Assembly (NCBI RefSeq): GCF_030548465.1
Contig: NZ_JAUOSF010000001.1
Coordinates: 496,001-560,000 of the forward strand
Origin: Tamlana sp. 2_MG-2023
GTDB taxonomy: Bacteria; Bacteroidota; Bacteroidia; Flavobacteriales; Flavobacteriaceae
DNA: 64,000 nucleotides
Direction: 5' to 3'
The translations under genes were made by a program, and so were the position numbers. Positions 1 through 64,000 of this stretch are shown here, in pieces (position 1 is the first letter of the stretch; every line of letters starts with the position of its first letter). The notes beneath the pieces were generated by a model, which worked only from the letters and a program-made list of their open reading frames with translations, was not told the origin of the DNA and searched no databases.

Positions 1-1026
1 GAGAAACTTTTAGAATTCTATAATAAGGAAGATGAGAAAAGTTTTAGAGAAGATATGTTCGAAATTAATAAGGCGAATGAGTTAGCTCAAAAAATGCAAG
101 CTCATATCGTTGAAAGTGTTGAAATTACCCCAGAAGAGGTAAGAACGTTTTTTAATAACATCGAAGAGGAGGATCGCCCTACTTTTGGAACAGAACTTAA
201 AGTGGCGCAAATTGTTGCAGAACCACAAGTTTCCGAAGAAGAAAAGCAAAAAATTATAGACCGTTTAAACGGGTTTAAATCGGATATCGAAATTAACGGT
301 GCAAGTTTTCGCTCTAAAGCGGTATTGTATTCAGATGATCCAGGATCGGCAAGTAAAGGAGGGAAGTACACTTTAAATAAGAAGAAACCTAAAATGGTAA
401 AGGAATTTAGACAAGTGGCTTTTTCTTTAGAGGAAGGTCAGATCTCTGAACCGTTTGCAACCGATTATGGTTACCATATTATTATGCTCGAAAAAATTAG
501 AGGACAAGAATATGATGTGGCACATATCCTTTTAATACCTAAAGTTTCTGATAAAGCTGTTGCTGAAGCAAAAGATCGTTTAGAGAAAGTGAGAAAAAGG
601 ATTATTGATGGTGAAATTTCTTTTGCAGATGCAGCAAGAGAAGTGAGTGATGAAAAGGAAACTAAAAATGATGGCGGACAATTAATAAACCCAACCACAC
701 AAGATTATAATTTTGAACTAACAAGAATGGATCCTGAATTGTATTCTCAAATTCAAAACCTAAAAGATGATGAGCTTAGTTTGGTTTTAAGAGAGGAAGA
801 TAGAACTGGGAAAGTGAAATTTAAAATTTTAAAAATTACAGATAGAGTTGACGAGCATAAAGCAGATTACGGAAGAGATTATTTAAAAATTAAGGAATTA
901 GCGCTTGACGAGAAAAAAATAAAAGCTATTGATCAATGGCAAAAAGAACATATTTTAGATACTTATATTAAAATTACAGGAAAGTATAGGGATTGTGATT
1001 TTAAAGGAAATTGGTTAAAAAAATAA
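1..1026 (+). CDS. Peptidylprolyl isomerase, SurA/PpiC (parvulin) type, 5'-truncated by the window edge
   Basis: The frame is open from base 1, so the real start lies upstream of the window; an internal Met at 55 is not a convincing start because the upstream residues continue the same charged helical style. The 341 residues seen contain two parvulin-like blocks. The first has an EGQISEPFATDYGYHII segment and the second starts at VAHILLIPK and continues with FADAAREVSD and DGGQL, all typical of PpiC domains. Family members are periplasmic chaperones that help outer-membrane proteins fold. The MoxR gene starts 4 nt after the stop, so the two are probably co-transcribed. The N-terminal signal or anchor cannot be seen. 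Family call is firm; the precise SurA role is inferred. Confidence 0.85.
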   Translation, partial: EKLLEFYNKEDEKSFREDMFEINKANELAQKMQAHIVESVEITPEEVRTFFNNIEEEDRPTFGTELKVAQIVAEPQVSEEEKQKIIDRLNGFKSDIEINGASFRSKAVLYSDDPGSASKGGKYTLNKKKPKMVKEFRQVAFSLEEGQISEPFATDYGYHIIMLEKIRGQEYDVAHILLIPKVSDKAVAEAKDRLEKVRKRIIDGEISFADAAREVSDEKETKNDGGQLINPTTQDYNFELTRMDPELYSQIQNLKDDELSLVLREEDRTGKVKFKILKITDRVDEHKADYGRDYLKIKELALDEKKIKAIDQWQKEHILDTYIKITGKYRDCDFKGNWLKK

Positions 1027-1029
1027 AGT

Positions 1030-1983
1030 ATGTCAGACGTAGCAGCAATAGAATCATTTGTCAAGCAATTTAAGAGTTTAAAAACTGAAATTGGAAAAGT
1101 TATCATTGGCCAAGATGAAGTTGTTACTCAAATTTTAATTTCTATTTTCTCTGGCGGGCATTCCTTACTAATAGGCGTACCTGGTTTAGCAAAAACCTTA
1201 ATGGTAAATACCATTGCCCAAGCTTTAGGTCTTGATTTTAAACGCATACAGTTTACGCCAGATTTAATGCCTAGTGATATTTTAGGTAGTGAGATCCTTG
1301 ATGAAGACCGACGTTTTAAATTCATTAAAGGCCCTATTTTTTCAAATATTATTTTAGCAGATGAGATTAATAGAACGCCTCCAAAAACCCAAGCAGCTTT
1401 ATTAGAAGCGATGCAAGAACGCGCTGTTACTGTAGCTGGGAATCATTATAAATTAAACTTGCCTTATTTTGTGTTGGCAACACAGAACCCGATTGAGCAG
1501 GAAGGAACATACCCTTTACCAGAAGCGCAATTAGATCGTTTTATGTTTGCGATTAATCTGGATTATCCAACTTTCGATGAAGAAGTTCAGGTTGTAAAAT
1601 CAACAACTACCGATAATAATATTACAGTTAACGCATTGTTTTCAGCCCAACAGATTGTTGATTTTCAACATTTAATTAGAAGAATTCCTGTAGCAGATAA
1701 TGTTATCGAATATGCAGTGTCGTTAGTTGGAAAAACAAGACCAAATGGAGAAACTGCTCCAGAATTAGTTGAAAAATTTATCGATTGGGGGGCAGGACCA
1801 AGAGCGTCTCAAAATTTAATTCTTGCAGCAAAAACACATGCTGCTATTCAAGGGAAATTTTCTCCAGACATTGAAAATGTTCAAGCGGTCGCTTATGGTA
1901 TTTTAAGACATAGAATCATAAAAAACTACAAAGCCGAGGCGGAAGGTGTTTCCGAAGAACAAATTATTAGAAGCTTATTTTAG
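1030..1983 (+). CDS. MoxR family AAA+ ATPase
   Basis: 317-residue AAA+ ATPase of the MoxR class. A Walker A variant GVPGLAKT lies near residues 49-56 (Leu and Ala replace the usual Gly and Gly, as is common in this family), the Walker B stretch IILADEINR follows near 108, and the arginine-rich LPEAQLDRF and sensor region WGAGPRASQ come later. MoxR proteins act with von Willebrand factor A domain proteins in cell-envelope assembly or metal insertion; no such partner gene follows here, because the next 418 bases are non-coding. It follows the prolyl isomerase gene by 4 nt, consistent with an envelope-related operon. Family call is strong, substrate unknown. Confidence 0.92.
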   Translation: MSDVAAIESFVKQFKSLKTEIGKVIIGQDEVVTQILISIFSGGHSLLIGVPGLAKTLMVNTIAQALGLDFKRIQFTPDLMPSDILGSEILDEDRRFKFIKGPIFSNIILADEINRTPPKTQAALLEAMQERAVTVAGNHYKLNLPYFVLATQNPIEQEGTYPLPEAQLDRFMFAINLDYPTFDEEVQVVKSTTTDNNITVNALFSAQQIVDFQHLIRRIPVADNVIEYAVSLVGKTRPNGETAPELVEKFIDWGAGPRASQNLILAAKTHAAIQGKFSPDIENVQAVAYGILRHRIIKNYKAEAEGVSEEQIIRSLF

Positions 1984-2401
1984 TGTTCTAAAAACGGAAA
2001 AGACTTACATATTTCTTTAGATTACTATTCTATTTTGGTTAAATACCTTTATTAGTAATGGTTTTCAATATATCACAAGGGCATTTTTTAGTTAAGGACT
2101 TGTCAAATATTCAATTTTAGCTCAAAATAAATAGTAAAAATTAAATCATTTTAAGGAATTATGTCACAATAATAATTTGATATTATTAGACGTCGTATTA
2201 CCCAAATTCCTTTTAAAAATAAGCTTTTAATTTTGTACTTTGCGAAGCCGAAAATTATTTGCGGCATTTCGCATGACTTAACTAGTGTAAAACACTCAAA
2301 AAGTTGTTATCAAATTTTAAAGTTAAGTTGAGAAAATTATAGTCCTGTATCTACTGGACTTTAAGCGAAATTTAATACCGAACCAGAATTAATTCTATTA
2401 T
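1984..2401. other. 418-bp intergenic region with a folded segment and the acnB leader
   Basis: No gene is visible. Bases 2149-2160 and 2205-2218 form a 12-bp arm pair (TTTTAAGGAATT against its complement with a TT bulge) enclosing a perfect 7-bp hairpin at 2168-2187. A promoter-like GTACTTTG sits at 2235-2242. It overlaps an imperfect dyad at 2241-2273 (TGCGAA-GCCG against CGGC-AT-TTCGCA). The acnB leader that follows holds two short hairpins at 2284-2296 (AGTGT/ACACT) and 2341-2360 (AGTCC/GGACT). No rho-independent terminator was seen for the moxR operon. The roles of these structures are not known. Confidence 0.5.
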
Positions 2402-5179
2402 ATGAACACTTATAACGATTACATCAAGGAGATTGAAGAAAGAAAAGAACAAGGTCTTCACCCTAAGCCTATTGATGGTGCTGAATTACTCAATAACATT
2501 ATTGAGCAAATTAAAGATTTAGATAACCAGTATAGAGAAGATTCTCTAAACTTTTTTATCTATAATGTTTTACCAGGAACAACTAGTGCTGCTGGTGTAA
2601 AAGCTAAGTTTTTAAAAGAAATCATTCTAGGAGAATCGGTTGTAAAGGAAATCACTCCTGCTTTTGCTCTTGAGCAACTAGGACACATGAAAGGCGGACC
2701 GTCTATTGAGGTGCTTTTAGATTTAGCGCTAGGCGATGACGCTGCTATTGCAAAAGATGCCGCTGAAGTTTTAAAGACTCAAGTTTTCTTATATGAAGCC
2801 GATATGGCACGTTTAGAAAAAGCATACAACGAAGGTAGTGCAATAGCGAAAGAACTTATTGAAAGTTATGCTAAAGCAGAATTTTTTACTAAACTTCCAG
2901 AAATTGAAGAGGAAATAGAAATCGTAACATTTATTGCTGGAGTAGGTGATATCTCTACAGATTTATTATCTCCAGGTGGTGATGCGCATTCAAGATCAGA
3001 TCGTGAACTTCACGGGCAGTGTATCTTTGAGCACAACAAAGAACAACAAGCCGAATTAAAAGCTTTACAAGCAAAACATCCAGATAAACGTGTGATGTTA
3101 ATTGCCGAGAAAGGTACCATGGGGGTTGGTTCATCAAGAATGTCAGGTGTGAACAATGTAGCTTTATGGACTGGTAAAAAAGCGAGCCCATATGTGCCAT
3201 TTATTAATATCGCTCCAATTATTGCTGGAACTAACGGAATTTCACCAATTTTCTTAACAACCGTTGGTGTAACTGGAGGTATTGGAATTGACCTTAAAAA
3301 CTGGGTTAAGAAAACAGATGCTGAAGGAAACGTAATTCGTGATGAAAATGGAGATCCTGTTTTAGAAGAAGCATATTCTGTTGCAACTGGAACGGTGCTT
3401 ACAGTAAATACAAAAGAGAAAAAATTATATAATGGTGATCAGGAATTAATGGATATTTCGGCATCATTAACACCTCAAAAAGCTGAATTTATTAAAGCTG
3501 GTGGGTCTTATGCCGTAGTTTTCGGTAAAAAACTTCAAACTTTTGCTTCTAAAGTATTAGGTATTGATGTCGTACCAGTTTACGCGCCTTCAAAAGAAAT
3601 TTCTATTGAAGGACAAGGACTTACTGCTGTTGAAAAAATATTCAATAAAAATGCGGTTGGAACAACACCTGGTAAAGTTTTACATACGGGGTCTGATGTT
3701 CGTGTTGAAGTTAATATTGTAGGTTCTCAAGATACTACTGGGTTAATGACTTCTCAAGAATTAGAGATGATGGCAGCGACTATTATTTCTCCAATTGTTG
3801 ATGGTGCTTACCAATCTGGATGTCATACGGCTTCAGTTTGGGATAATAAATCGAAAGCAAACATTCCTAGATTAATGAAATTTATGAATGACTTTGGTTT
3901 AATTACTGCTCGTGATCCAGAGCATAAGTACAAACCAATGACCGATGTAATTCACAAGGTGCTTAATGATATTACAGTAGATGATTGGGCTATTATTATT
4001 GGTGGTGATTCACATACAAGAATGTCTAAAGGTGTTGCTTTTGGTGCAGATTCAGGAACGGTTGCTTTAGCACTTGCTACAGGTGAAGCTTCAATGCCAA
4101 TTCCACAATCGGTTAAAGTAACTTTTAAAGGTGAAATGAAGCCTTATATGGATTTCCGTGATGTGGTTCACGCAACACAACAACAAATGCTTGCTCAATT
4201 TGGTGGAGATAACGTTTTCCAAGGTAGAATTATTGAAGTGCACTTAGGTACACTTACTGCCGATCAAGCATTTACGTTTACAGATTGGACAGCAGAGATG
4301 AAAGCAAAAGCGTCTATCTGTATTTCTGAAGACGAAACTTTAATCGAATCATTAGAAATTGCTAAGAGCAGAATCCAAATCATGATTGATAAAGGAATGG
4401 ACAATAAATTGGACGTTCTTAAAGGTTTAATTGCTATTGCAGATAAGCGAATTGCAGAGATTAAATCTGGTGAAAAACCAGCTTTAGCTCCAGATGCGAA
4501 TGCTAAATATTTTGCTGAAGTTGAGATCGATCTTGAAAAGATTGAAGAACCAATGATTGCTGATCCAGATGTAAATAATGATGACGTTTCTAAACGTTAT
4601 ACGCATGATACGATTAGACCATTATCTTTCTACGGCGGAACGAAACAAGTAGATTTAGGTTTTATCGGATCTTGTATGGTGCACAAAGGAGACATGCAAA
4701 TCTTAGCTCAAATGTTGAAAAACATTGAAGCTTTACAAGGTAAAGTTGAATTTAAGGCGCCGTTAGTAGTGGCTCCTCCAACTTATAATATTGTAGATGA
4801 ATTGAAAGCTGAAGGCGATTGGGAAGTATTACAACGCTATTCAGGATTTGAGTTTGACGATAACGATCCTAAGGCTGCGGCACGTACTAAATATGAAAAC
4901 ATGTTGTACTTAGAGCGTCCTGGTTGTAACCTTTGTATGGGTAACCAAGAAAAAGCAGAACCAGGTGATACGGTTATGGCTACTTCTACACGTTTATTCC
5001 AAGGAAGAGTTGTAAAAGATTCTGGTGAGAAAAAAGGTGAGTCTTTATTATCTTCAACGCCAGTAGTAGTTTTATCTACAATTTTAGGAAGAACACCTAA
5101 TTTAGAAGAATATCAAGCTGCAGTAAAAGGCATTAACTTAACGAAGTTTAAACCTTCAAGTAAGTTATTAGCAGTATAA
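2402..5179 (+). CDS. acnB: Bifunctional aconitate hydratase 2 / 2-methylisocitrate dehydratase (AcnB)
   Basis: Interconverts citrate and isocitrate in the TCA cycle and, in characterised relatives, also hydrates 2-methyl-cis-aconitate. The 925 residues start with the helical HEAT-like domain specific to AcnB. They continue with the GDSHTRMSKGVAFGADSG block, and the three cluster-binding cysteines are at residue 758 (GSCMVHKGD) and residues 842 and 845 (PGCNLCMGN), which hold a [4Fe-4S] cluster. It is some 60 residues longer than the E. coli protein. The ATG is preceded by a leader with several dyads, and a strong terminator follows the stop. A second, AcnA-type aconitase gene lies 8 kb downstream. 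Confidence 0.96.
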   Translation: MNTYNDYIKEIEERKEQGLHPKPIDGAELLNNIIEQIKDLDNQYREDSLNFFIYNVLPGTTSAAGVKAKFLKEIILGESVVKEITPAFALEQLGHMKGGPSIEVLLDLALGDDAAIAKDAAEVLKTQVFLYEADMARLEKAYNEGSAIAKELIESYAKAEFFTKLPEIEEEIEIVTFIAGVGDISTDLLSPGGDAHSRSDRELHGQCIFEHNKEQQAELKALQAKHPDKRVMLIAEKGTMGVGSSRMSGVNNVALWTGKKASPYVPFINIAPIIAGTNGISPIFLTTVGVTGGIGIDLKNWVKKTDAEGNVIRDENGDPVLEEAYSVATGTVLTVNTKEKKLYNGDQELMDISASLTPQKAEFIKAGGSYAVVFGKKLQTFASKVLGIDVVPVYAPSKEISIEGQGLTAVEKIFNKNAVGTTPGKVLHTGSDVRVEVNIVGSQDTTGLMTSQELEMMAATIISPIVDGAYQSGCHTASVWDNKSKANIPRLMKFMNDFGLITARDPEHKYKPMTDVIHKVLNDITVDDWAIIIGGDSHTRMSKGVAFGADSGTVALALATGEASMPIPQSVKVTFKGEMKPYMDFRDVVHATQQQMLAQFGGDNVFQGRIIEVHLGTLTADQAFTFTDWTAEMKAKASICISEDETLIESLEIAKSRIQIMIDKGMDNKLDVLKGLIAIADKRIAEIKSGEKPALAPDANAKYFAEVEIDLEKIEEPMIADPDVNNDDVSKRYTHDTIRPLSFYGGTKQVDLGFIGSCMVHKGDMQILAQMLKNIEALQGKVEFKAPLVVAPPTYNIVDELKAEGDWEVLQRYSGFEFDDNDPKAAARTKYENMLYLERPGCNLCMGNQEKAEPGDTVMATSTRLFQGRVVKDSGEKKGESLLSSTPVVVLSTILGRTPNLEEYQAAVKGINLTKFKPSSKLLAV

Positions 5180-5207
5180 TACATAGATTATATTATTATA
5201 AATTAGA

Positions 5208-5235
5208 AGCCTGAGTTTTTGCTCAGGCTTTTTTT
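5208..5235 (+). terminator. Rho-independent terminator after acnB
   Basis: Perfect 8-bp stem AGCCTGAG/CTCAGGCT with a 6-nt loop, followed directly by a run of T. It lies 28 nt after the acnB stop. Confidence 0.93.
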
Positions 5236-5374
5236 ATGCTTTTAGTTAGTAAGGATTCATTGCTATTTTGCTAGTTCTCTGTTTTTTATGCTTGGGAAAA
5301 ATGGTACTTGTCTAATTTACAGTTTTTAAAAATATTATTTGTAGCTATAATCTTATAGTTGAAAAGATTTTTCA

Positions 5375-5382
5375 TATTTTTG
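5375..5382 (+). promoter_or_regulatory. -7 promoter element for the macroglobulin-pbpC operon
   Basis: TATTTTTG is a perfect match to the Bacteroidota TAnnTTTG -7 element. It lies 74 nt before the ATG of the macroglobulin gene. No clear -33 element was identified. Confidence 0.6.
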
Positions 5383-5456
5383 CCAGCTTTAATAAAGAAG
5401 GACATTATTTGTTTTTTATTTGTCTGATCTATTAACAACCAACCTAACCATAATTC

Positions 5457-8400
5457 ATGAAATATTTCTCAAGAATCTTAATATTAGCAATCCTAGTTTT
5501 ATCAGGGTGCAAAGACGAATCTAATGACACCCTTAATAATATTCAAAAATTTAAAGATTATATCTTTGAAGTAACATCTGGGGTTGTGTCTGCAAAAGCA
5601 GATATTAAAGTTGTTTTAATGAGTCCTATGAAAGATATCTCATCGGAAGTAGAACTTGATAATAGTATCTTAAAAGTATCTCCTAAAGTACCCGGTAAAG
5701 TTGTCGCATTAAACAATAGAACTATAGCTTTTATTCCAGAAAAAAAATTTGATTCAGATACTAGATACACTTTTAAATTAGATCTAGGCGCAGTACAGGA
5801 CGTTAGCAATGATTATAAAACCTTTGTTTTTGATATAAAAACCATAAAACAAGATTTTCAAGTCATCACTAATAATTTAGAAAGCTATTCTAGAGATTGG
5901 CAATATTTAAATGGCACATTACGCGCTAGCGATAATATTTTGAAGGCTATTGCAGAAAAACTTATTACAGTAAAACAAAAAGGAAAATCGTTGCCAATAA
6001 AAATACTAACGGAGCAAGTAGAAGGGCATTATTTTAAATTTATAATAGATAGTATTCAACGTTTTGAAAAAGATAGTCCTATAGAAATAGAGTGGGATGG
6101 AAGTGATTTTGACATTGATACAGAAGGTGATTACACTTTTAACATACCAGGAAAAAATAATTTTGAAGTCATAGATATCAATGTTTTTGATGAAAATAAA
6201 TACGTAGAAATCAATTTTTCAGACCCAGTTAAGAAGAACTTTAATTTAGATGGTTTTATTACGATTGGAGATAGAAATAATTTATCCTTTTCTTTTATTA
6301 ATAATGTGGTTAGAGTGTATGTTGGAGATATTAAAGAGAGCGAAACACTAACGATACATAGTGGTATTATAAACTTATATGGCTATAAACTTAAGCGCTC
6401 TTTAAGAAAGGAAATTACATTTGAAGATATTAAACCTCAGGTGAAATTATTGCAAAATGGTACAATATTACCAACTTCAGAAAATCTCAAATTTAATTTT
6501 GAAGCTGTCAATTTAAAGGCTGTTGATATTACTGTTATTAAAATTTTTGAAGATAATGTATTGCAGTTTCTTCAAAATAATGATTTAAAAGGTAGTGAGG
6601 AACTTTTACGTGTGGCCAGACCAATAGCTAAAAAAACAATTAATCTATCTAAATACGAGGCAGATTTATCCAATTGGAGATCCTATGCGGTAGATTTAAA
6701 AGAAATAATAAATCCAGATCCAGGTGCAATCTATCGTGTGGAGATTAGTTTCAATAAGCAATATTCTAATTTTAAATGTGAAAATGGAGATGATAGTGAA
6801 ATCATTGAAACCGTTATAAATTACGATCAAGAAGAAGCTGCGAGTAGTAATTGGGATAATGCATATTATGGTGAAGGTGATAATGAATACAATTGGAGAG
6901 CGTCAGAGAATCCATGTGAGCATTCTTATTATAGGAATAAAAAAGTGAGTACCAATATACTGGCATCAAACATTGGTGTTATTGTTAAGCAAGGCAGTAA
7001 TAATAATTATTTTATAGCAGTTAGTGATATTATTACAACAAACCCTATTTCAGATGCCGAGGTTAAATTTTATAATTACCAACAGCAATTAATAGGTAGG
7101 CAAAAATCCGATGCTGAAGGTAAATTAACATTTCCGGCATCATCAAAGGCATATTTTGCAGTTGTTACAAAAAACAACATAAGTACTTATGTGAAGTTAA
7201 ATGATGGGAATGCTTTATCTGTAAGTAAATTTGATGTGGATGGAGCCAAATTAAAACGGGGCTTAAAAGGCTTTATTTATGGTGAACGTGGTGTTTGGAG
7301 ACCTGGAGATACATTGCATTTATCATTTATGTTAAATGATAAAAACAATAAGCTGCCAGAAAATCACCCCGTTAAGTTAGAAGTTTTTGAACCTGCTGGT
7401 TCCTTGTATTTTTCAGCCGTTAATACTAATGGGTTAAATAACTTTTACAAATTTACAGTACCTACATATTCCGATAGTTATACAGGGTCTTGGATGGCTA
7501 AAGTTAGTGTTGGAGGCGCTGTTTTTACTAAAAAATTAAGAATAGAATTTATTAAACCCAATAGGTTAAAAATTAAAACTTCAATCCCTGATAAGGTTAT
7601 TACGAATAAGGAGGTTAATGGGGATCTCGAAGCAACATGGTTACATGGTGCTGTTGCTAAAAATCTACAGGCTGATGTTACGGTAACATTCAATTCAATA
7701 AAAACAAACTTTAAAGCTTTTCCTAGTTATGAATTTGATGACCCAACAAAAACGTTTTCAGGAAAAGAACAAACCGTTTTTAACAATACTATTGATAGCG
7801 ACGGTAAAGCTAAATTTTCATTTCATCCAAGTACAGGTAATAGCGCACCTGGATTACTAAAGGCGACATTTGTTTCAAAAGTATATGAAGAAGGAGGCGA
7901 TTTCAGTACAGATGCTTTTTCCGCAAATTATGCCTCATACAGTTCTTATGTTGGACTATTAACACCAAAAGGCGATGCTGCAAGAGATATGTTGCTAACC
8001 GATACAAAACATAAATTCGAAATAGCTACTGTAGATGCTCATGGAAAACCAACCGCTGTTGAAGATTTAAAAGTAACTATTTTTAAAGTGAATTATAATT
8101 GGTGGTGGAATGAAGATGAGGACAACTTATCTTCTTTTGATACCAGTTTAGATAGAGACGAAGCATTCTCAACAACAGTTTCTACAAATTCTGAAGGTAA
8201 AGGTACTTTTGATTTTGAATTAAAATACCCAGAATGGGGGCGCTATTTAGTATATGTGTATAATAAAGAATCTGGACATTCAACAGGGAAAACAGTATTT
8301 ATAGACTGGCCAGGTTGGGCTGGAAAAGCTAGAAAAGGTGATCCTTCAGCGGCAACCATGCTTTCTTTTTCAACAGATAAAACGGATTATAAGGTTGGTG

Positions 8401-10952
8401 AGAAAGCCCTTGTTACATTTCCATCGTCAGGTTCTGGTAGAGCTTTAGTAACTGTTGAAAATGGTTCGGGTGTTATTAAGTCGTTATGGGTAAAGGCAGG
8501 TAAAGGTGATACAAAGTTTGAGCTGCCAATAACAACTGATATGACGCCTAATGTTTATATCAACATTAGTTTATTGCAAAACCATAATAATACCAAGAAC
8601 GATTTGCCTATACGTATGTTTGGTTTAGCTGGGATCAATGTTGAAAACCCCGAAACAAAGCTTCAGCCAGAAATTAGGATGCCTGATGTTTTAGCTCCTG
8701 AAAAAGATGTTACTATTAAAGTGTCCGAAGCAAACGGAATTCCAATGACCTATTCTATTGCAATCGTAGACGAAGGTTTATTGGATTTATCGCGATTTAA
8801 AACACCTAATCCTTGGGATGTTTTTTATCAAAAAGAAGCTTTAGGCGTGAAAACTTGGGATATTTATGATGATGTTATTGGTGCTTTCGGAGGGAATATT
8901 AATCAGGTTTTTAGTATTGGGGGTGATGGTATGCTTCATGCTAGTAAAAATAAAAAAGCAAACAGATTTAAACCTGTGGTGATTTATCAAGGGCCGTTTA
9001 AACTGGATGCTAAAAAAACAGAAACACATAAAATCAAAATACCAAAATATATTGGCGCTGTAAAAACGATGGTCGTGGCGCATAATCCAGATATCGAGGC
9101 GTATGGGAGTTCAGAAAAATCTACTCCGGTTCGTAAACCATTAATGGTTTTAGCATCTATTGCAAGAAAGGTCGCTCCTGGCGAAAAAGTTAGAATTCCG
9201 GTAACGGTTTTTGCTATGGAAAATAAAATTAAAAATGTAAATGTATCTATTAAGCTTAATGATGTTTTTAAGATTATAGGAAAGTCTACTAAATCCTTGT
9301 ATTTTTCTAGTCCAGATGAGAAAATGGCCTATTTTGATGTAGAAGTTCTTAAAGATGGTATTGGTGAAATTGATATAAATGTAAGTGGCCACGGCGAAAA
9401 AGCCTCTTATAAGTTGGAGTTAGACGCTTTTAACCCTAACCCAGAAACTCTTGAAACTACAGATGTTGCTGTTGAACCTAACGGAATACAAACCATTTCT
9501 TTCGATACTTTTGGTGTTGAAGGCACAAATGGAGCTAAATTAGAAATTTCAGCTTTTCCTTCAATCGACTTTGCAAGTAGGTTAGAATATTTAATTGCTT
9601 ATCCTCATGGTTGCGTAGAGCAAACGACATCTGCCGCTTTTCCTCAGCTTTATATTAACGATGTTTTTAAGATTTCTGAAGAAAAAAAGGATAAAACTCA
9701 GAAAAACATTCAGCAAGCTATCGATAAGTTGGCTAAATTTCAAAAGTCTAATGGTGGTTTTTCTTATTGGCAAAATCAAAATTATGCAAACGATTGGTCA
9801 ACTAGTTACGTTGGACATTTTTTAATTGAAGCAGAGAAAAAAGGATTTGTTCTACCGCTCGATTTTAAAACAAGATGGATAAAATACCAAGAGATAGAAG
9901 CTAAGCGTTGGAGTGCTTCAAGTAATGAATTGGCACAAGCATACCGTTTGTACACACTTGCATTAGCTAAACAAGCCGATAAATCCTCAATGAATAGGTT
10001 TCGCGAATTGGCAAATCAAGGTAAATTAAACCATATTGCTAAATTACGATTAGCTGCAGCTTATGCCTTGTCAGGTAAAAAATCTGTAGCGAAAGACTTA
10101 ATACGCGATTTTGATGTTAATGTAGATTTAGAAGGCATAGAATCAAGTACTAGTAATTATGGTTCTAAACACCGAAATCTAGCGATGATTTTAGAAACCT
10201 ATGTGCTTTTAGAAGAAAGTTTAAAGGCTAAAACGATAGCAGACATAATCGCTTCGGAATTATCCAGTAAAAACTATATGAGTACACAAACGACTTCATA
10301 TTGTCTGTTGGCTATGTCTAAATATGCGACTTACGTCGGAAATAAAGGCATTAACGTAGTTTATAACCTTAACGGAAGCAAAAATCAATCTGTTAAAACC
10401 AATAAAGCAGTAATCCTTGATGATTTTAAGGTGCATAGCGGCCATAATGCCATTAAAATTGAAAACAAAAATGATAACCTGATTTATGTTAGGCTGATTA
10501 ATGAAGGGATATTACCAATTGGAAGTGAAAAAACAATTGAAAAGAATATGACTGTTAATATGGCTTTCACCGATAAATCAGGACAATATGTAGATGTTTC
10601 AAACCTAAGTCAAGGAACAAATTTTGTAGCACATATTGTGTTGGGTAATCACACAGGTTCTAAAGTAAATGATGTCGCTTTAAAGGCACTATTTCCTTCG
10701 GGTTGGGAGATTGTTAATTCGAGGTTTAATACGGGATCTAGTTTAAATAGTTCGATTACTCATGAAGATATTAGGGATGATCGGGTTAATTTTTATTTCG
10801 ATATGGCACCGGGTCAAGAAAAATCATTTAAAGTATTATTAAACGCATCTTATTTAGGGAGTTATTATTTACCAGGTATTCAGGCGGAAGCGATGTACGA
10901 CCAAGATTATTTTGTAAGAAATCAAGGGCGATGGGTTAAAGTAACCGAATAA
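5457..10952 (+). CDS. Bacterial alpha-2-macroglobulin family lipoprotein (YfaS/MG-type)
   Basis: 1831-residue secreted lipoprotein. Residues 1-17 are a signal peptide ending in the lipobox LSGC, with Cys18 as the lipidation site, followed by K-D-E at +2 to +4. The N-terminal half is a string of beta-rich macroglobulin domains. The segment RGLKGFIYGERGVWRPGDTLHLSF marks the core MG region, and YPHGCVEQ at residues 1382-1389 is the thioester motif (Cys1386 and Gln1389). A helical TED-like domain and a C-terminal beta domain follow. Such proteins are thought to trap proteases that breach the envelope. The pbpC gene follows after 17 nt, the classical pairing for bacterial macroglobulins, whose PBP1C partner would repair peptidoglycan. 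Confidence in the family is high; surface versus periplasmic location is open. Confidence 0.95.
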   Translation: MKYFSRILILAILVLSGCKDESNDTLNNIQKFKDYIFEVTSGVVSAKADIKVVLMSPMKDISSEVELDNSILKVSPKVPGKVVALNNRTIAFIPEKKFDSDTRYTFKLDLGAVQDVSNDYKTFVFDIKTIKQDFQVITNNLESYSRDWQYLNGTLRASDNILKAIAEKLITVKQKGKSLPIKILTEQVEGHYFKFIIDSIQRFEKDSPIEIEWDGSDFDIDTEGDYTFNIPGKNNFEVIDINVFDENKYVEINFSDPVKKNFNLDGFITIGDRNNLSFSFINNVVRVYVGDIKESETLTIHSGIINLYGYKLKRSLRKEITFEDIKPQVKLLQNGTILPTSENLKFNFEAVNLKAVDITVIKIFEDNVLQFLQNNDLKGSEELLRVARPIAKKTINLSKYEADLSNWRSYAVDLKEIINPDPGAIYRVEISFNKQYSNFKCENGDDSEIIETVINYDQEEAASSNWDNAYYGEGDNEYNWRASENPCEHSYYRNKKVSTNILASNIGVIVKQGSNNNYFIAVSDIITTNPISDAEVKFYNYQQQLIGRQKSDAEGKLTFPASSKAYFAVVTKNNISTYVKLNDGNALSVSKFDVDGAKLKRGLKGFIYGERGVWRPGDTLHLSFMLNDKNNKLPENHPVKLEVFEPAGSLYFSAVNTNGLNNFYKFTVPTYSDSYTGSWMAKVSVGGAVFTKKLRIEFIKPNRLKIKTSIPDKVITNKEVNGDLEATWLHGAVAKNLQADVTVTFNSIKTNFKAFPSYEFDDPTKTFSGKEQTVFNNTIDSDGKAKFSFHPSTGNSAPGLLKATFVSKVYEEGGDFSTDAFSANYASYSSYVGLLTPKGDAARDMLLTDTKHKFEIATVDAHGKPTAVEDLKVTIFKVNYNWWWNEDEDNLSSFDTSLDRDEAFSTTVSTNSEGKGTFDFELKYPEWGRYLVYVYNKESGHSTGKTVFIDWPGWAGKARKGDPSAATMLSFSTDKTDYKVGEKALVTFPSSGSGRALVTVENGSGVIKSLWVKAGKGDTKFELPITTDMTPNVYINISLLQNHNNTKNDLPIRMFGLAGINVENPETKLQPEIRMPDVLAPEKDVTIKVSEANGIPMTYSIAIVDEGLLDLSRFKTPNPWDVFYQKEALGVKTWDIYDDVIGAFGGNINQVFSIGGDGMLHASKNKKANRFKPVVIYQGPFKLDAKKTETHKIKIPKYIGAVKTMVVAHNPDIEAYGSSEKSTPVRKPLMVLASIARKVAPGEKVRIPVTVFAMENKIKNVNVSIKLNDVFKIIGKSTKSLYFSSPDEKMAYFDVEVLKDGIGEIDINVSGHGEKASYKLELDAFNPNPETLETTDVAVEPNGIQTISFDTFGVEGTNGAKLEISAFPSIDFASRLEYLIAYPHGCVEQTTSAAFPQLYINDVFKISEEKKDKTQKNIQQAIDKLAKFQKSNGGFSYWQNQNYANDWSTSYVGHFLIEAEKKGFVLPLDFKTRWIKYQEIEAKRWSASSNELAQAYRLYTLALAKQADKSSMNRFRELANQGKLNHIAKLRLAAAYALSGKKSVAKDLIRDFDVNVDLEGIESSTSNYGSKHRNLAMILETYVLLEESLKAKTIADIIASELSSKNYMSTQTTSYCLLAMSKYATYVGNKGINVVYNLNGSKNQSVKTNKAVILDDFKVHSGHNAIKIENKNDNLIYVRLINEGILPIGSEKTIEKNMTVNMAFTDKSGQYVDVSNLSQGTNFVAHIVLGNHTGSKVNDVALKALFPSGWEIVNSRFNTGSSLNSSITHEDIRDDRVNFYFDMAPGQEKSFKVLLNASYLGSYYLPGIQAEAMYDQDYFVRNQGRWVKVTE

Positions 10953-10969
10953 ATCAAATTATAGCTTCA

Positions 10970-13330
10970 ATGAATAAAGGCATATTTAGTCACTTGAAAT
11001 TTTATTTATTAAAAAATAAATTTAAAGCGATTTTGTTGCTCGTTATAGTTGTTATCTATGCCTTTTGCTTGCCCAATAGGATGTTTAATGCGCCAACATC
11101 TACAATTTTAGAAAGTAATGATGGTCAGTTAATAGGGGCTTTAATTGCAGATGATGGTCAATGGCGTTTTCCAACATTAGATTCTGTACCTAATAAGTTC
11201 AAGCACTGTATCACACAATTTGAAGATGGGTATTTTTATAAACATCCTGGTTTTAATCCTGCCTCTATGTTTAAGGCTTTCAGTGCAAATCTAAAAGCAG
11301 GGAAAGTTGTTCGAGGTGGTAGTACCATTACGCAGCAAGTCATACGGTTATCAAGAAAGAATCAATCACGGTCTTATTTTGAGAAAATTATAGAAATCAT
11401 TTTAGCCACCCGTTTGGAGTTAAGAGATTCAAAAGAAGAAATTTTAAATACTTATGTTTCAAATGCACCTTATGGAGGAAACGTGGTGGGATTGGAGGCC
11501 GCATCGTGGCGCTATTTTAATATAGCACCTCACAAATTGTCATGGGGGCAAAGCGCATTATTAGCGGTGTTACCTAACGCACCTAGTTTACTCTATCCTG
11601 GTAAAAATGTAGAACCGCTTATAGAAAAAAGAAATAGACTATTAAAAAAGTTGCTAGAAGCGAAAGTCATCGATGAAATTACTTATCAGTTATCAATAGA
11701 AGAAAGCATACCTAGTAAACCTGAAAAATTACCTCAAATAGGGCCGCATTTACTGCAAAATATAGTGAAAACACAAAAAGGAAAACGTGTTAAAAGTTCT
11801 ATTGATGTGCATCTACAAGAATTAGCGTTACAAATTGTTGACAGGCATCACAACCTACAAGCTGAAAATGGCGTTAATAATATGGCGGTATTAATTTTAG
11901 ATGTAAAAAGAAAAAAAGTATTAAGCTATATCGGTAATACAAACACAACAAAGGAGCATCAAAAAGATGTTGATATCATTTTAGCGCCAAGGAGTACTGG
12001 GAGCGTTTTAAAGCCATTTTTATACATGGCTATGTTGGATGCTGGAGAATTGTTGCCAGAAACGTTATTAGCAGATGTACCAACTACAATTGGAGATTAT
12101 AAGCCAGAAAATTTCACCTTAAAATATTTAGGTGCCGTATCTGCCAAGGAAGCACTGGCGAAATCTTTAAATATACCTGCCGTAAGAATGTTGAAAACCT
12201 TTGGAATGACTAGGTTTTACGATATTTTACAAAAATTAGAATTATCAAATATAAATAAAGGGGCAGACCATTACGGCCTTTCGGTAATTCTTGGAGGCAG
12301 CGAATCCAATTTGTGGGACATATGTAACGCGTATAGCAACCTAGCGAGCACTTTAAATCATTTTAATGAAAATTCAAGTCAGTATTATACTAAAGAATTT
12401 CAAAAGGCAGATTTTTCCAGTGATTTTCAATCAGATTTAGGAGCCTTTAATTTTGACAAAGAAATTTTTAATGCGGGAAGTATTTATTTTGGTTTTGAAG
12501 CGATGAAAGAATTAAATCGACCTGGTATTGATAATTCTTGGCGTTATTTCGAGTCCGCTCAAGAAATAGCCTGGAAAACCGGCACCAGTTTTGGTAACCG
12601 TGATGCTTGGAGTGTTGGCGTTACATCAAATTATGTAGTTGGTGTTTGGGTAGGCAATGCCGATGGTGAGGGTAGGCCAGGAATGACCGGTGTTTCTGCA
12701 GCCGCACCAGTCATGTTTGATTTGTTCGATGTATTGCCAAAATCGGAATGGTTTTTAGCGCCACTAGATGATGTGTTAGAAACAAAAATTTGTACAAAAA
12801 GTGGACAATTAGCATCAGATATTTGTCCGTTTACTATGAAGCAAGTGCCTGCAAAAGGGTTAGATACCGATTTATGCCAGTACCACAAGTTGGTTTATTT
12901 AAATACAGACCAAACATATAGAGTGAATGCTTCGTGTGAAAGGTTAGATGATATGATTAAAACTTCTCAATTCGTTTTACCTCCTTTAATGGCTTGGTAT
13001 TATAAACGTAATAATACAGATTATAAATATTTACCACCTTTAAAAGATGGTTGTGATGGAGAGGAAACTCCTGTAATGGCATTTACAGAACCTTTAAATA
13101 CGAATACTATAATTGTACCCAAGGGACTTACAGGTGAAAGAAATAAGGTTGTTTTTAAAATCGCACACACCAACCCCGAAGCTGAAATTTATTGGTATCT
13201 GGATGATACTTTTCTAAAATCTACTCAAAACTTTAATGAAATCGCTATCAGTTTAACTTCAGGGTTTCATAGTGTAACAGCACTGGATGAAAATGGCCGT
13301 TCTATCGTAAAGAAATTCAATGTGAAATAA
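10970..13330 (+). CDS. pbpC: Penicillin-binding protein 1C, bifunctional peptidoglycan glycosyltransferase/transpeptidase
   Basis: 786 residues: one N-terminal membrane segment (about 20-33), then a family 51 glycosyltransferase domain with the catalytic Glu85 in the EDGYFYKHPG motif and the GGSTITQQ block. A transpeptidase domain follows with Ser345 and Lys348 (SVLK) as the SxxK pair and KTGTS from residue 536. The last 100 or so residues resemble the BiPBP C-terminal domain typical of PBP1C. It would polymerise and cross-link peptidoglycan on the outer face of the inner membrane. Translational spacing of 17 nt to the macroglobulin gene implies one operon. All catalytic motifs are intact. 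Confidence 0.95.
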   Translation: MNKGIFSHLKFYLLKNKFKAILLLVIVVIYAFCLPNRMFNAPTSTILESNDGQLIGALIADDGQWRFPTLDSVPNKFKHCITQFEDGYFYKHPGFNPASMFKAFSANLKAGKVVRGGSTITQQVIRLSRKNQSRSYFEKIIEIILATRLELRDSKEEILNTYVSNAPYGGNVVGLEAASWRYFNIAPHKLSWGQSALLAVLPNAPSLLYPGKNVEPLIEKRNRLLKKLLEAKVIDEITYQLSIEESIPSKPEKLPQIGPHLLQNIVKTQKGKRVKSSIDVHLQELALQIVDRHHNLQAENGVNNMAVLILDVKRKKVLSYIGNTNTTKEHQKDVDIILAPRSTGSVLKPFLYMAMLDAGELLPETLLADVPTTIGDYKPENFTLKYLGAVSAKEALAKSLNIPAVRMLKTFGMTRFYDILQKLELSNINKGADHYGLSVILGGSESNLWDICNAYSNLASTLNHFNENSSQYYTKEFQKADFSSDFQSDLGAFNFDKEIFNAGSIYFGFEAMKELNRPGIDNSWRYFESAQEIAWKTGTSFGNRDAWSVGVTSNYVVGVWVGNADGEGRPGMTGVSAAAPVMFDLFDVLPKSEWFLAPLDDVLETKICTKSGQLASDICPFTMKQVPAKGLDTDLCQYHKLVYLNTDQTYRVNASCERLDDMIKTSQFVLPPLMAWYYKRNNTDYKYLPPLKDGCDGEETPVMAFTEPLNTNTIIVPKGLTGERNKVVFKIAHTNPEAEIYWYLDDTFLKSTQNFNEIAISLTSGFHSVTALDENGRSIVKKFNVK

Positions 13331-13520
13331 AGTTAGTTTTGTGAAAAGGAATATTCGTTTTGTGTTTTTTACTTCAATTTCAGATAATTATCAATAAAAA
13401 ATCTAAATAGGCTCTCGATAGTGCTCAATATAACTTCATTTGAGCAAAAAACCTTTTTTTATAATCCTCCTTTATTTCGTACCTTGTATTAATTATTTAA
13501 ACAAACTTAAAATTTATTTT

Positions 13521-15791
13521 ATGGCATTTGATATTGATATGATAAAAGGGCTTTACAGCAATATGGCAGAGCGTGTAAATAAGGCTCGAGAGATTGTAGG
13601 TAAACCGCTAACACTTTCAGAAAAGATATTATATTCCCACTTATGGGATGGAAATCCAACGAAAGTTTTCACCAGAGGAAAAGACTACGTTGATTTTGCG
13701 CCAGATAGAATTGCTTGTCAAGATGCAACAGCCCAAATGGCATTGTTGCAATTTATGCAAGCTGGTAAACCTAAGGTTGCAGTACCTACAACGGTACATT
13801 GTGACCACTTAATTCAAGCAAAAGAAGGTGCTGCTAAAGATTTGAAACACGCGAACAGCGTTAGTAGTGAAGTGTTTCAATTTTTAGAATCTGTTTCTAA
13901 TAAATATGGTATCGGCTTTTGGAAACCTGGTGCAGGAATTATTCATCAAGTAGTATTAGAAAACTATGCATTCCCAGGAGGGATGATGATTGGTACAGAT
14001 TCACATACTGTAAATGCAGGAGGATTAGGTATGGTGGCCATTGGAGTAGGTGGTGCCGATGCTGTAGATGTGATGGCCGGAATGGCTTGGGAGCTTAAAT
14101 TTCCAAAATTAATTGGTGTTAAGTTAACTGGAAAATTATCGGGTTGGACAGCGCCAAAAGATGTGATTTTAAAAGTTGCTGAAATTCTTACTGTAAAAGG
14201 AGGAACAGGAGCAATTGTAGAATATTTTGGACCTGGAGCAACGGCGATGTCTTGTACAGGAAAAGGAACTATTTGTAACATGGGTGCTGAAATCGGTGCT
14301 ACAACGTCAACATTTGGTTACGACGAATCTATGGAACGTTATTTACGTTCTACAGATAGAGCTGATATTGCAGATGCTGCAAACAAAGTTAAAGAGCATT
14401 TAACTGGAGATGATGAAGTCTATGCAAATCCAGAAAAATATTTTGATGAAGTTATTGAAATCAATTTAACGGAACTAGGGCCTTTATTAAACGGGCCGTT
14501 TACACCAGATTTGTCTACAGAAGTTGGGGCTTCAATGACTGAAAAAGCTAAAGCAAATGATTGGCCAATAAAAGTGGAGTGGGGATTAATAGGGTCTTGT
14601 ACCAATTCTTCTTATGAAGATTTATCAAGAGCATCCTCGATCGCCCAACAAGCTTTAGATAAAGGGCTGAAAATGAAATCTGAATTAGGAATTAATCCAG
14701 GTTCAGAGCAAGTACGTTATACGGCCGATCGTGATGGTATTCTTGGGATATTCGAGAAGTTAGACGCTAAAATATTTACCAATGCTTGTGGACCATGTAT
14801 CGGACAATGGGCTAGATATAGTGACCCTAAAAATGCACCAAAAAATAGTATTGTACATTCTTTTAATAGAAACTTTGCCAAACGTGCCGATGGTAACCCA
14901 AATACACATGCCTTTGTTGCTTCACCAGAAATAACTGCAGCAATAGCTATTGCAGGGCGTTTAGATTTCAATCCTATCACAGATAAATTGATTAATGAAG
15001 ATGGGCAAGAAGTGATGTTTGAAGAACCAACAGGATGGGAATTGCCTCCAAAAGGTTTTGAGGTTAAAGATAACGGATACTTAGCCCCAGAGAAAGACGG
15101 CAGTCATGTTGAAGTTAAAGTAAGTGACGATTCAGAAAGGCTTCAACTTTTAACACCCTTCGAGCCAATAGGAAACAAAATTGAAGGTGCTAAACTTTTA
15201 ATTAAAGCATTCGGAAAATGTACGACAGATCATATTTCTATGGCTGGACCTTGGTTGCGTTTCCGTGGTCATTTAGATAATATTTCTAACAATTGTTTAA
15301 TTGGTGCAGTTAATGCATATAATGATAAAACAAACTTTGTGAAAAATCAGCTTACTGGTGATTATGCTGGTGTGCCTGATACAGCAAGAGCTTATAAAGC
15401 AGCAGGCATTCCAACCATAGTTGTTGGTGATCATAATTATGGTGAAGGTTCTTCTCGTGAGCATGCCGCTATGGAGCCAAGACATTTAGGTGTTGCAGCA
15501 GTTATAGTGAAATCTTTTGCACGTATTCACGAAACAAACCTTAAAAAGCAAGGGATGTTAGGCTTAACTTTTAATAATGAAGATGACTATGATTTAATTA
15601 AAGAAGATGATACCTTTAATTTTACAGATTTAAACGAATTCGCACCAGATAAGCCATTAACACTAGAGGTTGTTCATGCCGATGGTTCAAAGGATGTTAT
15701 TTCTTTAAATCACACATACAACGCGGCACAAATTGCCTGGTATAATGAAGGTTCTGCATTAAATTTAATTAAGAAGCAAAACGCATCATAG
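13521..15791 (+). CDS. acnA: Aconitate hydratase, AcnA/mitochondrial type
   Basis: 756-residue aconitase of the single-chain (mitochondrial-like) class. Visible motifs are [13 protein letters not shown], the cluster cysteines in [10 protein letters not shown] and CGPCIGQWA, and the C-terminal swivel-domain block [10 protein letters not shown]. The ATG at 13521 was chosen over an upstream TTG at 13440. The extension it would add is hydrophobic junk-like sequence, and a promoter-like GTACCTTG (13482-13489) lies inside it. Upstream is the PBP1C gene, and a good terminator follows. It duplicates the reaction of the AcnB encoded at 2.4 kb but belongs to a different aconitase subfamily, so the two are probably used under different conditions. 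Confidence 0.94.
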
Positions 15792-15812
15792 GCCATTCAC
15801 AGTAAATATTAA

Positions 15813-15841
15813 AAATCCAGCTTTCACGGCTGGATTTTTTT
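15813..15841 (+). terminator. Rho-independent terminator after acnA
   Basis: Stem AAATCCAGC/GCTGGATTT with a 7-nt loop and a run of T, 22 nt after the stop codon. Confidence 0.9.
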
Positions 15842-15877
15842 ATTTGAATTTTTACCGATGCTTAAGTTCGCTGTTTG

Positions 15878-15975
15878 GCGTTACCACAAGGGTCGGGCTT
15901 TCACGACTCGCTTTTTTGCGTTGTATAGGTGCAACAACACAAAAAGAGCTCAAACAAACGTTCAATCCCTAACGC
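15878..15975. repeat. 98-bp element bounded by GCGTTA/TAACGC, probable dispersed flavobacterial repeat
   Basis: The element starts with GCGTTA and ends with its exact complement TAACGC. Inside are a GGGTCGGGC block, an imperfect hairpin (GCTTTTTTGCGTTGT against ACAACACAAAAAGAGC), and the segment AAGAGCTCAAACAAACGTTC before ATCCC. Similar sequences are remembered as common intergenic repeats in flavobacterial genomes, but this cannot be checked here, and this is the only copy in the window. It sits between the acnA terminator and mazG and overlaps a spurious GTG extension of mazG. Confidence 0.65.
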
Positions 15976-16045
15976 AGCATTTAAACTATTAGGCAAATTC
16001 GGTATTAAAAATCATCAAAATTGTATTTTTACAAAAACACTTTAC

Positions 16046-16819
16046 ATGAATACCAGAGAAAATCAACTAAAAGCTTTCGATCGTTTACTTACTATTATGG
16101 ATGAATTGCGTGAGCAATGTCCGTGGGATAAAAAGCAAACCATGGAAACTCTAAGACATTTAACCATTGAAGAAACTTACGAACTTGGTGATGCGATTTT
16201 AGATAAGGATTTAGAGGAAGTGAAAAAAGAATTAGGAGACGTGCTTTTACATATCGTATTCTATTCTAAAATAGGTAGTGAAACTAGCGATTTCGATATT
16301 GCCGATGTTTGTAACGGTATTTGTGAAAAGTTAATTCACAGGCACCCGCATATTTATGGTGATGTGAAGGTTGAAAATGAAGAAGATGTAAAACGAAATT
16401 GGGAAAACCTAAAGCTTAAAGAAGGGAAAAAAAGTGTATTAGAAGGTGTGCCTAAAAGTTTACCTGCTCTAGTGAAAGCAAATCGCATTCAGGAAAAAGT
16501 AGCCGGTGTTGGTTTCGATTGGGAAGCACCACATCAAGTCTGGGAAAAAGTAGAGGAAGAATTGAATGAATTTAAAGTCGAGGTTGAAAAGGGAGATGCT
16601 GATGCTATGGAAAGTGAGTATGGTGATGTGCTTTTTTCAATGGTGAATTATGCACGATTTTTAAATATCAATCCTGAAAATGCCTTAGAACGCACTAACA
16701 AGAAATTCTCTAAACGCTTTCAATACCTTGAAGAGAAAGCAAAATCATTAAATAAACCATTAAAAGAGATGACTTTAGCTGAAATGGATGTGTTTTGGGA
16801 AGAGGCTAAAACGCTTTAA
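16046..16819 (+). CDS. mazG: Nucleoside triphosphate pyrophosphohydrolase MazG
   Basis: 257 residues. Hydrolyses nucleoside triphosphates to monophosphates and pyrophosphate, a house-cleaning role and a brake on ppGpp signalling in studied relatives. The protein has two MazG domains: the N-terminal one starts CPWDKKQTMETLRHLTIEETYE and carries the EExxE plus ELGDVLLH metal-binding helix. The C-terminal one has EEELNEFK and YGDVLFSMVNYAR. The ATG at 16046 was chosen because the longer GTG frame from 15929 runs through the 98-bp repeat and adds a basic, unfamily-like tail. The stop abuts the stop of the small convergent gene with no base between. Confidence 0.94.
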   Translation: MNTRENQLKAFDRLLTIMDELREQCPWDKKQTMETLRHLTIEETYELGDAILDKDLEEVKKELGDVLLHIVFYSKIGSETSDFDIADVCNGICEKLIHRHPHIYGDVKVENEEDVKRNWENLKLKEGKKSVLEGVPKSLPALVKANRIQEKVAGVGFDWEAPHQVWEKVEEELNEFKVEVEKGDADAMESEYGDVLFSMVNYARFLNINPENALERTNKKFSKRFQYLEEKAKSLNKPLKEMTLAEMDVFWEEAKTL

Positions 16820-16972
16820 TTAATCTAAGGCACGTTTGGTCACATACCATCGCCAACCAATTACAGCCATTTGAAATTTATTCGCTTTAGAAATGTCTAA
16901 TTTCTGTTTAGAGTAACTAGGAAGTACAGCCTTATTAATTTTTGCTAATAACTTAAAAAGTTGTTTTTTCAT
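16820..16972 (-). CDS. Conserved-looking 50-residue basic protein
   Basis: A 50-codon gene starting MKKQLFKLLAKINKAVLPSY and ending GWRWYVTKRALD. It is rich in Lys and Trp/Tyr. Very similar short proteins are remembered from many flavobacteria, where some are labelled SsrA-binding protein, a label not supported by its size (SmpB is about three times longer). The stop codon (16820-16822) touches the mazG stop directly. A perfect -7 element on the same strand lies 5 nt before the ATG, so the mRNA may be leaderless. It is a real gene by composition and promoter; the function is unknown. Confidence 0.75.
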   Translation of the reverse strand: MKKQLFKLLAKINKAVLPSYSKQKLDISKANKFQMAVIGWRWYVTKRALD

Positions 16973-16976
16973 ATCA

Positions 16977-16984
16977 CAAAAATA
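16977..16984 (-). promoter_or_regulatory. -7 promoter element for the 50-residue gene
   Basis: TATTTTTG on the minus strand, a perfect TAnnTTTG match, only 4 nt from the ATG; the predicted transcript start falls at or next to the start codon. Confidence 0.55.
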
Positions 16985-17076
16985 GGAAAACTTATCCTAG
17001 GGTAATAGACTAAAATAATTTGGTTTAAGATCATATAAAAAATTAATAGAGCATAGTATAACCGTAAGTGTTATAT

Positions 17077-17084
17077 TATCTTCG
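17077..17084 (+). promoter_or_regulatory. -7-like element for the Na+/Ca2+ antiporter gene
   Basis: TATCTTCG, one mismatch to TAnnTTTG, 16 nt before the ATG at 17101. It lies inside the alternative GTG-started extension (17068), which argues against that start. Confidence 0.5.
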
Positions 17085-17100
17085 CAATAAAATTTATTTT

Positions 17101-18045
17101 ATGAGTATACTTTGGGTTGCCCTTGGTTTTATTTTATTAGTATTAGGAGGCGAGTTTTTAGTACGTTCTTCAGTAGCATTATCTTTTAAATTTAATATTT
17201 CTAAAATGGTTATTGGAATGACCGTCGTGTCATTCGCAACTTCTGCTCCAGAATTATTAGTTAGCTTACAGGCTGCGCTTTCAGGTTCTCCCGCAATTGC
17301 AATAAACAATGTTATAGGGTCTAATATTGCGAATATTGGCCTTGTATTGGGAATTACAGCACTGGTTAGCGTTATTGATGTTGATAAATCGTTTTATAAA
17401 TTGAATTGGCCAGCCATGATGCTATTTTCGATGGTGTTATTTTATTTTTTGAAAAATGACCATGTATTATCTGCTGTTGAAGGCGCCGTTTTATTCGGCG
17501 GACTTATTTTGTTTTTAGTTGTACTGATTAAAAATGCAAAGAAAGATACGGTGGTAGAGGAGGTTGATGATTCTTTAGCCGTAGTTTCAAATTTTAAAAT
17601 TATTATTTGGCTATTAATCGGGGCAGCAGCACTTTATTTTGGAAGTGAATGGTTAGTAGAAGGCTCTAAAGAAATAGCCTTATCTATGGGGGTTAGTGAA
17701 GCTGTTATAGGAGTTTCTCTAATAGCAATTGGAACAAGTGTCCCAGAATTAGCAGCTTCAGTAATAGCTGCTGCAAAACAAGAAAAAGCAATTTCGTTAG
17801 GAAATTTAATTGGTTCAAATATTTTTAACATCGGCTCGGTGTTGGGGTTAACAGCTTTGATAAAACCTATTCCAGTTACTGCTTCAGAAATCCTTTCAAA
17901 TGATATTTACTGGATGCTAGGCTTTGCTGGCGTTTTAATTCCTTTAGTTTTCCTGCCAAAAATGTATCAAATAAATCGCATAAAAGGTCTTGTTTTAGTA
18001 ATTGGCTATGGCGTGTTTATGTTTTTGTTGTTTACGGCTAAGTAA
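17101..18045 (+). CDS. Calcium/sodium antiporter, CaCA family (YrbG/CaxA-like)
   Basis: 314-residue integral membrane protein with about ten hydrophobic segments in two inverted halves. Each half carries the alpha-repeat signature: SFATSAPELLVSL plus GSNIANIGLVLG in the first, and AIGTSVPELAAS plus GSNIFNIGSVLG in the second. These form the cation-exchange site, so the protein should exchange Na+ (possibly K+-dependent) for Ca2+ across the inner membrane. The ATG at 17101 is preferred over GTG 17068 for the promoter reason given above. It appears to be a single-gene transcript, convergent with the beta-helix gene. Confidence 0.93.
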   Translation: MSILWVALGFILLVLGGEFLVRSSVALSFKFNISKMVIGMTVVSFATSAPELLVSLQAALSGSPAIAINNVIGSNIANIGLVLGITALVSVIDVDKSFYKLNWPAMMLFSMVLFYFLKNDHVLSAVEGAVLFGGLILFLVVLIKNAKKDTVVEEVDDSLAVVSNFKIIIWLLIGAAALYFGSEWLVEGSKEIALSMGVSEAVIGVSLIAIGTSVPELAASVIAAAKQEKAISLGNLIGSNIFNIGSVLGLTALIKPIPVTASEILSNDIYWMLGFAGVLIPLVFLPKMYQINRIKGLVLVIGYGVFMFLLFTAK

Positions 18046-18164
18046 TAATTTCTGATTTTTATAAAAAAAACTGCTTTAAAGGATGATTATACCAGCTGAA
18101 GAGTATGTATTTCTTTGGATAGTAATTTTCTTTTAAAACAGCTTTTTATACTTTACCATATGAT

Positions 18165-20237
18165 TTATCGTTTTATAAATCTGAAATATTTTTCTTCATC
18201 TAAAGAAACGATATAAATCCCCGATGGCAAAAGAGATACGTCCAATTGTTGTAGTTTGTTACTTATTTTGGTCTCTAAAATTACTTTACCTAAGGCATTC
18301 CTGATTTTAGCCTGAACTTCGTTAGAATTTGTTCTTTCTATGTTCAAAATGTGGGATGCTGGGTTAGGATATATTTTAATTTTAGGAGTTTTGTGTTTTA
18401 AATCTGCTGTAGATAAGAAAGCACAATTTCCTTCTCGACTCTCGTTTGGACCTGTGCCCGTTGGTTTGGTGTAAGTCTGTGTTAAAATAAACTTATCGAA
18501 CTCAAAACCATCTTCTCGCATGGAAAAGGAAACCGTATGAATTCCTGCCGATGGTATATCTAAGTATATTTTCTGTACTTCACCACAATGGTTCGCATCT
18601 GTTCTTTGTTTGCTTTCCCAAGCCCATTGGTTTTTATTTCCGCACCATTGCATTTTTTGTCCGGAAGCAGGCCATTGTCCGTTTAAACCAACATGAATAC
18701 CGTTGTCTTCTGAACCGGAAGAATAACTACGTACCCATACAAAGTACCTTCCTGGCGTATTAAATTTTATTTTGTAATCTAAGACACCTAGTTTGCCAGG
18801 AATATTGGAGAAGTTAGTTCCCGATTGTAAAGGGTCGGCATGTGTTACTCGAGTATCTGGTAGTATTTCTACATAACTTCCGCCACTAGCAGATGAGGCA
18901 TGGCTAGGGTCAGGGTCTGGAGTTGGGGTAGTAATGTTACCATCTTGTCTAAACCATTTTCTAGTATTATTCTCGGTTTGACTAATATAATTTTCTGCTT
19001 CTACAACTACCACACCGTTGTTTTCTACAACTACACACTCATTGTTGTTACTGGAATCTGGTTGGTCGCTGGTTAATACTACAGGGTAGAAAGTACTTCC
19101 CGTTGGTGGAGTGTTGCGTAATAATCGAGGTTCGGAATATTGATCGAAAACAAATACTTTGTCGCTTCCACCAAAACGTTCTGGGTTATTTTTTCCGGAA
19201 AGGATATTGTTAAAAATAATATTATTCGGGCCCGGTTTATCGTGTCCGCATTGGGAGCCACCGCTTGCAAAAGCAGACCAAGAACGCCACCAATCACTAT
19301 GAATTTTATTAGCTTCCACTAGGTTATAGCCTTCATCCCCATTGTGGAAATTTACGTCTACTTCTAAATCGCAAGCTATGACTACATTGTATTTCGCTTT
19401 TTGCTGAATGGTAAAATGGCGTATTCTTCTAACTTTTTCATTGTAAAAAAGGTTGTAATTACCTCGAATGTCGTAGTAGCCATTTCCGCCACCACCTTTG
19501 TTGAAGCAGGCGTCGATAAAGTTATTTCTAAAGGTGTTGTGGTCTCCTCTAATTTCTAAGGGGTCGGAGCCAGCATTCTTAAAAATACAATTGTTTACCC
19601 AGCAGTTTTTTGAGTCGTTTTCTATGGTAACAAAGGAAACATACATGTTTTGCAGGCCATCTGGGCTGTTGCTAAAGCAAGGGTCTCCACAGTATGAACT
19701 TGTGGGCATATTTCTGTCGTCATATATAGTAATATTTCTTTCAGGAATATATTCAAAAAAAAGGTCTTCTAAGCCAGATTTATTTACATTGGAGAAAATA
19801 AAAGATTGTTCGTCGTTAGTTCCGTTCGAACGAATAGTAACTTGTAAGTGTACATCTTCTTTGGCTTCACCCCGTAAAATCACATTCGATTTTAAATGAA
19901 TGGGTTTGTCTATTTGGTAGGTTCCTTTTTTTAATAGAATAACACCAGGAGAACCATTGGTGTTTAGTTGGTTAATGGCATTTTGAATACCTTCCGAATT
20001 AGTAGGGTTTAGATGTAATAATATTGGTAGTGAATTTTTTTCTGGAATTCCGCCTTCAACGCCTGATTTTTGCCATTCGTTCATAAATGGATATAGTGGA
20101 TCGTTTAGTGAATTGTCGAAGCTTACGCCTGCATCGCCTATGCTTTTCTGAGCATAGCTATGTTGGAAGCATACATGTAAGCAAACAATAAAAATGAGGC
20201 TCACAAGTTTTGTGGAAGGTTGTTTTTTTGGTAGCAT
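18165..20237 (-). CDS. T9SS-secreted parallel beta-helix protein with carbohydrate-binding-like module
   Basis: 690 residues. An N-terminal signal peptide (about 1-29, ending SYAQ) is followed by a right-handed beta-helix region (about 70-370), with repeated N-rich turns such as NNCIFKNAGSDPLEIRG and NTFRNNFIDACFNKGGGGNG, of the pectin-lyase-like fold. A beta-sandwich module (about 405-585: VEAENY, then NTPGRYFVWVRSY and SFSMREDGFEFDKF) resembles modules attached to polysaccharide-degrading enzymes. Residues from about 617 (KIYPNPASHILNIE) to the C-terminal Lys-Arg form a type A T9SS sorting domain. It is probably a secreted or surface-attached polysaccharide lyase or sugar-binding protein. 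The catalytic family cannot be fixed by eye, and no polysaccharide-utilisation genes adjoin it. Confidence 0.85.
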   Translation of the reverse strand: MLPKKQPSTKLVSLIFIVCLHVCFQHSYAQKSIGDAGVSFDNSLNDPLYPFMNEWQKSGVEGGIPEKNSLPILLHLNPTNSEGIQNAINQLNTNGSPGVILLKKGTYQIDKPIHLKSNVILRGEAKEDVHLQVTIRSNGTNDEQSFIFSNVNKSGLEDLFFEYIPERNITIYDDRNMPTSSYCGDPCFSNSPDGLQNMYVSFVTIENDSKNCWVNNCIFKNAGSDPLEIRGDHNTFRNNFIDACFNKGGGGNGYYDIRGNYNLFYNEKVRRIRHFTIQQKAKYNVVIACDLEVDVNFHNGDEGYNLVEANKIHSDWWRSWSAFASGGSQCGHDKPGPNNIIFNNILSGKNNPERFGGSDKVFVFDQYSEPRLLRNTPPTGSTFYPVVLTSDQPDSSNNNECVVVENNGVVVVEAENYISQTENNTRKWFRQDGNITTPTPDPDPSHASSASGGSYVEILPDTRVTHADPLQSGTNFSNIPGKLGVLDYKIKFNTPGRYFVWVRSYSSGSEDNGIHVGLNGQWPASGQKMQWCGNKNQWAWESKQRTDANHCGEVQKIYLDIPSAGIHTVSFSMREDGFEFDKFILTQTYTKPTGTGPNESREGNCAFLSTADLKHKTPKIKIYPNPASHILNIERTNSNEVQAKIRNALGKVILETKISNKLQQLDVSLLPSGIYIVSLDEEKYFRFIKR

Positions 20238-20794
20238 GTGAAAATGATTTAAGGGGGTTTTTTAATGGTTGTAGTTGTTTTTTGATAGTAAAATTAGTTT
20301 AACGAAGTTGCTTTTAGTTGTAATGAATAGGTAATATTGGTGTTATTAGGGGAGTATTGTCGGTTTTCACAGTTCTGATATATATAGGGCTGGATACGCG
20401 GGAAAAAACTCTTTAATTTAATGTTAAAAATACTACACAAATATTTATTTCCTTTGAACGTTTTACTACGTTGTTTATTGTGATCTAGCGCTAAGAATTA
20501 AAAATTAATGGCTAGTAGAATATTTCTATCTTGAAAATTTGAAGGGGTAATGCGATAAAAATGGAGCCACCTTAATAAAGGTCAGATTAATTTTGACTTG
20601 AGGTTTTTTTACTATAAATTAAAGAGGTTTTAATATGAGGACTTAAATCTATATATGTTAATACTTGTTTTTCATAAACAGTGTACTTAGGAATGATTCT
20701 TAAAATCACAGGGTATTCTATAAAAAATAAAAGGCTAACATGAATATCATGTTAGCCTTTTATTATGAGCAAAATGTTTTTATAACATTAAGAA
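20238..20794. other. 557-bp intergenic region, no gene seen
   Basis: This region lies upstream of the beta-helix gene and downstream of glnA (both minus strand). Apart from the glnA terminator near its right end, nothing gene-like was found. No perfect TAnnTTTG was found for the beta-helix gene on the minus strand, so its promoter may be of another type or regulated. Confidence 0.6.
20719..20764 (-). terminator. Strong bidirectional terminator after glnA
   Basis: Perfect 18-bp inverted repeat (20726-20743 with 20747-20764) and a 3-nt loop. On the minus strand the stem is followed by a T run. It lies 30 nt after the glnA stop. Confidence 0.93.
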
Positions 20795-21817
20795 TTAGAT
20801 CTTAGCAGTTTTTACTGTTTTGATAATTCTTGCTGCAATTTTGTATGGATCACCATTAGAAGCAGGTCTTCTGTCTTCTAACCATCCTTTGTATCCTTTT
20901 TCAACAGCGATTAATGGAATACGGATTGACGCGCCTCTATCAGAAACTCCCCAAGAGAAATCTGTAATAGCAGCAGTTTCGTGTAATCCAGTTAAACGTT
21001 GGTCGTTAAATTCACCGTAAACAGCTATATGTTCTTTTACGAAAGGTCTGAAAGACTCACAAATAGCAGCGTAAGTTTCTTTACTTCCACAAGTTCTTAA
21101 TGTTGTATTAGAGAAGTTTGCGTGCATACCAGAACCATTCCAGTCCATATCCTTACCAAGTGGTTTTGGGTGGTACTCAATATAGTAACCATACTTTTCA
21201 GTTAAACGGTCTAGTAAGTATCTAGCGATCCAAATTTCGTCTCCAGCTTTCTTAGCACCTTTTGCGAATAATTGGAATTCCCATTGTCCAGAAGCAACTT
21301 CTTGGTTAATACCTTCAAAGTTTAAACCAGCATCAATACATAAATCAGCATGCTCTTCTACTAAATCTCTACCATGTGTGTTTTTACCACCAACAGAGCA
21401 GTAATACATACCTTGTGGAGCAGGGTAACCACCTACAGGGAATCCTAAAGGTAATTGTGTTGCAGTATCCATGATAAAGTATTCTTGTTCAAAACCAAAC
21501 CAGAAATCATCATCCGCATCATCAATCGTAGATCTACCGTTAGAAACGTGCGGAGTTCCATCAGCATTCATAACTTCAGTCATTACTAAATAACCATTGA
21601 TTCTATCTGGATCAGGGTAAATAGCAACAGGAACTAATAAACAGTCAGACGATCCACCTTCAGCTTGTTTTGTTGAAGATCCGTCAAAAGACCAGTTTCC
21701 AATTTCTTCTAAAGTTCCTTGAAAGTTTTCATGCTCTTCTACCTTAGTTTTACTTCTCAAGTTTTGAGTTGGGAAGTAACCATCTAACCAAAGGTATTCT
21801 AATTTAATTTTTGCCAT
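20795..21817 (-). CDS. glnA: Glutamine synthetase, type II (GlnII, eukaryote-like)
   Basis: 340 residues. Makes glutamine from glutamate, ammonia and ATP. Length and motifs match the short type II enzyme rather than the 470-residue type I: the beta-grasp start with WSFDGSSTKQAEG, FGFEQEYFIMD (metal and glutamate site), GINQEVASGQWEFQ, and NGSGMHANFS. The type I adenylylation loop is absent. It is transcribed divergently from a type III enzyme gene 266 nt away, with its own -7 element about 40 nt before the ATG and a very strong terminator. The symbol glnA is used in the generic sense. Confidence 0.95.
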   Translation of the reverse strand: MAKIKLEYLWLDGYFPTQNLRSKTKVEEHENFQGTLEEIGNWSFDGSSTKQAEGGSSDCLLVPVAIYPDPDRINGYLVMTEVMNADGTPHVSNGRSTIDDADDDFWFGFEQEYFIMDTATQLPLGFPVGGYPAPQGMYYCSVGGKNTHGRDLVEEHADLCIDAGLNFEGINQEVASGQWEFQLFAKGAKKAGDEIWIARYLLDRLTEKYGYYIEYHPKPLGKDMDWNGSGMHANFSNTTLRTCGSKETYAAICESFRPFVKEHIAVYGEFNDQRLTGLHETAAITDFSWGVSDRGASIRIPLIAVEKGYKGWLEDRRPASNGDPYKIAARIIKTVKTAKI

Positions 21818-21856
21818 AATGAATATTTAATAAATGTAATATTAGTTATAATATCA

Positions 21857-21864
21857 CAAATATA
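21857..21864 (-). promoter_or_regulatory. -7 promoter element for type II glutamine synthetase
   Basis: TATATTTG on the minus strand, perfect TAnnTTTG, 39 nt before the ATG. Confidence 0.6.
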
Positions 21865-22043
21865 ATTTTTTATGTTTTCAATTGAAATTTATAGGGGTCT
21901 TTTAACTTAAGGTCGACTTGTTTTTATTTATACCCTATTTTTTTACGGCTTATCTAGAAAAAAGTTTAAATTTTTATGTAAATACTGAAAAAGTGTTAAC
22001 AATAAAATTCAAAGTTGAAGGCTTTTTATTGGTAAAACCTAAC

Positions 22044-22051
22044 TATTTTTG
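22044..22051 (+). promoter_or_regulatory. -7 promoter element for type III glutamine synthetase
   Basis: TATTTTTG, perfect TAnnTTTG, 32 nt before the ATG at 22084. Confidence 0.6.
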
Positions 22052-22083
22052 TGTTATAATTTATTTATTAAAGTTTTAATAAA

Positions 22084-24270
22084 ATGTCAACACTTAGATT
22101 TCATGCTGTAAAAGAATCGTTAGCTTATAGTCCTATAAAAATAGAAGAGGTAGGGCGTCGATCTGAATTATTTGGAAATAATGTATTCAGTTTAACTACC
22201 ATGCGTCAGTATTTAACAAAAGATGCGTTTGTTGGCGTACAAAATGCTGTTCAGTTTGGTAAAAAAATTGACAGAAATATTGCCGATCAAGTAGCATCTT
22301 CAATGAAAGATTGGGCCTTGTCTAAAAATGTAACCCATTACACGCATTGGTTTCAACCATTAACAGGGACAACTGCGGAAAAACATGATGCTTTTTTTGA
22401 AACTATAGGTGATGATTTGGCTATTGAAAAATTTGGAGGCTCCCAGTTAGTTCAGCAAGAACCTGATGCGTCTAGTTTCCCTCACGGAGGTATTAGAAAT
22501 ACCTTTGAAGCCAGAGGGTATACGGCATGGGATCCTACATCGCCTGCGTTTATTTACGGAACAACACTTTGTATTCCAACAATTTTTGTGGCCTATACAG
22601 GGGAAGCTTTAGATTATAAAACGCCGCTTTTACGTGCGCTGAGTGCGGTTGATGAAGCTGCTACTGCGGTTTGTAAATATTTCGATAAAAATGTAAAAAA
22701 AGTAACATCTTCACTGGGTTGGGAGCAAGAGTATTTTCTAATTGATAAAATGTTAGCAGCCAGTCGTCCAGACATCATGCTAACTGGACGTACTTTATTA
22801 GGGCATTCATCAGCAAAAGGGCAACAACTTGATGATCATTATTTTGGTTCAATTCCTAACAGGGCGTTGAATTTTATGAAAGAGTTGGAAATTGAATGTA
22901 TGCTTTTAGGGATACCTGTAAAGACCAGGCATAATGAAGTGGCCCCGAATCAATTTGAAGTCGCTCCAATTTTTGAAGAAGCCAATTTAGCTGTCGATCA
23001 TAATTCCTTATTAATGGATATTATGGGGCGTGTGGCATCCAAGCATAATTTTAAAGTGTTACTGCATGAAAAACCGTTTGCAGGTGTAAATGGTTCTGGA
23101 AAACATAACAACTGGTCGCTTTCAACAGACACTGGTGTTAATTTGTTAGCGCCCGGAAAAACACCAATGAGTAGTTTGCAGTTCTTGACATTTTTTATAA
23201 ATACCATAAAGGCGGTTCATAAACATGAAGCCTTATTAAGAGCGGTAATAGCCTCCGCGAGTAACGACCATAGGCTAGGGGCGAATGAAGCGCCTCCGGC
23301 AATTATTTCAGTATTTATTGGAGAGCAATTAAAAAAGGTTCTAGAGGAGCTTGAAGGCGTTACGAAGGGAAAATTGTCACCACAAGAAAAAACTGAATTG
23401 AAGCTTAATGTTGTTGGTAAGATTCCAGATGTATTGTTGGATAACACTGATAGAAATAGAACCTCTCCTTTTGCCTTTACAGGTAATAAATTTGAGTTTA
23501 GAGCCGTGGGATCTATGGCTAATTGTGGAAATCCTATGACTGTTTTAAATACCATAGTCGCTAAACAATTAAAAGATTTTAAAAAGGAAGTTGATGCTTT
23601 AATAGATAAGAAGGATTTAAAGAAAGATGAAGCGGTTTTTAACGTATTAAGAGAGTACATTAAGTCGACTAAAGATATTTTATTTGAAGGGAATAGTTAT
23701 GGTGAAGCATGGGAGGTAGAAGCAAAAAAACGAGGTTTAAGCAATAGTAAAACAACACCAGAAGCTTTAAAAGCGCGAATTTCTAAAGAAAGTATTGCGT
23801 TATTTGAGGAAATGAATGTGATGAGTGCTATTGAAACCAAAGCACGCTACGAGATTGAAATTGAATCATACATCATGCATATTCAAATTGAAAGTCGTGT
23901 TTTAGCTGATATAGCGAGAAATCATATTGTTCCAACCGCTGTAAAATATCAGAATGTATTGATTGAAAACGTGAGAGGTCTAAAAGATATTTTTGAAAAG
24001 AAATATTTAAGTGTTTCGAAAGAACAAATCAAATTAATAGAGGAAATTTCAAATCATATTGAAGGCATAAATTCGAACGTTACAAAAATGATTGATGAAC
24101 GAAGAAGTGCTAATAAACTCACTAATATGGATGAAAGAGCAGCAGCTTATAGCCATAAAGTGATGCCTTTATTTGACGATATTCGTTACCATTGTGATAA
24201 GCTCGAACTTCTTGTTGACGACGAAATTTGGCCCTTAACAAAATACAGAGAGCTATTATTTACCAGATAG
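22084..24270 (+). CDS. glnN: Glutamine synthetase, type III (GlnN)
   Basis: 728 residues, the length typical of the GSIII family common in Bacteroidota and cyanobacteria. Visible motifs are LGWEQEYFLID, KTRHNEVAPNQFEVAPIFEEAN, EKPFAGVNGSGKHNNWS, and RTSPFAFTGNKFEFRAVGS, which form the catalytic core. A long helical C-terminal region from about residue 480 (with LKDFKKEVDALIDKK) is specific to this type. It carries out the same ATP-dependent glutamine synthesis as the enzyme encoded on the opposite strand. It has its own promoter element and a terminator 15 nt after the stop, so it is monocistronic. Confidence 0.96.
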   Translation: MSTLRFHAVKESLAYSPIKIEEVGRRSELFGNNVFSLTTMRQYLTKDAFVGVQNAVQFGKKIDRNIADQVASSMKDWALSKNVTHYTHWFQPLTGTTAEKHDAFFETIGDDLAIEKFGGSQLVQQEPDASSFPHGGIRNTFEARGYTAWDPTSPAFIYGTTLCIPTIFVAYTGEALDYKTPLLRALSAVDEAATAVCKYFDKNVKKVTSSLGWEQEYFLIDKMLAASRPDIMLTGRTLLGHSSAKGQQLDDHYFGSIPNRALNFMKELEIECMLLGIPVKTRHNEVAPNQFEVAPIFEEANLAVDHNSLLMDIMGRVASKHNFKVLLHEKPFAGVNGSGKHNNWSLSTDTGVNLLAPGKTPMSSLQFLTFFINTIKAVHKHEALLRAVIASASNDHRLGANEAPPAIISVFIGEQLKKVLEELEGVTKGKLSPQEKTELKLNVVGKIPDVLLDNTDRNRTSPFAFTGNKFEFRAVGSMANCGNPMTVLNTIVAKQLKDFKKEVDALIDKKDLKKDEAVFNVLREYIKSTKDILFEGNSYGEAWEVEAKKRGLSNSKTTPEALKARISKESIALFEEMNVMSAIETKARYEIEIESYIMHIQIESRVLADIARNHIVPTAVKYQNVLIENVRGLKDIFEKKYLSVSKEQIKLIEEISNHIEGINSNVTKMIDERRSANKLTNMDERAAAYSHKVMPLFDDIRYHCDKLELLVDDEIWPLTKYRELLFTR

Positions 24271-24284
24271 TGTATAAAACTTAT

Positions 24285-24315
24285 AAAATCCTGCTTCAAA
24301 AAAGCGGGATTTTTT
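24285..24315 (+). terminator. Terminator after glnN
   Basis: Stem AAAATCCTGCTT against AAGCGGGATTTT (one G-T pair) with a short A-rich loop and a T run. Confidence 0.88.
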
Positions 24316-24327
24316 AATTCAAAGAAG

Positions 24328-24335
24328 TAAATTTG
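24328..24335 (+). promoter_or_regulatory. -7 promoter element for purM
   Basis: TAAATTTG, perfect TAnnTTTG, 17 nt before the purM ATG, implying a very short leader. Confidence 0.6.
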
Positions 24336-24352
24336 CAACACAATTTAATATT

Positions 24353-25531
24353 ATGAGTCAAGAGGTTTCAAAACGATACGCGCAACGTGGTGTTTCTGCG
24401 TCAAAAGAAGATGTACACAATGCTATTAAGAACATAGACAAAGGTTTATTTCCAAAAGCATTTTGTAAAATAGTTCCAGATTATTTAACAAACGACGATG
24501 ATTATTGTCTAGTTATGCATGCCGATGGTGCAGGAACTAAGTCGTCTTTGGCCTATATGTATTGGAAAGAAACTGGAGACGTATCTGTATGGAAAGGTAT
24601 TGCTCAAGATGCATTAATCATGAATATCGATGATTTGTTGTGTATTGGGGCTACCGATAATATTATGTTATCCTCAACAATAGGTAGAAATAAAAATTTA
24701 ATTCCAGGTGAAGTGCTTTCAGCAATTATTAATGGTACTGAAGAACTTCTTGAAGATTTAAAATCTTTTGGAGTGACTATACATTCAACTGGTGGTGAAA
24801 CTGCCGATGTTGGTGATTTGGTAAGAACGATTATTGTAGATTCAACGGTTACTGCACGTATGAAGCGTAGTGATGTTATTGATAATGCTAATATAAAAGC
24901 TGGCGATGTTATTGTTGGTTTAGAAAGTTTTGGTCAAGCGACATACGAGAAGGAATATAACGGTGGTATGGGTAGTAACGGATTGACCTCTGCGCGTCAC
25001 GATGTGTTTCATAAATATTTAGCTGAAAAATATCCAGAAAGTTTTGATGCATCAGTACCAGAAGATTTAGTGTATTCAGGAGGTGTAAAATTAACAGATT
25101 CAGTTGACGATTCTCCCATCGATGCGGGGAAATTGGTATTGTCTCCAACGCGTACTTATGCGCCAATTATTAAAAAAATCCTTTCTCAGTATACTAGTGA
25201 AAATATTCACGGTATGGTACACTGTTCTGGAGGCGCTCAAACCAAAATTCTTCATTTTGTAGATCAATTTCATATTGTAAAAGATAATATGTTTCCAATT
25301 CCACCATTGTTCAAATTAATACAAGAGCAATCAAAAACAGATTGGAAAGAAATGTATCAAGTCTTTAATTGTGGCCATCGTATGGAATTATATGTAACGC
25401 CTGAAGTTGCAGAAGATATTATTGCTATTTCAAAATCCTTTAACGTTGATGCTAAGGTTATTGGTAAAGTAGAAGCTTCCGAAGAAAAAAAGCTTACAAT
25501 AAAATCAGAGTTTGGTGAGTTTACTTATTAG
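24353..25531 (+). CDS. purM: Phosphoribosylformylglycinamidine cyclo-ligase (AIR synthetase)
   Basis: 392 residues. Catalyses the ATP-dependent ring closure of formylglycinamidine ribotide to aminoimidazole ribotide in purine synthesis. The PurM/ThiL-like fold is shown by HADGAGTKSSLAYM, STGGETADVGDLVRTI (glycine-rich active-site loop), and the C-terminal HCSGGAQTKILHF and FNCGHRMELYV. It is somewhat longer than the E. coli enzyme, as is usual for this phylum's version. Other pur genes are not adjacent, although purU lies 14 kb away. A promoter element and a short leader precede it. Confidence 0.93.
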   Translation: MSQEVSKRYAQRGVSASKEDVHNAIKNIDKGLFPKAFCKIVPDYLTNDDDYCLVMHADGAGTKSSLAYMYWKETGDVSVWKGIAQDALIMNIDDLLCIGATDNIMLSSTIGRNKNLIPGEVLSAIINGTEELLEDLKSFGVTIHSTGGETADVGDLVRTIIVDSTVTARMKRSDVIDNANIKAGDVIVGLESFGQATYEKEYNGGMGSNGLTSARHDVFHKYLAEKYPESFDASVPEDLVYSGGVKLTDSVDDSPIDAGKLVLSPTRTYAPIIKKILSQYTSENIHGMVHCSGGAQTKILHFVDQFHIVKDNMFPIPPLFKLIQEQSKTDWKEMYQVFNCGHRMELYVTPEVAEDIIAISKSFNVDAKVIGKVEASEEKKLTIKSEFGEFTY

Positions 25532-25605
25532 TTAATTTTGTTTCTTTTAGTTATGGAATGATTGTTGTAGCTAACCGAACTTGTGTAATTTAATTTTAGC
25601 ACTCC

Positions 25606-26565
25606 ATGAGAATTTTTGTCTTACTAATTGCTTTATTTGGATTTAATGTTTTAAACGCGCAACCTGATTGGTTGTACATTGAGGAAGAGAAAGATGATTA
25701 CAAAGGACCAGAATGGGTGCAGAAAAATAAGGTAGCTTTAGATATTAATGAAGCTGTTTTTGTCAACTGGAATGAAGGGGGGACAAATTCGATCACGGGG
25801 CTCTTTGATGTAAAAACCATGCTTAACTATTCCGATAATTATTATGTTTGGAACAATGATGCGCATCTTCGCTATGGTTTGAATATGCAAGAAGAACGAG
25901 AAGCTAGAAAAACTGACGACTTATTCGAGTTAAATTCAAATTTAGGTTTTAAACCAAATGAAAACTCAGATTGGTTTTATATGGCCCGTTTAAACTTTCG
26001 AACGCAATTATCAAACGGATATAACTACCCTAATACAGATAAAGCCATTTCGAAATTTATGGCTCCAGGTTATTTGTTTTTTGGGGGAGGAATGGAATAC
26101 GGAAAAAATAATAAGAATTTTTCATTATACTTTTCGCCACTTACATTAAAGGCTACTTTTGTTTTTGATGAAACTTTGGCAAATTCAGGAGCATTTGGGG
26201 TAACGCCAGCGGTGTTCGATGGACAGGGTAATATTATTACTCCTGGAGAGCAAATTCGCCGAGAAGTTGGTGTCTTATTAACAAATACTTATAAAAGGAA
26301 GTTGGTTAAGAATATAAATGTGGTTAATCAACTCAGTTTATACTCTGATTATATAAACAAATTCGGAAATATTGATGTTGATTGGCGTTTAGATTTCGAT
26401 TTTAAAGTGAACAGTTTTGTTCGTGCTAATTTTGGTACACACCTTCGTTATGATGATGATATTAAAACTTTAGAACCAACCGATGTTGAAGGTGAGTTTG
26501 ATGAAGCTGGGGCTAAAGTACAATGGAAACAGTTTTTAGGAGTGGGAGTTGCCTTCGATTTTTAA
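25606..26565 (+). CDS. DUF3078 domain protein, probable outer-membrane beta-barrel
   Basis: 319 residues with a cleavable signal peptide (about 1-18, ending LNAQ). The mature part has alternating aromatic/polar strands and ends in aromatic VAFDF, as outer-membrane barrels do. The opening WVQKNKVALDINEAVFVNWNEGGTNSITGL is characteristic of DUF3078 proteins of Bacteroidota. The function is unknown. It follows purM by 74 nt and a degenerate TAATTTTA lies just before the start, so it may be transcribed separately. Confidence 0.85.
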   Translation: MRIFVLLIALFGFNVLNAQPDWLYIEEEKDDYKGPEWVQKNKVALDINEAVFVNWNEGGTNSITGLFDVKTMLNYSDNYYVWNNDAHLRYGLNMQEEREARKTDDLFELNSNLGFKPNENSDWFYMARLNFRTQLSNGYNYPNTDKAISKFMAPGYLFFGGGMEYGKNNKNFSLYFSPLTLKATFVFDETLANSGAFGVTPAVFDGQGNIITPGEQIRREVGVLLTNTYKRKLVKNINVVNQLSLYSDYINKFGNIDVDWRLDFDFKVNSFVRANFGTHLRYDDDIKTLEPTDVEGEFDEAGAKVQWKQFLGVGVAFDF

Positions 26566-26961
26566 TTTACGCTTATCTTTTCATAGATCTAGGCTGTTTA
26601 TATTCATGTTTTTTTTATAGAATTTTATTTTTAAATATCAACTTGAATTTAGTAAATTAATGGATTTTTAATCTAGAATTTTAGCTTGTACTTGATAGTC
26701 AATTTAGTACCGTGAAAACCACTTTTTCTACTAGTGTCGGGAGGTTTGTTTTTTCAAAATCAATTATTATACTTCGCAAAATTATTTTTATTAAATTGTT
26801 AACTTTTTGATGTTGATAAATATTTAAAACATTGATTTATAGCTGTTTAGGTGTTTTTAAGTGTAAACTTTTTATTAATTATTGTTTTTTTAGTTGTACA
26901 TTTGTGCTTTATTTCAAGCATAGCAAATTAATTAATCCGGCTTAAAAATCTCAATTTATCC
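26566..26961. other. 396-bp AT-rich intergenic region upstream of nrdJ
   Basis: No gene is apparent. It contains T-rich tracts and the nrdJ -7 element. I looked for a cobalamin-riboswitch core (a GCCACTG-type box) because the downstream enzyme is B12-dependent, and saw none. Confidence 0.6.
26897..26904 (+). promoter_or_regulatory. -7 promoter element for nrdJ
   Basis: TACATTTG, perfect TAnnTTTG, 57 nt before the ATG. Confidence 0.6.
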
Positions 26962-29517
26962 ATGAACGAAAAACTCACAAAAACACCAACTAAAACTTAC
27001 TCTCAAGACGAGGCCTTTCAAGCAGCTCTTAAGTACTTCAAAAATGATGATTTAGCTGCTAGAGTATGGCTAAATAAATATGCCCTTAAAGATTCAGACG
27101 GAAATATTTTCGAATTAACACCTAACGATATGCACAAACGTATCGCTAGAGAAATAGCAAGTGTAGAGTCTAAATACCCAAATCCGCTATCGGAAAGTGA
27201 GGTTTTTGATTTAATAAAGGATTTTAAATATATCGTACCACAAGGTAGTCCAATGGCGGGAATTGGTAATCCCTTTCAAATTGCGTCGTTGTCTAACTGT
27301 TTTGTAATTGGAAATGATGGTGAATCTGATTCTTATGGCGGCATCATGAAAATTGACCAAGAGCAAGTGCAGCTTATGAAGCGTCGTGGAGGTGTAGGTC
27401 ACGATTTATCACACATACGCCCGAAAGGGTCTGCTGTAAAAAATTCAGCATTAACATCAACTGGAATTGTACCTTTTATGGAGCGTTATTCAAATTCAAC
27501 CAGAGAGGTTGCTCAAGATGGAAGACGTGGGGCGTTAATGCTTTCAGTTTCTATTAATCATCCAGATTCAGAAGATTTTATCAATGCTAAATTAGAGCAA
27601 GGTAAAGTAACGGGAGCGAATGTTTCTGTAAGAATTGATGATGAGTTTATGAAGGCCGTAAAAGCTGGAAAAGAATACACGCAGAAATATCCAATTTTTA
27701 GTTCAAACCCTAAAGTTTCAAAGTCTATTGATGCGAATGCTTTATGGAAAAAAATAGTACACAATGCTTGGAAATCCGCTGAACCTGGAATCTTATTTTG
27801 GGATACTATTATTAATGAGTCGGTTCCAGATTGTTATGCAGATTTAGGTTATAAAACGGTTTCAACTAATCCTTGTGGTGAGATTCCATTATGTCCTTAT
27901 GATTCATGTCGTTTATTAGCAATCAACTTATTTTCTTATGTTGACAATCCATTTACGGATAAAGCTAAATTCAACTTCGAATTGTTCAAAAAACATGTTG
28001 CTGCTGCACAGCGTATCATGGATGATATTATTGATTTAGAACTTTTAAAAATCGATAATATTATTAGAAAGATTGATGAAGATCCAGAGCAAGATGAGGT
28101 AAAAAGAACGGAGAAAAACTTATGGTTAAATATTCAGCGCAAAGCGGAAGAAGGCCGTAGAACTGGAGTAGGTATTACTGCTGAAGGTGATATGCTAGCT
28201 GCTCTAGGTATTAAATACGGAAGTGAAGCAGGAAACGCATTTTCTTTAGAAGTACACAAAACCATTGCTATTGAAGCTTACCGTGCTTCTGTGTATTTAG
28301 CTAAAGAACGTGGTGCTTTTGGTATTTTTGATGCCGAACGTGAAAAGAATAATCCTTTTATTCAACGTTTAAAAGAAGCGGATGATAAGTTGTATTATGA
28401 AATGCTTGAATACGGCAGACGTAATATTGCGTTATTAACAATTGCGCCTACAGGAACAACCAGTTTAATGACACAAACCACTTCTGGAATCGAGCCTGTG
28501 TTTATGCCGGTCTATAAACGAAGAAGAAAAGTAAATCCAAATGACAAGGAAGTTCGTGTAGATTTTGTTGATGAGGTAGGTGATTCATGGGAAGAATATG
28601 TTGTTTTTCACCATCGTTTTAAACAATGGATGGAAGTAAACGGGATAGATACTTCTGTGAATTATTCTCAAGATGAAATTAACGAACTTATTAAAAAATC
28701 GCCTTATTATGGCGCGACTTCAAATGATGTCGATTGGTTAAGTAAAGTTAGCATGCAAGGGGCTATTCAAAAATGGGTAGATCACTCTATTAGTGTGACA
28801 ATTAATCTTCCTAATGATGTTTCAGAAGATTTAGTTGGAGATTTATACCTAAAAGCATGGGAAGTTGGCTGTAAAGGAGTCACCGTTTATAGAGATGGAT
28901 CGCGTTCTGGGGTTTTAATTTCAAACGACGAAAAGAAAACAGAAGAGACAGAGGGTAAGACATCGGCCTTTCCAACTAAGCGTCCGCAATCTCTAGAAGC
29001 CGATGTGGTTCGTTTTCAGAATAGTAAAGAAAAATGGATTGCCTTTATAGGTATCATAGACGGAAAGCCTTACGAGGTATTCACAGGTCTTGCTGATGAT
29101 GAGGATGGTATTTTAATTCCACGTTGGGTAAACAAAGGTGTTATTATTAAAAATCGTGGTGAAGACGGTGTAAGACGTTACGATTTTCAATATAAAAACA
29201 CCAGAGGTTATAAAACCACGATTGAAGGGTTGTCACATAAATTTAATCCAGAATTCTGGAATTATGCAAAACTAATTTCAAGTACATTACGTCACGGTAT
29301 GTCAATAGATAAGATTGTAGATTTAATTAATAGTCTGCAATTAGATAGTGAATCTATCAACACATGGAAAAACGGTGTGGTGCGTGCATTAAAACGTTAT
29401 GTGGAAGACGGAACGAAAGCAAAAGGTCAAGAATGTGATAACTGTAAGTCTGAAAACTTAATTTATCAAGAAGGCTGTTTAACTTGTAAGGATTGTGGTT
29501 CTTCTAAGTGTGGATAA
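26962..29517 (+). CDS. nrdJ: Adenosylcobalamin-dependent (class II) ribonucleotide reductase
   Basis: 851 residues. Reduces ribonucleotides to deoxyribonucleotides with a B12-generated thiyl radical, with or without oxygen. Visible features are SLSNCFVIGND (first redox Cys), the finger-loop block STNPCGEIPLCPYDSCRLLAINL (active-site Cys), and APTGTTSLMTQTTSGIEP. A C-terminal Cys-rich tail (CDNCKSENLIYQ-EGCLTCKDCGSSKCG) probably shuttles disulfide and binds zinc. An N-terminal ATP-cone is not evident. It is monocistronic, with its own promoter element and an 18-bp perfect terminator. It implies cobalamin uptake or synthesis in this organism. Confidence 0.95.
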   Translation: MNEKLTKTPTKTYSQDEAFQAALKYFKNDDLAARVWLNKYALKDSDGNIFELTPNDMHKRIAREIASVESKYPNPLSESEVFDLIKDFKYIVPQGSPMAGIGNPFQIASLSNCFVIGNDGESDSYGGIMKIDQEQVQLMKRRGGVGHDLSHIRPKGSAVKNSALTSTGIVPFMERYSNSTREVAQDGRRGALMLSVSINHPDSEDFINAKLEQGKVTGANVSVRIDDEFMKAVKAGKEYTQKYPIFSSNPKVSKSIDANALWKKIVHNAWKSAEPGILFWDTIINESVPDCYADLGYKTVSTNPCGEIPLCPYDSCRLLAINLFSYVDNPFTDKAKFNFELFKKHVAAAQRIMDDIIDLELLKIDNIIRKIDEDPEQDEVKRTEKNLWLNIQRKAEEGRRTGVGITAEGDMLAALGIKYGSEAGNAFSLEVHKTIAIEAYRASVYLAKERGAFGIFDAEREKNNPFIQRLKEADDKLYYEMLEYGRRNIALLTIAPTGTTSLMTQTTSGIEPVFMPVYKRRRKVNPNDKEVRVDFVDEVGDSWEEYVVFHHRFKQWMEVNGIDTSVNYSQDEINELIKKSPYYGATSNDVDWLSKVSMQGAIQKWVDHSISVTINLPNDVSEDLVGDLYLKAWEVGCKGVTVYRDGSRSGVLISNDEKKTEETEGKTSAFPTKRPQSLEADVVRFQNSKEKWIAFIGIIDGKPYEVFTGLADDEDGILIPRWVNKGVIIKNRGEDGVRRYDFQYKNTRGYKTTIEGLSHKFNPEFWNYAKLISSTLRHGMSIDKIVDLINSLQLDSESINTWKNGVVRALKRYVEDGTKAKGQECDNCKSENLIYQEGCLTCKDCGSSKCG

Positions 29518-29556
29518 AAATAATTCACGCTAAAAATTCTAATAGAATTAACAAGG

Positions 29557-29596
29557 AAACTCTCAATAAACTACAGTAGTTTATTGAGAGTTTTTA
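29557..29596 (+). terminator. Strong terminator after nrdJ
   Basis: Perfect 18-bp inverted repeat, 29557-29574 with 29576-29593, separated by one base, then T-rich sequence. Confidence 0.92.
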
Positions 29597-29631
29597 TTGC
29601 TATAAGTTTTAATAGTTCTTAGCATTCTTGT

Positions 29632-29639
29632 TAAATTTG
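29632..29639 (+). promoter_or_regulatory. -7 promoter element for the TonB receptor operon
   Basis: TAAATTTG, perfect TAnnTTTG, 47 nt before the ATG at 29687. Confidence 0.6.
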
Positions 29640-29686
29640 CATTTAACAACAGTACGCTTTTATTGAATAGTCTACATAAAAAAAAT

Positions 29687-31954
29687 ATGATAAAAGTTAA
29701 GTGCTTGTGTTTTTGCTTTATTTTGTTTCTAAGCAATTATATAGCTGCTCAAGAGAATATTTCATCAAAGGTAATAGATATTAAAACCGGATTGCCTGTA
29801 ATAGATGTTTCTATACATGTATTAAATAGTGCTGAAGGAGCATATACTGATGAAAATGGTGTTTTCATTTTAAATAATTTAAATTCAAAAGGCTCTGTTA
29901 AACTTTCTAAGATAGGATTTGAGACTTTGATTATTAATATAGATAGTATTGAAGATATTATCTATCTAGAGCCAAAAATTAACGAGCTAAAAACAGTAGT
30001 TCTAAGAAGTTTTTCAAGCAGCCAGTTGAAAAAAGTAGTGCCAGATCAAATATATTTCTCTAAAAAGGATATTGAAAAAATGCCTTTTATTTTAGGAGAA
30101 AAGGACGTTATTAAGCTAATTCAATTTACCCCAGGAGTACAGCAAGCTAGTGAAGGGCAGTCAGGCTTTTTAGTTAGAGGTGGTAATGCTAGTATGAACT
30201 TAACACTTATTGATGATATGTACTTGCATAGTACGGCACACCTTGGCGGTCTTTTTTCAGTGATCAATTCAGATGTTGTTCAGTCTTTAGAGTTCTCTAA
30301 AGCAGGTTTCGATGCCGCCTATGGAGGTAGGCTATCTTCTATTATTGATATAAAAACATTAAAAAAAACAGATTCAACAAATTTTCAAGGTAGTATAGGT
30401 CTTATTTCGTCTAAACTTACTGGGAACATAAAATTGAATGAGACTAATAGTTTATTATTGTCTGGTAGACGTTCTTATTTAGAAGCTTTGACGCCTTTTT
30501 TTTCAGAAGAAAGTTCAATTTTAAAAAAAGGAAAAAAATATTATTTATACGATCTTCTAGTTAAACATACAGGGCTTCTCTCAGAAAAAAGTAGTTTAGA
30601 GACTGTATTGTATAATACTAGTGATAATTTTACGGATGTTACCCAAGGGCGGGATAGGAAAATTAATTGGGGAAATTTTTTGTTGGGTACAACTTTTAGT
30701 TATCAATTTTCTGATATATTAAATTCTCAAACAACATTTTCTAATAGTTATTATAAATTCTCTGTAGGAGATAAGGAGTTCCCTTATGATTACGATGTGA
30801 AAAGTACCTTCAATATTTTAGGATTAAAACATCATTTTTTATGGAACAAGAATCAAAGTATTTATAAGGCTGGGCTGAATTATAATAGAAATACAATTCT
30901 ACCTAAAAAAGTTAATGCATTTGTAGATGATTCGCCATTAGAAATTGAAAATGAAGAAACCTATATTTATGATGATATTAGTTTATTCGGAGATATAGAA
31001 TATCCTATTTCAGATAAATTAAAAACTAAACTGGGTTTAAGATTAACGTCTTATATTACAAAATCTAACGCATTAATTGATAATGAAATTTTCTTAGGTG
31101 TAGAACCTCGAGTGAGTTTAAGGTATAAATTAAGGAGTAGTCAAGCTTTAAAGTTTAATTATCAAAGAATAACTCAATTTGTTCATCAAGCTTCTGTAAG
31201 TTCTTTTAGTTTTCCAGCAGATTTTTATTTGGTAAGTACTAAAGATGTTAAACCACAAGTATCAAATCAATTAAGCTTAGGTTATGTTTATGAAGTAAAT
31301 GGCATGCAGTTTAATAGTGCTGTTTATTTTAAGGATATTAATAATTATACCGAGTTTGAGAATGGATCGGTAAATAATTTATTTTCAAATAATATATACT
31401 CAGATGTTTTAATTGGAAATTTAAAATCCTGGGGAATAGAATTTAGTATGAGTAATAAGATCAATAAAATAACACTGCAAAACGCTTTAACATTATCTAA
31501 AACCATTGCTAAATTTGATGAGATAAATGATGGGGCTTATTTTCCTGCTATTTTTGATAGGCCGATAAACTTTAGTTCTTTACTAAATTATCAATTAAAC
31601 GACCGCATAGAGTTAGGTATGTTATTTATATATACTAGTGGCCAAAATTACACAAAACCTTTAGATGTTAGAATTATAAACGAAGAGGTGATACTTAATT
31701 ATGGTGCTAAAAACGGATATCGATATCCAAGTTATAACAGGCTAGACTTGTCGTGTACTTATTCATTCAAACAAAAAGGGAAATGGAAGTCTAAATTAAA
31801 TCTTACATTGTATAATGTGTATAATCGAAAAAATCCATTTCAAATAACTTACGATATTGATAGTAATTCAGGGAGTTCTTTTTTACAAATAGAAGAAGAT
31901 ACAGAAAGTCTTTTTCCTTTTTTACCAACAATAAATTGGCTTTTCTCTTTTTAA
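29687..31954 (+). CDS. TonB-dependent outer-membrane receptor with N-terminal carboxypeptidase-regulatory-like domain
   Basis: 755 residues. A signal peptide (about 1-21, ending AAQ) is followed by a carboxypeptidase-regulatory-like beta domain (about 23-92, GAYTDENGVFILNNL and KIGFETL). The plug domain (about 105-215) has LIQFTPGVQQASEGQSGFLVRGGN and DDMYLHSTAHLGGLFSVI, and a 22-strand barrel follows, ending FPFLPTINWLFSF. It imports an unknown ligand across the outer membrane using TonB energy. The ATG at 29687 is preferred to a TTG at 29663 because the ATG begins a standard signal peptide. The DUF4249 lipoprotein gene follows within 9 nt, a recurrent pairing in this phylum. Confidence 0.9.
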   Translation: MIKVKCLCFCFILFLSNYIAAQENISSKVIDIKTGLPVIDVSIHVLNSAEGAYTDENGVFILNNLNSKGSVKLSKIGFETLIINIDSIEDIIYLEPKINELKTVVLRSFSSSQLKKVVPDQIYFSKKDIEKMPFILGEKDVIKLIQFTPGVQQASEGQSGFLVRGGNASMNLTLIDDMYLHSTAHLGGLFSVINSDVVQSLEFSKAGFDAAYGGRLSSIIDIKTLKKTDSTNFQGSIGLISSKLTGNIKLNETNSLLLSGRRSYLEALTPFFSEESSILKKGKKYYLYDLLVKHTGLLSEKSSLETVLYNTSDNFTDVTQGRDRKINWGNFLLGTTFSYQFSDILNSQTTFSNSYYKFSVGDKEFPYDYDVKSTFNILGLKHHFLWNKNQSIYKAGLNYNRNTILPKKVNAFVDDSPLEIENEETYIYDDISLFGDIEYPISDKLKTKLGLRLTSYITKSNALIDNEIFLGVEPRVSLRYKLRSSQALKFNYQRITQFVHQASVSSFSFPADFYLVSTKDVKPQVSNQLSLGYVYEVNGMQFNSAVYFKDINNYTEFENGSVNNLFSNNIYSDVLIGNLKSWGIEFSMSNKINKITLQNALTLSKTIAKFDEINDGAYFPAIFDRPINFSSLLNYQLNDRIELGMLFIYTSGQNYTKPLDVRIINEEVILNYGAKNGYRYPSYNRLDLSCTYSFKQKGKWKSKLNLTLYNVYNRKNPFQITYDIDSNSGSSFLQIEEDTESLFPFLPTINWLFSF

Positions 31955-31963
31955 ATTTTGTGT

Positions 31964-32809
31964 ATGAAAAAATATTTTTTTTTACCTGTTTTGTTTTTTA
32001 GTCTAGCATGTACCTCTAATTTAGAAGAAGATTCTTATCAAGATAAATTAACTGTAGAGAGTGTTATTGAAGAAGGTGAGTTTGCTAGAGTATATTTACT
32101 TAATAGTATACCCTTTAAGGGGGTAATTGATTCCTTAGAAGTAATTAAGTCTATTGAAACTAAAGCAAAAGTTGTATTGTCTAACGGTGAGGTTTCAGAG
32201 ATTTTAACGTTGAAAAAAGATGAGTCATATTTTCCTTTTTTTTATTACCGAAGTAATGTAATAAAAGGTGATTTAAATAAATCTTATAATCTGTCTATAA
32301 ATGTTAGAAATAAGGAATTTACTTCTAAAACAGATGTTCCACAAGCACCTCATGTTGTAGATGTAGAATTTATTGAAGCTCAGTATGAAGGTGAAGTTTT
32401 TCCAGATTTTAGAGATGTAAAGTTAACTATGCAAAATAGCAATATTGAAAATTTATATTTCAAATTCTTCATAAAGAATGAGGCTAAAAAATCCTTTAGT
32501 AACGCCAATCCGTTTATAATAAATACAGAAATTATCGATTCAAATACTTTCTCAGTAATTATTCGTCATTTTAAAGATACAGAAGGCGATGGAAAAGAAG
32601 AGTTTTTAGAAGTAGGCACTAAGGTTGATTTAAAAATAGTAGCTATTACGAAAGAACAATATGAGTTTTGGAAATCTGTAAAAGGAGATCAAACTACTAT
32701 TTTGGGGAGCTCTTCCTTTTCTTCAAATGCAAAAAGTAATATTAGTAATAATGCTTTTGGTTACTGGTCTGGCGAAAATGCTGTTACTTTTAATTTGGAG
32801 GTTATGTAA
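31964..32809 (+). CDS. DUF4249 family lipoprotein
   Basis: 281 residues with lipoprotein signal MKKYFFLPVLFFSLAC (lipidated Cys16) followed by an acidic tail EEDS. The body is beta-rich (KLTVESVIEEGEFARVYLLNS, then SLNISVRN-like strands and TEIIDSNTFSVIIRHF), as in DUF4249 proteins, which are usually encoded next to a TonB receptor and may form its surface lid. The ATG at 31964 is preferred to an upstream TTG at 31958. A bidirectional terminator follows immediately. Confidence 0.85.
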   Translation: MKKYFFLPVLFFSLACTSNLEEDSYQDKLTVESVIEEGEFARVYLLNSIPFKGVIDSLEVIKSIETKAKVVLSNGEVSEILTLKKDESYFPFFYYRSNVIKGDLNKSYNLSINVRNKEFTSKTDVPQAPHVVDVEFIEAQYEGEVFPDFRDVKLTMQNSNIENLYFKFFIKNEAKKSFSNANPFIINTEIIDSNTFSVIIRHFKDTEGDGKEEFLEVGTKVDLKIVAITKEQYEFWKSVKGDQTTILGSSSFSSNAKSNISNNAFGYWSGENAVTFNLEVM

Positions 32810-32840
32810 AAAAAAAGACTGCCTTGAGAAGACAGTCTTA
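32806..32840. terminator. Bidirectional terminator between convergent lipoprotein genes
   Basis: Stem AAGACTG (32815-32821) with CAGTCTT (32833-32839). An A run precedes it and gives a T run on the minus strand, so it best serves the minus-strand gene that ends at 32873. Confidence 0.75.
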
Positions 32841-32872
32841 AATTTTAAAAAATTTTATTTTTTGAGTAGATA

Positions 32873-34087
32873 CTAGTCTACATTTTCAAAAAGTTTTTCA
32901 AAAGCTTCAAAAACACTTTCAAATTTATCTTCAAGACTTGTAAAAGAACCATCTACATATACGTCGAAATCAGTTGTAGTACCATCGTCAAATAGAAGTC
33001 TTGCAAAAACAACTTCCTCAGTTATTTCAACTTCCTCATAGTCTTGTGTATCGTTGTTATATACCCAATCCAAATATGTATCAAAATCTTTATAAAACTC
33101 CATGTCTGCTACTTTGCGGTTGTTCACGCTAATTTCTGCATCGATGTTGTTGTTTAATAATTCGATTTGTTCATCAACAGTTAAGTCATCATCAGAATTT
33201 AAACCATCGTCTTTAGCAGATACACTTAATTCAGCATTTAAAAATTTAAAAGAAAACTTAGCATTATCTACAACGTCTTCAGCATTTTCAGCATCTTCAA
33301 TATTATTAAAGTTTCCATTTACAGTGTAGTTGTATTCCATAATAACATCGCTACCTATTTTAAAGCTCAATGATTGGATAACCTTATTGTTACTCTCATT
33401 AGAAAATGAAGTTTCAAAAACGAATTCTCCTAAAGTAGTTGTGTTGTTAATTGAAGATGGTACCAATGAATTGTTTTGTAAACTCGCTTTATATTCTTGA
33501 GTGAACATTGTAGCGTCATCAATTTTTAAATTAGCTTTAGCTAAAGTAGGAAGCTCGTCGTTTTCATCTCCAGCCAACGTTGTTTTGAAATCTGTAACAC
33601 TAAAAACAGCTTGTTTTCCATTATAGTTAATGATATAAATAATGTCGTCACTTTCTCCTGTTTTTTCAAAATCTTCTATACTTGCATTCCATTCGTAAGT
33701 ACCTTTTTCATTTTCATAATCGTCGGCTATAGGAGTTTCGCTAACTAAAGAAATAGATTGTTTAGCGTTAAAACTTACAATGTCATCCCCATCCTTAATT
33801 GCTGAGTTTATAATTGAATTAATAGCTACTTTTTTGAAGCCACTTGATTTCGAGGTGTTCGATGAATTTAAGTATTCTGCTAATTCAACGATTTCATTTA
33901 AGGCATCATCATTTTTAAAGGCTTCAACCTTGTTTAACAATTCTATACTGTTTTCTTCTAGTTGTTCTTTTCCTTCTTCAACAGATAAAGGCGTTGTAGG
34001 TTCATTACTCGAATCATCATCACTACTACTACAAGACGTGTTGAATAGAATAGATGAAATTAAAGCTAGGGCATAAAATTTTTTCAT
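32873..34087 (-). CDS. Unknown acidic lipoprotein
   Basis: 404 residues. The signal MKKFYALALISSILFNTSC has a lipidated Cys followed by the S/D-rich tether SSSDDDSSNEP, a hallmark of exported Bacteroidota lipoproteins. The body is very acidic, with helical heptad-like stretches near the N terminus (LEENSIELLNKVEAFKNDDAL) and beta-rich sequence later. No known domain was recognised. An alternative ATG 18 nt upstream would add MTKIIN before the signal. It is alone on the minus strand between the TonB receptor pair and prfA. Its function is not known. Confidence 0.8.
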   Translation of the reverse strand: MKKFYALALISSILFNTSCSSSDDDSSNEPTTPLSVEEGKEQLEENSIELLNKVEAFKNDDALNEIVELAEYLNSSNTSKSSGFKKVAINSIINSAIKDGDDIVSFNAKQSISLVSETPIADDYENEKGTYEWNASIEDFEKTGESDDIIYIINYNGKQAVFSVTDFKTTLAGDENDELPTLAKANLKIDDATMFTQEYKASLQNNSLVPSSINNTTTLGEFVFETSFSNESNNKVIQSLSFKIGSDVIMEYNYTVNGNFNNIEDAENAEDVVDNAKFSFKFLNAELSVSAKDDGLNSDDDLTVDEQIELLNNNIDAEISVNNRKVADMEFYKDFDTYLDWVYNNDTQDYEEVEITEEVVFARLLFDDGTTTDFDVYVDGSFTSLEDKFESVFEAFEKLFENVD

Positions 34088-34362
34088 ATTTATAATTTTT
34101 GTCATTTAAATTAATGGCGAAAATAAATTTTTTTCTACAATCAGGAAGGGTAAGCCTTGTTTATAAAGTGTTATAAAAGCTACTTTTTTCTTAAGTTAAG
34201 TGAAACTGAATTAAATTTGATAAATTATTAGCAATCAGTAAAAAAACTTGTCATATTTTCAGAAATTAAGTTTAGTATATTGAGTTGTGTATTAAAAATA
34301 ATTTTTAATACATAAAACAATAGATATCACAACTAGCCATACTTAGAATTCATAAATTATCG

Positions 34363-34370
34363 TATTTTTG
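34363..34370 (+). promoter_or_regulatory. -7 promoter element for prfA
   Basis: TATTTTTG, perfect TAnnTTTG, 21 nt before the prfA ATG. The rest of the 304-bp gap from 34088 to 34391 shows no gene. Confidence 0.6.
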
Positions 34371-34391
34371 ACTTCCAATTAAAAAAGGCAG

Positions 34392-35468
34392 ATGTTAGAG
34401 AAATTACAAATTGTAAAACAACGTTTTGATGAGGTGAGTGATTTAATCATTCAACCAGATATTATCTCCGATCAAAAGCGTTATGTAGAGCTGAATAGAG
34501 AATATAAAGATTTACGTATCCTTATGGATAAGCGTGAAGAATACTTAGAGTGCACTAATAATTTAGCTGAAGCTGAAGAAATTATTGCTGATGGAAGTGA
34601 TGCTGAAATGGTTGAAATGGCCAAAATGCAATATGAAGAAGCTAAAGAAGGGCTTGCACGATTAGAAGAAGAGATAAAAGTATTGTTGATTCCTAAAGAT
34701 CCTGAAGATTCTAAAAATGCTGTAGTTGAATTACGCGCTGGAACCGGTGGTGATGAAGCGAGTATTTTTGCTGGTGATTTATTTAGAATGTATACCAAGT
34801 ACTGTGAAGGTAGAGGTTGGAAAGTGGATACAGTAGATTTTAGTGAAGGTACCAATGGTGGCTTTAAGGAAATTCAATTTGAAGTTACTGGTGATGATGT
34901 TTACGGAACGTTAAAGTTTGAAGCAGGTGTACACCGTGTACAACGTGTGCCACAAACAGAAACTCAAGGACGTGTACATACCAGTGCAGCTACAGTGATG
35001 GTATTTCCAGAGGCTGAAGAATTTGATGTAGAAATTAACCCTAAAGATGTGCGTATTGATTTTTTCTGTTCATCAGGGCCAGGAGGTCAGTCTGTAAATA
35101 CAACGTACTCCGCAGTGCGTTTAACACATATCCCAACAGGATTGGTAGCACAATGTCAAGATCAGAAATCTCAGCATAAGAATAAGGAGAAAGCCTTTAA
35201 GGTATTACGTTCGCGTTTATACGACTTAGAGTTGGCCAAAAAGATGGAGGAAGATGCTGCATTACGTGGTACCATGGTAACTAGTGGAGATCGAAGTGCG
35301 AAGATTAGAACATATAACTATTCGCAAGGGCGTGTAACCGATCATAGAATTGGATTAACACTTTACGATTTATCAAATATTGTGAATGGTGATATCCAAA
35401 AAATTATTGATGAATTGCAATTGGCTGAAAACACTGAAAAGTTAAAAGCTAATAGTGATCAAATATAA
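34392..35468 (+). CDS. prfA: Peptide chain release factor 1
   Basis: 358 residues, standard RF1 length. Reads UAA and UAG stop codons and triggers peptide release. The catalytic GGQ loop is in [17 protein letters not shown]. The recognition-loop region reads [14 protein letters not shown], i.e. a PxT-type motif as in RF1 rather than the SPF of RF2. The protein starts with the usual helical domain ([19 protein letters not shown]). A promoter element lies just upstream. pyrF follows after 61 nt that contain a G/A-rich hairpin. Confidence 0.96.
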
Positions 35469-35496
35469 CCATACAATTAAAGTAAGCGCATAACAG

Positions 35497-35525
35497 TTTC
35501 CTCCTTTGGAGGATTAAGGAGGATT
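35497..35525 (+). repeat. Small hairpin with two AGGAGG-like blocks before pyrF, diverged copy of the icmF repeats
   Basis: CCTCC-TTT-GGAGG is a perfect 5-bp hairpin, followed by a second GGAGG at 35519-35523, 7 nt before the pyrF ATG. It lines up with the repeat at 40421-40451 in icmF (TTTCCTCC, then GGAGG, then GGAGG). The second block resembles a Shine-Dalgarno site, which is unusual among the genes here. Confidence 0.5.
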
Positions 35526-35529
35526 ATCA

Positions 35530-36354
35530 ATGACAACAAATCAGTTAGTAGAAGAAATCAAGAAAAAAAAATCCTTTCTATGTATCGGATTGGATGTTGA
35601 TTTAAATAAAATACCAGAACATCTTTTAAAGGAAGAAGATCCTATTTTTGCATTTAATAAAGCAATTATAGATGCCACACACCACTTATGCGTTGCCTAT
35701 AAGCCAAACACCGCTTTTTACGAAGCTTATGGTTTAAAGGGGTGGAAAGCCTTAGAAAAGACGATCAATTATTTAAATGAAAACCATCCTGAAATTTTCA
35801 CAATTGCTGATGCCAAACGCGGTGATATAGGAAATACTAGTACGATGTATGCGAAAGCGTTCTTTGAAGATTTAGCATTCGATTCCGTAACAGTAGCGCC
35901 TTATATGGGAAAAGATTCAGTAGAACCTTTTTTAGCTTTTGAAAACAAGCACACTATTCTTCTAGCGTTAACTTCTAATCAAGGGGCTTTCGATTTTCAA
36001 ACAAAAACCATTGAAGACAAAGAAGTGTACAAACATGTTTTAGAGACTTCTAAAACATGGACCAATTCTGAAAACTTAATGTATGTTGTTGGAGCTACTA
36101 AAGCTGAATATTTAGCTGATATTAGAAATATCATTCCAAATAGTTTTTTATTGGTACCTGGTGTTGGCGCTCAAGGCGGAAACTTACAAGATGTATGTAA
36201 ATATGGAATGAATGATTCTGTTGGCTTGCTAATCAATTCTTCACGTGGTATTATTTACGCGTCTAAAGATGCTGATTTTGCTCAAGCTGCCGCTCACAAG
36301 TCTGAAGAACTTCAAAAAGAAATGGCTGTTATCCTAGACGCCGCATCATTATAA
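35530..36354 (+). CDS. pyrF: Orotidine 5'-phosphate decarboxylase, type 2
   Basis: 274 residues, the length of the type 2 (longer) enzyme. Decarboxylates OMP to UMP, the last step of UMP synthesis. The beta-barrel core shows [14 protein letters not shown] near the start, [12 protein letters not shown], and the catalytic loop [13 protein letters not shown] (Asp-x-Lys-x-x-Asp). The C-terminal phosphate-binding region has [12 protein letters not shown] and [11 protein letters not shown]. It lies after prfA and just before the BtuF-like gene (8 nt), probably one transcript. Confidence 0.95.
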
Positions 36355-36362
36355 ATGAGGTG

Positions 36363-37169
36363 ATGCAAATAGCAGATCAACTTCAAAGAATCCTTCATAT
36401 TGAAAAGACACCCAAACGCATTGTGTCGCTGGTTCCAAGTCAGACAGAATTACTGTGTGATTTAGGGTTGAAAGATTATCTAGTTGGAGTGACTAAATTT
36501 TGTATTCATCCAAATACTATTCGAAAGGAAGTTGCTGTTGTTGGAGGTACCAAACAAGTGCATTTTGATAAAATAAAAGCGCTTCAGCCCGATATTATAC
36601 TTTGCAATAAGGAAGAAAACACAAAAGAAATTGTTGAAGCCTGTGCATTAATTTCTAAGGTACACGTATCTGATATTTTTACTTTAGAAGATAGTTTGGA
36701 GCTTATTCAGCAATACGGAGTCGTCTTTGAATGTTCAGAAAAAGCATCAAGGATCATTGAAAAGATTTCTAGTGAATTTGAAAGTTTTCAGAAGTTTATA
36801 AAGGAGGAGCCCACCATGTCTGTGGCTTATTTTATCTGGAAAAACCCGTGGATGGTCGCAGCAAATAATACGTTTATAAATTATTTGCTAGAAGTTAATA
36901 AATTTGAGAATGTGTTTAGACACAAAAGTAGATATCCAGAAATAGACTTTTCTAGCTCTGGAGAAATTGCAAATGCAGATTTAATTTTGTTATCTTCTGA
37001 ACCTTTTCCTTTTAAAGAAACTCATAAAAAGGAGGCACAAGAAATTTTCACCGAAGCTACAGTACTACTTGTAGATGGCGAAATGTTCTCTTGGTATGGT
37101 TCAAGACTCATGTTAGCGTTTCAGTATTTTAAAACGCTCCGTTTAAATCTTCAGAATACTCAACTTTAG
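36363..37169 (+). CDS. BtuF-like helical-backbone metal/cobalamin receptor, no signal peptide
   Basis: 268 residues of the class III periplasmic-binding fold: KRIVSLVPSQTELLCDLG, the long linking helix around residues 130-160, and ADLILLSSEPFPFKE in the second lobe. Relatives bind cobalamin or iron chelates for ABC import. No signal peptide or lipobox is visible at either start (GTG 36360 or ATG 36363), so a cytoplasmic or otherwise unusual role is possible. It follows pyrF by 8 nt. The presence of two B12 enzymes in the window makes a cobalamin link attractive but unproven. Its last 41 bases overlap a possible antisense small gene. Confidence 0.8.
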   Translation: MQIADQLQRILHIEKTPKRIVSLVPSQTELLCDLGLKDYLVGVTKFCIHPNTIRKEVAVVGGTKQVHFDKIKALQPDIILCNKEENTKEIVEACALISKVHVSDIFTLEDSLELIQQYGVVFECSEKASRIIEKISSEFESFQKFIKEEPTMSVAYFIWKNPWMVAANNTFINYLLEVNKFENVFRHKSRYPEIDFSSSGEIANADLILLSSEPFPFKETHKKEAQEIFTEATVLLVDGEMFSWYGSRLMLAFQYFKTLRLNLQNTQL

Positions 37170-37275
37170 TAGCATCTTCTACAAAGTTTGCAATTCTATT
37201 CTCTAATTGTTTTAAGCTGATTAATTTATTGAAATTAGGCTTAATTTTTCCTACGCGACAAAAGTGAGGGTTCAT
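37129..37275 (-). CDS. Possible 48-residue protein overlapping the BtuF-like gene end
   Basis: An open frame of 48 codons beginning MNPHFCRVGKIKPNFNK and ending SEDLNGAF, with an A-rich leader (AAAAAACAAAAAGTT) before the ATG, as real genes of this phylum often have. It overlaps the last 41 bases of the upstream gene on the other strand. The sequence is mixed-charge with no recognised motif. It could be a real small gene or chance. Confidence 0.4.
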   Translation of the reverse strand: MNPHFCRVGKIKPNFNKLISLKQLENRIANFVEDATKVEYSEDLNGAF

Positions 37276-37362
37276 AACTTTTTGTTTTTTTTGTTTATAC
37301 AAAATACGTGAAAATCACTTATTTAGATGTTTTTTTAAGGTTAAAAAAACGATAAAATAAAA

Positions 37363-37560
37363 TTATATTCTACAGTATCTTAATTGATTTGTACTTAAAT
37401 AATTCAAATTGTTTGCTTCATTAAGCAGTTTAATGGCTTTAAATTCTAAAATATCACTTAAAGAAGCATCTATTTGACTAAGATTATAGGCTTGTTCCAT
37501 AAGTAGTTTATATTTTTTTATTAATCTATTTTGTTGTTTTTTTATATAAGTAGTATTCAT
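37363..37560 (-). CDS. Small coiled/helical protein, Lacal_2735-like, paralogue 1
   Basis: 65 residues, helical and basic: LIKKYKLLMEQAYNLSQIDASLSDILEFKAIKLLNE. The pattern YxxLxEQAYN-(L/F)-xQ-x-D-(A/S)-x-LSDI-E-(F/Y)-(K/R)-AIKLLN is shared with the next gene upstream. It resembles the small flavobacterial family named after Lacal_2735, in which an ALS-x-x-(N/D)-R-x-x-SD core is typical (from memory). A -7 element lies 36 nt before its ATG. The function is unknown. Confidence 0.7.
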   Translation of the reverse strand: MNTTYIKKQQNRLIKKYKLLMEQAYNLSQIDASLSDILEFKAIKLLNEANNLNYLSTNQLRYCRI

Positions 37561-37595
37561 AATGTTAAATTATTATTTATAAGTTAATATAAAGG

Positions 37596-37603
37596 CAAAT
37601 TTA
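37596..37603 (-). promoter_or_regulatory. -7 promoter element for small paralogue 1
   Basis: TAAATTTG on the minus strand, perfect TAnnTTTG, so paralogue 1 can be transcribed independently of paralogue 2. Confidence 0.5.
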
Positions 37604-37648
37604 ATACCTGTTATACTATAAAGTAGTTAAATAAATGGTAAAAAAATA

Positions 37649-37855
37649 TTAGATAATTGATTGCTGCTGTTCCCTATATAGATACTTTAATCTATTTAAT
37701 TTGTTTAGCAGTTTTATGGCGCGATATTCTGATATATCGCTTAATGCTGAATCTGTTTGTCGGAAATTATACGCTTGTTCCACAAGAGTTTTATAATCTC
37801 TGTAGAGTTTATCTTGGTGAAGTTTTATGGCGTCAAATCGATTCATTGTTGTCAC
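37649..37855 (-). CDS. Small helical protein, Lacal_2735-like, paralogue 2
   Basis: 68 residues: YRDYKTLVEQAYNFRQTDSALSDISEYRAIKLLNKLNRLKYL aligns without gaps over about 40 residues with paralogue 1, 88 bp away. A tandem duplication is the simplest explanation. The alternative start at Met4 would shorten it by three residues. An imperfect TATATTTA element lies upstream. The function is unknown; small size and basic helices suggest a stress-related or binding protein. Confidence 0.7.
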   Translation of the reverse strand: MTTMNRFDAIKLHQDKLYRDYKTLVEQAYNFRQTDSALSDISEYRAIKLLNKLNRLKYLYREQQQSII

Positions 37856-37950
37856 TTGATTTACAAGTACTTAAATATACATTTTTTTTGTTTAAAATTT
37901 TAATTTGTTGTAAAAATTTTAGTCAAATTTTAAATAATATTTTTAAAGCA

Positions 37951-37983
37951 TAAAAAAACCGAATGAAAAGTCATTCGGTTTTA
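37951..37983 (-). terminator. Terminator after the DUF4197 gene
   Basis: Perfect 11-bp stem AAACCGAATGA/TCATTCGGTTT with a 4-nt loop. On the minus strand it is followed by a T run; it lies about 20 nt after the stop. Confidence 0.92.
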
Positions 37984-38003
37984 ATAAATAATGGTGTGAA
38001 ATC

Positions 38004-38732
38004 TTAATCTTGTAAAGCAAATACTTTCTTTAGTAAGTCAGTCGTTCTTGAGCTATACTGCGTTCTTATTTCTTTCTCTTCAACTTCTATCATCGTGTAA
38101 ACGCCTTTAAGCGCTTCACCAGTCACATAGTCAGTTAAATCAGGGTTTACATCATCAGTAAAAGGTATGCTGTTGTATTTGTTAATTAAATTAGACCAAA
38201 TTTTATCAGCGCCAACTTTATCAAATGAGCTTTTTATAACAGGATTAAACTTATTGTAAAGCGAAGTTTCCGTTTTTGATGTTAAATACTGTGTCGCGGC
38301 GTTATCGTTTCCTGTTAAAATGCCTTTGGCATCATTGAATGTGATGCCTTTTACAGCATCAACAAAAATAGGTGTGGCTTCTTTTACGGCATCTTCAGCA
38401 GCTCGGTTTAGTGCTTTTATACCTTCATCTGCTAAACTACCTAGTCCTATTTTTCTAAGTCCGTCATCTACTTTTTGTAATTCCGAAGGTAAAAGGATTT
38501 TAACCATATTATTACCATAAAAACCATCAGTTTGTGTCAGTTTAGTCACTTGTTTTTCTATGCCTAAGTCTAAAGCTTGTCTTAAACCTGCTGCGATATC
38601 GGCATTTCCAATAGAACCTAGTCCGCCATCAGACCCTGTTTGTGTTTGTGGAATTTGGTTCGCGACGTGTTGCAATTCCGCGCAAGCTGTCATATTTAGG
38701 AATAGGGTAATGGCAAATAATTTACGTATCAT
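38004..38732 (-). CDS. DUF4197 family lipoprotein
   Basis: 242 residues with signal MIRKLFAITLFLNMTAC (lipidated Cys17). The mature part begins with a Gly/Gln-rich tether and continues with the all-helical pattern of DUF4197: IAAGLRQALDLGIEKQV, FYGNNMVKILLPSELQKV, LNRAAEDAVKEATPIFVDAV, GKILTGND-like and YVTGEALKGVYTMIEVEEKEIR. The molecular function of the family is unknown. Monocistronic, with its own terminator. Confidence 0.9.
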   Translation of the reverse strand: MIRKLFAITLFLNMTACAELQHVANQIPQTQTGSDGGLGSIGNADIAAGLRQALDLGIEKQVTKLTQTDGFYGNNMVKILLPSELQKVDDGLRKIGLGSLADEGIKALNRAAEDAVKEATPIFVDAVKGITFNDAKGILTGNDNAATQYLTSKTETSLYNKFNPVIKSSFDKVGADKIWSNLINKYNSIPFTDDVNPDLTDYVTGEALKGVYTMIEVEEKEIRTQYSSRTTDLLKKVFALQD

Positions 38733-38783
38733 AGGAGTGTTTTAATGTTGATTATAGGGCGAGGGTACGACTTTTTTCTAGTT

Positions 38784-39638
38784 TTATGTAAAAATGACTG
38801 TCTTATTATTGTAGACCATAACTTTTCGATTAGCATGAAGCTTTACAGCGTTTGCTAAAACCACTTTTTCTAAGTCACGACCTTTTGCGATTAAATCGGA
38901 AATGGCATGCGTGTGCGTAACGCGGGTGACATCTTGTTCAATTATTGGGCCAGCATCTAACTCTTCTGTGACATAATGACTGGTAGCTCCAATAATTTTA
39001 ACACCACGTTTGTAAGCTGAATGATAAGGTTTTGCACCAACAAAGGCTGGTAAAAACGAATGGTGAATATTTATTATTTTATTAGGATACTTGCTTATCA
39101 TGCCATCGGAAATGATTTGCATGTAACGCGCTAAAACGATAAAGTCAACCTTATGGGCTTCTAACAATTCCAGTTGTCTGTTTTCGGCTTCTTTTTTGGT
39201 GTCTTTGGTTACTGGGATATGATAAAAAGGAATATTGAAATTTTTTGCAATATGCTCTAAATCTCTATGGTTACTTATAATGAAAGGAATTTCTAAATTA
39301 AGTTCTCCAGAATTGTAACGTCCTAATAAATCATATAAACAGTGATCGTACTTAGAAATGAACAAGGCCATTTTTGGCTTTTTTTCAGAAGAATATATGC
39401 GCCACTTCATGTTGAAAGTTTCGGCTAATTCAGATTTAAAACAGGCTTTGAATTCGGTTGTAACAAATGCTTCTGCTTCAAACTCACTTTCCAAGCGCAT
39501 AAAAAAGATATCCTGTTCACGATCCACATATTGATCGATGTAAACTATGTTTCCGCCTTTGTTCGCGATAAAGTTCGTAATAGATGCGATAATATTAGGC
39601 TTATCCTTACAATGTATGAGAATGGTTATTTTAGTCAT
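38784..39638 (-). CDS. purU: Formyltetrahydrofolate deformylase
   Basis: 284 residues. Hydrolyses 10-formyl-THF to THF and formate, supplying formate for PurT and balancing one-carbon pools. The N-terminal ACT domain (about 1-85, LIHCKDKPNIIASITNFIANKGGNI) is followed by the formyltransferase fold. That fold has FNIPFYHIPVTKDTK, the catalytic INIHHSFLPAFVGAKPYHSAY and GATSHYVTEELDAGPIIEQD (Asn, His and Asp triad region). A -7 element lies 25 nt before the ATG. It is divergent from icmF. Confidence 0.95.
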   Translation of the reverse strand: MTKITILIHCKDKPNIIASITNFIANKGGNIVYIDQYVDREQDIFFMRLESEFEAEAFVTTEFKACFKSELAETFNMKWRIYSSEKKPKMALFISKYDHCLYDLLGRYNSGELNLEIPFIISNHRDLEHIAKNFNIPFYHIPVTKDTKKEAENRQLELLEAHKVDFIVLARYMQIISDGMISKYPNKIINIHHSFLPAFVGAKPYHSAYKRGVKIIGATSHYVTEELDAGPIIEQDVTRVTHTHAISDLIAKGRDLEKVVLANAVKLHANRKVMVYNNKTVIFT

Positions 39639-39663
39639 TTTGAATTTTAATCTTTAATACGCT

Positions 39664-39671
39664 CAAAATTA
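39664..39671 (-). promoter_or_regulatory. -7 promoter element for purU
   Basis: TAATTTTG on the minus strand, perfect TAnnTTTG, 25 nt before the ATG. Confidence 0.55.
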
Positions 39672-39786
39672 GCTTAAAATTATAAAAGACTAAACTCAGA
39701 ATCTAGTTTTAGATAATATCAAGTAAATAGTTGATTTTTTTGATTATTTCGTAAATTGCCACACTTAAATTAGAGAATCTTTACGA

Positions 39787-42700
39787 ATGAATCAGCAAGC
39801 AATTTATAAGCCAAAACATAAAATTAGAATCGTAACCGCAGCATCCCTTTTCGATGGGCATGATGCTTCCATAAATGTGATGCGTCGTATTATTCAGGCC
39901 ACTGGAGTTGAGGTGATTCACTTGGGCCACGATAGGAGTGTGGAAGAGGTAGTAAATACCGCAATTCAAGAAGATGTGAATGCGATTTGTTTAACTTCTT
40001 ATCAAGGAGGACACAACGAATATTTTAAATATATGTTCGACCTTTTAAAAGAAAGAGGCGCTGAACATATTAAAATCTTTGGCGGCGGAGGCGGTGTTAT
40101 TCTGCCTTCGGAGATTAAAGCGTTAATGGATTATGGCATTACACGTATTTATTCGCCTGATGATGGTCGTGAGATGGGGCTCCAGGGTATGATTAACGAT
40201 TTGGTTCAAAAATCTGATGCCCCACTTAATCTCCCCAAAGGGGAGAAACAGCATATCGGAAAGGTGTGTAATCAAGATGGCTCCTGGTTAATTGAACTTG
40301 GATCAGAAAAAGTTAAAGAAAACTTACTAAATAAAGAAGTTAATACGATTGCTAGGTTAATTTCATTAGCAGAAAATAATCATGCAGATTTTGATAAAAT
40401 ATTTAATAATCAGCGTAAAATTTCCTCCCCTTCGGGGAGGTCGGGAGGGGCATCTAGTCCTGTTCTTGGAATTACTGGAACCGGTGGTGCTGGGAAATCG
40501 AGTTTGGTAGACGAACTGGTTAGACGCTTTTTATTGGATTTTCCAGATAAAACGATAGGAATTATTTCTGTAGACCCTTCAAAGCGAAAAACTGGAGGGG
40601 CACTTTTGGGAGATCGAATTCGAATGAATGCCATAAATAACAACCGTGTTTACATGCGAAGTTTGGCCACGCGTCAATCTAATCTCGCGCTTTCAAAACA
40701 TGTGAATGAAGCGGTTGAAGTTTTAAAAGCTGCCGAGTACGATTTAATTATTTTAGAAACTTCTGGAATCGGACAATCAGATACTGAGATTATAGAACAT
40801 TCTGATGTGTCTCTTTATGTCATGACTCCAGAATTTGGAGCAGCAACGCAACTCGAAAAAATTGACATGCTTGATTTTGCCGATTTAGTAGCCATTAATA
40901 AATTTGATAAGCGTGGCGCTTTGGATGCTTTGCGTGATGTGAAAAAGCAATATATGCGTAATAACCTGCTTTGGGATGTTCCGCAAGATGAATTACCGGT
41001 GTTTGGAACTATCGCATCTCAGTTTAACGATCCGGGAATGAACACGCTTTACAAGGCAATTATTAATAAACTCGTTGAAAAAACGGAGGTTGTTTTAGAT
41101 TCTAAAGCGGTGGTTTCAAATGAAGAAAGTGAAAAGATATTCGTGATTCCTCCAGCTAGAACGCGCTATTTATCTGAGATTTCAGAAAATAATAGAGCTT
41201 ATGATAAAACGGTTAATGAACAGGTGGATGTTGCTCAAAAATTATATGGTATTTTCAAAACGATATGTACTGTTATTAATGTTTCCAAAAAGGAGGATGA
41301 ATTATCCTTTATCGGCAAACTAAGATTAAATGATGATGCGATTTTAGAATTTTCTAACGCAGAAAACAAGGATTTTGTAAATCTGCTTATTGCTGAATTC
41401 GAACGTGTAAAAATGAACCTTGATCCTTACAATTGGGAAATTCTAATTGGTTGGGACGAGAAAGTGAATACCTATAAAAACCCGATTTACAGCTTTAAGG
41501 TTCGTGATCGGGAAATTAAGATTGAAACCCACACCGAATCTTTATCGCACACACAGATTCCTAAAGTAGCTTTTCCTAAATACCAAGCTTGGGGTGATGT
41601 TTTAAGATGGTGTTTACAAGAAAATGTGCCAGGCGAATTTCCATTTACTTCGGGATTGTATCCTTTTAAGAGAAAAGGGGAAGATCCAGCTCGTATGTTT
41701 GCGGGTGAGGGGAGTCCGGAGCGTACCAACAAACGTTTTCACTATGTGAGTCAGGGCATGCCTGCTAAGCGTTTATCTACGGCTTTTGATAGTGTGACGC
41801 TTTATGGAAATGATCCTGATAGTAGACCTGATATTTATGGTAAAATTGGAAATGCGGGTGTATCTATTTGCTGTCTAGACGATGCTAAAAAACTATATTC
41901 TGGTTTTAATTTAGCTCATGAAATGACTTCAGTGAGTATGACTATAAATGGTCCTGCGCCAATGTTATTAGGGTATTTTATGAATGCAGCTATCGATCAG
42001 CAATGTGAAATATACATTAAAGAAAATGGTTTAGAAAAAGAGGTAGAAGCCAAAATTTCTAAGTTATATCAAGAAGAAAAGCGTCCGAAATATAACGGAC
42101 ACCTTCCTGAAGGCAATAACGGTTTAGGCTTAATGCTTTTAGGCGTTACAGGGGATCAAGTATTACCAAATGAGGTCTATCAAGATATTAAAGTTAAAAC
42201 CATAGCTCAGGTTAGAGGGACGGTACAAGCGGATATTTTAAAAGAAGATCAAGCTCAGAACACTTGTATTTTTTCAACTGAATTTGCTTTGCGCCTCATG
42301 GGCGATGTTCAGGAGTATTTTATTGAAAATAATGTTCGAAACTTTTATTCGGTGTCCATATCTGGATATCATATTGCTGAAGCTGGTGCCAATCCTATTA
42401 CACAATTAGCGCTCACTTTATCTAACGGTTTCACTTACGTGGAGTATTATTTAAGCCGTGGCATGGATATTAATAAATTCGGACCTAATTTATCATTCTT
42501 TTTCTCGAATGGGGTCGATCCTGAATATGCAGTTATAGGTAGGGTAGCACGTAAAATTTGGGCTAAAGCCATGAAACATAAATATGGAGCAAACGCCAGA
42601 GCGCAAATGCTTAAATACCACATTCAAACCTCCGGACGTAGTTTACATGCTCAAGAAATTGATTTTAATGACATTCGTACGACGCTTCAGGCCTTGTATG

Positions 42701-43308
42701 CGATCTACGATAATTGCAATTCATTACACACCAATGCTTACGATGAAGCGATTACCACACCAACGGAGGAGTCTGTACGTCGTGCTATGGCCATTCAGCT
42801 TATCATTAATAAAGAATTAGGTTTGGCTAAAAATGAAAACCCAATTCAAGGTTCTTTTATTATTGAAGAATTAACCGATTTAGTTGAAGAAGCCGTGTTA
42901 GTTGAATTTGACAGAATAAACGAGCGTGGTGGTGTTTTAGGAGCTATGGAAACCATGTACCAACGTAGTAAAATACAAGAAGAAAGTTTGTATTATGAAA
43001 CCTTAAAACACAACGGGGAATTCCCAATAATCGGTGTGAATACGTTTTTAAGTAGTAAAGGGTCTCCAACGGTTTTACCTGCGGAAGTAATTCGCGCCAC
43101 AGAAGAAGAAAAACAACTCCAAATTAAAACCTTAGAAAACCTGCACCAAGCTAATGATACAGAGAGCTTACTGAAGGATTTGCAACAAAAAGCAGTTAAT
43201 AATGAAAACATATTTGAAGCTTTAATGGATGTTTGTAAAGTGTGTTCGTTAGGTGAAATTACCAATGCATTGTTTAAGGTGGGCGGACAGTATAGACGAA
43301 ATATGTAA
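39787..43308 (+). CDS. icmF: Fused B12-dependent acyl-CoA mutase with G-protein chaperone (isobutyryl-CoA mutase type, IcmF)
   Basis: 1173 residues in the IcmF domain order: an N-terminal B12-binding domain (about 12-145) with the cobalt-ligand motif DGHDAS (His25); a MeaI-type GTPase (about 225-470) with P-loop GTGGAGKS at 231-238 and NKFDKRGA; and a large mutase barrel (about 560-1130) with [37 protein letters not shown] and [14 protein letters not shown]. It rearranges isobutyryl-CoA/butyryl-CoA or a related acyl-CoA, with the GTPase loading and protecting the cofactor. Two short G/C-rich repeats, inverted relative to each other, are present in frame in the linker between the B12 domain and the GTPase (residues 145-155 and 212-222). 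Substrate preference cannot be told by eye. Confidence 0.93.
40219..40249. repeat. In-frame G/C-rich repeat, left copy, inside icmF
   Basis: 31 bp centred on CTCCCCAAAGGGGAG, a perfect hairpin. It encodes [11 protein letters not shown] in the linker after the B12 domain. The reverse complement of the right copy matches it at about 23 of 31 positions. Confidence 0.75.
40421..40451. repeat. In-frame G/C-rich repeat, right copy, inside icmF
   Basis: 31 bp with CCTCCCC-TTC-GGGGAGG hairpin and a further GGGAGGGG. It encodes [10 protein letters not shown] just before the GTPase P-loop strand. It is inverted relative to the left copy, and its base composition is far above that of the surrounding gene. 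Confidence 0.75.
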
Positions 43309-43336
43309 TACATTAATATTCAAAAAAAGTAAATAA

Positions 43337-43371
43337 AAATCCTCTAGAATCTAAACTCTAGAGGATTTTTT
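43337..43371. terminator. Bidirectional terminator after icmF
   Basis: Perfect 12-bp stem AAATCCTCTAGA/TCTAGAGGATTT with an 8-nt loop, T run on the plus strand and A-rich run before it, serving icmF and the convergent gene ending at 43402. Confidence 0.92.
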
Positions 43372-43401
43372 ATGAAATATATTTTCAAATTATGGCTGCA
43401 A

Positions 43402-43797
43402 CTACAAAGTTAACATCCAATGGTTCTGAAGCTTTTTAAACTTTTTTAATTCGCTACGCAGAATAGGTAAAAAATCTTTTCCATTACTGTTAGAACGTTC
43501 TAAACGGTATGAGTTTTTGTAAAGCTTATTAGTCAGTTTTCTTAAAGATTCAATGTGTTTGTATTTGCTTTCAGAGTGTCTTTGCATTTCGGCATTAAGA
43601 ATTTCTGGCGCTAAAGAATTAGATTGTTGAATAATATCTCCTGAAAAATAAATATGATGATTCTCACTACCATCTTGATTTAGAGATGATAAGTCGCTGT
43701 TTAGGTAAGTTGAAATACTTTGAGAGAGGGTTAAAATCTCCAAAGCTTTCTGATAAATCGGTAATTCCGATAGATTTAGTGGGGTATTAGACGACAT
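43402..43797 (-). CDS. Unknown helical protein, four-helix-bundle-like
   Basis: 131 residues beginning MSSNTPLNLSELPIYQKALEILTLSQSISTYL and ending KKFKKLQNHWMLTL. It is almost all helical, with no signal peptide or membrane segment. The pattern of a short N-terminal P-x-x-x-K-A-L-E segment followed by long amphipathic helices resembles four-helix-bundle accessory proteins, but no family was recognised. The start at 43797 was chosen because a TTG at 43824 lies within the -7 promoter element. Confidence 0.7.
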   Translation of the reverse strand: MSSNTPLNLSELPIYQKALEILTLSQSISTYLNSDLSSLNQDGSENHHIYFSGDIIQQSNSLAPEILNAEMQRHSESKYKHIESLRKLTNKLYKNSYRLERSNSNGKDFLPILRSELKKFKKLQNHWMLTL

Positions 43798-43821
43798 AAA
43801 TAATTTTTCTAAGCATTTATT

Positions 43822-43829
43822 CAAAATTA
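43822..43829 (-). promoter_or_regulatory. -7 promoter element for the helical protein gene
   Basis: TAATTTTG on the minus strand, perfect TAnnTTTG, 24 nt before the ATG at 43797. Confidence 0.55.
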
Positions 43830-43873
43830 CTCACAAGCAAGGAGAATCGTCTTTAATTATTAAAGTGATTTTG

Positions 43874-43881
43874 TATATTTG
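43874..43881 (+). promoter_or_regulatory. -7 promoter element for the Lrp/AsnC regulator
   Basis: TATATTTG, perfect TAnnTTTG, 38 nt before the ATG. It is divergent from the element at 43822-43829. Confidence 0.55.
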
Positions 43882-43919
43882 CTTTAATATTTAATTTAAT
43901 TTAGTTAAAATTCCTTTAA

Positions 43920-44363
43920 ATGATCGTTGATACGCTTAATCGCCAAATTTTGAAATGTTTACAGCAAAATGCACGACTGTCAAATGCTGAAATTGGAAGA
44001 CAAGTAGGCATCAGTTCGCCAGCGGTTTCCGAACGTATAAAAAAAATGGAAGATTTAGGAATTATTGAAGGTTATAAAACCATAGTTTCACCTTTTGAAA
44101 TTGGTTATCAACTTAAAGCGATTATCACATTAAGAGCTTTTATGGGGAAATTAAGGCCATTTTTAGAGAAGGTGAAAACCTACGATGAGGTGATTAATTG
44201 TTATCGTATTACAGGTGATGAGAATATTGTGATGGAAGTGGTTTTAAAAAATCAAAAGCATTTAGAAACATTTATAGATCAACTTATTACATATGGTGAA
44301 TCGAAAACGCAAATTGTTTTATCTCGAGTGGTAAAACAAAAGGAAGTAATTCCAATTAAATAG
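43920..44363 (+). CDS. Lrp/AsnC family transcriptional regulator
   Basis: 147 residues. An N-terminal winged helix-turn-helix (about 5-60: ILKCLQQNARLSNAEIGRQVGISSPAVSERIKKMEDLGIIEGY) is followed by the RAM effector-binding domain (about 65-145: YQLKAIITLRAFMGKLRPF and CYRITGDENIVMEVV). Such proteins form octamers that respond to amino acids or related ligands. The target genes are unknown. It stands alone, flanked by a divergent unknown gene and a convergent VOC protein gene. Confidence 0.93.
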   Translation: MIVDTLNRQILKCLQQNARLSNAEIGRQVGISSPAVSERIKKMEDLGIIEGYKTIVSPFEIGYQLKAIITLRAFMGKLRPFLEKVKTYDEVINCYRITGDENIVMEVVLKNQKHLETFIDQLITYGESKTQIVLSRVVKQKEVIPIK

Positions 44364-44372
44364 AGTGCTTGT

Positions 44373-44750
44373 TTATTTGAGTTTCCATGGCGGATCTTTT
44401 CTGTTTTTTCCAGCATAATATAAAATAATACAATTACCATCAGGATCATTTAAATGCGCTTCTCGCCATAACCAAGGCATATCTTTTGGTAACTGATTAA
44501 ATGTAATACCTTTCTCTTGAAGTTTTTCTACACACTTGTCTAGAAACTCTTCTTCAAAATAAACCGTAACTCCTGGTCCTTGTGGTAATTCTTCAACCTC
44601 GTGAATTGAAAATGTGGATTCGCCGTCTGGGCAAGCAAATCTTGCATATTTTGAATGTGTAAATACGATAAGGTTTAAGCCTAAAGTTTTATAAAAGGCA
44701 ACAGATTTTTCAACATTTAATGATGGTATAGTGACTTGGTTTAAATTCAT
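44373..44750 (-). CDS. VOC superfamily (glyoxalase/dioxygenase-fold) protein
   Basis: 125 residues: VTIPSLNVEKSVAFYKTLGLNLIVF at the N terminus, then FSIHEVEELPQGPGVTVYFEE and HLNDPDGNCIILYYAG. This is the paired beta-alpha-beta-beta-beta arrangement of VOC proteins. Possible metal ligands are the His in FSIHEV, the His in EAHLND and a Glu. The substrate is unknown. It lies 5 nt downstream of ypdA, so it is probably in the same transcript. Confidence 0.85.
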   Translation of the reverse strand: MNLNQVTIPSLNVEKSVAFYKTLGLNLIVFTHSKYARFACPDGESTFSIHEVEELPQGPGVTVYFEEEFLDKCVEKLQEKGITFNQLPKDMPWLWREAHLNDPDGNCIILYYAGKNRKDPPWKLK

Positions 44751-44755
44751 GTAAA

Positions 44756-45730
44756 TTAGAATTTAGATTTTTCAATATGTTCGGCAATAAGTTTGGCGTG
44801 AATTCTTGAATTTTCAATAAACCATTTGTGGGTTTCCTTTCCACCGCATACTACACCAGCTAAATAGAATCCTTTTACGTTCGATTCCATAGTTTTAGGG
44901 TTATATTGCGGAATGTTTTTACCATCAGAAGAGAGGGTGATACCGCTATTTTTCAACAATTCAAAATTTGGTAAATAACCTGTTAAGGCTATTACAAAAT
45001 CATTAGGAATAGCTACGTCTTCGTTGTCGTGTTTTATAATAACTTCATTTTGCTTTATTTCGGTTATTTCAGTATTAAAATACGCAGTGATACTGCCTTC
45101 TTTAATACGGTTTATAATGTCTGGACGTACCCAATATTTCACGCGATCACCAATTTCTTTACCTCTTATTACCATGGTAACATGTCCGCCTTTACGCCAT
45201 ACCTCTAATGCAGCATCAACGGCCGAATTACTTGCGCCTACAACCATAACATTTTGTAAAGCATAGTTGTGTGCTTCTTTATAATAATGGGTTACTTTTT
45301 CTAAATGCTCACCAGGAACATTCAGGAGTTTTGGGATGTCATAAAAACCTGTACAAACGATCGTTTTTTTTGAATGGTATGTGGCTTTATCTGTTTTAAT
45401 CGTAAAGTTTTCATTAGCTTTTTCTATACGATCTACCGTTTCAAACAGCCGTATATTTAATTGATTAGAAGTGGTGACACGACGATAATATTCTAAAGCT
45501 TCATCTCTATTAGGTTTCGGGTTGTTACTTATAAAAGGAATGGCGTTAATTTCAAGTTTTTCGGAAGTTGAAAAGAAGGTCATGTTTTTAGGATAGTTAA
45601 AAAGCGAATTTGTTAAGGCGCCTTTTTCAACAACCAAATAGTTCCAATTTCTTTTTTTGCATTCTAGAGCGCAAGCAATTCCTATAGGGCCAGCTCCAAT
45701 AATGATGATATCAAAATGTTCTTCTTTCAA
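44756..45730 (-). CDS. ypdA: YpdA-type thiol-disulfide (bacillithiol disulfide) reductase-like flavoprotein
   Basis: About 324 residues from a TTG start. FAD- and NADPH-binding Rossmann motifs are visible: FDIIIIGAGPIGIACALECKKR at the N terminus and VMVVGASNSAVDAALEVWRKGG mid-protein. YPKNMTFFSTSEKLEINAIPF is characteristic of the YpdA family. Relatives reduce oxidised bacillithiol. A longer ATG frame exists (45784), but a perfect -7 element falls inside it, so translation more likely begins at the TTG just before KEEHFDIIIIG. The VOC gene is downstream. Confidence 0.85.
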   Translation of the reverse strand: MKEEHFDIIIIGAGPIGIACALECKKRNWNYLVVEKGALTNSLFNYPKNMTFFSTSEKLEINAIPFISNNPKPNRDEALEYYRRVTTSNQLNIRLFETVDRIEKANENFTIKTDKATYHSKKTIVCTGFYDIPKLLNVPGEHLEKVTHYYKEAHNYALQNVMVVGASNSAVDAALEVWRKGGHVTMVIRGKEIGDRVKYWVRPDIINRIKEGSITAYFNTEITEIKQNEVIIKHDNEDVAIPNDFVIALTGYLPNFELLKNSGITLSSDGKNIPQYNPKTMESNVKGFYLAGVVCGGKETHKWFIENSRIHAKLIAEHIEKSKF

Positions 45731-45766
45731 AATGTATATTTTTCTTTTTGCAATGTTTTGAATAAT

Positions 45767-45774
45767 CAAAGCTA
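45767..45774 (-). promoter_or_regulatory. -7 promoter element for ypdA
   Basis: TAGCTTTG on the minus strand, perfect TAnnTTTG, 36 nt before the TTG start. It lies within the longer ATG frame. Confidence 0.6.
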
Positions 45775-45817
45775 TCCAAAACATTTGGAAATTGTATTTT
45801 TAGGGAATAAAAAAATT

Positions 45818-46423
45818 ATGAAAATGAGGTTAGTCTTAATTATAGCCATAGTAACCTTTTTGGGTTGTGAACAAAAAAAACGTACTATAAAAGGAGATAC
45901 TGCGTATCAAAGGCAACAAAATGCCGATTTTAAAGATGCTTCAAAATCACCATTAAAGGCGAAAGATTTAAAGAATTTCGAGGGCTTAAATTTTTTTAAG
46001 CAAGATTCTACTTATGTTGTTACTGCCAAATTAGAGCGCACGCCAAATACTGAATGGTTCAAAATGAAAACCACTACAGATCGCGTTTCAGAAGAACGTA
46101 TTTACGGTATTTTGTCGTTTGATTTAAAAGGAAATACGTATAATCTAAATATATATCAAGGTAAAGAAACAATGACTCAAGAAGGTTTAGAAGATTATTT
46201 GTTTTTACCTTTTTTAGATGAAACTAACGGTTTAGAAACCTATGGTGGCGGACGTTATATAGACGCAAAGATTCCAAGTGGAGATCATATGATTATAGAT
46301 TTCAATAAAGCCTATAACCCTTATTGCGCTTACAACGAAGCATTTTCTTGTCCGATTGTACCTAGAGAAAACTATTTAAAAACCCGAATAGAAGCAGGGG
46401 TAAAATCTTTTAAGAAAAATTAA
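45818..46423 (+). CDS. DUF1684 family lipoprotein
   Basis: 201 residues. Lipoprotein signal MKMRLVLIIAIVTFLGC with lipidated Cys17, then EQKKRTIKGDTAYQRQQNADFKDASKSPL. The core NLNIYQGKE and LPFLDETNGLETYGGGRYID, and the C-terminal NKAYNPYCAYNEAFSCPIVPRENYL with its conserved aromatic/Cys pattern, are those of DUF1684. The function is unknown. Its stop overlaps the crcB stop on the other strand by 4 nt. The ATG at 45818 (or 45824) is taken, as upstream sequence belongs to the divergent ypdA promoter. Confidence 0.9.
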   Translation: MKMRLVLIIAIVTFLGCEQKKRTIKGDTAYQRQQNADFKDASKSPLKAKDLKNFEGLNFFKQDSTYVVTAKLERTPNTEWFKMKTTTDRVSEERIYGILSFDLKGNTYNLNIYQGKETMTQEGLEDYLFLPFLDETNGLETYGGGRYIDAKIPSGDHMIIDFNKAYNPYCAYNEAFSCPIVPRENYLKTRIEAGVKSFKKN

Positions 46424-46791
46424 AAACTTTTAGCCAAAAACATTCCTAGAAATACGAGTAAAAAGCCAACACTAAAAGTGACACAAGTGTAAATAGCAAA
46501 GCTAAAAAAGTCTCCAGATTTTAAAAATAGATGATTTTCGTAAGCAAAAGTTGAAAATGTCGTAAAGCCTCCACAAAAACCAGTAGCTAAAAGGAGTGTG
46601 TGATTCTGGGTGATGGCACTGTGCTTAGCTGCTAGTCCTAAAATGATACCTATAAAGAAACTCCCCAATATGTTTGCTAGAAATGTACCATAAGGAATAC
46701 CTGTTTCTATGCTGTTGAATTGCTTCCCAATAAGATACCTTAAAACACTTCCGAAACCACCACCTATAAAAACAAGTAATAAATTCTTCAT
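46420..46791 (-). CDS. crcB: Fluoride exporter CrcB/Fluc
   Basis: 123 residues with four membrane helices. Family signatures are GGGFGSVLRYLIGKQ, YGTFLANILGSFFIGI (Asn of the pore) and GFCGGFTTFSTFAYE (Phe-box and Thr/Ser track). Fluc proteins form dual-topology dimers that let fluoride leave the cell. It is 3 nt downstream of the SRPBCC gene and presumably co-transcribed. No fluoride riboswitch was recognised in the leader of that operon. Confidence 0.94.
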   Translation of the reverse strand: MKNLLLVFIGGGFGSVLRYLIGKQFNSIETGIPYGTFLANILGSFFIGIILGLAAKHSAITQNHTLLLATGFCGGFTTFSTFAYENHLFLKSGDFFSFAIYTCVTFSVGFLLVFLGMFLAKSF

Positions 46792-46794
46792 AAT

Positions 46795-47817
46795 TTATTT
46801 TACAGCAATATAAATTTCGGTCACCCAATCGGCAGGATTTGGTGTCGTGCTTGGGTTTGTAAGGTAGGCTTCAAGCATGGGGCCGTTTTCGCTAAATTCA
46901 TAACCGTTTTCAGGTATGTATTTCATAGCTGTTTCCCAGGCTTCTTTTAAATTATCGTAATCTCCTTTTAGTGTTGTTTTTATCGCTTTAAACGCTTCAA
47001 GTTGTCCAGTTAAAATATCAACATCTGTAGAAATTACTTTTTCAGTAGTTGGAATAGAGCAAGAGAAAATCGCTGCATTGTTTTCAGTATCCCATTTTAA
47101 ATAGTTAACAAAAGGCGCCCCAGCCATTTTAATGTTATTATCTGAAGCATAATTAGAAATTTTAGGCATCATTATATCTAATTTTTGTGATATATCGGAT
47201 ATTTTACAAGACGCCGTGTTGTAAATATAATACCCACCACCGTGTTCTGTAAGTCCGTTTACTACGACACTATATTCTTTCATGCTTGTAGTTACAATGC
47301 TGTCTAACTTAAACAAACCCCTGTCGAAATCTGACGCTGTGTTTTCTTCAATAGATCCAGCAAAAGTCGTGTACATTTTAGTCATGAAATCTTGTTTTCC
47401 ATGCATGGCCCATGTTACTTTAGTACCGCCTTCAATAGGCTCGAAAGTCCAACCGATGTTCGATTTAGACTGAAAAGGTTCTATAAACTCAATAGATTGT
47501 GAAATCGATTTATTGCTTTGAACAGCAAGTGTTGTCATTTTTCCTTCTCCTAAAACATCTCCCTTCCATGCATAACCTGCGTCTACACCAGTAGTTTTGT
47601 CTTCATAAGTTAATGTGGCATCAGGTTCTTGCTCAATCCACGGCGAAAAACTAGGCCAGTTTTTATAATCGTTTACTTCATTGTAAATTATAGAAGCTGG
47701 AGCTTTTATCACGCGACTTCTATTGAAACTAAATTCATTAGGTTGAACCGCAATATATATGGCTGTTCCGATGAATACAATGAGTAAAAAGAATAAAATA
47801 AACTTAAAGACTTTCAT
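46795..47817 (-). CDS. SRPBCC (START-like) domain protein with C-terminal GyrI-like domain
   Basis: 340 residues. One N-terminal membrane helix (about 4-24) is followed by a SRPBCC ligand-binding domain (about 30-170: VIKAPASIIYNEVNDYKNWPSFSPW and WTFEPIEGGTKVTWAM). A GyrI-like or AraC-effector-type domain (about 180-340) ends YIPENGYEFSENGPMLEAYLTNP and VTEIYIAVK. It is membrane-anchored and may bind small hydrophobic or cationic ligands. A -7 element lies 28 nt upstream, and crcB follows. Confidence 0.87.
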   Translation of the reverse strand: MKVFKFILFFLLIVFIGTAIYIAVQPNEFSFNRSRVIKAPASIIYNEVNDYKNWPSFSPWIEQEPDATLTYEDKTTGVDAGYAWKGDVLGEGKMTTLAVQSNKSISQSIEFIEPFQSKSNIGWTFEPIEGGTKVTWAMHGKQDFMTKMYTTFAGSIEENTASDFDRGLFKLDSIVTTSMKEYSVVVNGLTEHGGGYYIYNTASCKISDISQKLDIMMPKISNYASDNNIKMAGAPFVNYLKWDTENNAAIFSCSIPTTEKVISTDVDILTGQLEAFKAIKTTLKGDYDNLKEAWETAMKYIPENGYEFSENGPMLEAYLTNPSTTPNPADWVTEIYIAVK

Positions 47818-47845
47818 TTGGCTGTTTTTTAGCGGTTTTCTATAT

Positions 47846-47853
47846 CAAAGATA
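47846..47853 (-). promoter_or_regulatory. -7 promoter element for the SRPBCC-crcB operon
   Basis: TATCTTTG on the minus strand, perfect TAnnTTTG, 28 nt before the ATG. Confidence 0.55.
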
Positions 47854-47948
47854 CTCATTTTAATTTTTTACTTAAGAAATTCTTACAAATCGCTTAAGGT
47901 TGTGTTGTTTTTATAGGTAAAAATTGTTTACGTATTTTAAATTATAGT

Positions 47949-47956
47949 TATTTTTG
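47949..47956 (+). promoter_or_regulatory. -7 promoter element for the M49 peptidase
   Basis: TATTTTTG, perfect TAnnTTTG. A TTG 22 nt upstream could be the -33 element. It lies 37 nt before the ATG. Confidence 0.6.
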
Positions 47957-47993
47957 TGAAAATGATTTTAATTTATAATTATATTCTAATAAA

Positions 47994-50033
47994 ATGCGAC
48001 TAAAAACAATTTTAAATTTAGCGCTGTTAAGCACCATGTTATGGGCTTGTGGCAATGAAAAATCTGAAGCAGTTCAACCTGAGAAAGCCGAAAAAGTGGC
48101 CGATGCTTTCGATTATAATGTGGAACAGTTTGGTGATGTAAAAGTGCTTCGTTATCAAATTCCAGGTTGGGAAAAACTAACGCTTAAAGAACAAAAACTT
48201 GTATATTATTTAACGCAGGCAGGTTTATCTGGTCGAGATATTATGTGGGACCAGAATTACCGTTATAATCTTAAAATTAGAAACGCCCTCGAAAATGTTT
48301 ATAAAAACTATGAAGGAGATAAAACATCTAATGATTGGAAGGCTTTCGATGAATATTTAAAGCGCGTATGGTTTAGTAATGGTATTCATCACCATTATTC
48401 AAACGATAAATTAAAACCAGCATTCTCACCTGAATATTTAAAAACCTTATTATCTGAAACGGAAACCACTTTGGAAGGTGACGCTTTCAATGTGTTGTTT
48501 AACGATGCCGATGCTAAAAAAGTAAATCAAGCAAAGGGTGTTGATAATGTGGCAATGTCTGCCGTTAACTTCTACGGGCCTCATGTTACTAATGCCGATG
48601 TAGAGCGTTTCTACAAAGCAAAAGCTTCTCCTAATCCTGAAAAACCATTGTCTTATGGTTTAAATTCACAATTGGTTAAAGAAAATGGTGTTTTAAAAGA
48701 GCGTGTTTACAAATCAGGCGGACTTTACGGACAGGCTATCGATGAGATTATTAAATGGTTAGAATTAGCTAAAGGTGTGGCTGAAAACAAAGCGCAAGGT
48801 GATGCTTTAGCTTTACTAATTGAATATTATAAAACTGGAGATTTACAAACTTGGGATGATTATAATGTGGCTTGGACAGGTGCCACCGAAGGAAATATCG
48901 ATTATATAAATAGTTTTATTGAAGTTTATAATGATCCGTTAGGTTATAGAGGTTCTTACGAAAGTATCATTCAAATTAATGATTTTGATATGTCTCAAAA
49001 GATGAAGGTATTATCGGATAACGCACAATGGTTTGAAGATAATTCAACTTTAATGGAAGCTCATAAAAAGAAAAATGTAGTAGGTGTATCTTATAAGGTC
49101 GTTAGCGTGGCTGGTGAAGCTGGTGATGCTTCGCCTAGTACGCCAATTGGTGTGAATTTACCTAATGCTAACTGGATTCGTGCTGCTGTTGGTAGTAAAT
49201 CGGTTTCTTTAGGAAATATTACAAATGCTTATAATAATGCAGGTGGTTCCGAGCGTTTAAAGGAGTTTGTTAACGATCAAGAGGAACTTGAGTTAGAAGA
49301 GAAATACGGACAATTAGCTGATAAATTACATACGGCTTTACATGAAGTGATTGGTCATGCTTCTGGGCAATTAAATCCAGGTGTTGGTGAAACAAAGGAA
49401 ACCTTGAAGAATTATGCCTCTACCTTAGAAGAAGGTCGTGCAGATTTAGTTGGACTCTATTATTTATATGATTCTAAAATTCAAGAATTAGGTTTAGTTG
49501 ACGATTGGAAATCGGTTGGAAAAGCCGCTTATGATGGTTACATTAGAAATGGATTGATGACGCAATTAATCAGGTTGAATTTAGGTGACGATGTAGAAGA
49601 AGCACATATGAGAAACAGACAATGGGTTTCTGCTTGGGTTTTTGAAAAAGGTAAGCCCGATAATGTGATTGAGAAAATTACAAGAGATGGAAAAACCTAT
49701 TTCAATATTAATGATTACGATAAATTACATGATTTATTCGGACAATTATTAAGAGAAACACAACGTATTAAATCTGAAGGTGACTTTACTGCTTGTGAAG
49801 CTTTGGTTGAAGGGTACGGCGTAAAAGTTGATCAAGCCATACATGCTGAAGTTTTAGAACGTAATAAACAATTTTCTTCAGCACCTTATAGCGGATTTGT
49901 AAATCCTGTTTTAGTTGCCGAGAAAAATGATCAAGGTGAAATTACTAAAATTAATGTAACACAGCCAGAAACCTTTGAAGGTCAAATGTTGAATTACAGT
50001 AAAAATTATAGTTTTTTGCCAGAAGTAAATTAG
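47994..50033 (+). CDS. Dipeptidyl-peptidase III-like zinc peptidase (M49 family), lipoprotein
   Basis: 679 residues with a lipoprotein signal ending LWAC and an E-rich tether. The M49 zinc site is HEVIGH at residues 450-455 with the third ligand in LEEGRADLVG (Glu479/Glu480). The HExxGH with an extra residue between Glu and His is diagnostic of dipeptidyl-peptidase III. It would remove dipeptides from oligopeptides, probably in the periplasm or on the cell surface. Single-gene unit with promoter element and terminator. Confidence 0.92.
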   Translation: MRLKTILNLALLSTMLWACGNEKSEAVQPEKAEKVADAFDYNVEQFGDVKVLRYQIPGWEKLTLKEQKLVYYLTQAGLSGRDIMWDQNYRYNLKIRNALENVYKNYEGDKTSNDWKAFDEYLKRVWFSNGIHHHYSNDKLKPAFSPEYLKTLLSETETTLEGDAFNVLFNDADAKKVNQAKGVDNVAMSAVNFYGPHVTNADVERFYKAKASPNPEKPLSYGLNSQLVKENGVLKERVYKSGGLYGQAIDEIIKWLELAKGVAENKAQGDALALLIEYYKTGDLQTWDDYNVAWTGATEGNIDYINSFIEVYNDPLGYRGSYESIIQINDFDMSQKMKVLSDNAQWFEDNSTLMEAHKKKNVVGVSYKVVSVAGEAGDASPSTPIGVNLPNANWIRAAVGSKSVSLGNITNAYNNAGGSERLKEFVNDQEELELEEKYGQLADKLHTALHEVIGHASGQLNPGVGETKETLKNYASTLEEGRADLVGLYYLYDSKIQELGLVDDWKSVGKAAYDGYIRNGLMTQLIRLNLGDDVEEAHMRNRQWVSAWVFEKGKPDNVIEKITRDGKTYFNINDYDKLHDLFGQLLRETQRIKSEGDFTACEALVEGYGVKVDQAIHAEVLERNKQFSSAPYSGFVNPVLVAEKNDQGEITKINVTQPETFEGQMLNYSKNYSFLPEVN

Positions 50034-50061
50034 TGAAGTAAAAAAAAACTAGATTAAATTA

Positions 50062-50097
50062 AAAAGGCAGAATCTTAATTAAGGTTCTGTCTTTTTA
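50062..50097 (+). terminator. Terminator after the M49 peptidase
   Basis: Stem formed by AAAGGCAGAATCTTAA and TTAAGGTTCTGTCTTT (one mismatch and one G-T pair), followed by T-rich sequence. Confidence 0.85.
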
Positions 50098-50293
50098 TTT
50101 ACACTAAATATTAATAAAATGATATTAACTATAATAAGCGCACTTAAAATTGATAAAACAGTCATCCTTGGTAAATTTATGTTGGTTTTATTAAGAGATG
50201 AGGGATTGCTAAAATGGTTGCGTCTAAAATATCATTTTTTTTATAAAAAAGTTAAATTTTAATTAAATTATAGGTAAACTACAGGTATTACGG

Positions 50294-50479
50294 CTATTTA
50301 AAAAAGAATTTAATAGCCGAAATAAGAGCAATAAAACCAATAAAAGCGATTAGCATCCAATAGCTTCCCGAATAGAAACGCTTATGAAGTTTAAAATCTT
50401 TCCTGTACGTATAAGCAATAATTATAGCAAATACGATAAAAAATAAAACTCCGAAAATGATTTGGCCTTTACTGAACAT
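50294..50479 (-). CDS. Small membrane protein, two transmembrane helices
   Basis: 61 residues: MFSKGQIIFGVLFFIVFAIIIAYTYRKDFKLHKRFYSGSYWMLIAFIGFIALISAIKFFFK. Helices lie at about 7-24 and 41-58, joined by a basic loop YRKDFKLHKRFY, so the loop is probably cytoplasmic. Similar small proteins are remembered from other flavobacteria without a known role. A perfect -7 element is 15 nt upstream. Confidence 0.75.
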   Translation of the reverse strand: MFSKGQIIFGVLFFIVFAIIIAYTYRKDFKLHKRFYSGSYWMLIAFIGFIALISAIKFFFK

Positions 50480-50493
50480 ATAATATTTTTATG

Positions 50494-50501
50494 CAAATTT
50501 A
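50494..50501 (-). promoter_or_regulatory. -7 promoter element for the small membrane protein
   Basis: TAAATTTG on the minus strand, perfect TAnnTTTG, implying a leader of around 10 nt. Confidence 0.5.
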
Positions 50502-50555
50502 AGGAATTAGATACCAATTTCTAATTTTCCTCAAACTCAAACTCAAATTCATCAT

Positions 50556-50942
50556 ATGAAAAATAAAATTGAAGCTGTTAAAGCATTTCACACGGCATTT
50601 AAAATAGGACATTTAGAAGCTCCAAAAGCAGATTTGGGCATTGGAAAAAACACGTTAAGGTTCAATTTAATGAAAGAGGAAAATGAAGAATATCTAGAGG
50701 CAGCTAATAATAATGATTTGGTTGAGGTAGCCGATGCTTTAGGAGATATGCTTTATATCTTATGCGGAACCATTATTGAGCATGGTATGCAGCATAAAAT
50801 AGAGGAGGTCTTTGAAGAAATTCAACGTAGTAATATGAGTAAATTAGGTGCTGACGGCACACCAATTTATCGTGAAGATGGTAAAGTATTAAAAGGGCCA
50901 AATTACTTTAAACCGAATATAAAATCTATTTTAGATAAGTAG
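50556..50942 (+). CDS. MazG-like nucleoside triphosphate pyrophosphohydrolase
   Basis: 128 residues, a single all-alpha NTP pyrophosphatase domain. The metal-binding pattern is NLMKEENEEYLEAA (EExxE) plus VEVADALGDMLYILCGTI (ExxD-like). The C-terminal part, IEEVFEEIQRSNMSKLGADGTPIYREDGKVLKGPNYFKP, is typical of this small family, which has a substrate-specific lid. It should hydrolyse nucleotides such as dNTPs or related compounds. It is distinct from the two-domain MazG encoded at 16 kb. Confidence 0.9.
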   Translation: MKNKIEAVKAFHTAFKIGHLEAPKADLGIGKNTLRFNLMKEENEEYLEAANNNDLVEVADALGDMLYILCGTIIEHGMQHKIEEVFEEIQRSNMSKLGADGTPIYREDGKVLKGPNYFKPNIKSILDK

Positions 50943-50973
50943 AAACTGGAGTTAGTATTAATTTATGCTTGTA

Positions 50974-50991
50974 ATTGCCAATTTTGGCAAT
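50974..50991. promoter_or_regulatory. Perfect 8-bp inverted repeat upstream of the accessory gene
   Basis: ATTGCCAA-TT-TTGGCAAT lies 24 nt before the ATG at 51016. It could be an operator for a dimeric regulator or a small hairpin; the role is unknown. Confidence 0.4.
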
Positions 50992-51015
50992 AACTCATTA
51001 CACCCAAACCAGAAA

Positions 51016-51882
51016 ATGATACCACAAAAAATACAAGCATTGTTTGAATTTATTAATTTTATAGATGAAAACAAAAAGGATTACATTGAAAAATATATTC
51101 CACTATGTAATGAACTTGAAGAACTTGGCAAACATAGAAATGCATTAAAGCCAAGCGGGAACTACAAAGACAAACAGTTATATGATTCCCTTCAGAAATT
51201 AATAATGAAGAAATTCATACCTATCACCGAAAACATCTATAATCCAATAACAAGTAAGTTAAAAGAATTAAAAATTTGGTCAGGTGACAATGCTTATTCA
51301 AGTATATGGAATAATAACATTTCGGAAATAGCAGATTTTAAAAGAAGTTTTTCAGAAACAGACCTGAATCAAGTTTTTCGATACAAGCAAAAATATTTGA
51401 ATTTTAGAACGGAAACTAATAGTGATTTTCTTTGCCTTTCTTTTGTGTTTTCCAACTTGGACGAAATAATGAAAGAGCTTTTTGATTTTTTCAAGGACAA
51501 AGAAGTAAATGAATTTGGTGTTTTTGAGAGTAACACAATCGAAGTAAGTAATTTTTATGAATTAATACAAAACCTAGAAAATAATAATGGAAAAAATATA
51601 AGGTATTCAATTCCTACAAAAAATATTTTCCAAAAAAACCAAAAAACAACGGACAAAATTACAAATATAAAAAATGAATTTAATGTTTTTGATATGGGAG
51701 ATAATATTAAGGTAGGTAATATTTCAAATAAAAATGGGTCAATTAATTTAGGCAAAAACAATAAAGTAGAAATAAATAGTAACGATAAATTAGCTAAAAA
51801 ATCTTTTCGTTGGCAAAAAAGAGAAACAATAATTTCAGTAATCATTGGAGTTATCGGGATAATAATAGCATGGATTTCATAG
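51016..51882 (+). CDS. Unknown accessory protein with C-terminal membrane helix
   Basis: 288 residues from ATG 51016 (a longer frame from ATG 50965 exists but runs through the inverted repeat). The N-terminal two thirds are helical and Lys/Glu/Asn-rich (LFEFINFIDENKKDYIEKYIPLCNELEELGKHR and FSNLDEIMKELFDFF). Near the C terminus is a short Asn/Gly-rich beta-like segment (FNVFDMGDNIKVGNISNKNGSINLGKNNKVEIN), then a basic stretch and a terminal hydrophobic helix (ETIISVIIGVIGIIIAWIS). Tail-anchored proteins with a G-N-I-N-I-G-like spacer occur in bacterial defence and stress genes, but no family was recognised. The coding sequence is more AT- and Asn-rich than its neighbours. Confidence 0.65.
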   Translation: MIPQKIQALFEFINFIDENKKDYIEKYIPLCNELEELGKHRNALKPSGNYKDKQLYDSLQKLIMKKFIPITENIYNPITSKLKELKIWSGDNAYSSIWNNNISEIADFKRSFSETDLNQVFRYKQKYLNFRTETNSDFLCLSFVFSNLDEIMKELFDFFKDKEVNEFGVFESNTIEVSNFYELIQNLENNNGKNIRYSIPTKNIFQKNQKTTDKITNIKNEFNVFDMGDNIKVGNISNKNGSINLGKNNKVEINSNDKLAKKSFRWQKRETIISVIIGVIGIIIAWIS

Positions 51883-52402
51883 ATGAAATAATATCATATA
51901 TTTTTTGTCAATATAAAATTAAGTTGAATTTATCGCAAACTCTTGTGATTAATTAAATAATAAAAACTAATCAAACCAATCAGTCTTCATGTCTGAATTG
52001 ACCATAAAATGAATTATTTTTTCGTAAATTTGTGAGAAATAAATATGTAAGTATCAATTCAGTTAAGTATGGTTCGAAAGCTTCTGAATTTGATAACATT
52101 TTATACATTTGTAAGTAACCTTAAGATAGTATTTTACTACCAAAAAATACTAAAAAAGAGTTTAAGGAACGATAACATTTTTAATACTAAACAACAATCT
52201 TATTAACCTAAAAAAATTTAAATTTAAAAGTACGATACCATTAAGACTACCATTATTAAGTTAAGCCATTTAACCATAAATAATAAAGGGGTTAGTTGTC
52301 TTAAAAAAGAATAACGAATTAATGAAGTATGAAAGTTAGAAAATTTCTAATTCATGCTTCTCTAATTAATTACATAAATAGTATAATACAAAATTTAAAA
52401 AA
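51883..52402. other. 520-bp intergenic region: two -7 elements and a folded leader before the cupin gene
   Basis: Perfect TAnnTTTG elements occur at 52025-52032 (TAAATTTG) and 52104-52111 (TACATTTG). Downstream are a pair TTAAGAC (52241-52247)/GTCTTAA (52298-52304) and a 37-nt dyad at 52324-52360. If transcription starts at the second element, the leader of the cupin gene is about 285 nt. No convincing protein gene was found; a 45-codon frame from 52069 lacks support. Confidence 0.5.
52324..52360 (+). promoter_or_regulatory. 37-nt imperfect palindrome upstream of the KdgF-like gene
   Basis: Outer arms GAAGTATGAA/TTCATGCTTC (one G-T pair) and inner arms TTAGAAA/TTTCTAA around a single A, with an AG bulge on the left. 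No T run follows. It could be an operator or an RNA hairpin 42 nt before the ATG. Confidence 0.5.
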
Positions 52403-52777
52403 ATGGAAAGATTTAGTCAAAAGTACGTTATCACGAAAGACATGGAATGGGAAGAGCTTGGCGGCGGAGTATCAAGAAAATTCTTAGGATACGATAACCA
52501 AATCATGATGGTGAGCGTTAAATTTGAAAAAGGGGCATTGGGTGCGCCACATCAACATTTTCATACACAAGCTACTTATGTTGTTTCAGGTAAATTTGAA
52601 TTTGAAATTGACGGAGAAAAGAGTATAGTAGAAGCTGGAGATGGTGTATATATCGAACCTAATTTATTACACAGCGCAGTTTGCTTAGAAGAAGGACAAT
52701 TAATTGATACATTTAGCCCTGTAAGAGAGGATTTCTTAACAGGTGAAGGTCCATCTTATTTTGGAGATAAGAAATAG
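52403..52777 (+). CDS. KdgF-like cupin protein
   Basis: 124 residues, a single cupin barrel. DMEWEELGGGVSRKFLGYDNQIMMVSVKFEKGALGAPHQHFHTQATYVVSGKFEFEIDG is followed by AGDGVYIEPNLLHSAVCLEEGQLIDTFSPVREDFL. The metal site is the HxHxxxQ series (His, His, Gln) plus His in LLHSAV. The pattern closely follows KdgF proteins, which open the ring of 4,5-unsaturated uronates released from pectin or alginate. No lyase, kinase or aldolase genes of that pathway adjoin it. It is preceded by a long structured leader and followed by a strong terminator. Confidence 0.75.
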   Translation: MERFSQKYVITKDMEWEELGGGVSRKFLGYDNQIMMVSVKFEKGALGAPHQHFHTQATYVVSGKFEFEIDGEKSIVEAGDGVYIEPNLLHSAVCLEEGQLIDTFSPVREDFLTGEGPSYFGDKK

Positions 52778-52842
52778 TCTTAATTGATTATAAAATTTAA
52801 ATTTTAATACGAGATATACGTCGGTTAAAATAAATAATAGAG

Positions 52843-52878
52843 AAAGAGGTTGTCTGAAAAGACAACCTCTTTTTTTTA
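52843..52878 (+). terminator. Terminator after the cupin gene
   Basis: Perfect 10-bp stem AGAGGTTGTC/GACAACCTCT with a 6-nt loop and a run of eight or so T. Confidence 0.93.
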
Positions 52879-52952
52879 GCTTAAAAAACTAGATTTTACA
52901 GTTTTTTAATGAAAATCATTAGCAGCTTCAAAAGCGAATATTGAACTAAAAA

Positions 52953-52995
52953 GAAAATCGTCTAAAAATTTCTCTTTAGACGATTGCTTTTTTTA
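52953..52995. terminator. Bidirectional terminator overlapping the ilvE stop codon
   Basis: Perfect 11-bp stem AATCGTCTAAA (52956-52966)/TTTAGACGATT (52975-52985). The plus-strand T run overlaps the ilvE stop codon on the minus strand. Confidence 0.85.
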
Positions 52996-54060
52996 TTTAA
53001 CTTCATAACGCCATCCAAAAGGATCTTCGGCTTTATTCGTTTGAATATCGGTGATGCGTTTTTTTAAGAAACTCGCATAAGTATCATCAATTTTAGGAAT
53101 GTCATAGTCTTCTTCTTTATATCCAAACCCAGAAATAGGAGAAATAACCGCGGCGGTCCCAGCTCCAAACATTTCTTTTAACGATCCGTTTTTTGCAGCT
53201 TCAACAACTTCAGCAACTGTAAGCTTTCTAACTTCAACAGGAATGTTTTCAGATTTAGCTAATTCAATAATACTTTTACGTGTAATGCCATCAAGAATTC
53301 TATCACTTGTTGGTCCCGTAATTAAAGTATCATTAATACGAACAAAAATATTCATTGCTCCAGCTTCTTCAATGTATTCATGTGTGTTGTCATCAGTCCA
53401 AATCACTTGTTGGTAACCTTTTTCAACTGCTAATTGCGTTGGGTAAAACTGTCCGGCATAATTACCACCAGCTTTAGCAAAACCTACACCACCATTGGCA
53501 GAACGCGAATATTTTTCTTCAATTAAAACTTTTACATCGCCTGCAAAGTAAGATCCAGAAGGCGCTGTACAAATAATGAATTTATATTCATCGGCTGGCG
53601 ACGCATGGAAACCGTTTCCAGAAGCAAAAACAAATGGTCTTATATATAATGAACTACCTTCGTTAGTAGGAATCCAATCTTTATCAATTTCTAATAAGGC
53701 TTTTAAACCATCCATGAAATAATTTTCAGGAAGTTCAGGAATAGCCAAACGTTTAGATGAAATATTAATACGTTTGAAATTATCTAATGGGCGAAATAAC
53801 CAGACTTTATCATCGGCATCCTTGTAAGCTTTCATACCTTCAAAGACCGATTGTCCGTAATGGAAAATTTTAGCAGAAGGATCTAAAGTAATTCCTTGAT
53901 AAGGAACCACTTTAGGCGCTTGCCATTTACCGTCTTTAAAGTTACATTCTAGCATGTGATCAGAAAAAACATGTCCGAATTTTAAATTGTCAAAATCTAC
54001 ATCATTTATTTTTGTAGTTTCCGATTTTATAATCTCGATGTCGTTGATTATAGCACTCAT
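52993..54060 (-). CDS. ilvE: Branched-chain amino acid aminotransferase
   Basis: 355 residues of the fold type IV PLP aminotransferases, in the longer BCAT form. Motifs are GQSVFEGMKAYKD, SLYIRPFVFASG, the PLP-lysine region GFAKAGGNYAGQF, EYIEEAGAMNIFV and GITRKSIIELAK. It transfers the amino group between 2-oxoglutarate/glutamate and Leu, Ile and Val. Monocistronic, with its own -7 element 22 nt upstream and a terminator that overlaps the stop. Confidence 0.96.
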   Translation of the reverse strand: MSAIINDIEIIKSETTKINDVDFDNLKFGHVFSDHMLECNFKDGKWQAPKVVPYQGITLDPSAKIFHYGQSVFEGMKAYKDADDKVWLFRPLDNFKRINISSKRLAIPELPENYFMDGLKALLEIDKDWIPTNEGSSLYIRPFVFASGNGFHASPADEYKFIICTAPSGSYFAGDVKVLIEEKYSRSANGGVGFAKAGGNYAGQFYPTQLAVEKGYQQVIWTDDNTHEYIEEAGAMNIFVRINDTLITGPTSDRILDGITRKSIIELAKSENIPVEVRKLTVAEVVEAAKNGSLKEMFGAGTAAVISPISGFGYKEEDYDIPKIDDTYASFLKKRITDIQTNKAEDPFGWRYEVK

Positions 54061-54081
54061 AGTCTCGTATTTTTATACGGA

Positions 54082-54089
54082 CAAATTTA
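54082..54089 (-). promoter_or_regulatory. -7 promoter element for ilvE
   Basis: TAAATTTG on the minus strand, perfect TAnnTTTG, 22 nt before the ATG. Confidence 0.6.
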
Positions 54090-54196
54090 AACAAATTCGT
54101 CTTTAAAAAATGCTATATTTACAACAAATCGCGGCTTCTTTTATTTTTTTTGAGGCGAATTGATTAAAAAACGACTTTTCACTATAGATTCTTAAT

Positions 54197-54883
54197 TTGA
54201 AACGAGAAATTATCATTACTTCCGATGGTTCTTCAACCATTCATATCCCAGATTGGGATGAGCAATACCATTCTAAACATGGTGCCATACAAGAAGCTTA
54301 TCATGTTTTTATAAAGCATGGTTTACAGCATGTTTTTGAATCTCATTTATGTTCAGAAATAAGCCAGAATCTGTCTATTTTAGAAATTGGTTTTGGTACA
54401 GGTTTGAATGCTTTTATCACGTTAATTGAATCTGAAAAATTAAAGCTTCCGATACATTATTATGGGGTAGAGGCCTATCCTGTTTCAGCTGAAGAAGTTA
54501 GCAAGCTAAATTATGTTTCAGAATTAAATTCCGAAGAAAAAAATAATTTGTTCGATGCCATTCATAAGGTATCTTGGGAAGCTTCTCATGATATAAAAAA
54601 CGATTTCACTCTAACCAAACAGCAAAAGTTTTTTGATGAAATTGATGATGTAAATAAACATAACCTCATATATTTTGATGCTTTTGGGGCAAGAGTTCAG
54701 CCTGAATTATGGACAGAAGATATCTTTGCTATCATGTATAAGGCTTTAAAACCAAATGGTGTTTTAGTTACCTACGCGGCAAAGGGTAGTGTAAGACGAG
54801 CCATGCAAGCCGTTGGTTTTATCGTTGAAAGATTGCCAGGGCCTCCTGGAAAACGAGAAATGCTAAGGGCTACGAAGCCATAA
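54197..54883 (+). CDS. mnmD: tRNA 5-methylaminomethyl-2-thiouridine methyltransferase MnmD (stand-alone)
   Basis: 228 residues, matching the N-terminal methyltransferase half of MnmC only. The SAM motif is LSILEIGFGTGLNAFIT, the acidic loop is HYYGVEAYPVS, and the post-catalytic block is NLIYFDAFGARVQPELWTEDIFAIMYKAL. It completes the mnm5 modification at the wobble uridine of some tRNAs. The start is a TTG directly followed by KREIIITSDGSSTIHIPDWDEQYHS; there is no in-frame ATG nearby, and this TTG start is normal for the family in flavobacteria as remembered. Confidence 0.88.
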   Translation: MKREIIITSDGSSTIHIPDWDEQYHSKHGAIQEAYHVFIKHGLQHVFESHLCSEISQNLSILEIGFGTGLNAFITLIESEKLKLPIHYYGVEAYPVSAEEVSKLNYVSELNSEEKNNLFDAIHKVSWEASHDIKNDFTLTKQQKFFDEIDDVNKHNLIYFDAFGARVQPELWTEDIFAIMYKALKPNGVLVTYAAKGSVRRAMQAVGFIVERLPGPPGKREMLRATKP

Positions 54884-54977
54884 GCTTTTAGTAATGAATA
54901 TTAACAAAGCATAAAGAAATTCTACGCAATACTGTTAAACCTAATATAAATACCAAGTAGCCCGTATCACCATTTAG

Positions 54978-54985
54978 TAACTTTG
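54978..54985 (+). promoter_or_regulatory. -7 promoter element for the TIGR01777 gene
   Basis: TAACTTTG, perfect TAnnTTTG, 13 nt before the ATG; the leader would be under 10 nt. Confidence 0.55.
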
Positions 54986-54998
54986 TAAAAAAAAAGCG

Positions 54999-55901
54999 AT
55001 GCGCGTACTAATTACTGGAGCTACTGGAATGATAGGTCAGGATATTGTAAAACTTTGTCATAAACAAGGTGTGCAAGTGAGTTACCTAACCACGCGTAAA
55101 TCTGCAATCTCATTAGAAGAAAATTATCATGGGTTTTATTGGAATCCGAAAACTAAAGAGATAGATACGAACTGTTTTAAAGATGTAGATGCTATAATTC
55201 ATTTAGCAGCTTCAACTATAGCTAAACGCTGGACACCTTGCTATAAAAAGGAAATTTTAAGAAGTCGTACCGAGAGCACGAAATTATTAGTTAATAATTT
55301 AAAAGGGGAAACTCATAATATCAAACAGGTAATTTCAGCGAGTGCCATTGGTGTATATCCAGACTCTATTACTAATTATTACGACGAAAAATTTAAAGTG
55401 TCCCAAACATCCTTTTTAAGTAAAGTTGTTTGTGCTTGGGAACATGAGGTTGATGATTTTAAGTCTTTGGGAATAACAGTTGCTAAGATTAGAATTGGTT
55501 TAGTTTTGTCTAGCAAAGGAGGTGTTTTACAAAAAATGGTAAAACCAATTGATTATGGTGTAGGAGCAGCTTTTGGTACAGGGAAACAATGGCAATCTTG
55601 GATACACCAATACGATTTAACGCAATTGTTTTATTATGTTTTGAAGTTTCAATTGGAAGGTGTTTACAATGCAGTTTCACCAAACCCAGTAACGAATAAT
55701 GAGTTGGTTAAAACAATAGCCAAAGTCTTAGAAATACCACTCTTTTTGCCTAACATCCCTAAGTTTGTAATGAATTTAGCTTTAGGAAAAATGCACACAC
55801 TTTTATATGAGAGTCAGCGTGTAAGCTCTAAAAAAATAGAAGATAAGGGCTTTTTCTTCAAGTTTCATCATTTAGAACCTGCCTTGGCGGATTTGTTGTA
55901 A
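54999..55901 (+). CDS. TIGR01777 family NAD-dependent epimerase-like oxidoreductase
   Basis: 300 residues. The N-terminal Rossmann motif GATGMIGQDIVKLC, then DAIIHLAASTIAKRWT, SASAIGVYPD, and IRIGLVLSSKGGVLQKM follow the extended SDR pattern of the YfcH-like family. The C-terminal DUF1731-like helical tail (LGKMHTLLYESQRVSSKKIEDKGFFFKF) confirms it. The substrate is unknown. It ends 8 nt before a dispersed repeat and converges with the YceI gene. Confidence 0.9.
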   Translation: MRVLITGATGMIGQDIVKLCHKQGVQVSYLTTRKSAISLEENYHGFYWNPKTKEIDTNCFKDVDAIIHLAASTIAKRWTPCYKKEILRSRTESTKLLVNNLKGETHNIKQVISASAIGVYPDSITNYYDEKFKVSQTSFLSKVVCAWEHEVDDFKSLGITVAKIRIGLVLSSKGGVLQKMVKPIDYGVGAAFGTGKQWQSWIHQYDLTQLFYYVLKFQLEGVYNAVSPNPVTNNELVKTIAKVLEIPLFLPNIPKFVMNLALGKMHTLLYESQRVSSKKIEDKGFFFKFHHLEPALADLL

Positions 55902-55909
55902 AATAGAAA

Positions 55910-56040
55910 AAGACTGTCTAAAAAGTAGTAACCTCGTCATTCTGAACTTGTTTCAGAATCCCATCACCTTGATAACTCATTAGGATGAGAACCTGAATCA
56001 AGTTCAGGTTGACGAAAATTTCAGCCTTTCAGACAGCCTC
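55910..56040. repeat. Nested-hairpin dispersed repeat, copy 1
   Basis: The inner arms 55935-55956 and 55993-56014 are 22 nt each (CGTCATTCTGAACTTG... against ...CAAGTTCAGGTTGACG, three mismatches), with a 36-nt loop. The outer arms AGACTGTCT and AGACAGCCT enclose them. Bases 55985-56018 are identical to 63462-63495 in copy 2. It lies between convergent genes and can serve as a bidirectional terminator. Confidence 0.85.
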
Positions 56041-56062
56041 TTGAAAATAAAGTGTTTCTTAA

Positions 56063-56728
56063 TTAAGCTTTCACAGCTTTAACTACAATTTTAAGTTCGA
56101 TATCATCATTGATAAATTTATCACCTAAATCATCAAAAATTGACTTTGAACCATATTTAATATCCCATTTTGTTCTGTCAATAATAAAAGCTTCACTTGT
56201 AAGAGTGACAGCGTTATCTGCATAATCAACAGTAACAGGAATGCTAATATTATGAGTGATTCCTTTAATGGTTAAGTTACCTGAAAGTACGTTTCTAGCT
56301 TCAGATTCTAATAATTCAGTAATTTCAAAAGTTGAAGTTGGATTTTTTTCAACATCAAAAAAGTCTTCGTTTTTTAAATGCCCTAAAAGTTTTGCATTTC
56401 CTTCGTCTTCAGCAGGAATATCTTTAACTACAATAGAATTCATATCGATAGTAACCGAACCACTAACAACTCTCCCGATGCTGCTGCGCTCTACAGTACC
56501 TTCTTGAATAGCAATAGTTCCAAAGTGCTCACCTGTTGGTTTAGTGCCTTTCCACTCGATGCTAGATTCTTCTGTAACTACATTATAAGTTTCACTGTTT
56601 TCAGCTTCGTCTACTACTGCAGGAGCTTCAGCTTCTGTTATTTCAGCTTCTTTTACCTTGTCCTTACAAGATGTAAAAACAGCTGAAGTAGCAATACATA
56701 ATACTAATGTGAATAATGATTTTTTCAT
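56063..56728 (-). CDS. YceI family lipoprotein
   Basis: 221 residues. Lipoprotein signal MKKSLFTLVLCIATSAVFTSC with lipidated Cys21, then an acidic tether (KDKVKEAEITEAEAP). The YceI lipocalin-like barrel follows: SSIEWKGTKPTGEHFGTIAIQEG, SITIDMNSI-type strands, LLGHLKNEDFFDVEKNPTSTFEI, LTIKGITHNISIPV, and the C-terminal WDIKYGSKSIFDDLGDKFINDDIELKI. Such proteins bind isoprenoid or other hydrophobic ligands in the periplasm. Divergent from grpE. Confidence 0.93.
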   Translation of the reverse strand: MKKSLFTLVLCIATSAVFTSCKDKVKEAEITEAEAPAVVDEAENSETYNVVTEESSIEWKGTKPTGEHFGTIAIQEGTVERSSIGRVVSGSVTIDMNSIVVKDIPAEDEGNAKLLGHLKNEDFFDVEKNPTSTFEITELLESEARNVLSGNLTIKGITHNISIPVTVDYADNAVTLTSEAFIIDRTKWDIKYGSKSIFDDLGDKFINDDIELKIVVKAVKA

Positions 56729-56753
56729 TTTAAAATGTTTTGGATTTAAGTCT

Positions 56754-56761
56754 CAAAAATA
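56754..56761 (-). promoter_or_regulatory. -7 promoter element for the YceI gene
   Basis: TATTTTTG on the minus strand, perfect TAnnTTTG, 26 nt before the ATG. Confidence 0.55.
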
Positions 56762-56824
56762 GTGAATCGTGAGTGGAAAAAAAATTAAAATAATTTTAAT
56801 GACATTATGACATTTTTATAATAA

Positions 56825-56839
56825 TGGCAGTACTTTTGC
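56825..56839 (+). promoter_or_regulatory. Sigma-54-type (-24/-12) promoter for grpE-dnaJ, overlapping a TAnnTTTG element
   Basis: TGGCA-N6-TTTGC: the GG and GC dinucleotides have the 10-bp spacing of the TGGCA(C)-N-TTGC sigma-54 consensus. The same bases contain TACTTTTG (56831-56838), a perfect housekeeping -7 element, so either sigma factor could use it. A direct repeat TGACATTATGACAT lies just upstream and may be a regulator site. The ATG of grpE is 37 nt downstream. Confidence 0.5.
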
Positions 56840-56875
56840 CAACTTAAATTGAGTATTTCAAAACGTGAATTTACG

Positions 56876-57439
56876 ATGAGTAAAAAAGATAAGAATAACG
56901 ATATAGAAAGTGAACAAGTAGACAGTGTTCAAAACGAAACTGTTGAAGTTGAAGAGCAAGTTTCTGAAGAAGCAGTAATAGAAGAAACTGCAGAAGAAAA
57001 ACTTGAAGCAGAATTAAAGCAAGAGAAAGAGAAGTTTTTGCGTCTATTTGCTGAATTTGAAAATTACAAACGCAGAACATCTAAAGAGCGTATTGAGTTG
57101 TTTTCGACAGCAAGTGAAGGGGTTATGAAAACCTTATTACCTGTTTTAGACGATTTCGAGCGTGCTTTAAGTCATATTGAAGACGATAAAGAAGCTGAAG
57201 AGTTACGCAAAGGTGTCTTGTTAATTTATCAAAAATTGGTAAACACTTTAGAACAAAAAGGCTTAAAAGCTATGGTTGTTGAAAAAGGAGAAGTTTTTAA
57301 CGCAGATAACCATGAAGCAATTACACAAATACCTGCACCAACAGACGATTTAAAAGGAAAAATTATTGATATAGTTGAAAAAGGATATGTTTTAGGAGAA
57401 AAAGTAATCCGTTTTCCAAAAGTAGTTATTGGGCAATAA
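56876..57439 (+). CDS. grpE: Nucleotide exchange factor GrpE
   Basis: 187 residues. Releases ADP from DnaK during protein folding. An acidic, Glu-rich N-terminal coiled region (VEVEEQVSEEAVIEETAEEKLEAELKQEKEKFLRLFAEFENYKRRTSKERI) leads into the four-helix and beta domain with LLPVLDDFERALSHIED, KGLKAMVVEKGEVFNADNHEAITQIPAP, and GYVLGEKVIRFPKVVIGQ. The ATG at 56876 was chosen over TTG 56849. dnaJ starts 8 nt after the stop, so they form one operon. Confidence 0.96.
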   Translation: MSKKDKNNDIESEQVDSVQNETVEVEEQVSEEAVIEETAEEKLEAELKQEKEKFLRLFAEFENYKRRTSKERIELFSTASEGVMKTLLPVLDDFERALSHIEDDKEAEELRKGVLLIYQKLVNTLEQKGLKAMVVEKGEVFNADNHEAITQIPAPTDDLKGKIIDIVEKGYVLGEKVIRFPKVVIGQ

Positions 57440-57447
57440 AATAGAAT

Positions 57448-58563
57448 ATGGCAAAAAGAGATTTTTACGAAATATTAGGAATTAGTAAAGGGGCAAGTGC
57501 TGCTGAAATCAAGAAAGCTTACAGAAAAAAAGCGATTGAATTTCACCCAGATAAAAACCCAGATGATAAGGACGCAGAAGCTAAATTTAAAGAGGCGGCT
57601 GAAGCATATGAAATTCTAAGCGACGAAAACAAAAAAGCACGTTACGACCAATACGGTCACCAAGCCTTCGAGAATGGCGGTGGTGGCGGTGGCTACGGCG
57701 GTGGCATGAATATGGATGACATATTCAGCCAGTTTGGTGATATTTTTGGAGGCGGCGGTTTCGGAGGTGGCTTCGGAGGCGGCGGTGGCCAACGTCGTGT
57801 TAAAGGTAGCAACCTACGTATTCGTGTTAAATTAACTTTAGAAGAAATTGCTAATGGCGTTGAGAAAAAAGTTAAAGTAAAACGTAAAGTTCAAGCGCCA
57901 GGTACTACCTATAAAACGTGTTCAACCTGTCAGGGTAGCGGACAAGTAACTCGTATTGCAAATACTATTTTAGGGCGTATGCAAACCTCTGCACCATGTA
58001 ATGTTTGTGGTGGAGCTGGTCAAACTATCGATAAAAAACCTAGTGATGCAGATGCTCAAGGTTTAAAAGTATCTGAAGAAACGGTTTCTATTAAAATCCC
58101 TGCAGGTGTTGTTGATGGTATGCAGCTTAAAGTTTCTGGAAAAGGAAACGAAGCACCAGGAAATGGTATTTCAGGTGATTTAATTGTTGTTATTGAAGAA
58201 GAACAACACGATAAATTACAACGTGAAGGTGATAATTTACATTATGATTTATACGTAAGTTTCCCTGATGCTGTTTTAGGAACTTCTAAAGAAATTGATA
58301 CCGTTACCGGAAAAGTACGCATCAAAGTTGAAGCTGGTGTACAATCGGGTAAAATTTTACGCTTACGCGGAAAAGGAATTCCAAGTATCAACGGTTACGG
58401 GAAAGGTGATTTACTAGTACACGTTAATGTGTGGACACCTAAAACACTGAATAAACAACAAAAAGATTTCTTTGAAGCGATGCAAGATGATGAGCATTTT
58501 GATCCGAAACCAGAGAGTTCAGATAAATCTTTCTTTGAGAAAGTAAAAGATATGTTTTCGTAA
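57448..58563 (+). CDS. dnaJ: Chaperone DnaJ with a reduced zinc-finger domain
   Basis: 371 residues. The J domain (about 1-70) has the HPD motif at 33-35. A Gly/Phe linker (about 76-115) follows, then the cysteine-rich region, the two substrate-binding beta domains ([24 protein letters not shown]) and a C-terminal dimer region. Only two CxxCxGxG repeats are present, at Cys158/Cys161 and Cys184/Cys187, instead of the usual four. These would form one zinc centre, equivalent by position to the inner pair. DnaJ delivers unfolded clients to DnaK. Operon with grpE, ended by a clear terminator. Confidence 0.95.
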
Positions 58564-58584
58564 CAAAAACGATTCAGAATTAAG

Positions 58585-58612
58585 AAATCCGCTTTTATAG
58601 CGGATTTTTTTT
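58585..58612 (+). terminator. Terminator after dnaJ
   Basis: Perfect 8-bp stem AAATCCGC/GCGGATTT with a 7-nt loop and a T run, 22 nt after the stop. Confidence 0.93.
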
Positions 58613-58677
58613 GTCAATAACTATAAGATATACTGCTCATTACTAGGAAGTATTAAAAAAAAAAGTATATTTGAAAA

Positions 58678-58763
58678 TCACTAATTAAGTTTAGTGATAA
58701 TTTTTCTTTTTCATAGCAATTTTTTTCCCATCCTTAATTTTTTTAAGGGTGGGTTTTGTTTTT
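58678..58763 (+). ncRNA. Candidate small RNA of about 85 nt
   Basis: A perfect -7 element TATATTTG (58666-58673) is followed by an 8-bp hairpin ATCACTAA/TTAGTGAT (58677-58684 and 58691-58698). A U-rich single strand and a terminator hairpin come next (11 bp, CCCATCCTTAA at 58727-58737 with TTAAGGGTGGG at 58743-58753), then T-rich sequence. No open frame of note lies between. This is what a short independent transcript should look like. No known RNA family was recognised. Confidence 0.5.
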
Positions 58764-58986
58764 AGGCTATTTTGCTTAGTTGAAAGGCGATAAAAATAGC
58801 CTTATAGTGGCCTCTTAATTAGCTTAAACATGGTGCTTTTCAGTATTAGTTTTATAGTGAAATACGGAGTTTCATCAAGCGCACCAATGCATATTTAAAT
58901 AGCACTTAGAATTATTGACTTATAAATCCTAAAAAGCACGAGATAGGTTTCATACATTTAATATATTTACCGTTAAAAGAATATCT

Positions 58987-59913
58987 ATGAGTAATTTATT
59001 AGAGGTTAATAAGGTTTCCAAGAAATTCGGTGACTTTAAAGCCTTAAATGATGTTTCTGTTTCAGTTCCCGAAGGTAGTATTTTTGGACTTTTAGGGCCA
59101 AACGGCGCAGGAAAAACAACCTTAATTCGTATTGTAAATCAAATTACCATGCCCGACTCTGGTACGGTGCATTTAGGAGGTGAGTTACTCAACCAAAAAC
59201 ATATTAGCGATATTGGCTATTTACCCGAAGAGCGCGGTTTGTACAAATCGATGAAAGTGGGTGAGCAGGCTTTGTACCTCGCGCAGCTAAAAGGTTTAAG
59301 TAAATCTGAAGCCAAAAAACGTTTAAAATATTGGTTCGATCGTTTAGAGATTGGTGACTGGTGGAACAAAAAAATACAGGAACTCTCTAAAGGAATGGCG
59401 CAAAAAATTCAGTTTGTGGTTACCGTTTTACATGAACCTAAGCTGTTGATTTTCGATGAACCATTTTCAGGATTTGATCCTATTAATGCTAATTTAATTA
59501 AAGATGAAATTTTACGATTGCGAAATGAAGGCGCAACTGTGATTTTCTCAACACATCGTATGGAGTCTGTAGAAGAACTTTGTGATGATATCGCCTTAAT
59601 CAATAAATCTAATAAAATTTTAGACGGAAAATTAGTTGATATTAAAAGGCAATATAAAATAAACACCTTTGAAGTTGGTATTAGAACTTCAAACAATGCC
59701 AGTTTAAGACTAGAATTAAATGACAAGTTTAATGTGTCTGAAGCCAATTTTAAAACCCTTGATGACGAATTAAAAGTGAATATTAAATTAGATGAGGCGG
59801 TTAAACCAAACGACTTACTTAACTATTTAACTTCAAAAGGTGAGGTGTCTCATTTTGTAGAACTCATTCCTAGTGTAAATGATATATTCATTCAAACCGT
59901 AAAGAATAACTAA
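58987..59913 (+). CDS. ABC transporter ATP-binding protein, NatA-like
   Basis: 308 residues. Walker A GPNGAGKTT (about 36-44), Q-loop region YLPEERGLYKSMKVGEQ, signature LSKGMAQKIQF, and Walker B LLIFDEPFSGFDPINANL, with the H-loop in FSTHRME. A C-terminal extension of about 90 residues follows the ATPase core, as in NatA/Ybh-type exporters. It would energise the permease encoded 5 nt downstream, most likely to export a cation or other substrate. First gene of a four-gene run that ends with the NtrC-like regulator. Confidence 0.93.
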   Translation: MSNLLEVNKVSKKFGDFKALNDVSVSVPEGSIFGLLGPNGAGKTTLIRIVNQITMPDSGTVHLGGELLNQKHISDIGYLPEERGLYKSMKVGEQALYLAQLKGLSKSEAKKRLKYWFDRLEIGDWWNKKIQELSKGMAQKIQFVVTVLHEPKLLIFDEPFSGFDPINANLIKDEILRLRNEGATVIFSTHRMESVEELCDDIALINKSNKILDGKLVDIKRQYKINTFEVGIRTSNNASLRLELNDKFNVSEANFKTLDDELKVNIKLDEAVKPNDLLNYLTSKGEVSHFVELIPSVNDIFIQTVKNN

Positions 59914-59918
59914 TTCTA

Positions 59919-61232
59919 ATGAACCACTTACCGCTTATTATAAAACGCGAATACTTAACGAAAGTTCGAAATAAATCCTTTATTATCATGACTTTTTTGA
60001 GTCCCATAATATTTATGGTGCTTATCGCGTTCGTGGCTTATCTCACACAACTTAACAATGATAAAGTTCGTGTTATTTCCATTTTAGACGAATCAGGATT
60101 AGTCAAAAATGTGTTTAAAAAAACAGAACACACAACTTATAATATTCTACACGGATTATCGCTAGAGGAGGCCCAAGCCCTTGTTGTAGAAACTGAAGGC
60201 ACCGGATTGTTGCACATTCATAAATTAGAGAATGAAGCTATTGATGCGCAGCATATTACTTTTTATTCCGAGGAAGCACCATCCTTGAGTTTAATTTCGG
60301 ATATAGAAAATCAAGTTGAACAGCGTCTCACAAATATAAAACTTCAGGAAAATGGTGTTGATGTTGAAATGATTAATAATTCTAAAGTAAAGATTACGAT
60401 TGCACAGGAAAGTTTTGAAGGTGAAAAAACTTCAAAAGTAGATAGTGTCATCAAATTAATTTTTGGTGGAGCTGCAGGCTATTTACTTTTCATGTTCATC
60501 ATTATCTATGGTAATATGATTATGCGTAGTGTTATCGAAGAGAAAACGAGCAGAATTATAGAAGTTATTATTTCATCTGTAAAACCTATGCAGCTCATGC
60601 TAGGTAAAATTATAGGAACTTCTCTTGCTGGTATAACCCAAGTAATTATTTGGTTAATTTTTGGAGGAATATTAATGACGGTAACTTCAATAGTTTTAGG
60701 AATTGACATGGCAGAAATGCAAACACCACAACAGCAGGTTATGGAACAAGCTATGGAGAATCCAGAAGTAAGTGCGCAGGTTCAAAATATTGCCAATGCT
60801 TTTTTCCACTTGCCATTAACTAATTTAATTATTGCTTTTATTTTGTTCTTTATAGGCGGTTATTTATTTTACAGTTCACTGTATGCTGCTATTGGTGCTG
60901 CCGTAGATAATGAAACCGATACGCAACAATTTATGATGCCTATTATCATGCCTTTAATTTTAGCGGTTTATATTGGGTTTTTTACCGTTATTGAAGACCC
61001 CCATGGCACGGTTTCAACAGTATTTTCTTTTATTCCATTAACTTCTCCGGTAGTGATGCTTATGCGTATTCCGTTTGGTGTCCCTATTTGGCAGCAAATT
61101 TTGTCTTTAGCGATTTTAATTGCTACGTTTATAGCTACCGTTTGGTTTGCTTCAAAAATTTACCGCGTGGGTATTTTAATGTATGGTAAAAAACCAACCT
61201 ATAGAGAGTTAATGAAATGGATTAAGTACTAA
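59919..61232 (+). CDS. ABC-2 type transporter permease, NatB-like
   Basis: 437 residues. An N-terminal helix (about 19-42, SFIIMTFLSPIIFMVLIAFVAYL), a large extracytoplasmic domain (about 45-180), then five or six membrane helices (LLFMFIIIYGNMIMRSVIEEKTSRIIEVIISS with the family EEK/TSR motif, and VPIWQQILSLAILIATFIATVWFA). This matches NatB/ABC-2 permeases. The ATG follows 5 nt after the ATPase stop. The substrate is not known; sodium export is only the family's best-studied example. Confidence 0.92.
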   Translation: MNHLPLIIKREYLTKVRNKSFIIMTFLSPIIFMVLIAFVAYLTQLNNDKVRVISILDESGLVKNVFKKTEHTTYNILHGLSLEEAQALVVETEGTGLLHIHKLENEAIDAQHITFYSEEAPSLSLISDIENQVEQRLTNIKLQENGVDVEMINNSKVKITIAQESFEGEKTSKVDSVIKLIFGGAAGYLLFMFIIIYGNMIMRSVIEEKTSRIIEVIISSVKPMQLMLGKIIGTSLAGITQVIIWLIFGGILMTVTSIVLGIDMAEMQTPQQQVMEQAMENPEVSAQVQNIANAFFHLPLTNLIIAFILFFIGGYLFYSSLYAAIGAAVDNETDTQQFMMPIIMPLILAVYIGFFTVIEDPHGTVSTVFSFIPLTSPVVMLMRIPFGVPIWQQILSLAILIATFIATVWFASKIYRVGILMYGKKPTYRELMKWIKY

Positions 61233-61236
61233 GAGT

Positions 61237-62163
61237 ATGCAAGATACAGCAGATAAAATAGAAAAAAGTGTAGATGCCGTTAGCGACACCATTACAGAAA
61301 GTGGTGTTTGGGAAAAAATCATCCAGTTTTTAGAATTTAAAATTATTGATTTCTCATATGTTACTGAAGGTGATACTCATGAAATCGTTTTAAAAGTAAA
61401 GTATGTATTATTAGTAGCCATTGTTTTAATTGCCACAACATTTGTTTTGCAGACCATTAAAAACATGGTCACTAAAAAAATGCCACTAGATGATAAGCGG
61501 AAATTTACAACCGTGTTTTCATTTGCACGATGGCTTATTTATCTGATTGTTATATTGGTGGTTTTCGATTCCATCGGAATTAATGTTACAGGTATTTTTG
61601 CGGCTTCAGCTGCCTTATTAATTGGTATTGGTTTAGCTTTACAAACCTTATTTCAAGATATCATTTCCGGAATTTTTATTCTTGTTGACCAAACCGTTCA
61701 TGTTGGTGATATTATTGAAATAGAAGGTAAAATAGGTCGCATAGAAGAAATTAAATTACGAACTACGCGTGCCGTGACCATTGATAATAAGGTCTTAGTG
61801 ATCCCTAACCATTTGTATCTAGAAAATATGCTTTTTAATTGGACCCAAAATGGTACAGTCACTCGGGAGTCTGTGTCTATTGGAGTAGCCTATGGAAGTG
61901 ATGTGCAATTGGTGAAACGCTTGTTAATTCAGGCCGCTAGTACAAACGAATCTGTGCTTAGCGAACCCGAACCGATCGTGCTATTTATGGATTTTGGAGC
62001 GAGTTCCTTAGATTTTAAATTGGTGTTTACGATTAATGATAGTTTTAAAGGGCAGCTTCCGAAAAGTGAAATTCGTTTTGAAATTGACAGATTATTTAGA
62101 GAGCATAAAGTGAGTATACCTTTTCCGCAAAGGGATATTCATATTATTCAGAAACCTCAGTAA
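61237..62163 (+). CDS. Mechanosensitive channel, MscS family
   Basis: 308 residues. Hydrophobic segments lie around 52-75 and 88-110, with the pore helix and beta domain in GIGLALQTLFQDIISGIFILVDQTVHVGDIIEIEGKIGRIEEIKLRTTRAVTIDNKVLVIPN, the classical MscS core. A C-terminal cytoplasmic alpha/beta domain follows. It opens under membrane tension to release solutes during osmotic downshift. It starts 4 nt after the permease stop, so it belongs to the same operon. Confidence 0.94.
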   Translation: MQDTADKIEKSVDAVSDTITESGVWEKIIQFLEFKIIDFSYVTEGDTHEIVLKVKYVLLVAIVLIATTFVLQTIKNMVTKKMPLDDKRKFTTVFSFARWLIYLIVILVVFDSIGINVTGIFAASAALLIGIGLALQTLFQDIISGIFILVDQTVHVGDIIEIEGKIGRIEEIKLRTTRAVTIDNKVLVIPNHLYLENMLFNWTQNGTVTRESVSIGVAYGSDVQLVKRLLIQAASTNESVLSEPEPIVLFMDFGASSLDFKLVFTINDSFKGQLPKSEIRFEIDRLFREHKVSIPFPQRDIHIIQKPQ

Positions 62164-62199
62164 TTACGAAAATGTAATTACAGATTTAAAAATTAAAGT

Positions 62200-63363
62200 A
62201 TGTCGAAAATATTAGTTATTGAAGATGAAGCAGCGATTAGACGGGTGTTGGTTAAAATTCTTTCCGAAGAAAATGACAGCTACCAAGTTGAAGAAGCAGT
62301 TGATGGTTTAGAAGGCATTGAGAAAATTAAAAATGATGATTACGACTTAGTGCTTTGTGATATTAAGATGCCTAAAATGGATGGTGTTGAAGTATTAGAA
62401 GCTACAAAAAAGATAAAACCAGAAATTCCTATGGTTATGATTTCGGGTCATGGCGATTTAGATACTGCCGTGAATACGATGCGCATGGGGGCTTTTGACT
62501 ATATATCGAAGCCACCCGATTTAAACCGTTTATTGAATACGGTTAGAAATGCTTTAGAAAAAAAGGAGTTGGTTGTGGCTAACAAAATCCTTAAAAAGAA
62601 GGTGAGTAAAAAGTATGATATGATTGGTGAAAGTCAGGCCATTTCTAATATTAAAGACATAATAGATAAAGTCGCTCCAACCGAAGCTCGCGTGTTAATT
62701 ACAGGATCTAACGGAACAGGAAAAGAGCTAGTTGCGCATTGGTTACATGAAAAAAGTACCCGTTCTAAAGGTGCTTTAATAGAAGTGAATTGTGCAGCGA
62801 TTCCATCGGAATTAATCGAAAGTGAGTTATTCGGTCATGTTAAAGGTGCTTTTACAAGTGCCAATAAAGACCGTGCTGGAAAATTTGAAGCTGCGAATGG
62901 CGGTTCAATTTTTCTAGATGAAATTGGAGATATGAGCTTGTCAGCCCAAGCCAAAGTGCTTCGTGCCTTGCAGGAAAGTCGCATTCAGCGTGTGGGTAGT
63001 GATCGTGATATTAAAGTGGATGTACGTGTGATTGCAGCAACTAATAAAAATTTAAAAAAGGAGATTGAAGCAGGTCGTTTTCGTGAGGATTTGTATCACC
63101 GATTAGCTGTTATTTTAATTGAGGTGCCGTCCTTAAACGAAAGGAGAGAAGATATTCCTTTATTAGTGAATCATTTTTCAGAAAAGATTGCTTCAGAAAA
63201 CGGTTCAACTAAAAAGAAGTTTTCAGATAAAGCTATTAAGCAACTTCAAGAATATGATTGGACTGGGAATATTCGTGAGCTCCGTAACGTTATAGAGCGT
63301 TTAATCATTCTTGGTGGTCAAGAAGTGAGTGAGCAAGATGTGAAATTGTTTGCTTCGAAGTAA
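62200..63363 (+). CDS. NtrC-like response regulator: receiver + AAA+ domain, no C-terminal helix-turn-helix
   Basis: 387 residues. The receiver domain (1-120) has acidic Glu8-Asp9-Glu10, phospho-acceptor Asp54 (VLCDIKMPKMDG) and Lys in ISKPPD. The sigma-54 activator AAA+ domain (about 140-370) has a Walker A-like GSNGTGKE, Walker B-like GSIFLDEIGDMSL, and the arginine region LPDR-like DLYHRLAVILIEVPSLNERREDI. The loop that normally reads GAFTGA reads GAFTSA. The chain ends QEVSEQDVKLFASK without the usual Fis-type DNA-binding domain. It could activate from solution or act through partners. It follows the MscS gene by 36 nt. Confidence 0.9.
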   Translation: MSKILVIEDEAAIRRVLVKILSEENDSYQVEEAVDGLEGIEKIKNDDYDLVLCDIKMPKMDGVEVLEATKKIKPEIPMVMISGHGDLDTAVNTMRMGAFDYISKPPDLNRLLNTVRNALEKKELVVANKILKKKVSKKYDMIGESQAISNIKDIIDKVAPTEARVLITGSNGTGKELVAHWLHEKSTRSKGALIEVNCAAIPSELIESELFGHVKGAFTSANKDRAGKFEAANGGSIFLDEIGDMSLSAQAKVLRALQESRIQRVGSDRDIKVDVRVIAATNKNLKKEIEAGRFREDLYHRLAVILIEVPSLNERREDIPLLVNHFSEKIASENGSTKKKFSDKAIKQLQEYDWTGNIRELRNVIERLIILGGQEVSEQDVKLFASK

Positions 63364-63386
63364 AGTTGATTAAGGTCTAGAAAAAT

Positions 63387-63519
63387 AAAGCTGTCTCAAG
63401 TGTGTTACTCACGTCATTCTGAACTTGATTCAGAATCTCATCATACTGATAACGTATCTTTATGAGAACCTGAATCAAGTTCAGGTTGACGAAAAGTCAC
63501 TTTTTGAGACAGCTTTTTT
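63387..63519. repeat. Nested-hairpin dispersed repeat, copy 2, also a terminator
   Basis: Outer arms AAAGCTGTCTCA (63387-63398) and TGAGACAGCTTT (63505-63516) are perfect complements and end in a T run. The inner 22-nt arms 63412-63433 and 63470-63491 differ at two positions. Bases 63462-63495 are identical to 55985-56018 in copy 1. It separates the NtrC-like gene from the convergent coiled-coil gene. Confidence 0.88.
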
Positions 63520-63540
63520 ATGCTTCAGAAGCTAGTAAAA

Positions 63541-64000
63541 TTAACTCGCTTCACATTGATTCAAAGCTTCTAAATAATTTTTAGTAAGCATTTTAATTTC
63601 GTTCAAATAGTGTGATTTAATTTCAGAAATACTTTTTGTTTCCATGTCAATAATGGTTTCTTGAAACTTCACATAAGAATTGCTTCCGTATACTTTTAAA
63701 GTTTCATTATAAGATTTCATATTTTCTAAAATCTGATTCTTGTACGCTTGAATCATTTGTTGCTTTCTAAGGGCTAATTCTTGAGCCTCTTGTTGTGCCA
63801 ATTGGGCTTTGATTTGTTGAGATTTTAACCTTAAAGCTTCTTGTTGTTGCTTTAATTTAAGCTGTTCTTGTTGTAAATCTGTTAAGTCAGATGGTGTAGA
63901 ATTACTTGTAGTCCCTGCAACAGCAACACTTGCTACGGCTGCTGGTTGAAATTGGTTGTAAGCACACTTGTCGATTTCAACAAGGCCTTCTTTACTGAAT
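63541..64000 (-). CDS. Coiled-coil protein, 5' end beyond the window
   Basis: The minus-strand frame is open without a stop from 63541 to the window end, 153 codons in view, so the start lies beyond base 64000. The visible N-terminal side reads KEGLVEIDKCAYNQF, then a Thr/Ser-rich patch, then a long Gln/Lys/Leu-rich coiled coil (LQQEQLKLKQQQEALRLKSQQ and QIKAQLAQQEAQELALRKQQ). A helical tail ending NYLEALNQCEAS completes it. No family was recognised. A TTG at 63801 is internal and not the start. Confidence 0.7.
   Translation of the reverse strand, partial: FSKEGLVEIDKCAYNQFQPAAVASVAVAGTTSNSTPSDLTDLQQEQLKLKQQQEALRLKSQQIKAQLAQQEAQELALRKQQMIQAYKNQILENMKSYNETLKVYGSNSYVKFQETIIDMETKSISEIKSHYLNEIKMLTKNYLEALNQCEAS

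Follow-up and report, generated by a model that had tools for sequence, protein, structure and literature searches.

Does the gap between dnaJ and an ABC exporter operon in Tamlana sp. 2_MG-2023 hold an independent small RNA gene, and what could such an RNA do? The initial annotation of the window (the whole 64,000-nucleotide stretch of DNA that was analysed) had proposed one from a -7 promoter element, a hairpin, a U-rich linker and a terminator, and all four parts lie where it placed them (Table 1). We are nearly certain that positions 58666-58763 form a conserved structured sRNA gene, here called RNA A. This stretch folds at -25.2 kcal/mol (z -7.1), a value that 0 of 200 shuffled sequences equalled, and the RNA would start at 58677, since TAnnTTTG has been described at -12 to -5 in flavobacterial promoters (PMC9723704). 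The motif TANNTTTG alone is at chance level in the window (104 occurrences versus 104.6 expected). At the dnaJ terminator we found GCGGATTTTTTTT, and the identical sequence occurs in several loci of the same genus.

Table 1. Positions of RNA A, its parts and its neighbors in the window, and of RNA A-like copies in phages
Feature	Position	Strand	Remarks
dnaJ	57448..58563	+	Pfam DnaJ, DnaJ_C; usual neighbor upstream of RNA A
dnaJ terminator hairpin and T-tract	58582..58612 (about)	+	directly 3' of dnaJ
-7 promoter element TATATTTG	58666..58673	+	conserved in dnaJ-linked copies
RNA A, predicted sRNA of ~85 nt	58677..58763	+	R1 match 98 bits; fold z -7.1
RNA A 5' hairpin ATCACTAA/TTAGTGAT, 8 bp, 6-nt loop	58677..58698	+	
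RNA A single-stranded U-rich linker	58699..58726	+	from the fold and the copies of aligned relatives
Near-invariant linker core CTTTTTCATAGCAATTT	58706..58722	+	proposed start-codon-pairing seed; kept in paralogues
RNA A intrinsic terminator, stem CCCATCCTTAA/TTAAGGGTGGG (58727-58753), 11 bp	58727..58763	+	T-tract to 58763
ABC exporter ATPase and permease	58987..61232	+	Pfam; usual downstream neighbors of RNA A
Phage RNA A-like copy, Leef_1	L645:1477-1559		unannotated gap
Phage RNA A-like copies, Danklef_1 and Freya_1	L646/L647:1480-1561		unannotated gaps

When the stretch after dnaJ was used as a BLAST query against 60 genomes, the best matches fell in the same family, the Flavobacteriaceae, and were concentrated on the candidate RNA, which is single-copy in its own genome. 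TCTTTTTCATAGCAATTTT is present at 34 of the 37 BLAST places. We aligned 33 copies (alignment A1, drawn from 34 extracted sequences), omitting from the 37 places L042:1529, which is a split copy, L043, L040 and L039; the invariance of the linker within A1 is in part built in, since the linker string served to locate the copies, and 34 of 37 is the fair figure. A covariance model of RNA A, R1, matched 175 of 199 Flavobacteriaceae genomes and 154 of the 165 of good quality. Outside the family, there was one outsider match among 198 genomes of the class (E 0.0096) and three candidate outsider matches among 148 genomes of the order (E 9e-4 to 7e-3), which suggests that RNA A is rare or absent there. 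Scanning named genomes for an exact 20-mer yielded at least 118 loci; among those listed, nearly all came from Flavobacteriaceae genera or Flavobacteriales, and 112 of 118 matched R1 at E≤0.01 (78/80 and 34/38), including a Saprospiraceae-labelled locus (L175). The listed loci L118, L134, L158, L173, L179 and L194 gave no R1 match at E≤0.01. Rfam 15 returned nothing at the gathering score for the RNA A stretch; the best match below threshold (E up to 10), a Trp_leader-like hit on the strand opposite the dnaJ terminator, was rejected at 29.5 bits versus a cut-off of 41.

Both hairpins are conserved as structures. All 33 copies in A1 have a terminator fold, and in 32 of them the 5' hairpin is better than dinucleotide shuffles (p<0.05). 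The initial annotation had named compensatory changes in relatives as the check on its hairpins. When this was run on 91 model-aligned copies, an alignment fitted to the structure and hence biased toward a paired result, both sides had changed at 18 of 19 pairs (8/8 in the 5' hairpin and 10/11 in the terminator stem), 96.4% of cells were paired, and the covariation score was 0.655, versus 0.186 for shuffled and at most 0.139 for slid alignments. While both hairpins covary, the linker CUUUUUCAUAGCAAUUU hardly varies, and this comparative evidence favors the earlier suggestion that the U-rich middle may be a target-binding region.

Among the RNA A matches listed in named genomes, dnaJ lies immediately upstream on the same strand at 94 of 120 places and an ABC ATPase within 800 nt downstream at 65, 64 of which also have dnaJ upstream. 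RNA A is missing at 9 of 10 family dnaJ loci that were chosen either because their genomes do not match R1 or for comparison (L226 to L232, L234 and L235); the tenth, L233, has it. A 12-mer after dnaJ in L236 was rejected as opposite-strand coding DNA by eye. In RNA A paralogues, some of them tandem and all picked by the linker string, the linker is kept, whereas neither the 5' hairpins nor the terminators are related to one another.

The linker also occurs in phages. We found the linker 17-mer in 38 IMG/VR stretches, and 23 IMG/VR loci with the 17-mer match R1 at E≤0.01, a count that is inflated because all of the loci share the 17-mer. By strict anatomy, 20 of 39 IMG/VR places have a terminator, 10 have a -7 element and 8 have both. 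The Polaribacter phages Leef_1, Danklef_1 to Danklef_5 and Freya_1 to Freya_10 match, with no annotated feature beneath, and R1 confirmed the copies in the three that were examined (Leef_1, Danklef_1 and Freya_1), of which Danklef_1 and Freya_1 carry one extra U in the linker. The linker core is present in the Tenacibaculum phage Gundel_1, and L496, a contig as long as this phage, has an R1 match of 36 bits (6757-6848).

The linker is antisense to a start-codon region, AAAUUGCUAUGAAAAAG / AAATTGCTATGAAAAAG, of proteins that begin with MKK. Of 80 family genomes, 74 contain its partial complement TTGCTATGAAAAA, and 72 of those 74 match R1. These 72 genomes hold it at 198 places (about 92 sRNA copies), versus 44 for a reversed control pattern. 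Among the matches listed, we examined 80 places classed as lying outside the sRNA, of which L346 proved to be RNA A seen on the other strand. At 36 of these 80, TTGCTATGAAAAA lies at the start of a frame of at least 100 codons, and at 10 it is internal to an open frame. From base frequencies, about 11.6 such starts would be expected over all 80 genomes. Most of the 36 start genes look secreted or lipoprotein-like by eye, and Pfam assigned among them a TonB-plug protein, three fasciclins, YceI, sulfatase, GSDH, NamZ and others; the fasciclins (3 of 36) were rejected as a conserved target, as the site is not kept in orthologues. For control k-mers, 40 of the 44 listed places in 17 genomes were examined, and 5 of them were starts; TTGCTATGAAAAA gave 10 starts in the same 17 genomes. 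A raw Fisher test of TTGCTATGAAAAA starts against controls gave p 4e-4, which overstates the difference because the three control k-mers share one non-start background. The general enrichment of the linker complement at gene starts thus appears weak, suggestive rather than proven.

In the genome of RNA A itself, a sample of 404 starts held 7 with predicted linker pairing at or below -12 kcal/mol, versus a mean of 8.6 for shuffled linkers, and the exact complement TTGCTATGAAAAAG is absent from this genome apart from RNA A itself. With up to two mismatches, four gene starts were found among 50 of 122 places (-9.6 to -15.7 kcal/mol).

Long complementarity points more specifically to YceI-family genes. 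Perfect complementarity of at least 20 nt was found at five gene starts, three of them YceI-like, where it runs unbroken for 27 nt (L341), 23 nt (L118) and 20 nt (L194) and reaches the noncoding 5' side. L341 is the strongest of the 36 starts; L118, from a partly masked marine MAG, and L194, from Salegentibacter lacus, were both landed on by the 20-mer scan. The YceI identity comes from Pfam for L194 and L341 and from tblastn for L118 (44% identity). For RNA A of the window against yceI from another genus, the predicted gain is -30.6 kcal/mol with both sRNA hairpins intact. The other two starts belong to a lipoprotein gene (L285, 21 nt) and, in a Bacteroidales-labelled MAG, to a gene that is pyruvate-carboxylase-like by eye (L158, 20 nt). 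Two YceI genes on hand for other reasons (L384 and L267) have just 11 to 12 complementary nt, and no secreted-YceI orthologue was located in the RNA A genome. A YceI-family lipoprotein gene adjoins grpE-dnaJ in the window (56063-56728, minus strand), and many relatives have a similar gene close to dnaJ; the starts of these adjacent lipoprotein genes, including that in the window, are not complementary to the linker.

Among the listed TTGCTATGAAAAA places, 33 are neither at a gene start nor inside a frame, and 7 of these define a second conserved noncoding RNA, RNA B, at the center of L269, L278, L281, L312, L319, L331 and L338. Each consists of a -7 element, a hairpin enclosing TTGCTATGAAAAAG, the motif TTATTGGTT(A/T)GGTTGT and a terminator. 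The stem differs between genomes, while the enclosed linker complement and the second motif are conserved; hairpin p-values range from 0.003 to 0.05, and the motif occurs nowhere else in the sequence then compared. Rfam gave no match to RNA B at E≤0.05. An inverted repeat like TTTGTTTAA...TTAAACAAA lies upstream of the promoter at most of the loci (by eye). The neighbors are TetR and an HSP90-type protein (HtpG by eye) in two genomes, an ABC1 kinase in four (two by Pfam and two by eye) and other genes at L312. L291 and L335 appear by eye to be variants lacking the GGTTAGG motif. RNA B copies without the anti-linker would have been missed, since the seven were found through it. The motif was absent from the genome of RNA A among the 50 of 122 places with up to two mismatches. 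In viral contigs it occurred at 120 places, which we discarded as chance matches because none carries the anti-linker.

All seven RNA B genomes have RNA A by R1, and the simplest reading of RNA B is a candidate sponge for RNA A. RNA B, by presenting the complement of a seed, may be analogous to the sRNA sponges of enteric bacteria; unlike them, this candidate antagonist appears to be a gene in its own right that has a promoter and a further conserved stretch. Tentatively, and with less than even confidence, we envisage a family-wide circuit of three players: RNA A, the sponge RNA B, and phage copies that use or disturb the host circuit. The RNA B hairpin, which has TetR/HtpG or ABC1 kinase beside it at six of seven loci, would then mimic a target start codon, and phages would carry the same linker module in unrelated hairpins.

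We postulate, with somewhat better than even confidence, that RNA A is a trans-acting repressor of translation initiation that pairs with start codons. An RNA of about 85 nt would be transcribed from its own promoter after grpE-dnaJ, and its 5' hairpin and terminator hairpin would keep the 17-nt linker open. The linker would pair around the mRNA start codon (AAAUUGCU-AUG-AAAAAG) and block translation initiation, mainly of secreted-protein genes beginning MKK or MKN, with YceI-family genes as the best target candidates. Shine-Dalgarno sites are described as lacking in these bacteria (PMC6847099), which would make the start codon a natural sRNA target. We infer transcription, pairing, repression and targets from sequence, and any link of RNA A to the heat-shock genes would have the same standing.

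One challenge is that RNA A may be only the 3' end and terminator of the grpE-dnaJ transcript, with no separate RNA. Among 125 distinct dnaJ-linked copies, 87 have the -7 element no more than 60 nt past the stop codon of dnaJ (median 31), so that in most relatives the RNA A terminator probably ends dnaJ transcripts too. The initial annotation had taken the upstream dnaJ terminator as an argument against read-through; that stands in this genome, where dnaJ does have its own terminator, and fails for most relatives, the separate terminator being a local feature of this locus. Neither was a conserved -33 TTG element seen in the dnaJ-linked copies, which have an A-tract there and the -7 element as their sole conserved promoter part. 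Against the challenge, chromosomal paralogues and phage copies occur without dnaJ and with their own -7 element and terminator, which argues that RNA A is an independent unit, and a terminator has no need of an invariant linker. We thus hold a mere dnaJ 3' end to be very improbable, and comparative genomics supports what was first proposed, an independent sRNA gene that has a -7 element and a terminator of its own. A short peptide, on either strand of the linker, seems more improbable still. The region had been described as free of reading frames, and this needs amending for a 23-codon GTG frame (58694-58765) that spans the linker; its start and length are poorly kept among copies, as an in-frame start precedes the linker in 22 of the 33 aligned copies and is absent from 11, and lengths range from 13 to 28 codons, which led us to reject the peptide. 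The antisense ATGAAAAAG frames opposite the linker are likewise short and variable.

If RNA A is separate, its linker might instead be a protein-binding site, with RNA A titrating or carrying an RNA-binding protein or ribosomal factor and the start-codon complementarity being secondary. That all 17 nt are conserved, beyond UUUUUCAU, in paralogues with unrelated hairpins would fit this, as would the lack of another exact linker complement in its own genome and the binding of FopS by the Bacteroides chaperone RbpB (PMC11697453). We nevertheless consider it rather unlikely: the long complementarity at YceI-like starts and the anti-linker of RNA B suggest RNA-RNA pairing, and RRM_1, the domain of RbpB and the one RNA-binding domain searched, had no match in any of 13 family genomes. 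Another trans action, such as activation or pairing away from start codons, would suit the 10 of 80 listed TTGCTATGAAAAA places that are internal to frames and the mixed outcome of the target tests; the YceI cases speak against it, as does the complementarity of the linker to start codons, and we judge it improbable.

The closest counterparts of the proposed start-codon repressor are FopS and GibS of Bacteroides, which repress by start-codon pairing (PMC11697453, PMC7366714). Like RNA A, they are short sRNAs with paralogous copies and a UUUUUCAU seed, and a phage copy is reported for FopS, as we found for RNA A; start-codon pairing is demonstrated for FopS and GibS in these papers and proposed for RNA A. 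The FopS model (Rfam RF04319) begins GUGUUUUUCAUgG / GUGUUUUUCAUgGUAUUAG. RNA A departs from both in sequence beyond UUUUUCAU(A/G)G, has its seed between two hairpins rather than at a single-stranded 5' end, and usually occurs once per genome, in synteny with dnaJ. The RF04319 model gave no match at RNA A. Just 3' of RNA A (58833-58899), a weak FopS-model match of 18 bits (cut-off 56) is probably due to chance.

Within the family, the Rfp RNAs of Flavobacterium psychrophilum are, like RNA A, conserved flavobacterial sRNAs (PMC9723704). Rfp18, as described there, pairs via a third stem-loop, whereas RNA A consists of two hairpins joined by an unpaired linker. A homologue of RNA A may be among the 85 Rfp transcripts of that study. 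Our literature search, whose scope lay outside the sequence supplements of PMC9723704, retrieved no description of RNA A, and Flavo-1, a flavobacterial RNA motif named in that paper, had no Rfam match here. RNA A has the general features of a trans-acting sRNA, namely a -7 element, an intrinsic terminator, conserved structure and a single-stranded seed, without a -33 element. The Flavobacteriaceae are a major aquatic family in which RNA-based control has been little explored, and our data suggest that start-codon-pairing seeds of the FopS type may extend beyond gut Bacteroides. One family-wide RNA module, YceI as a named candidate target family, an RNA that may act as antagonist and copies in Polaribacter phages that are in culture make the proposal testable.

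Some genomes carry many copies of RNA A, with 11 matches at E≤1 in G007, 9 in G061 and 8 at E≤0.01 in G462. Paralogues form tandem arrays in L212 and L213, each with a hairpin and terminator, and L041 (1041-1644) has two copies in tandem, with dnaJ on one side and the RNase P RNA gene on the other. In G004, a complete RNA A and a partial copy about 0.9 kb off share one region (L042:1300-2700), and the right half of a further copy lies at a distance of about 139 kb (L043); short palindromic repeats and an apparent REP-associated transposase gene (by eye) lie between the first two. A phage-type integrase gene directly adjoins an RNA A paralogue in Tenacibaculum caenipelagi (L140:352-1589), and the last 260 bases of L173, also from Tenacibaculum, hold tandem linker-like motifs (CTTTTTCAT...) at the contig end.
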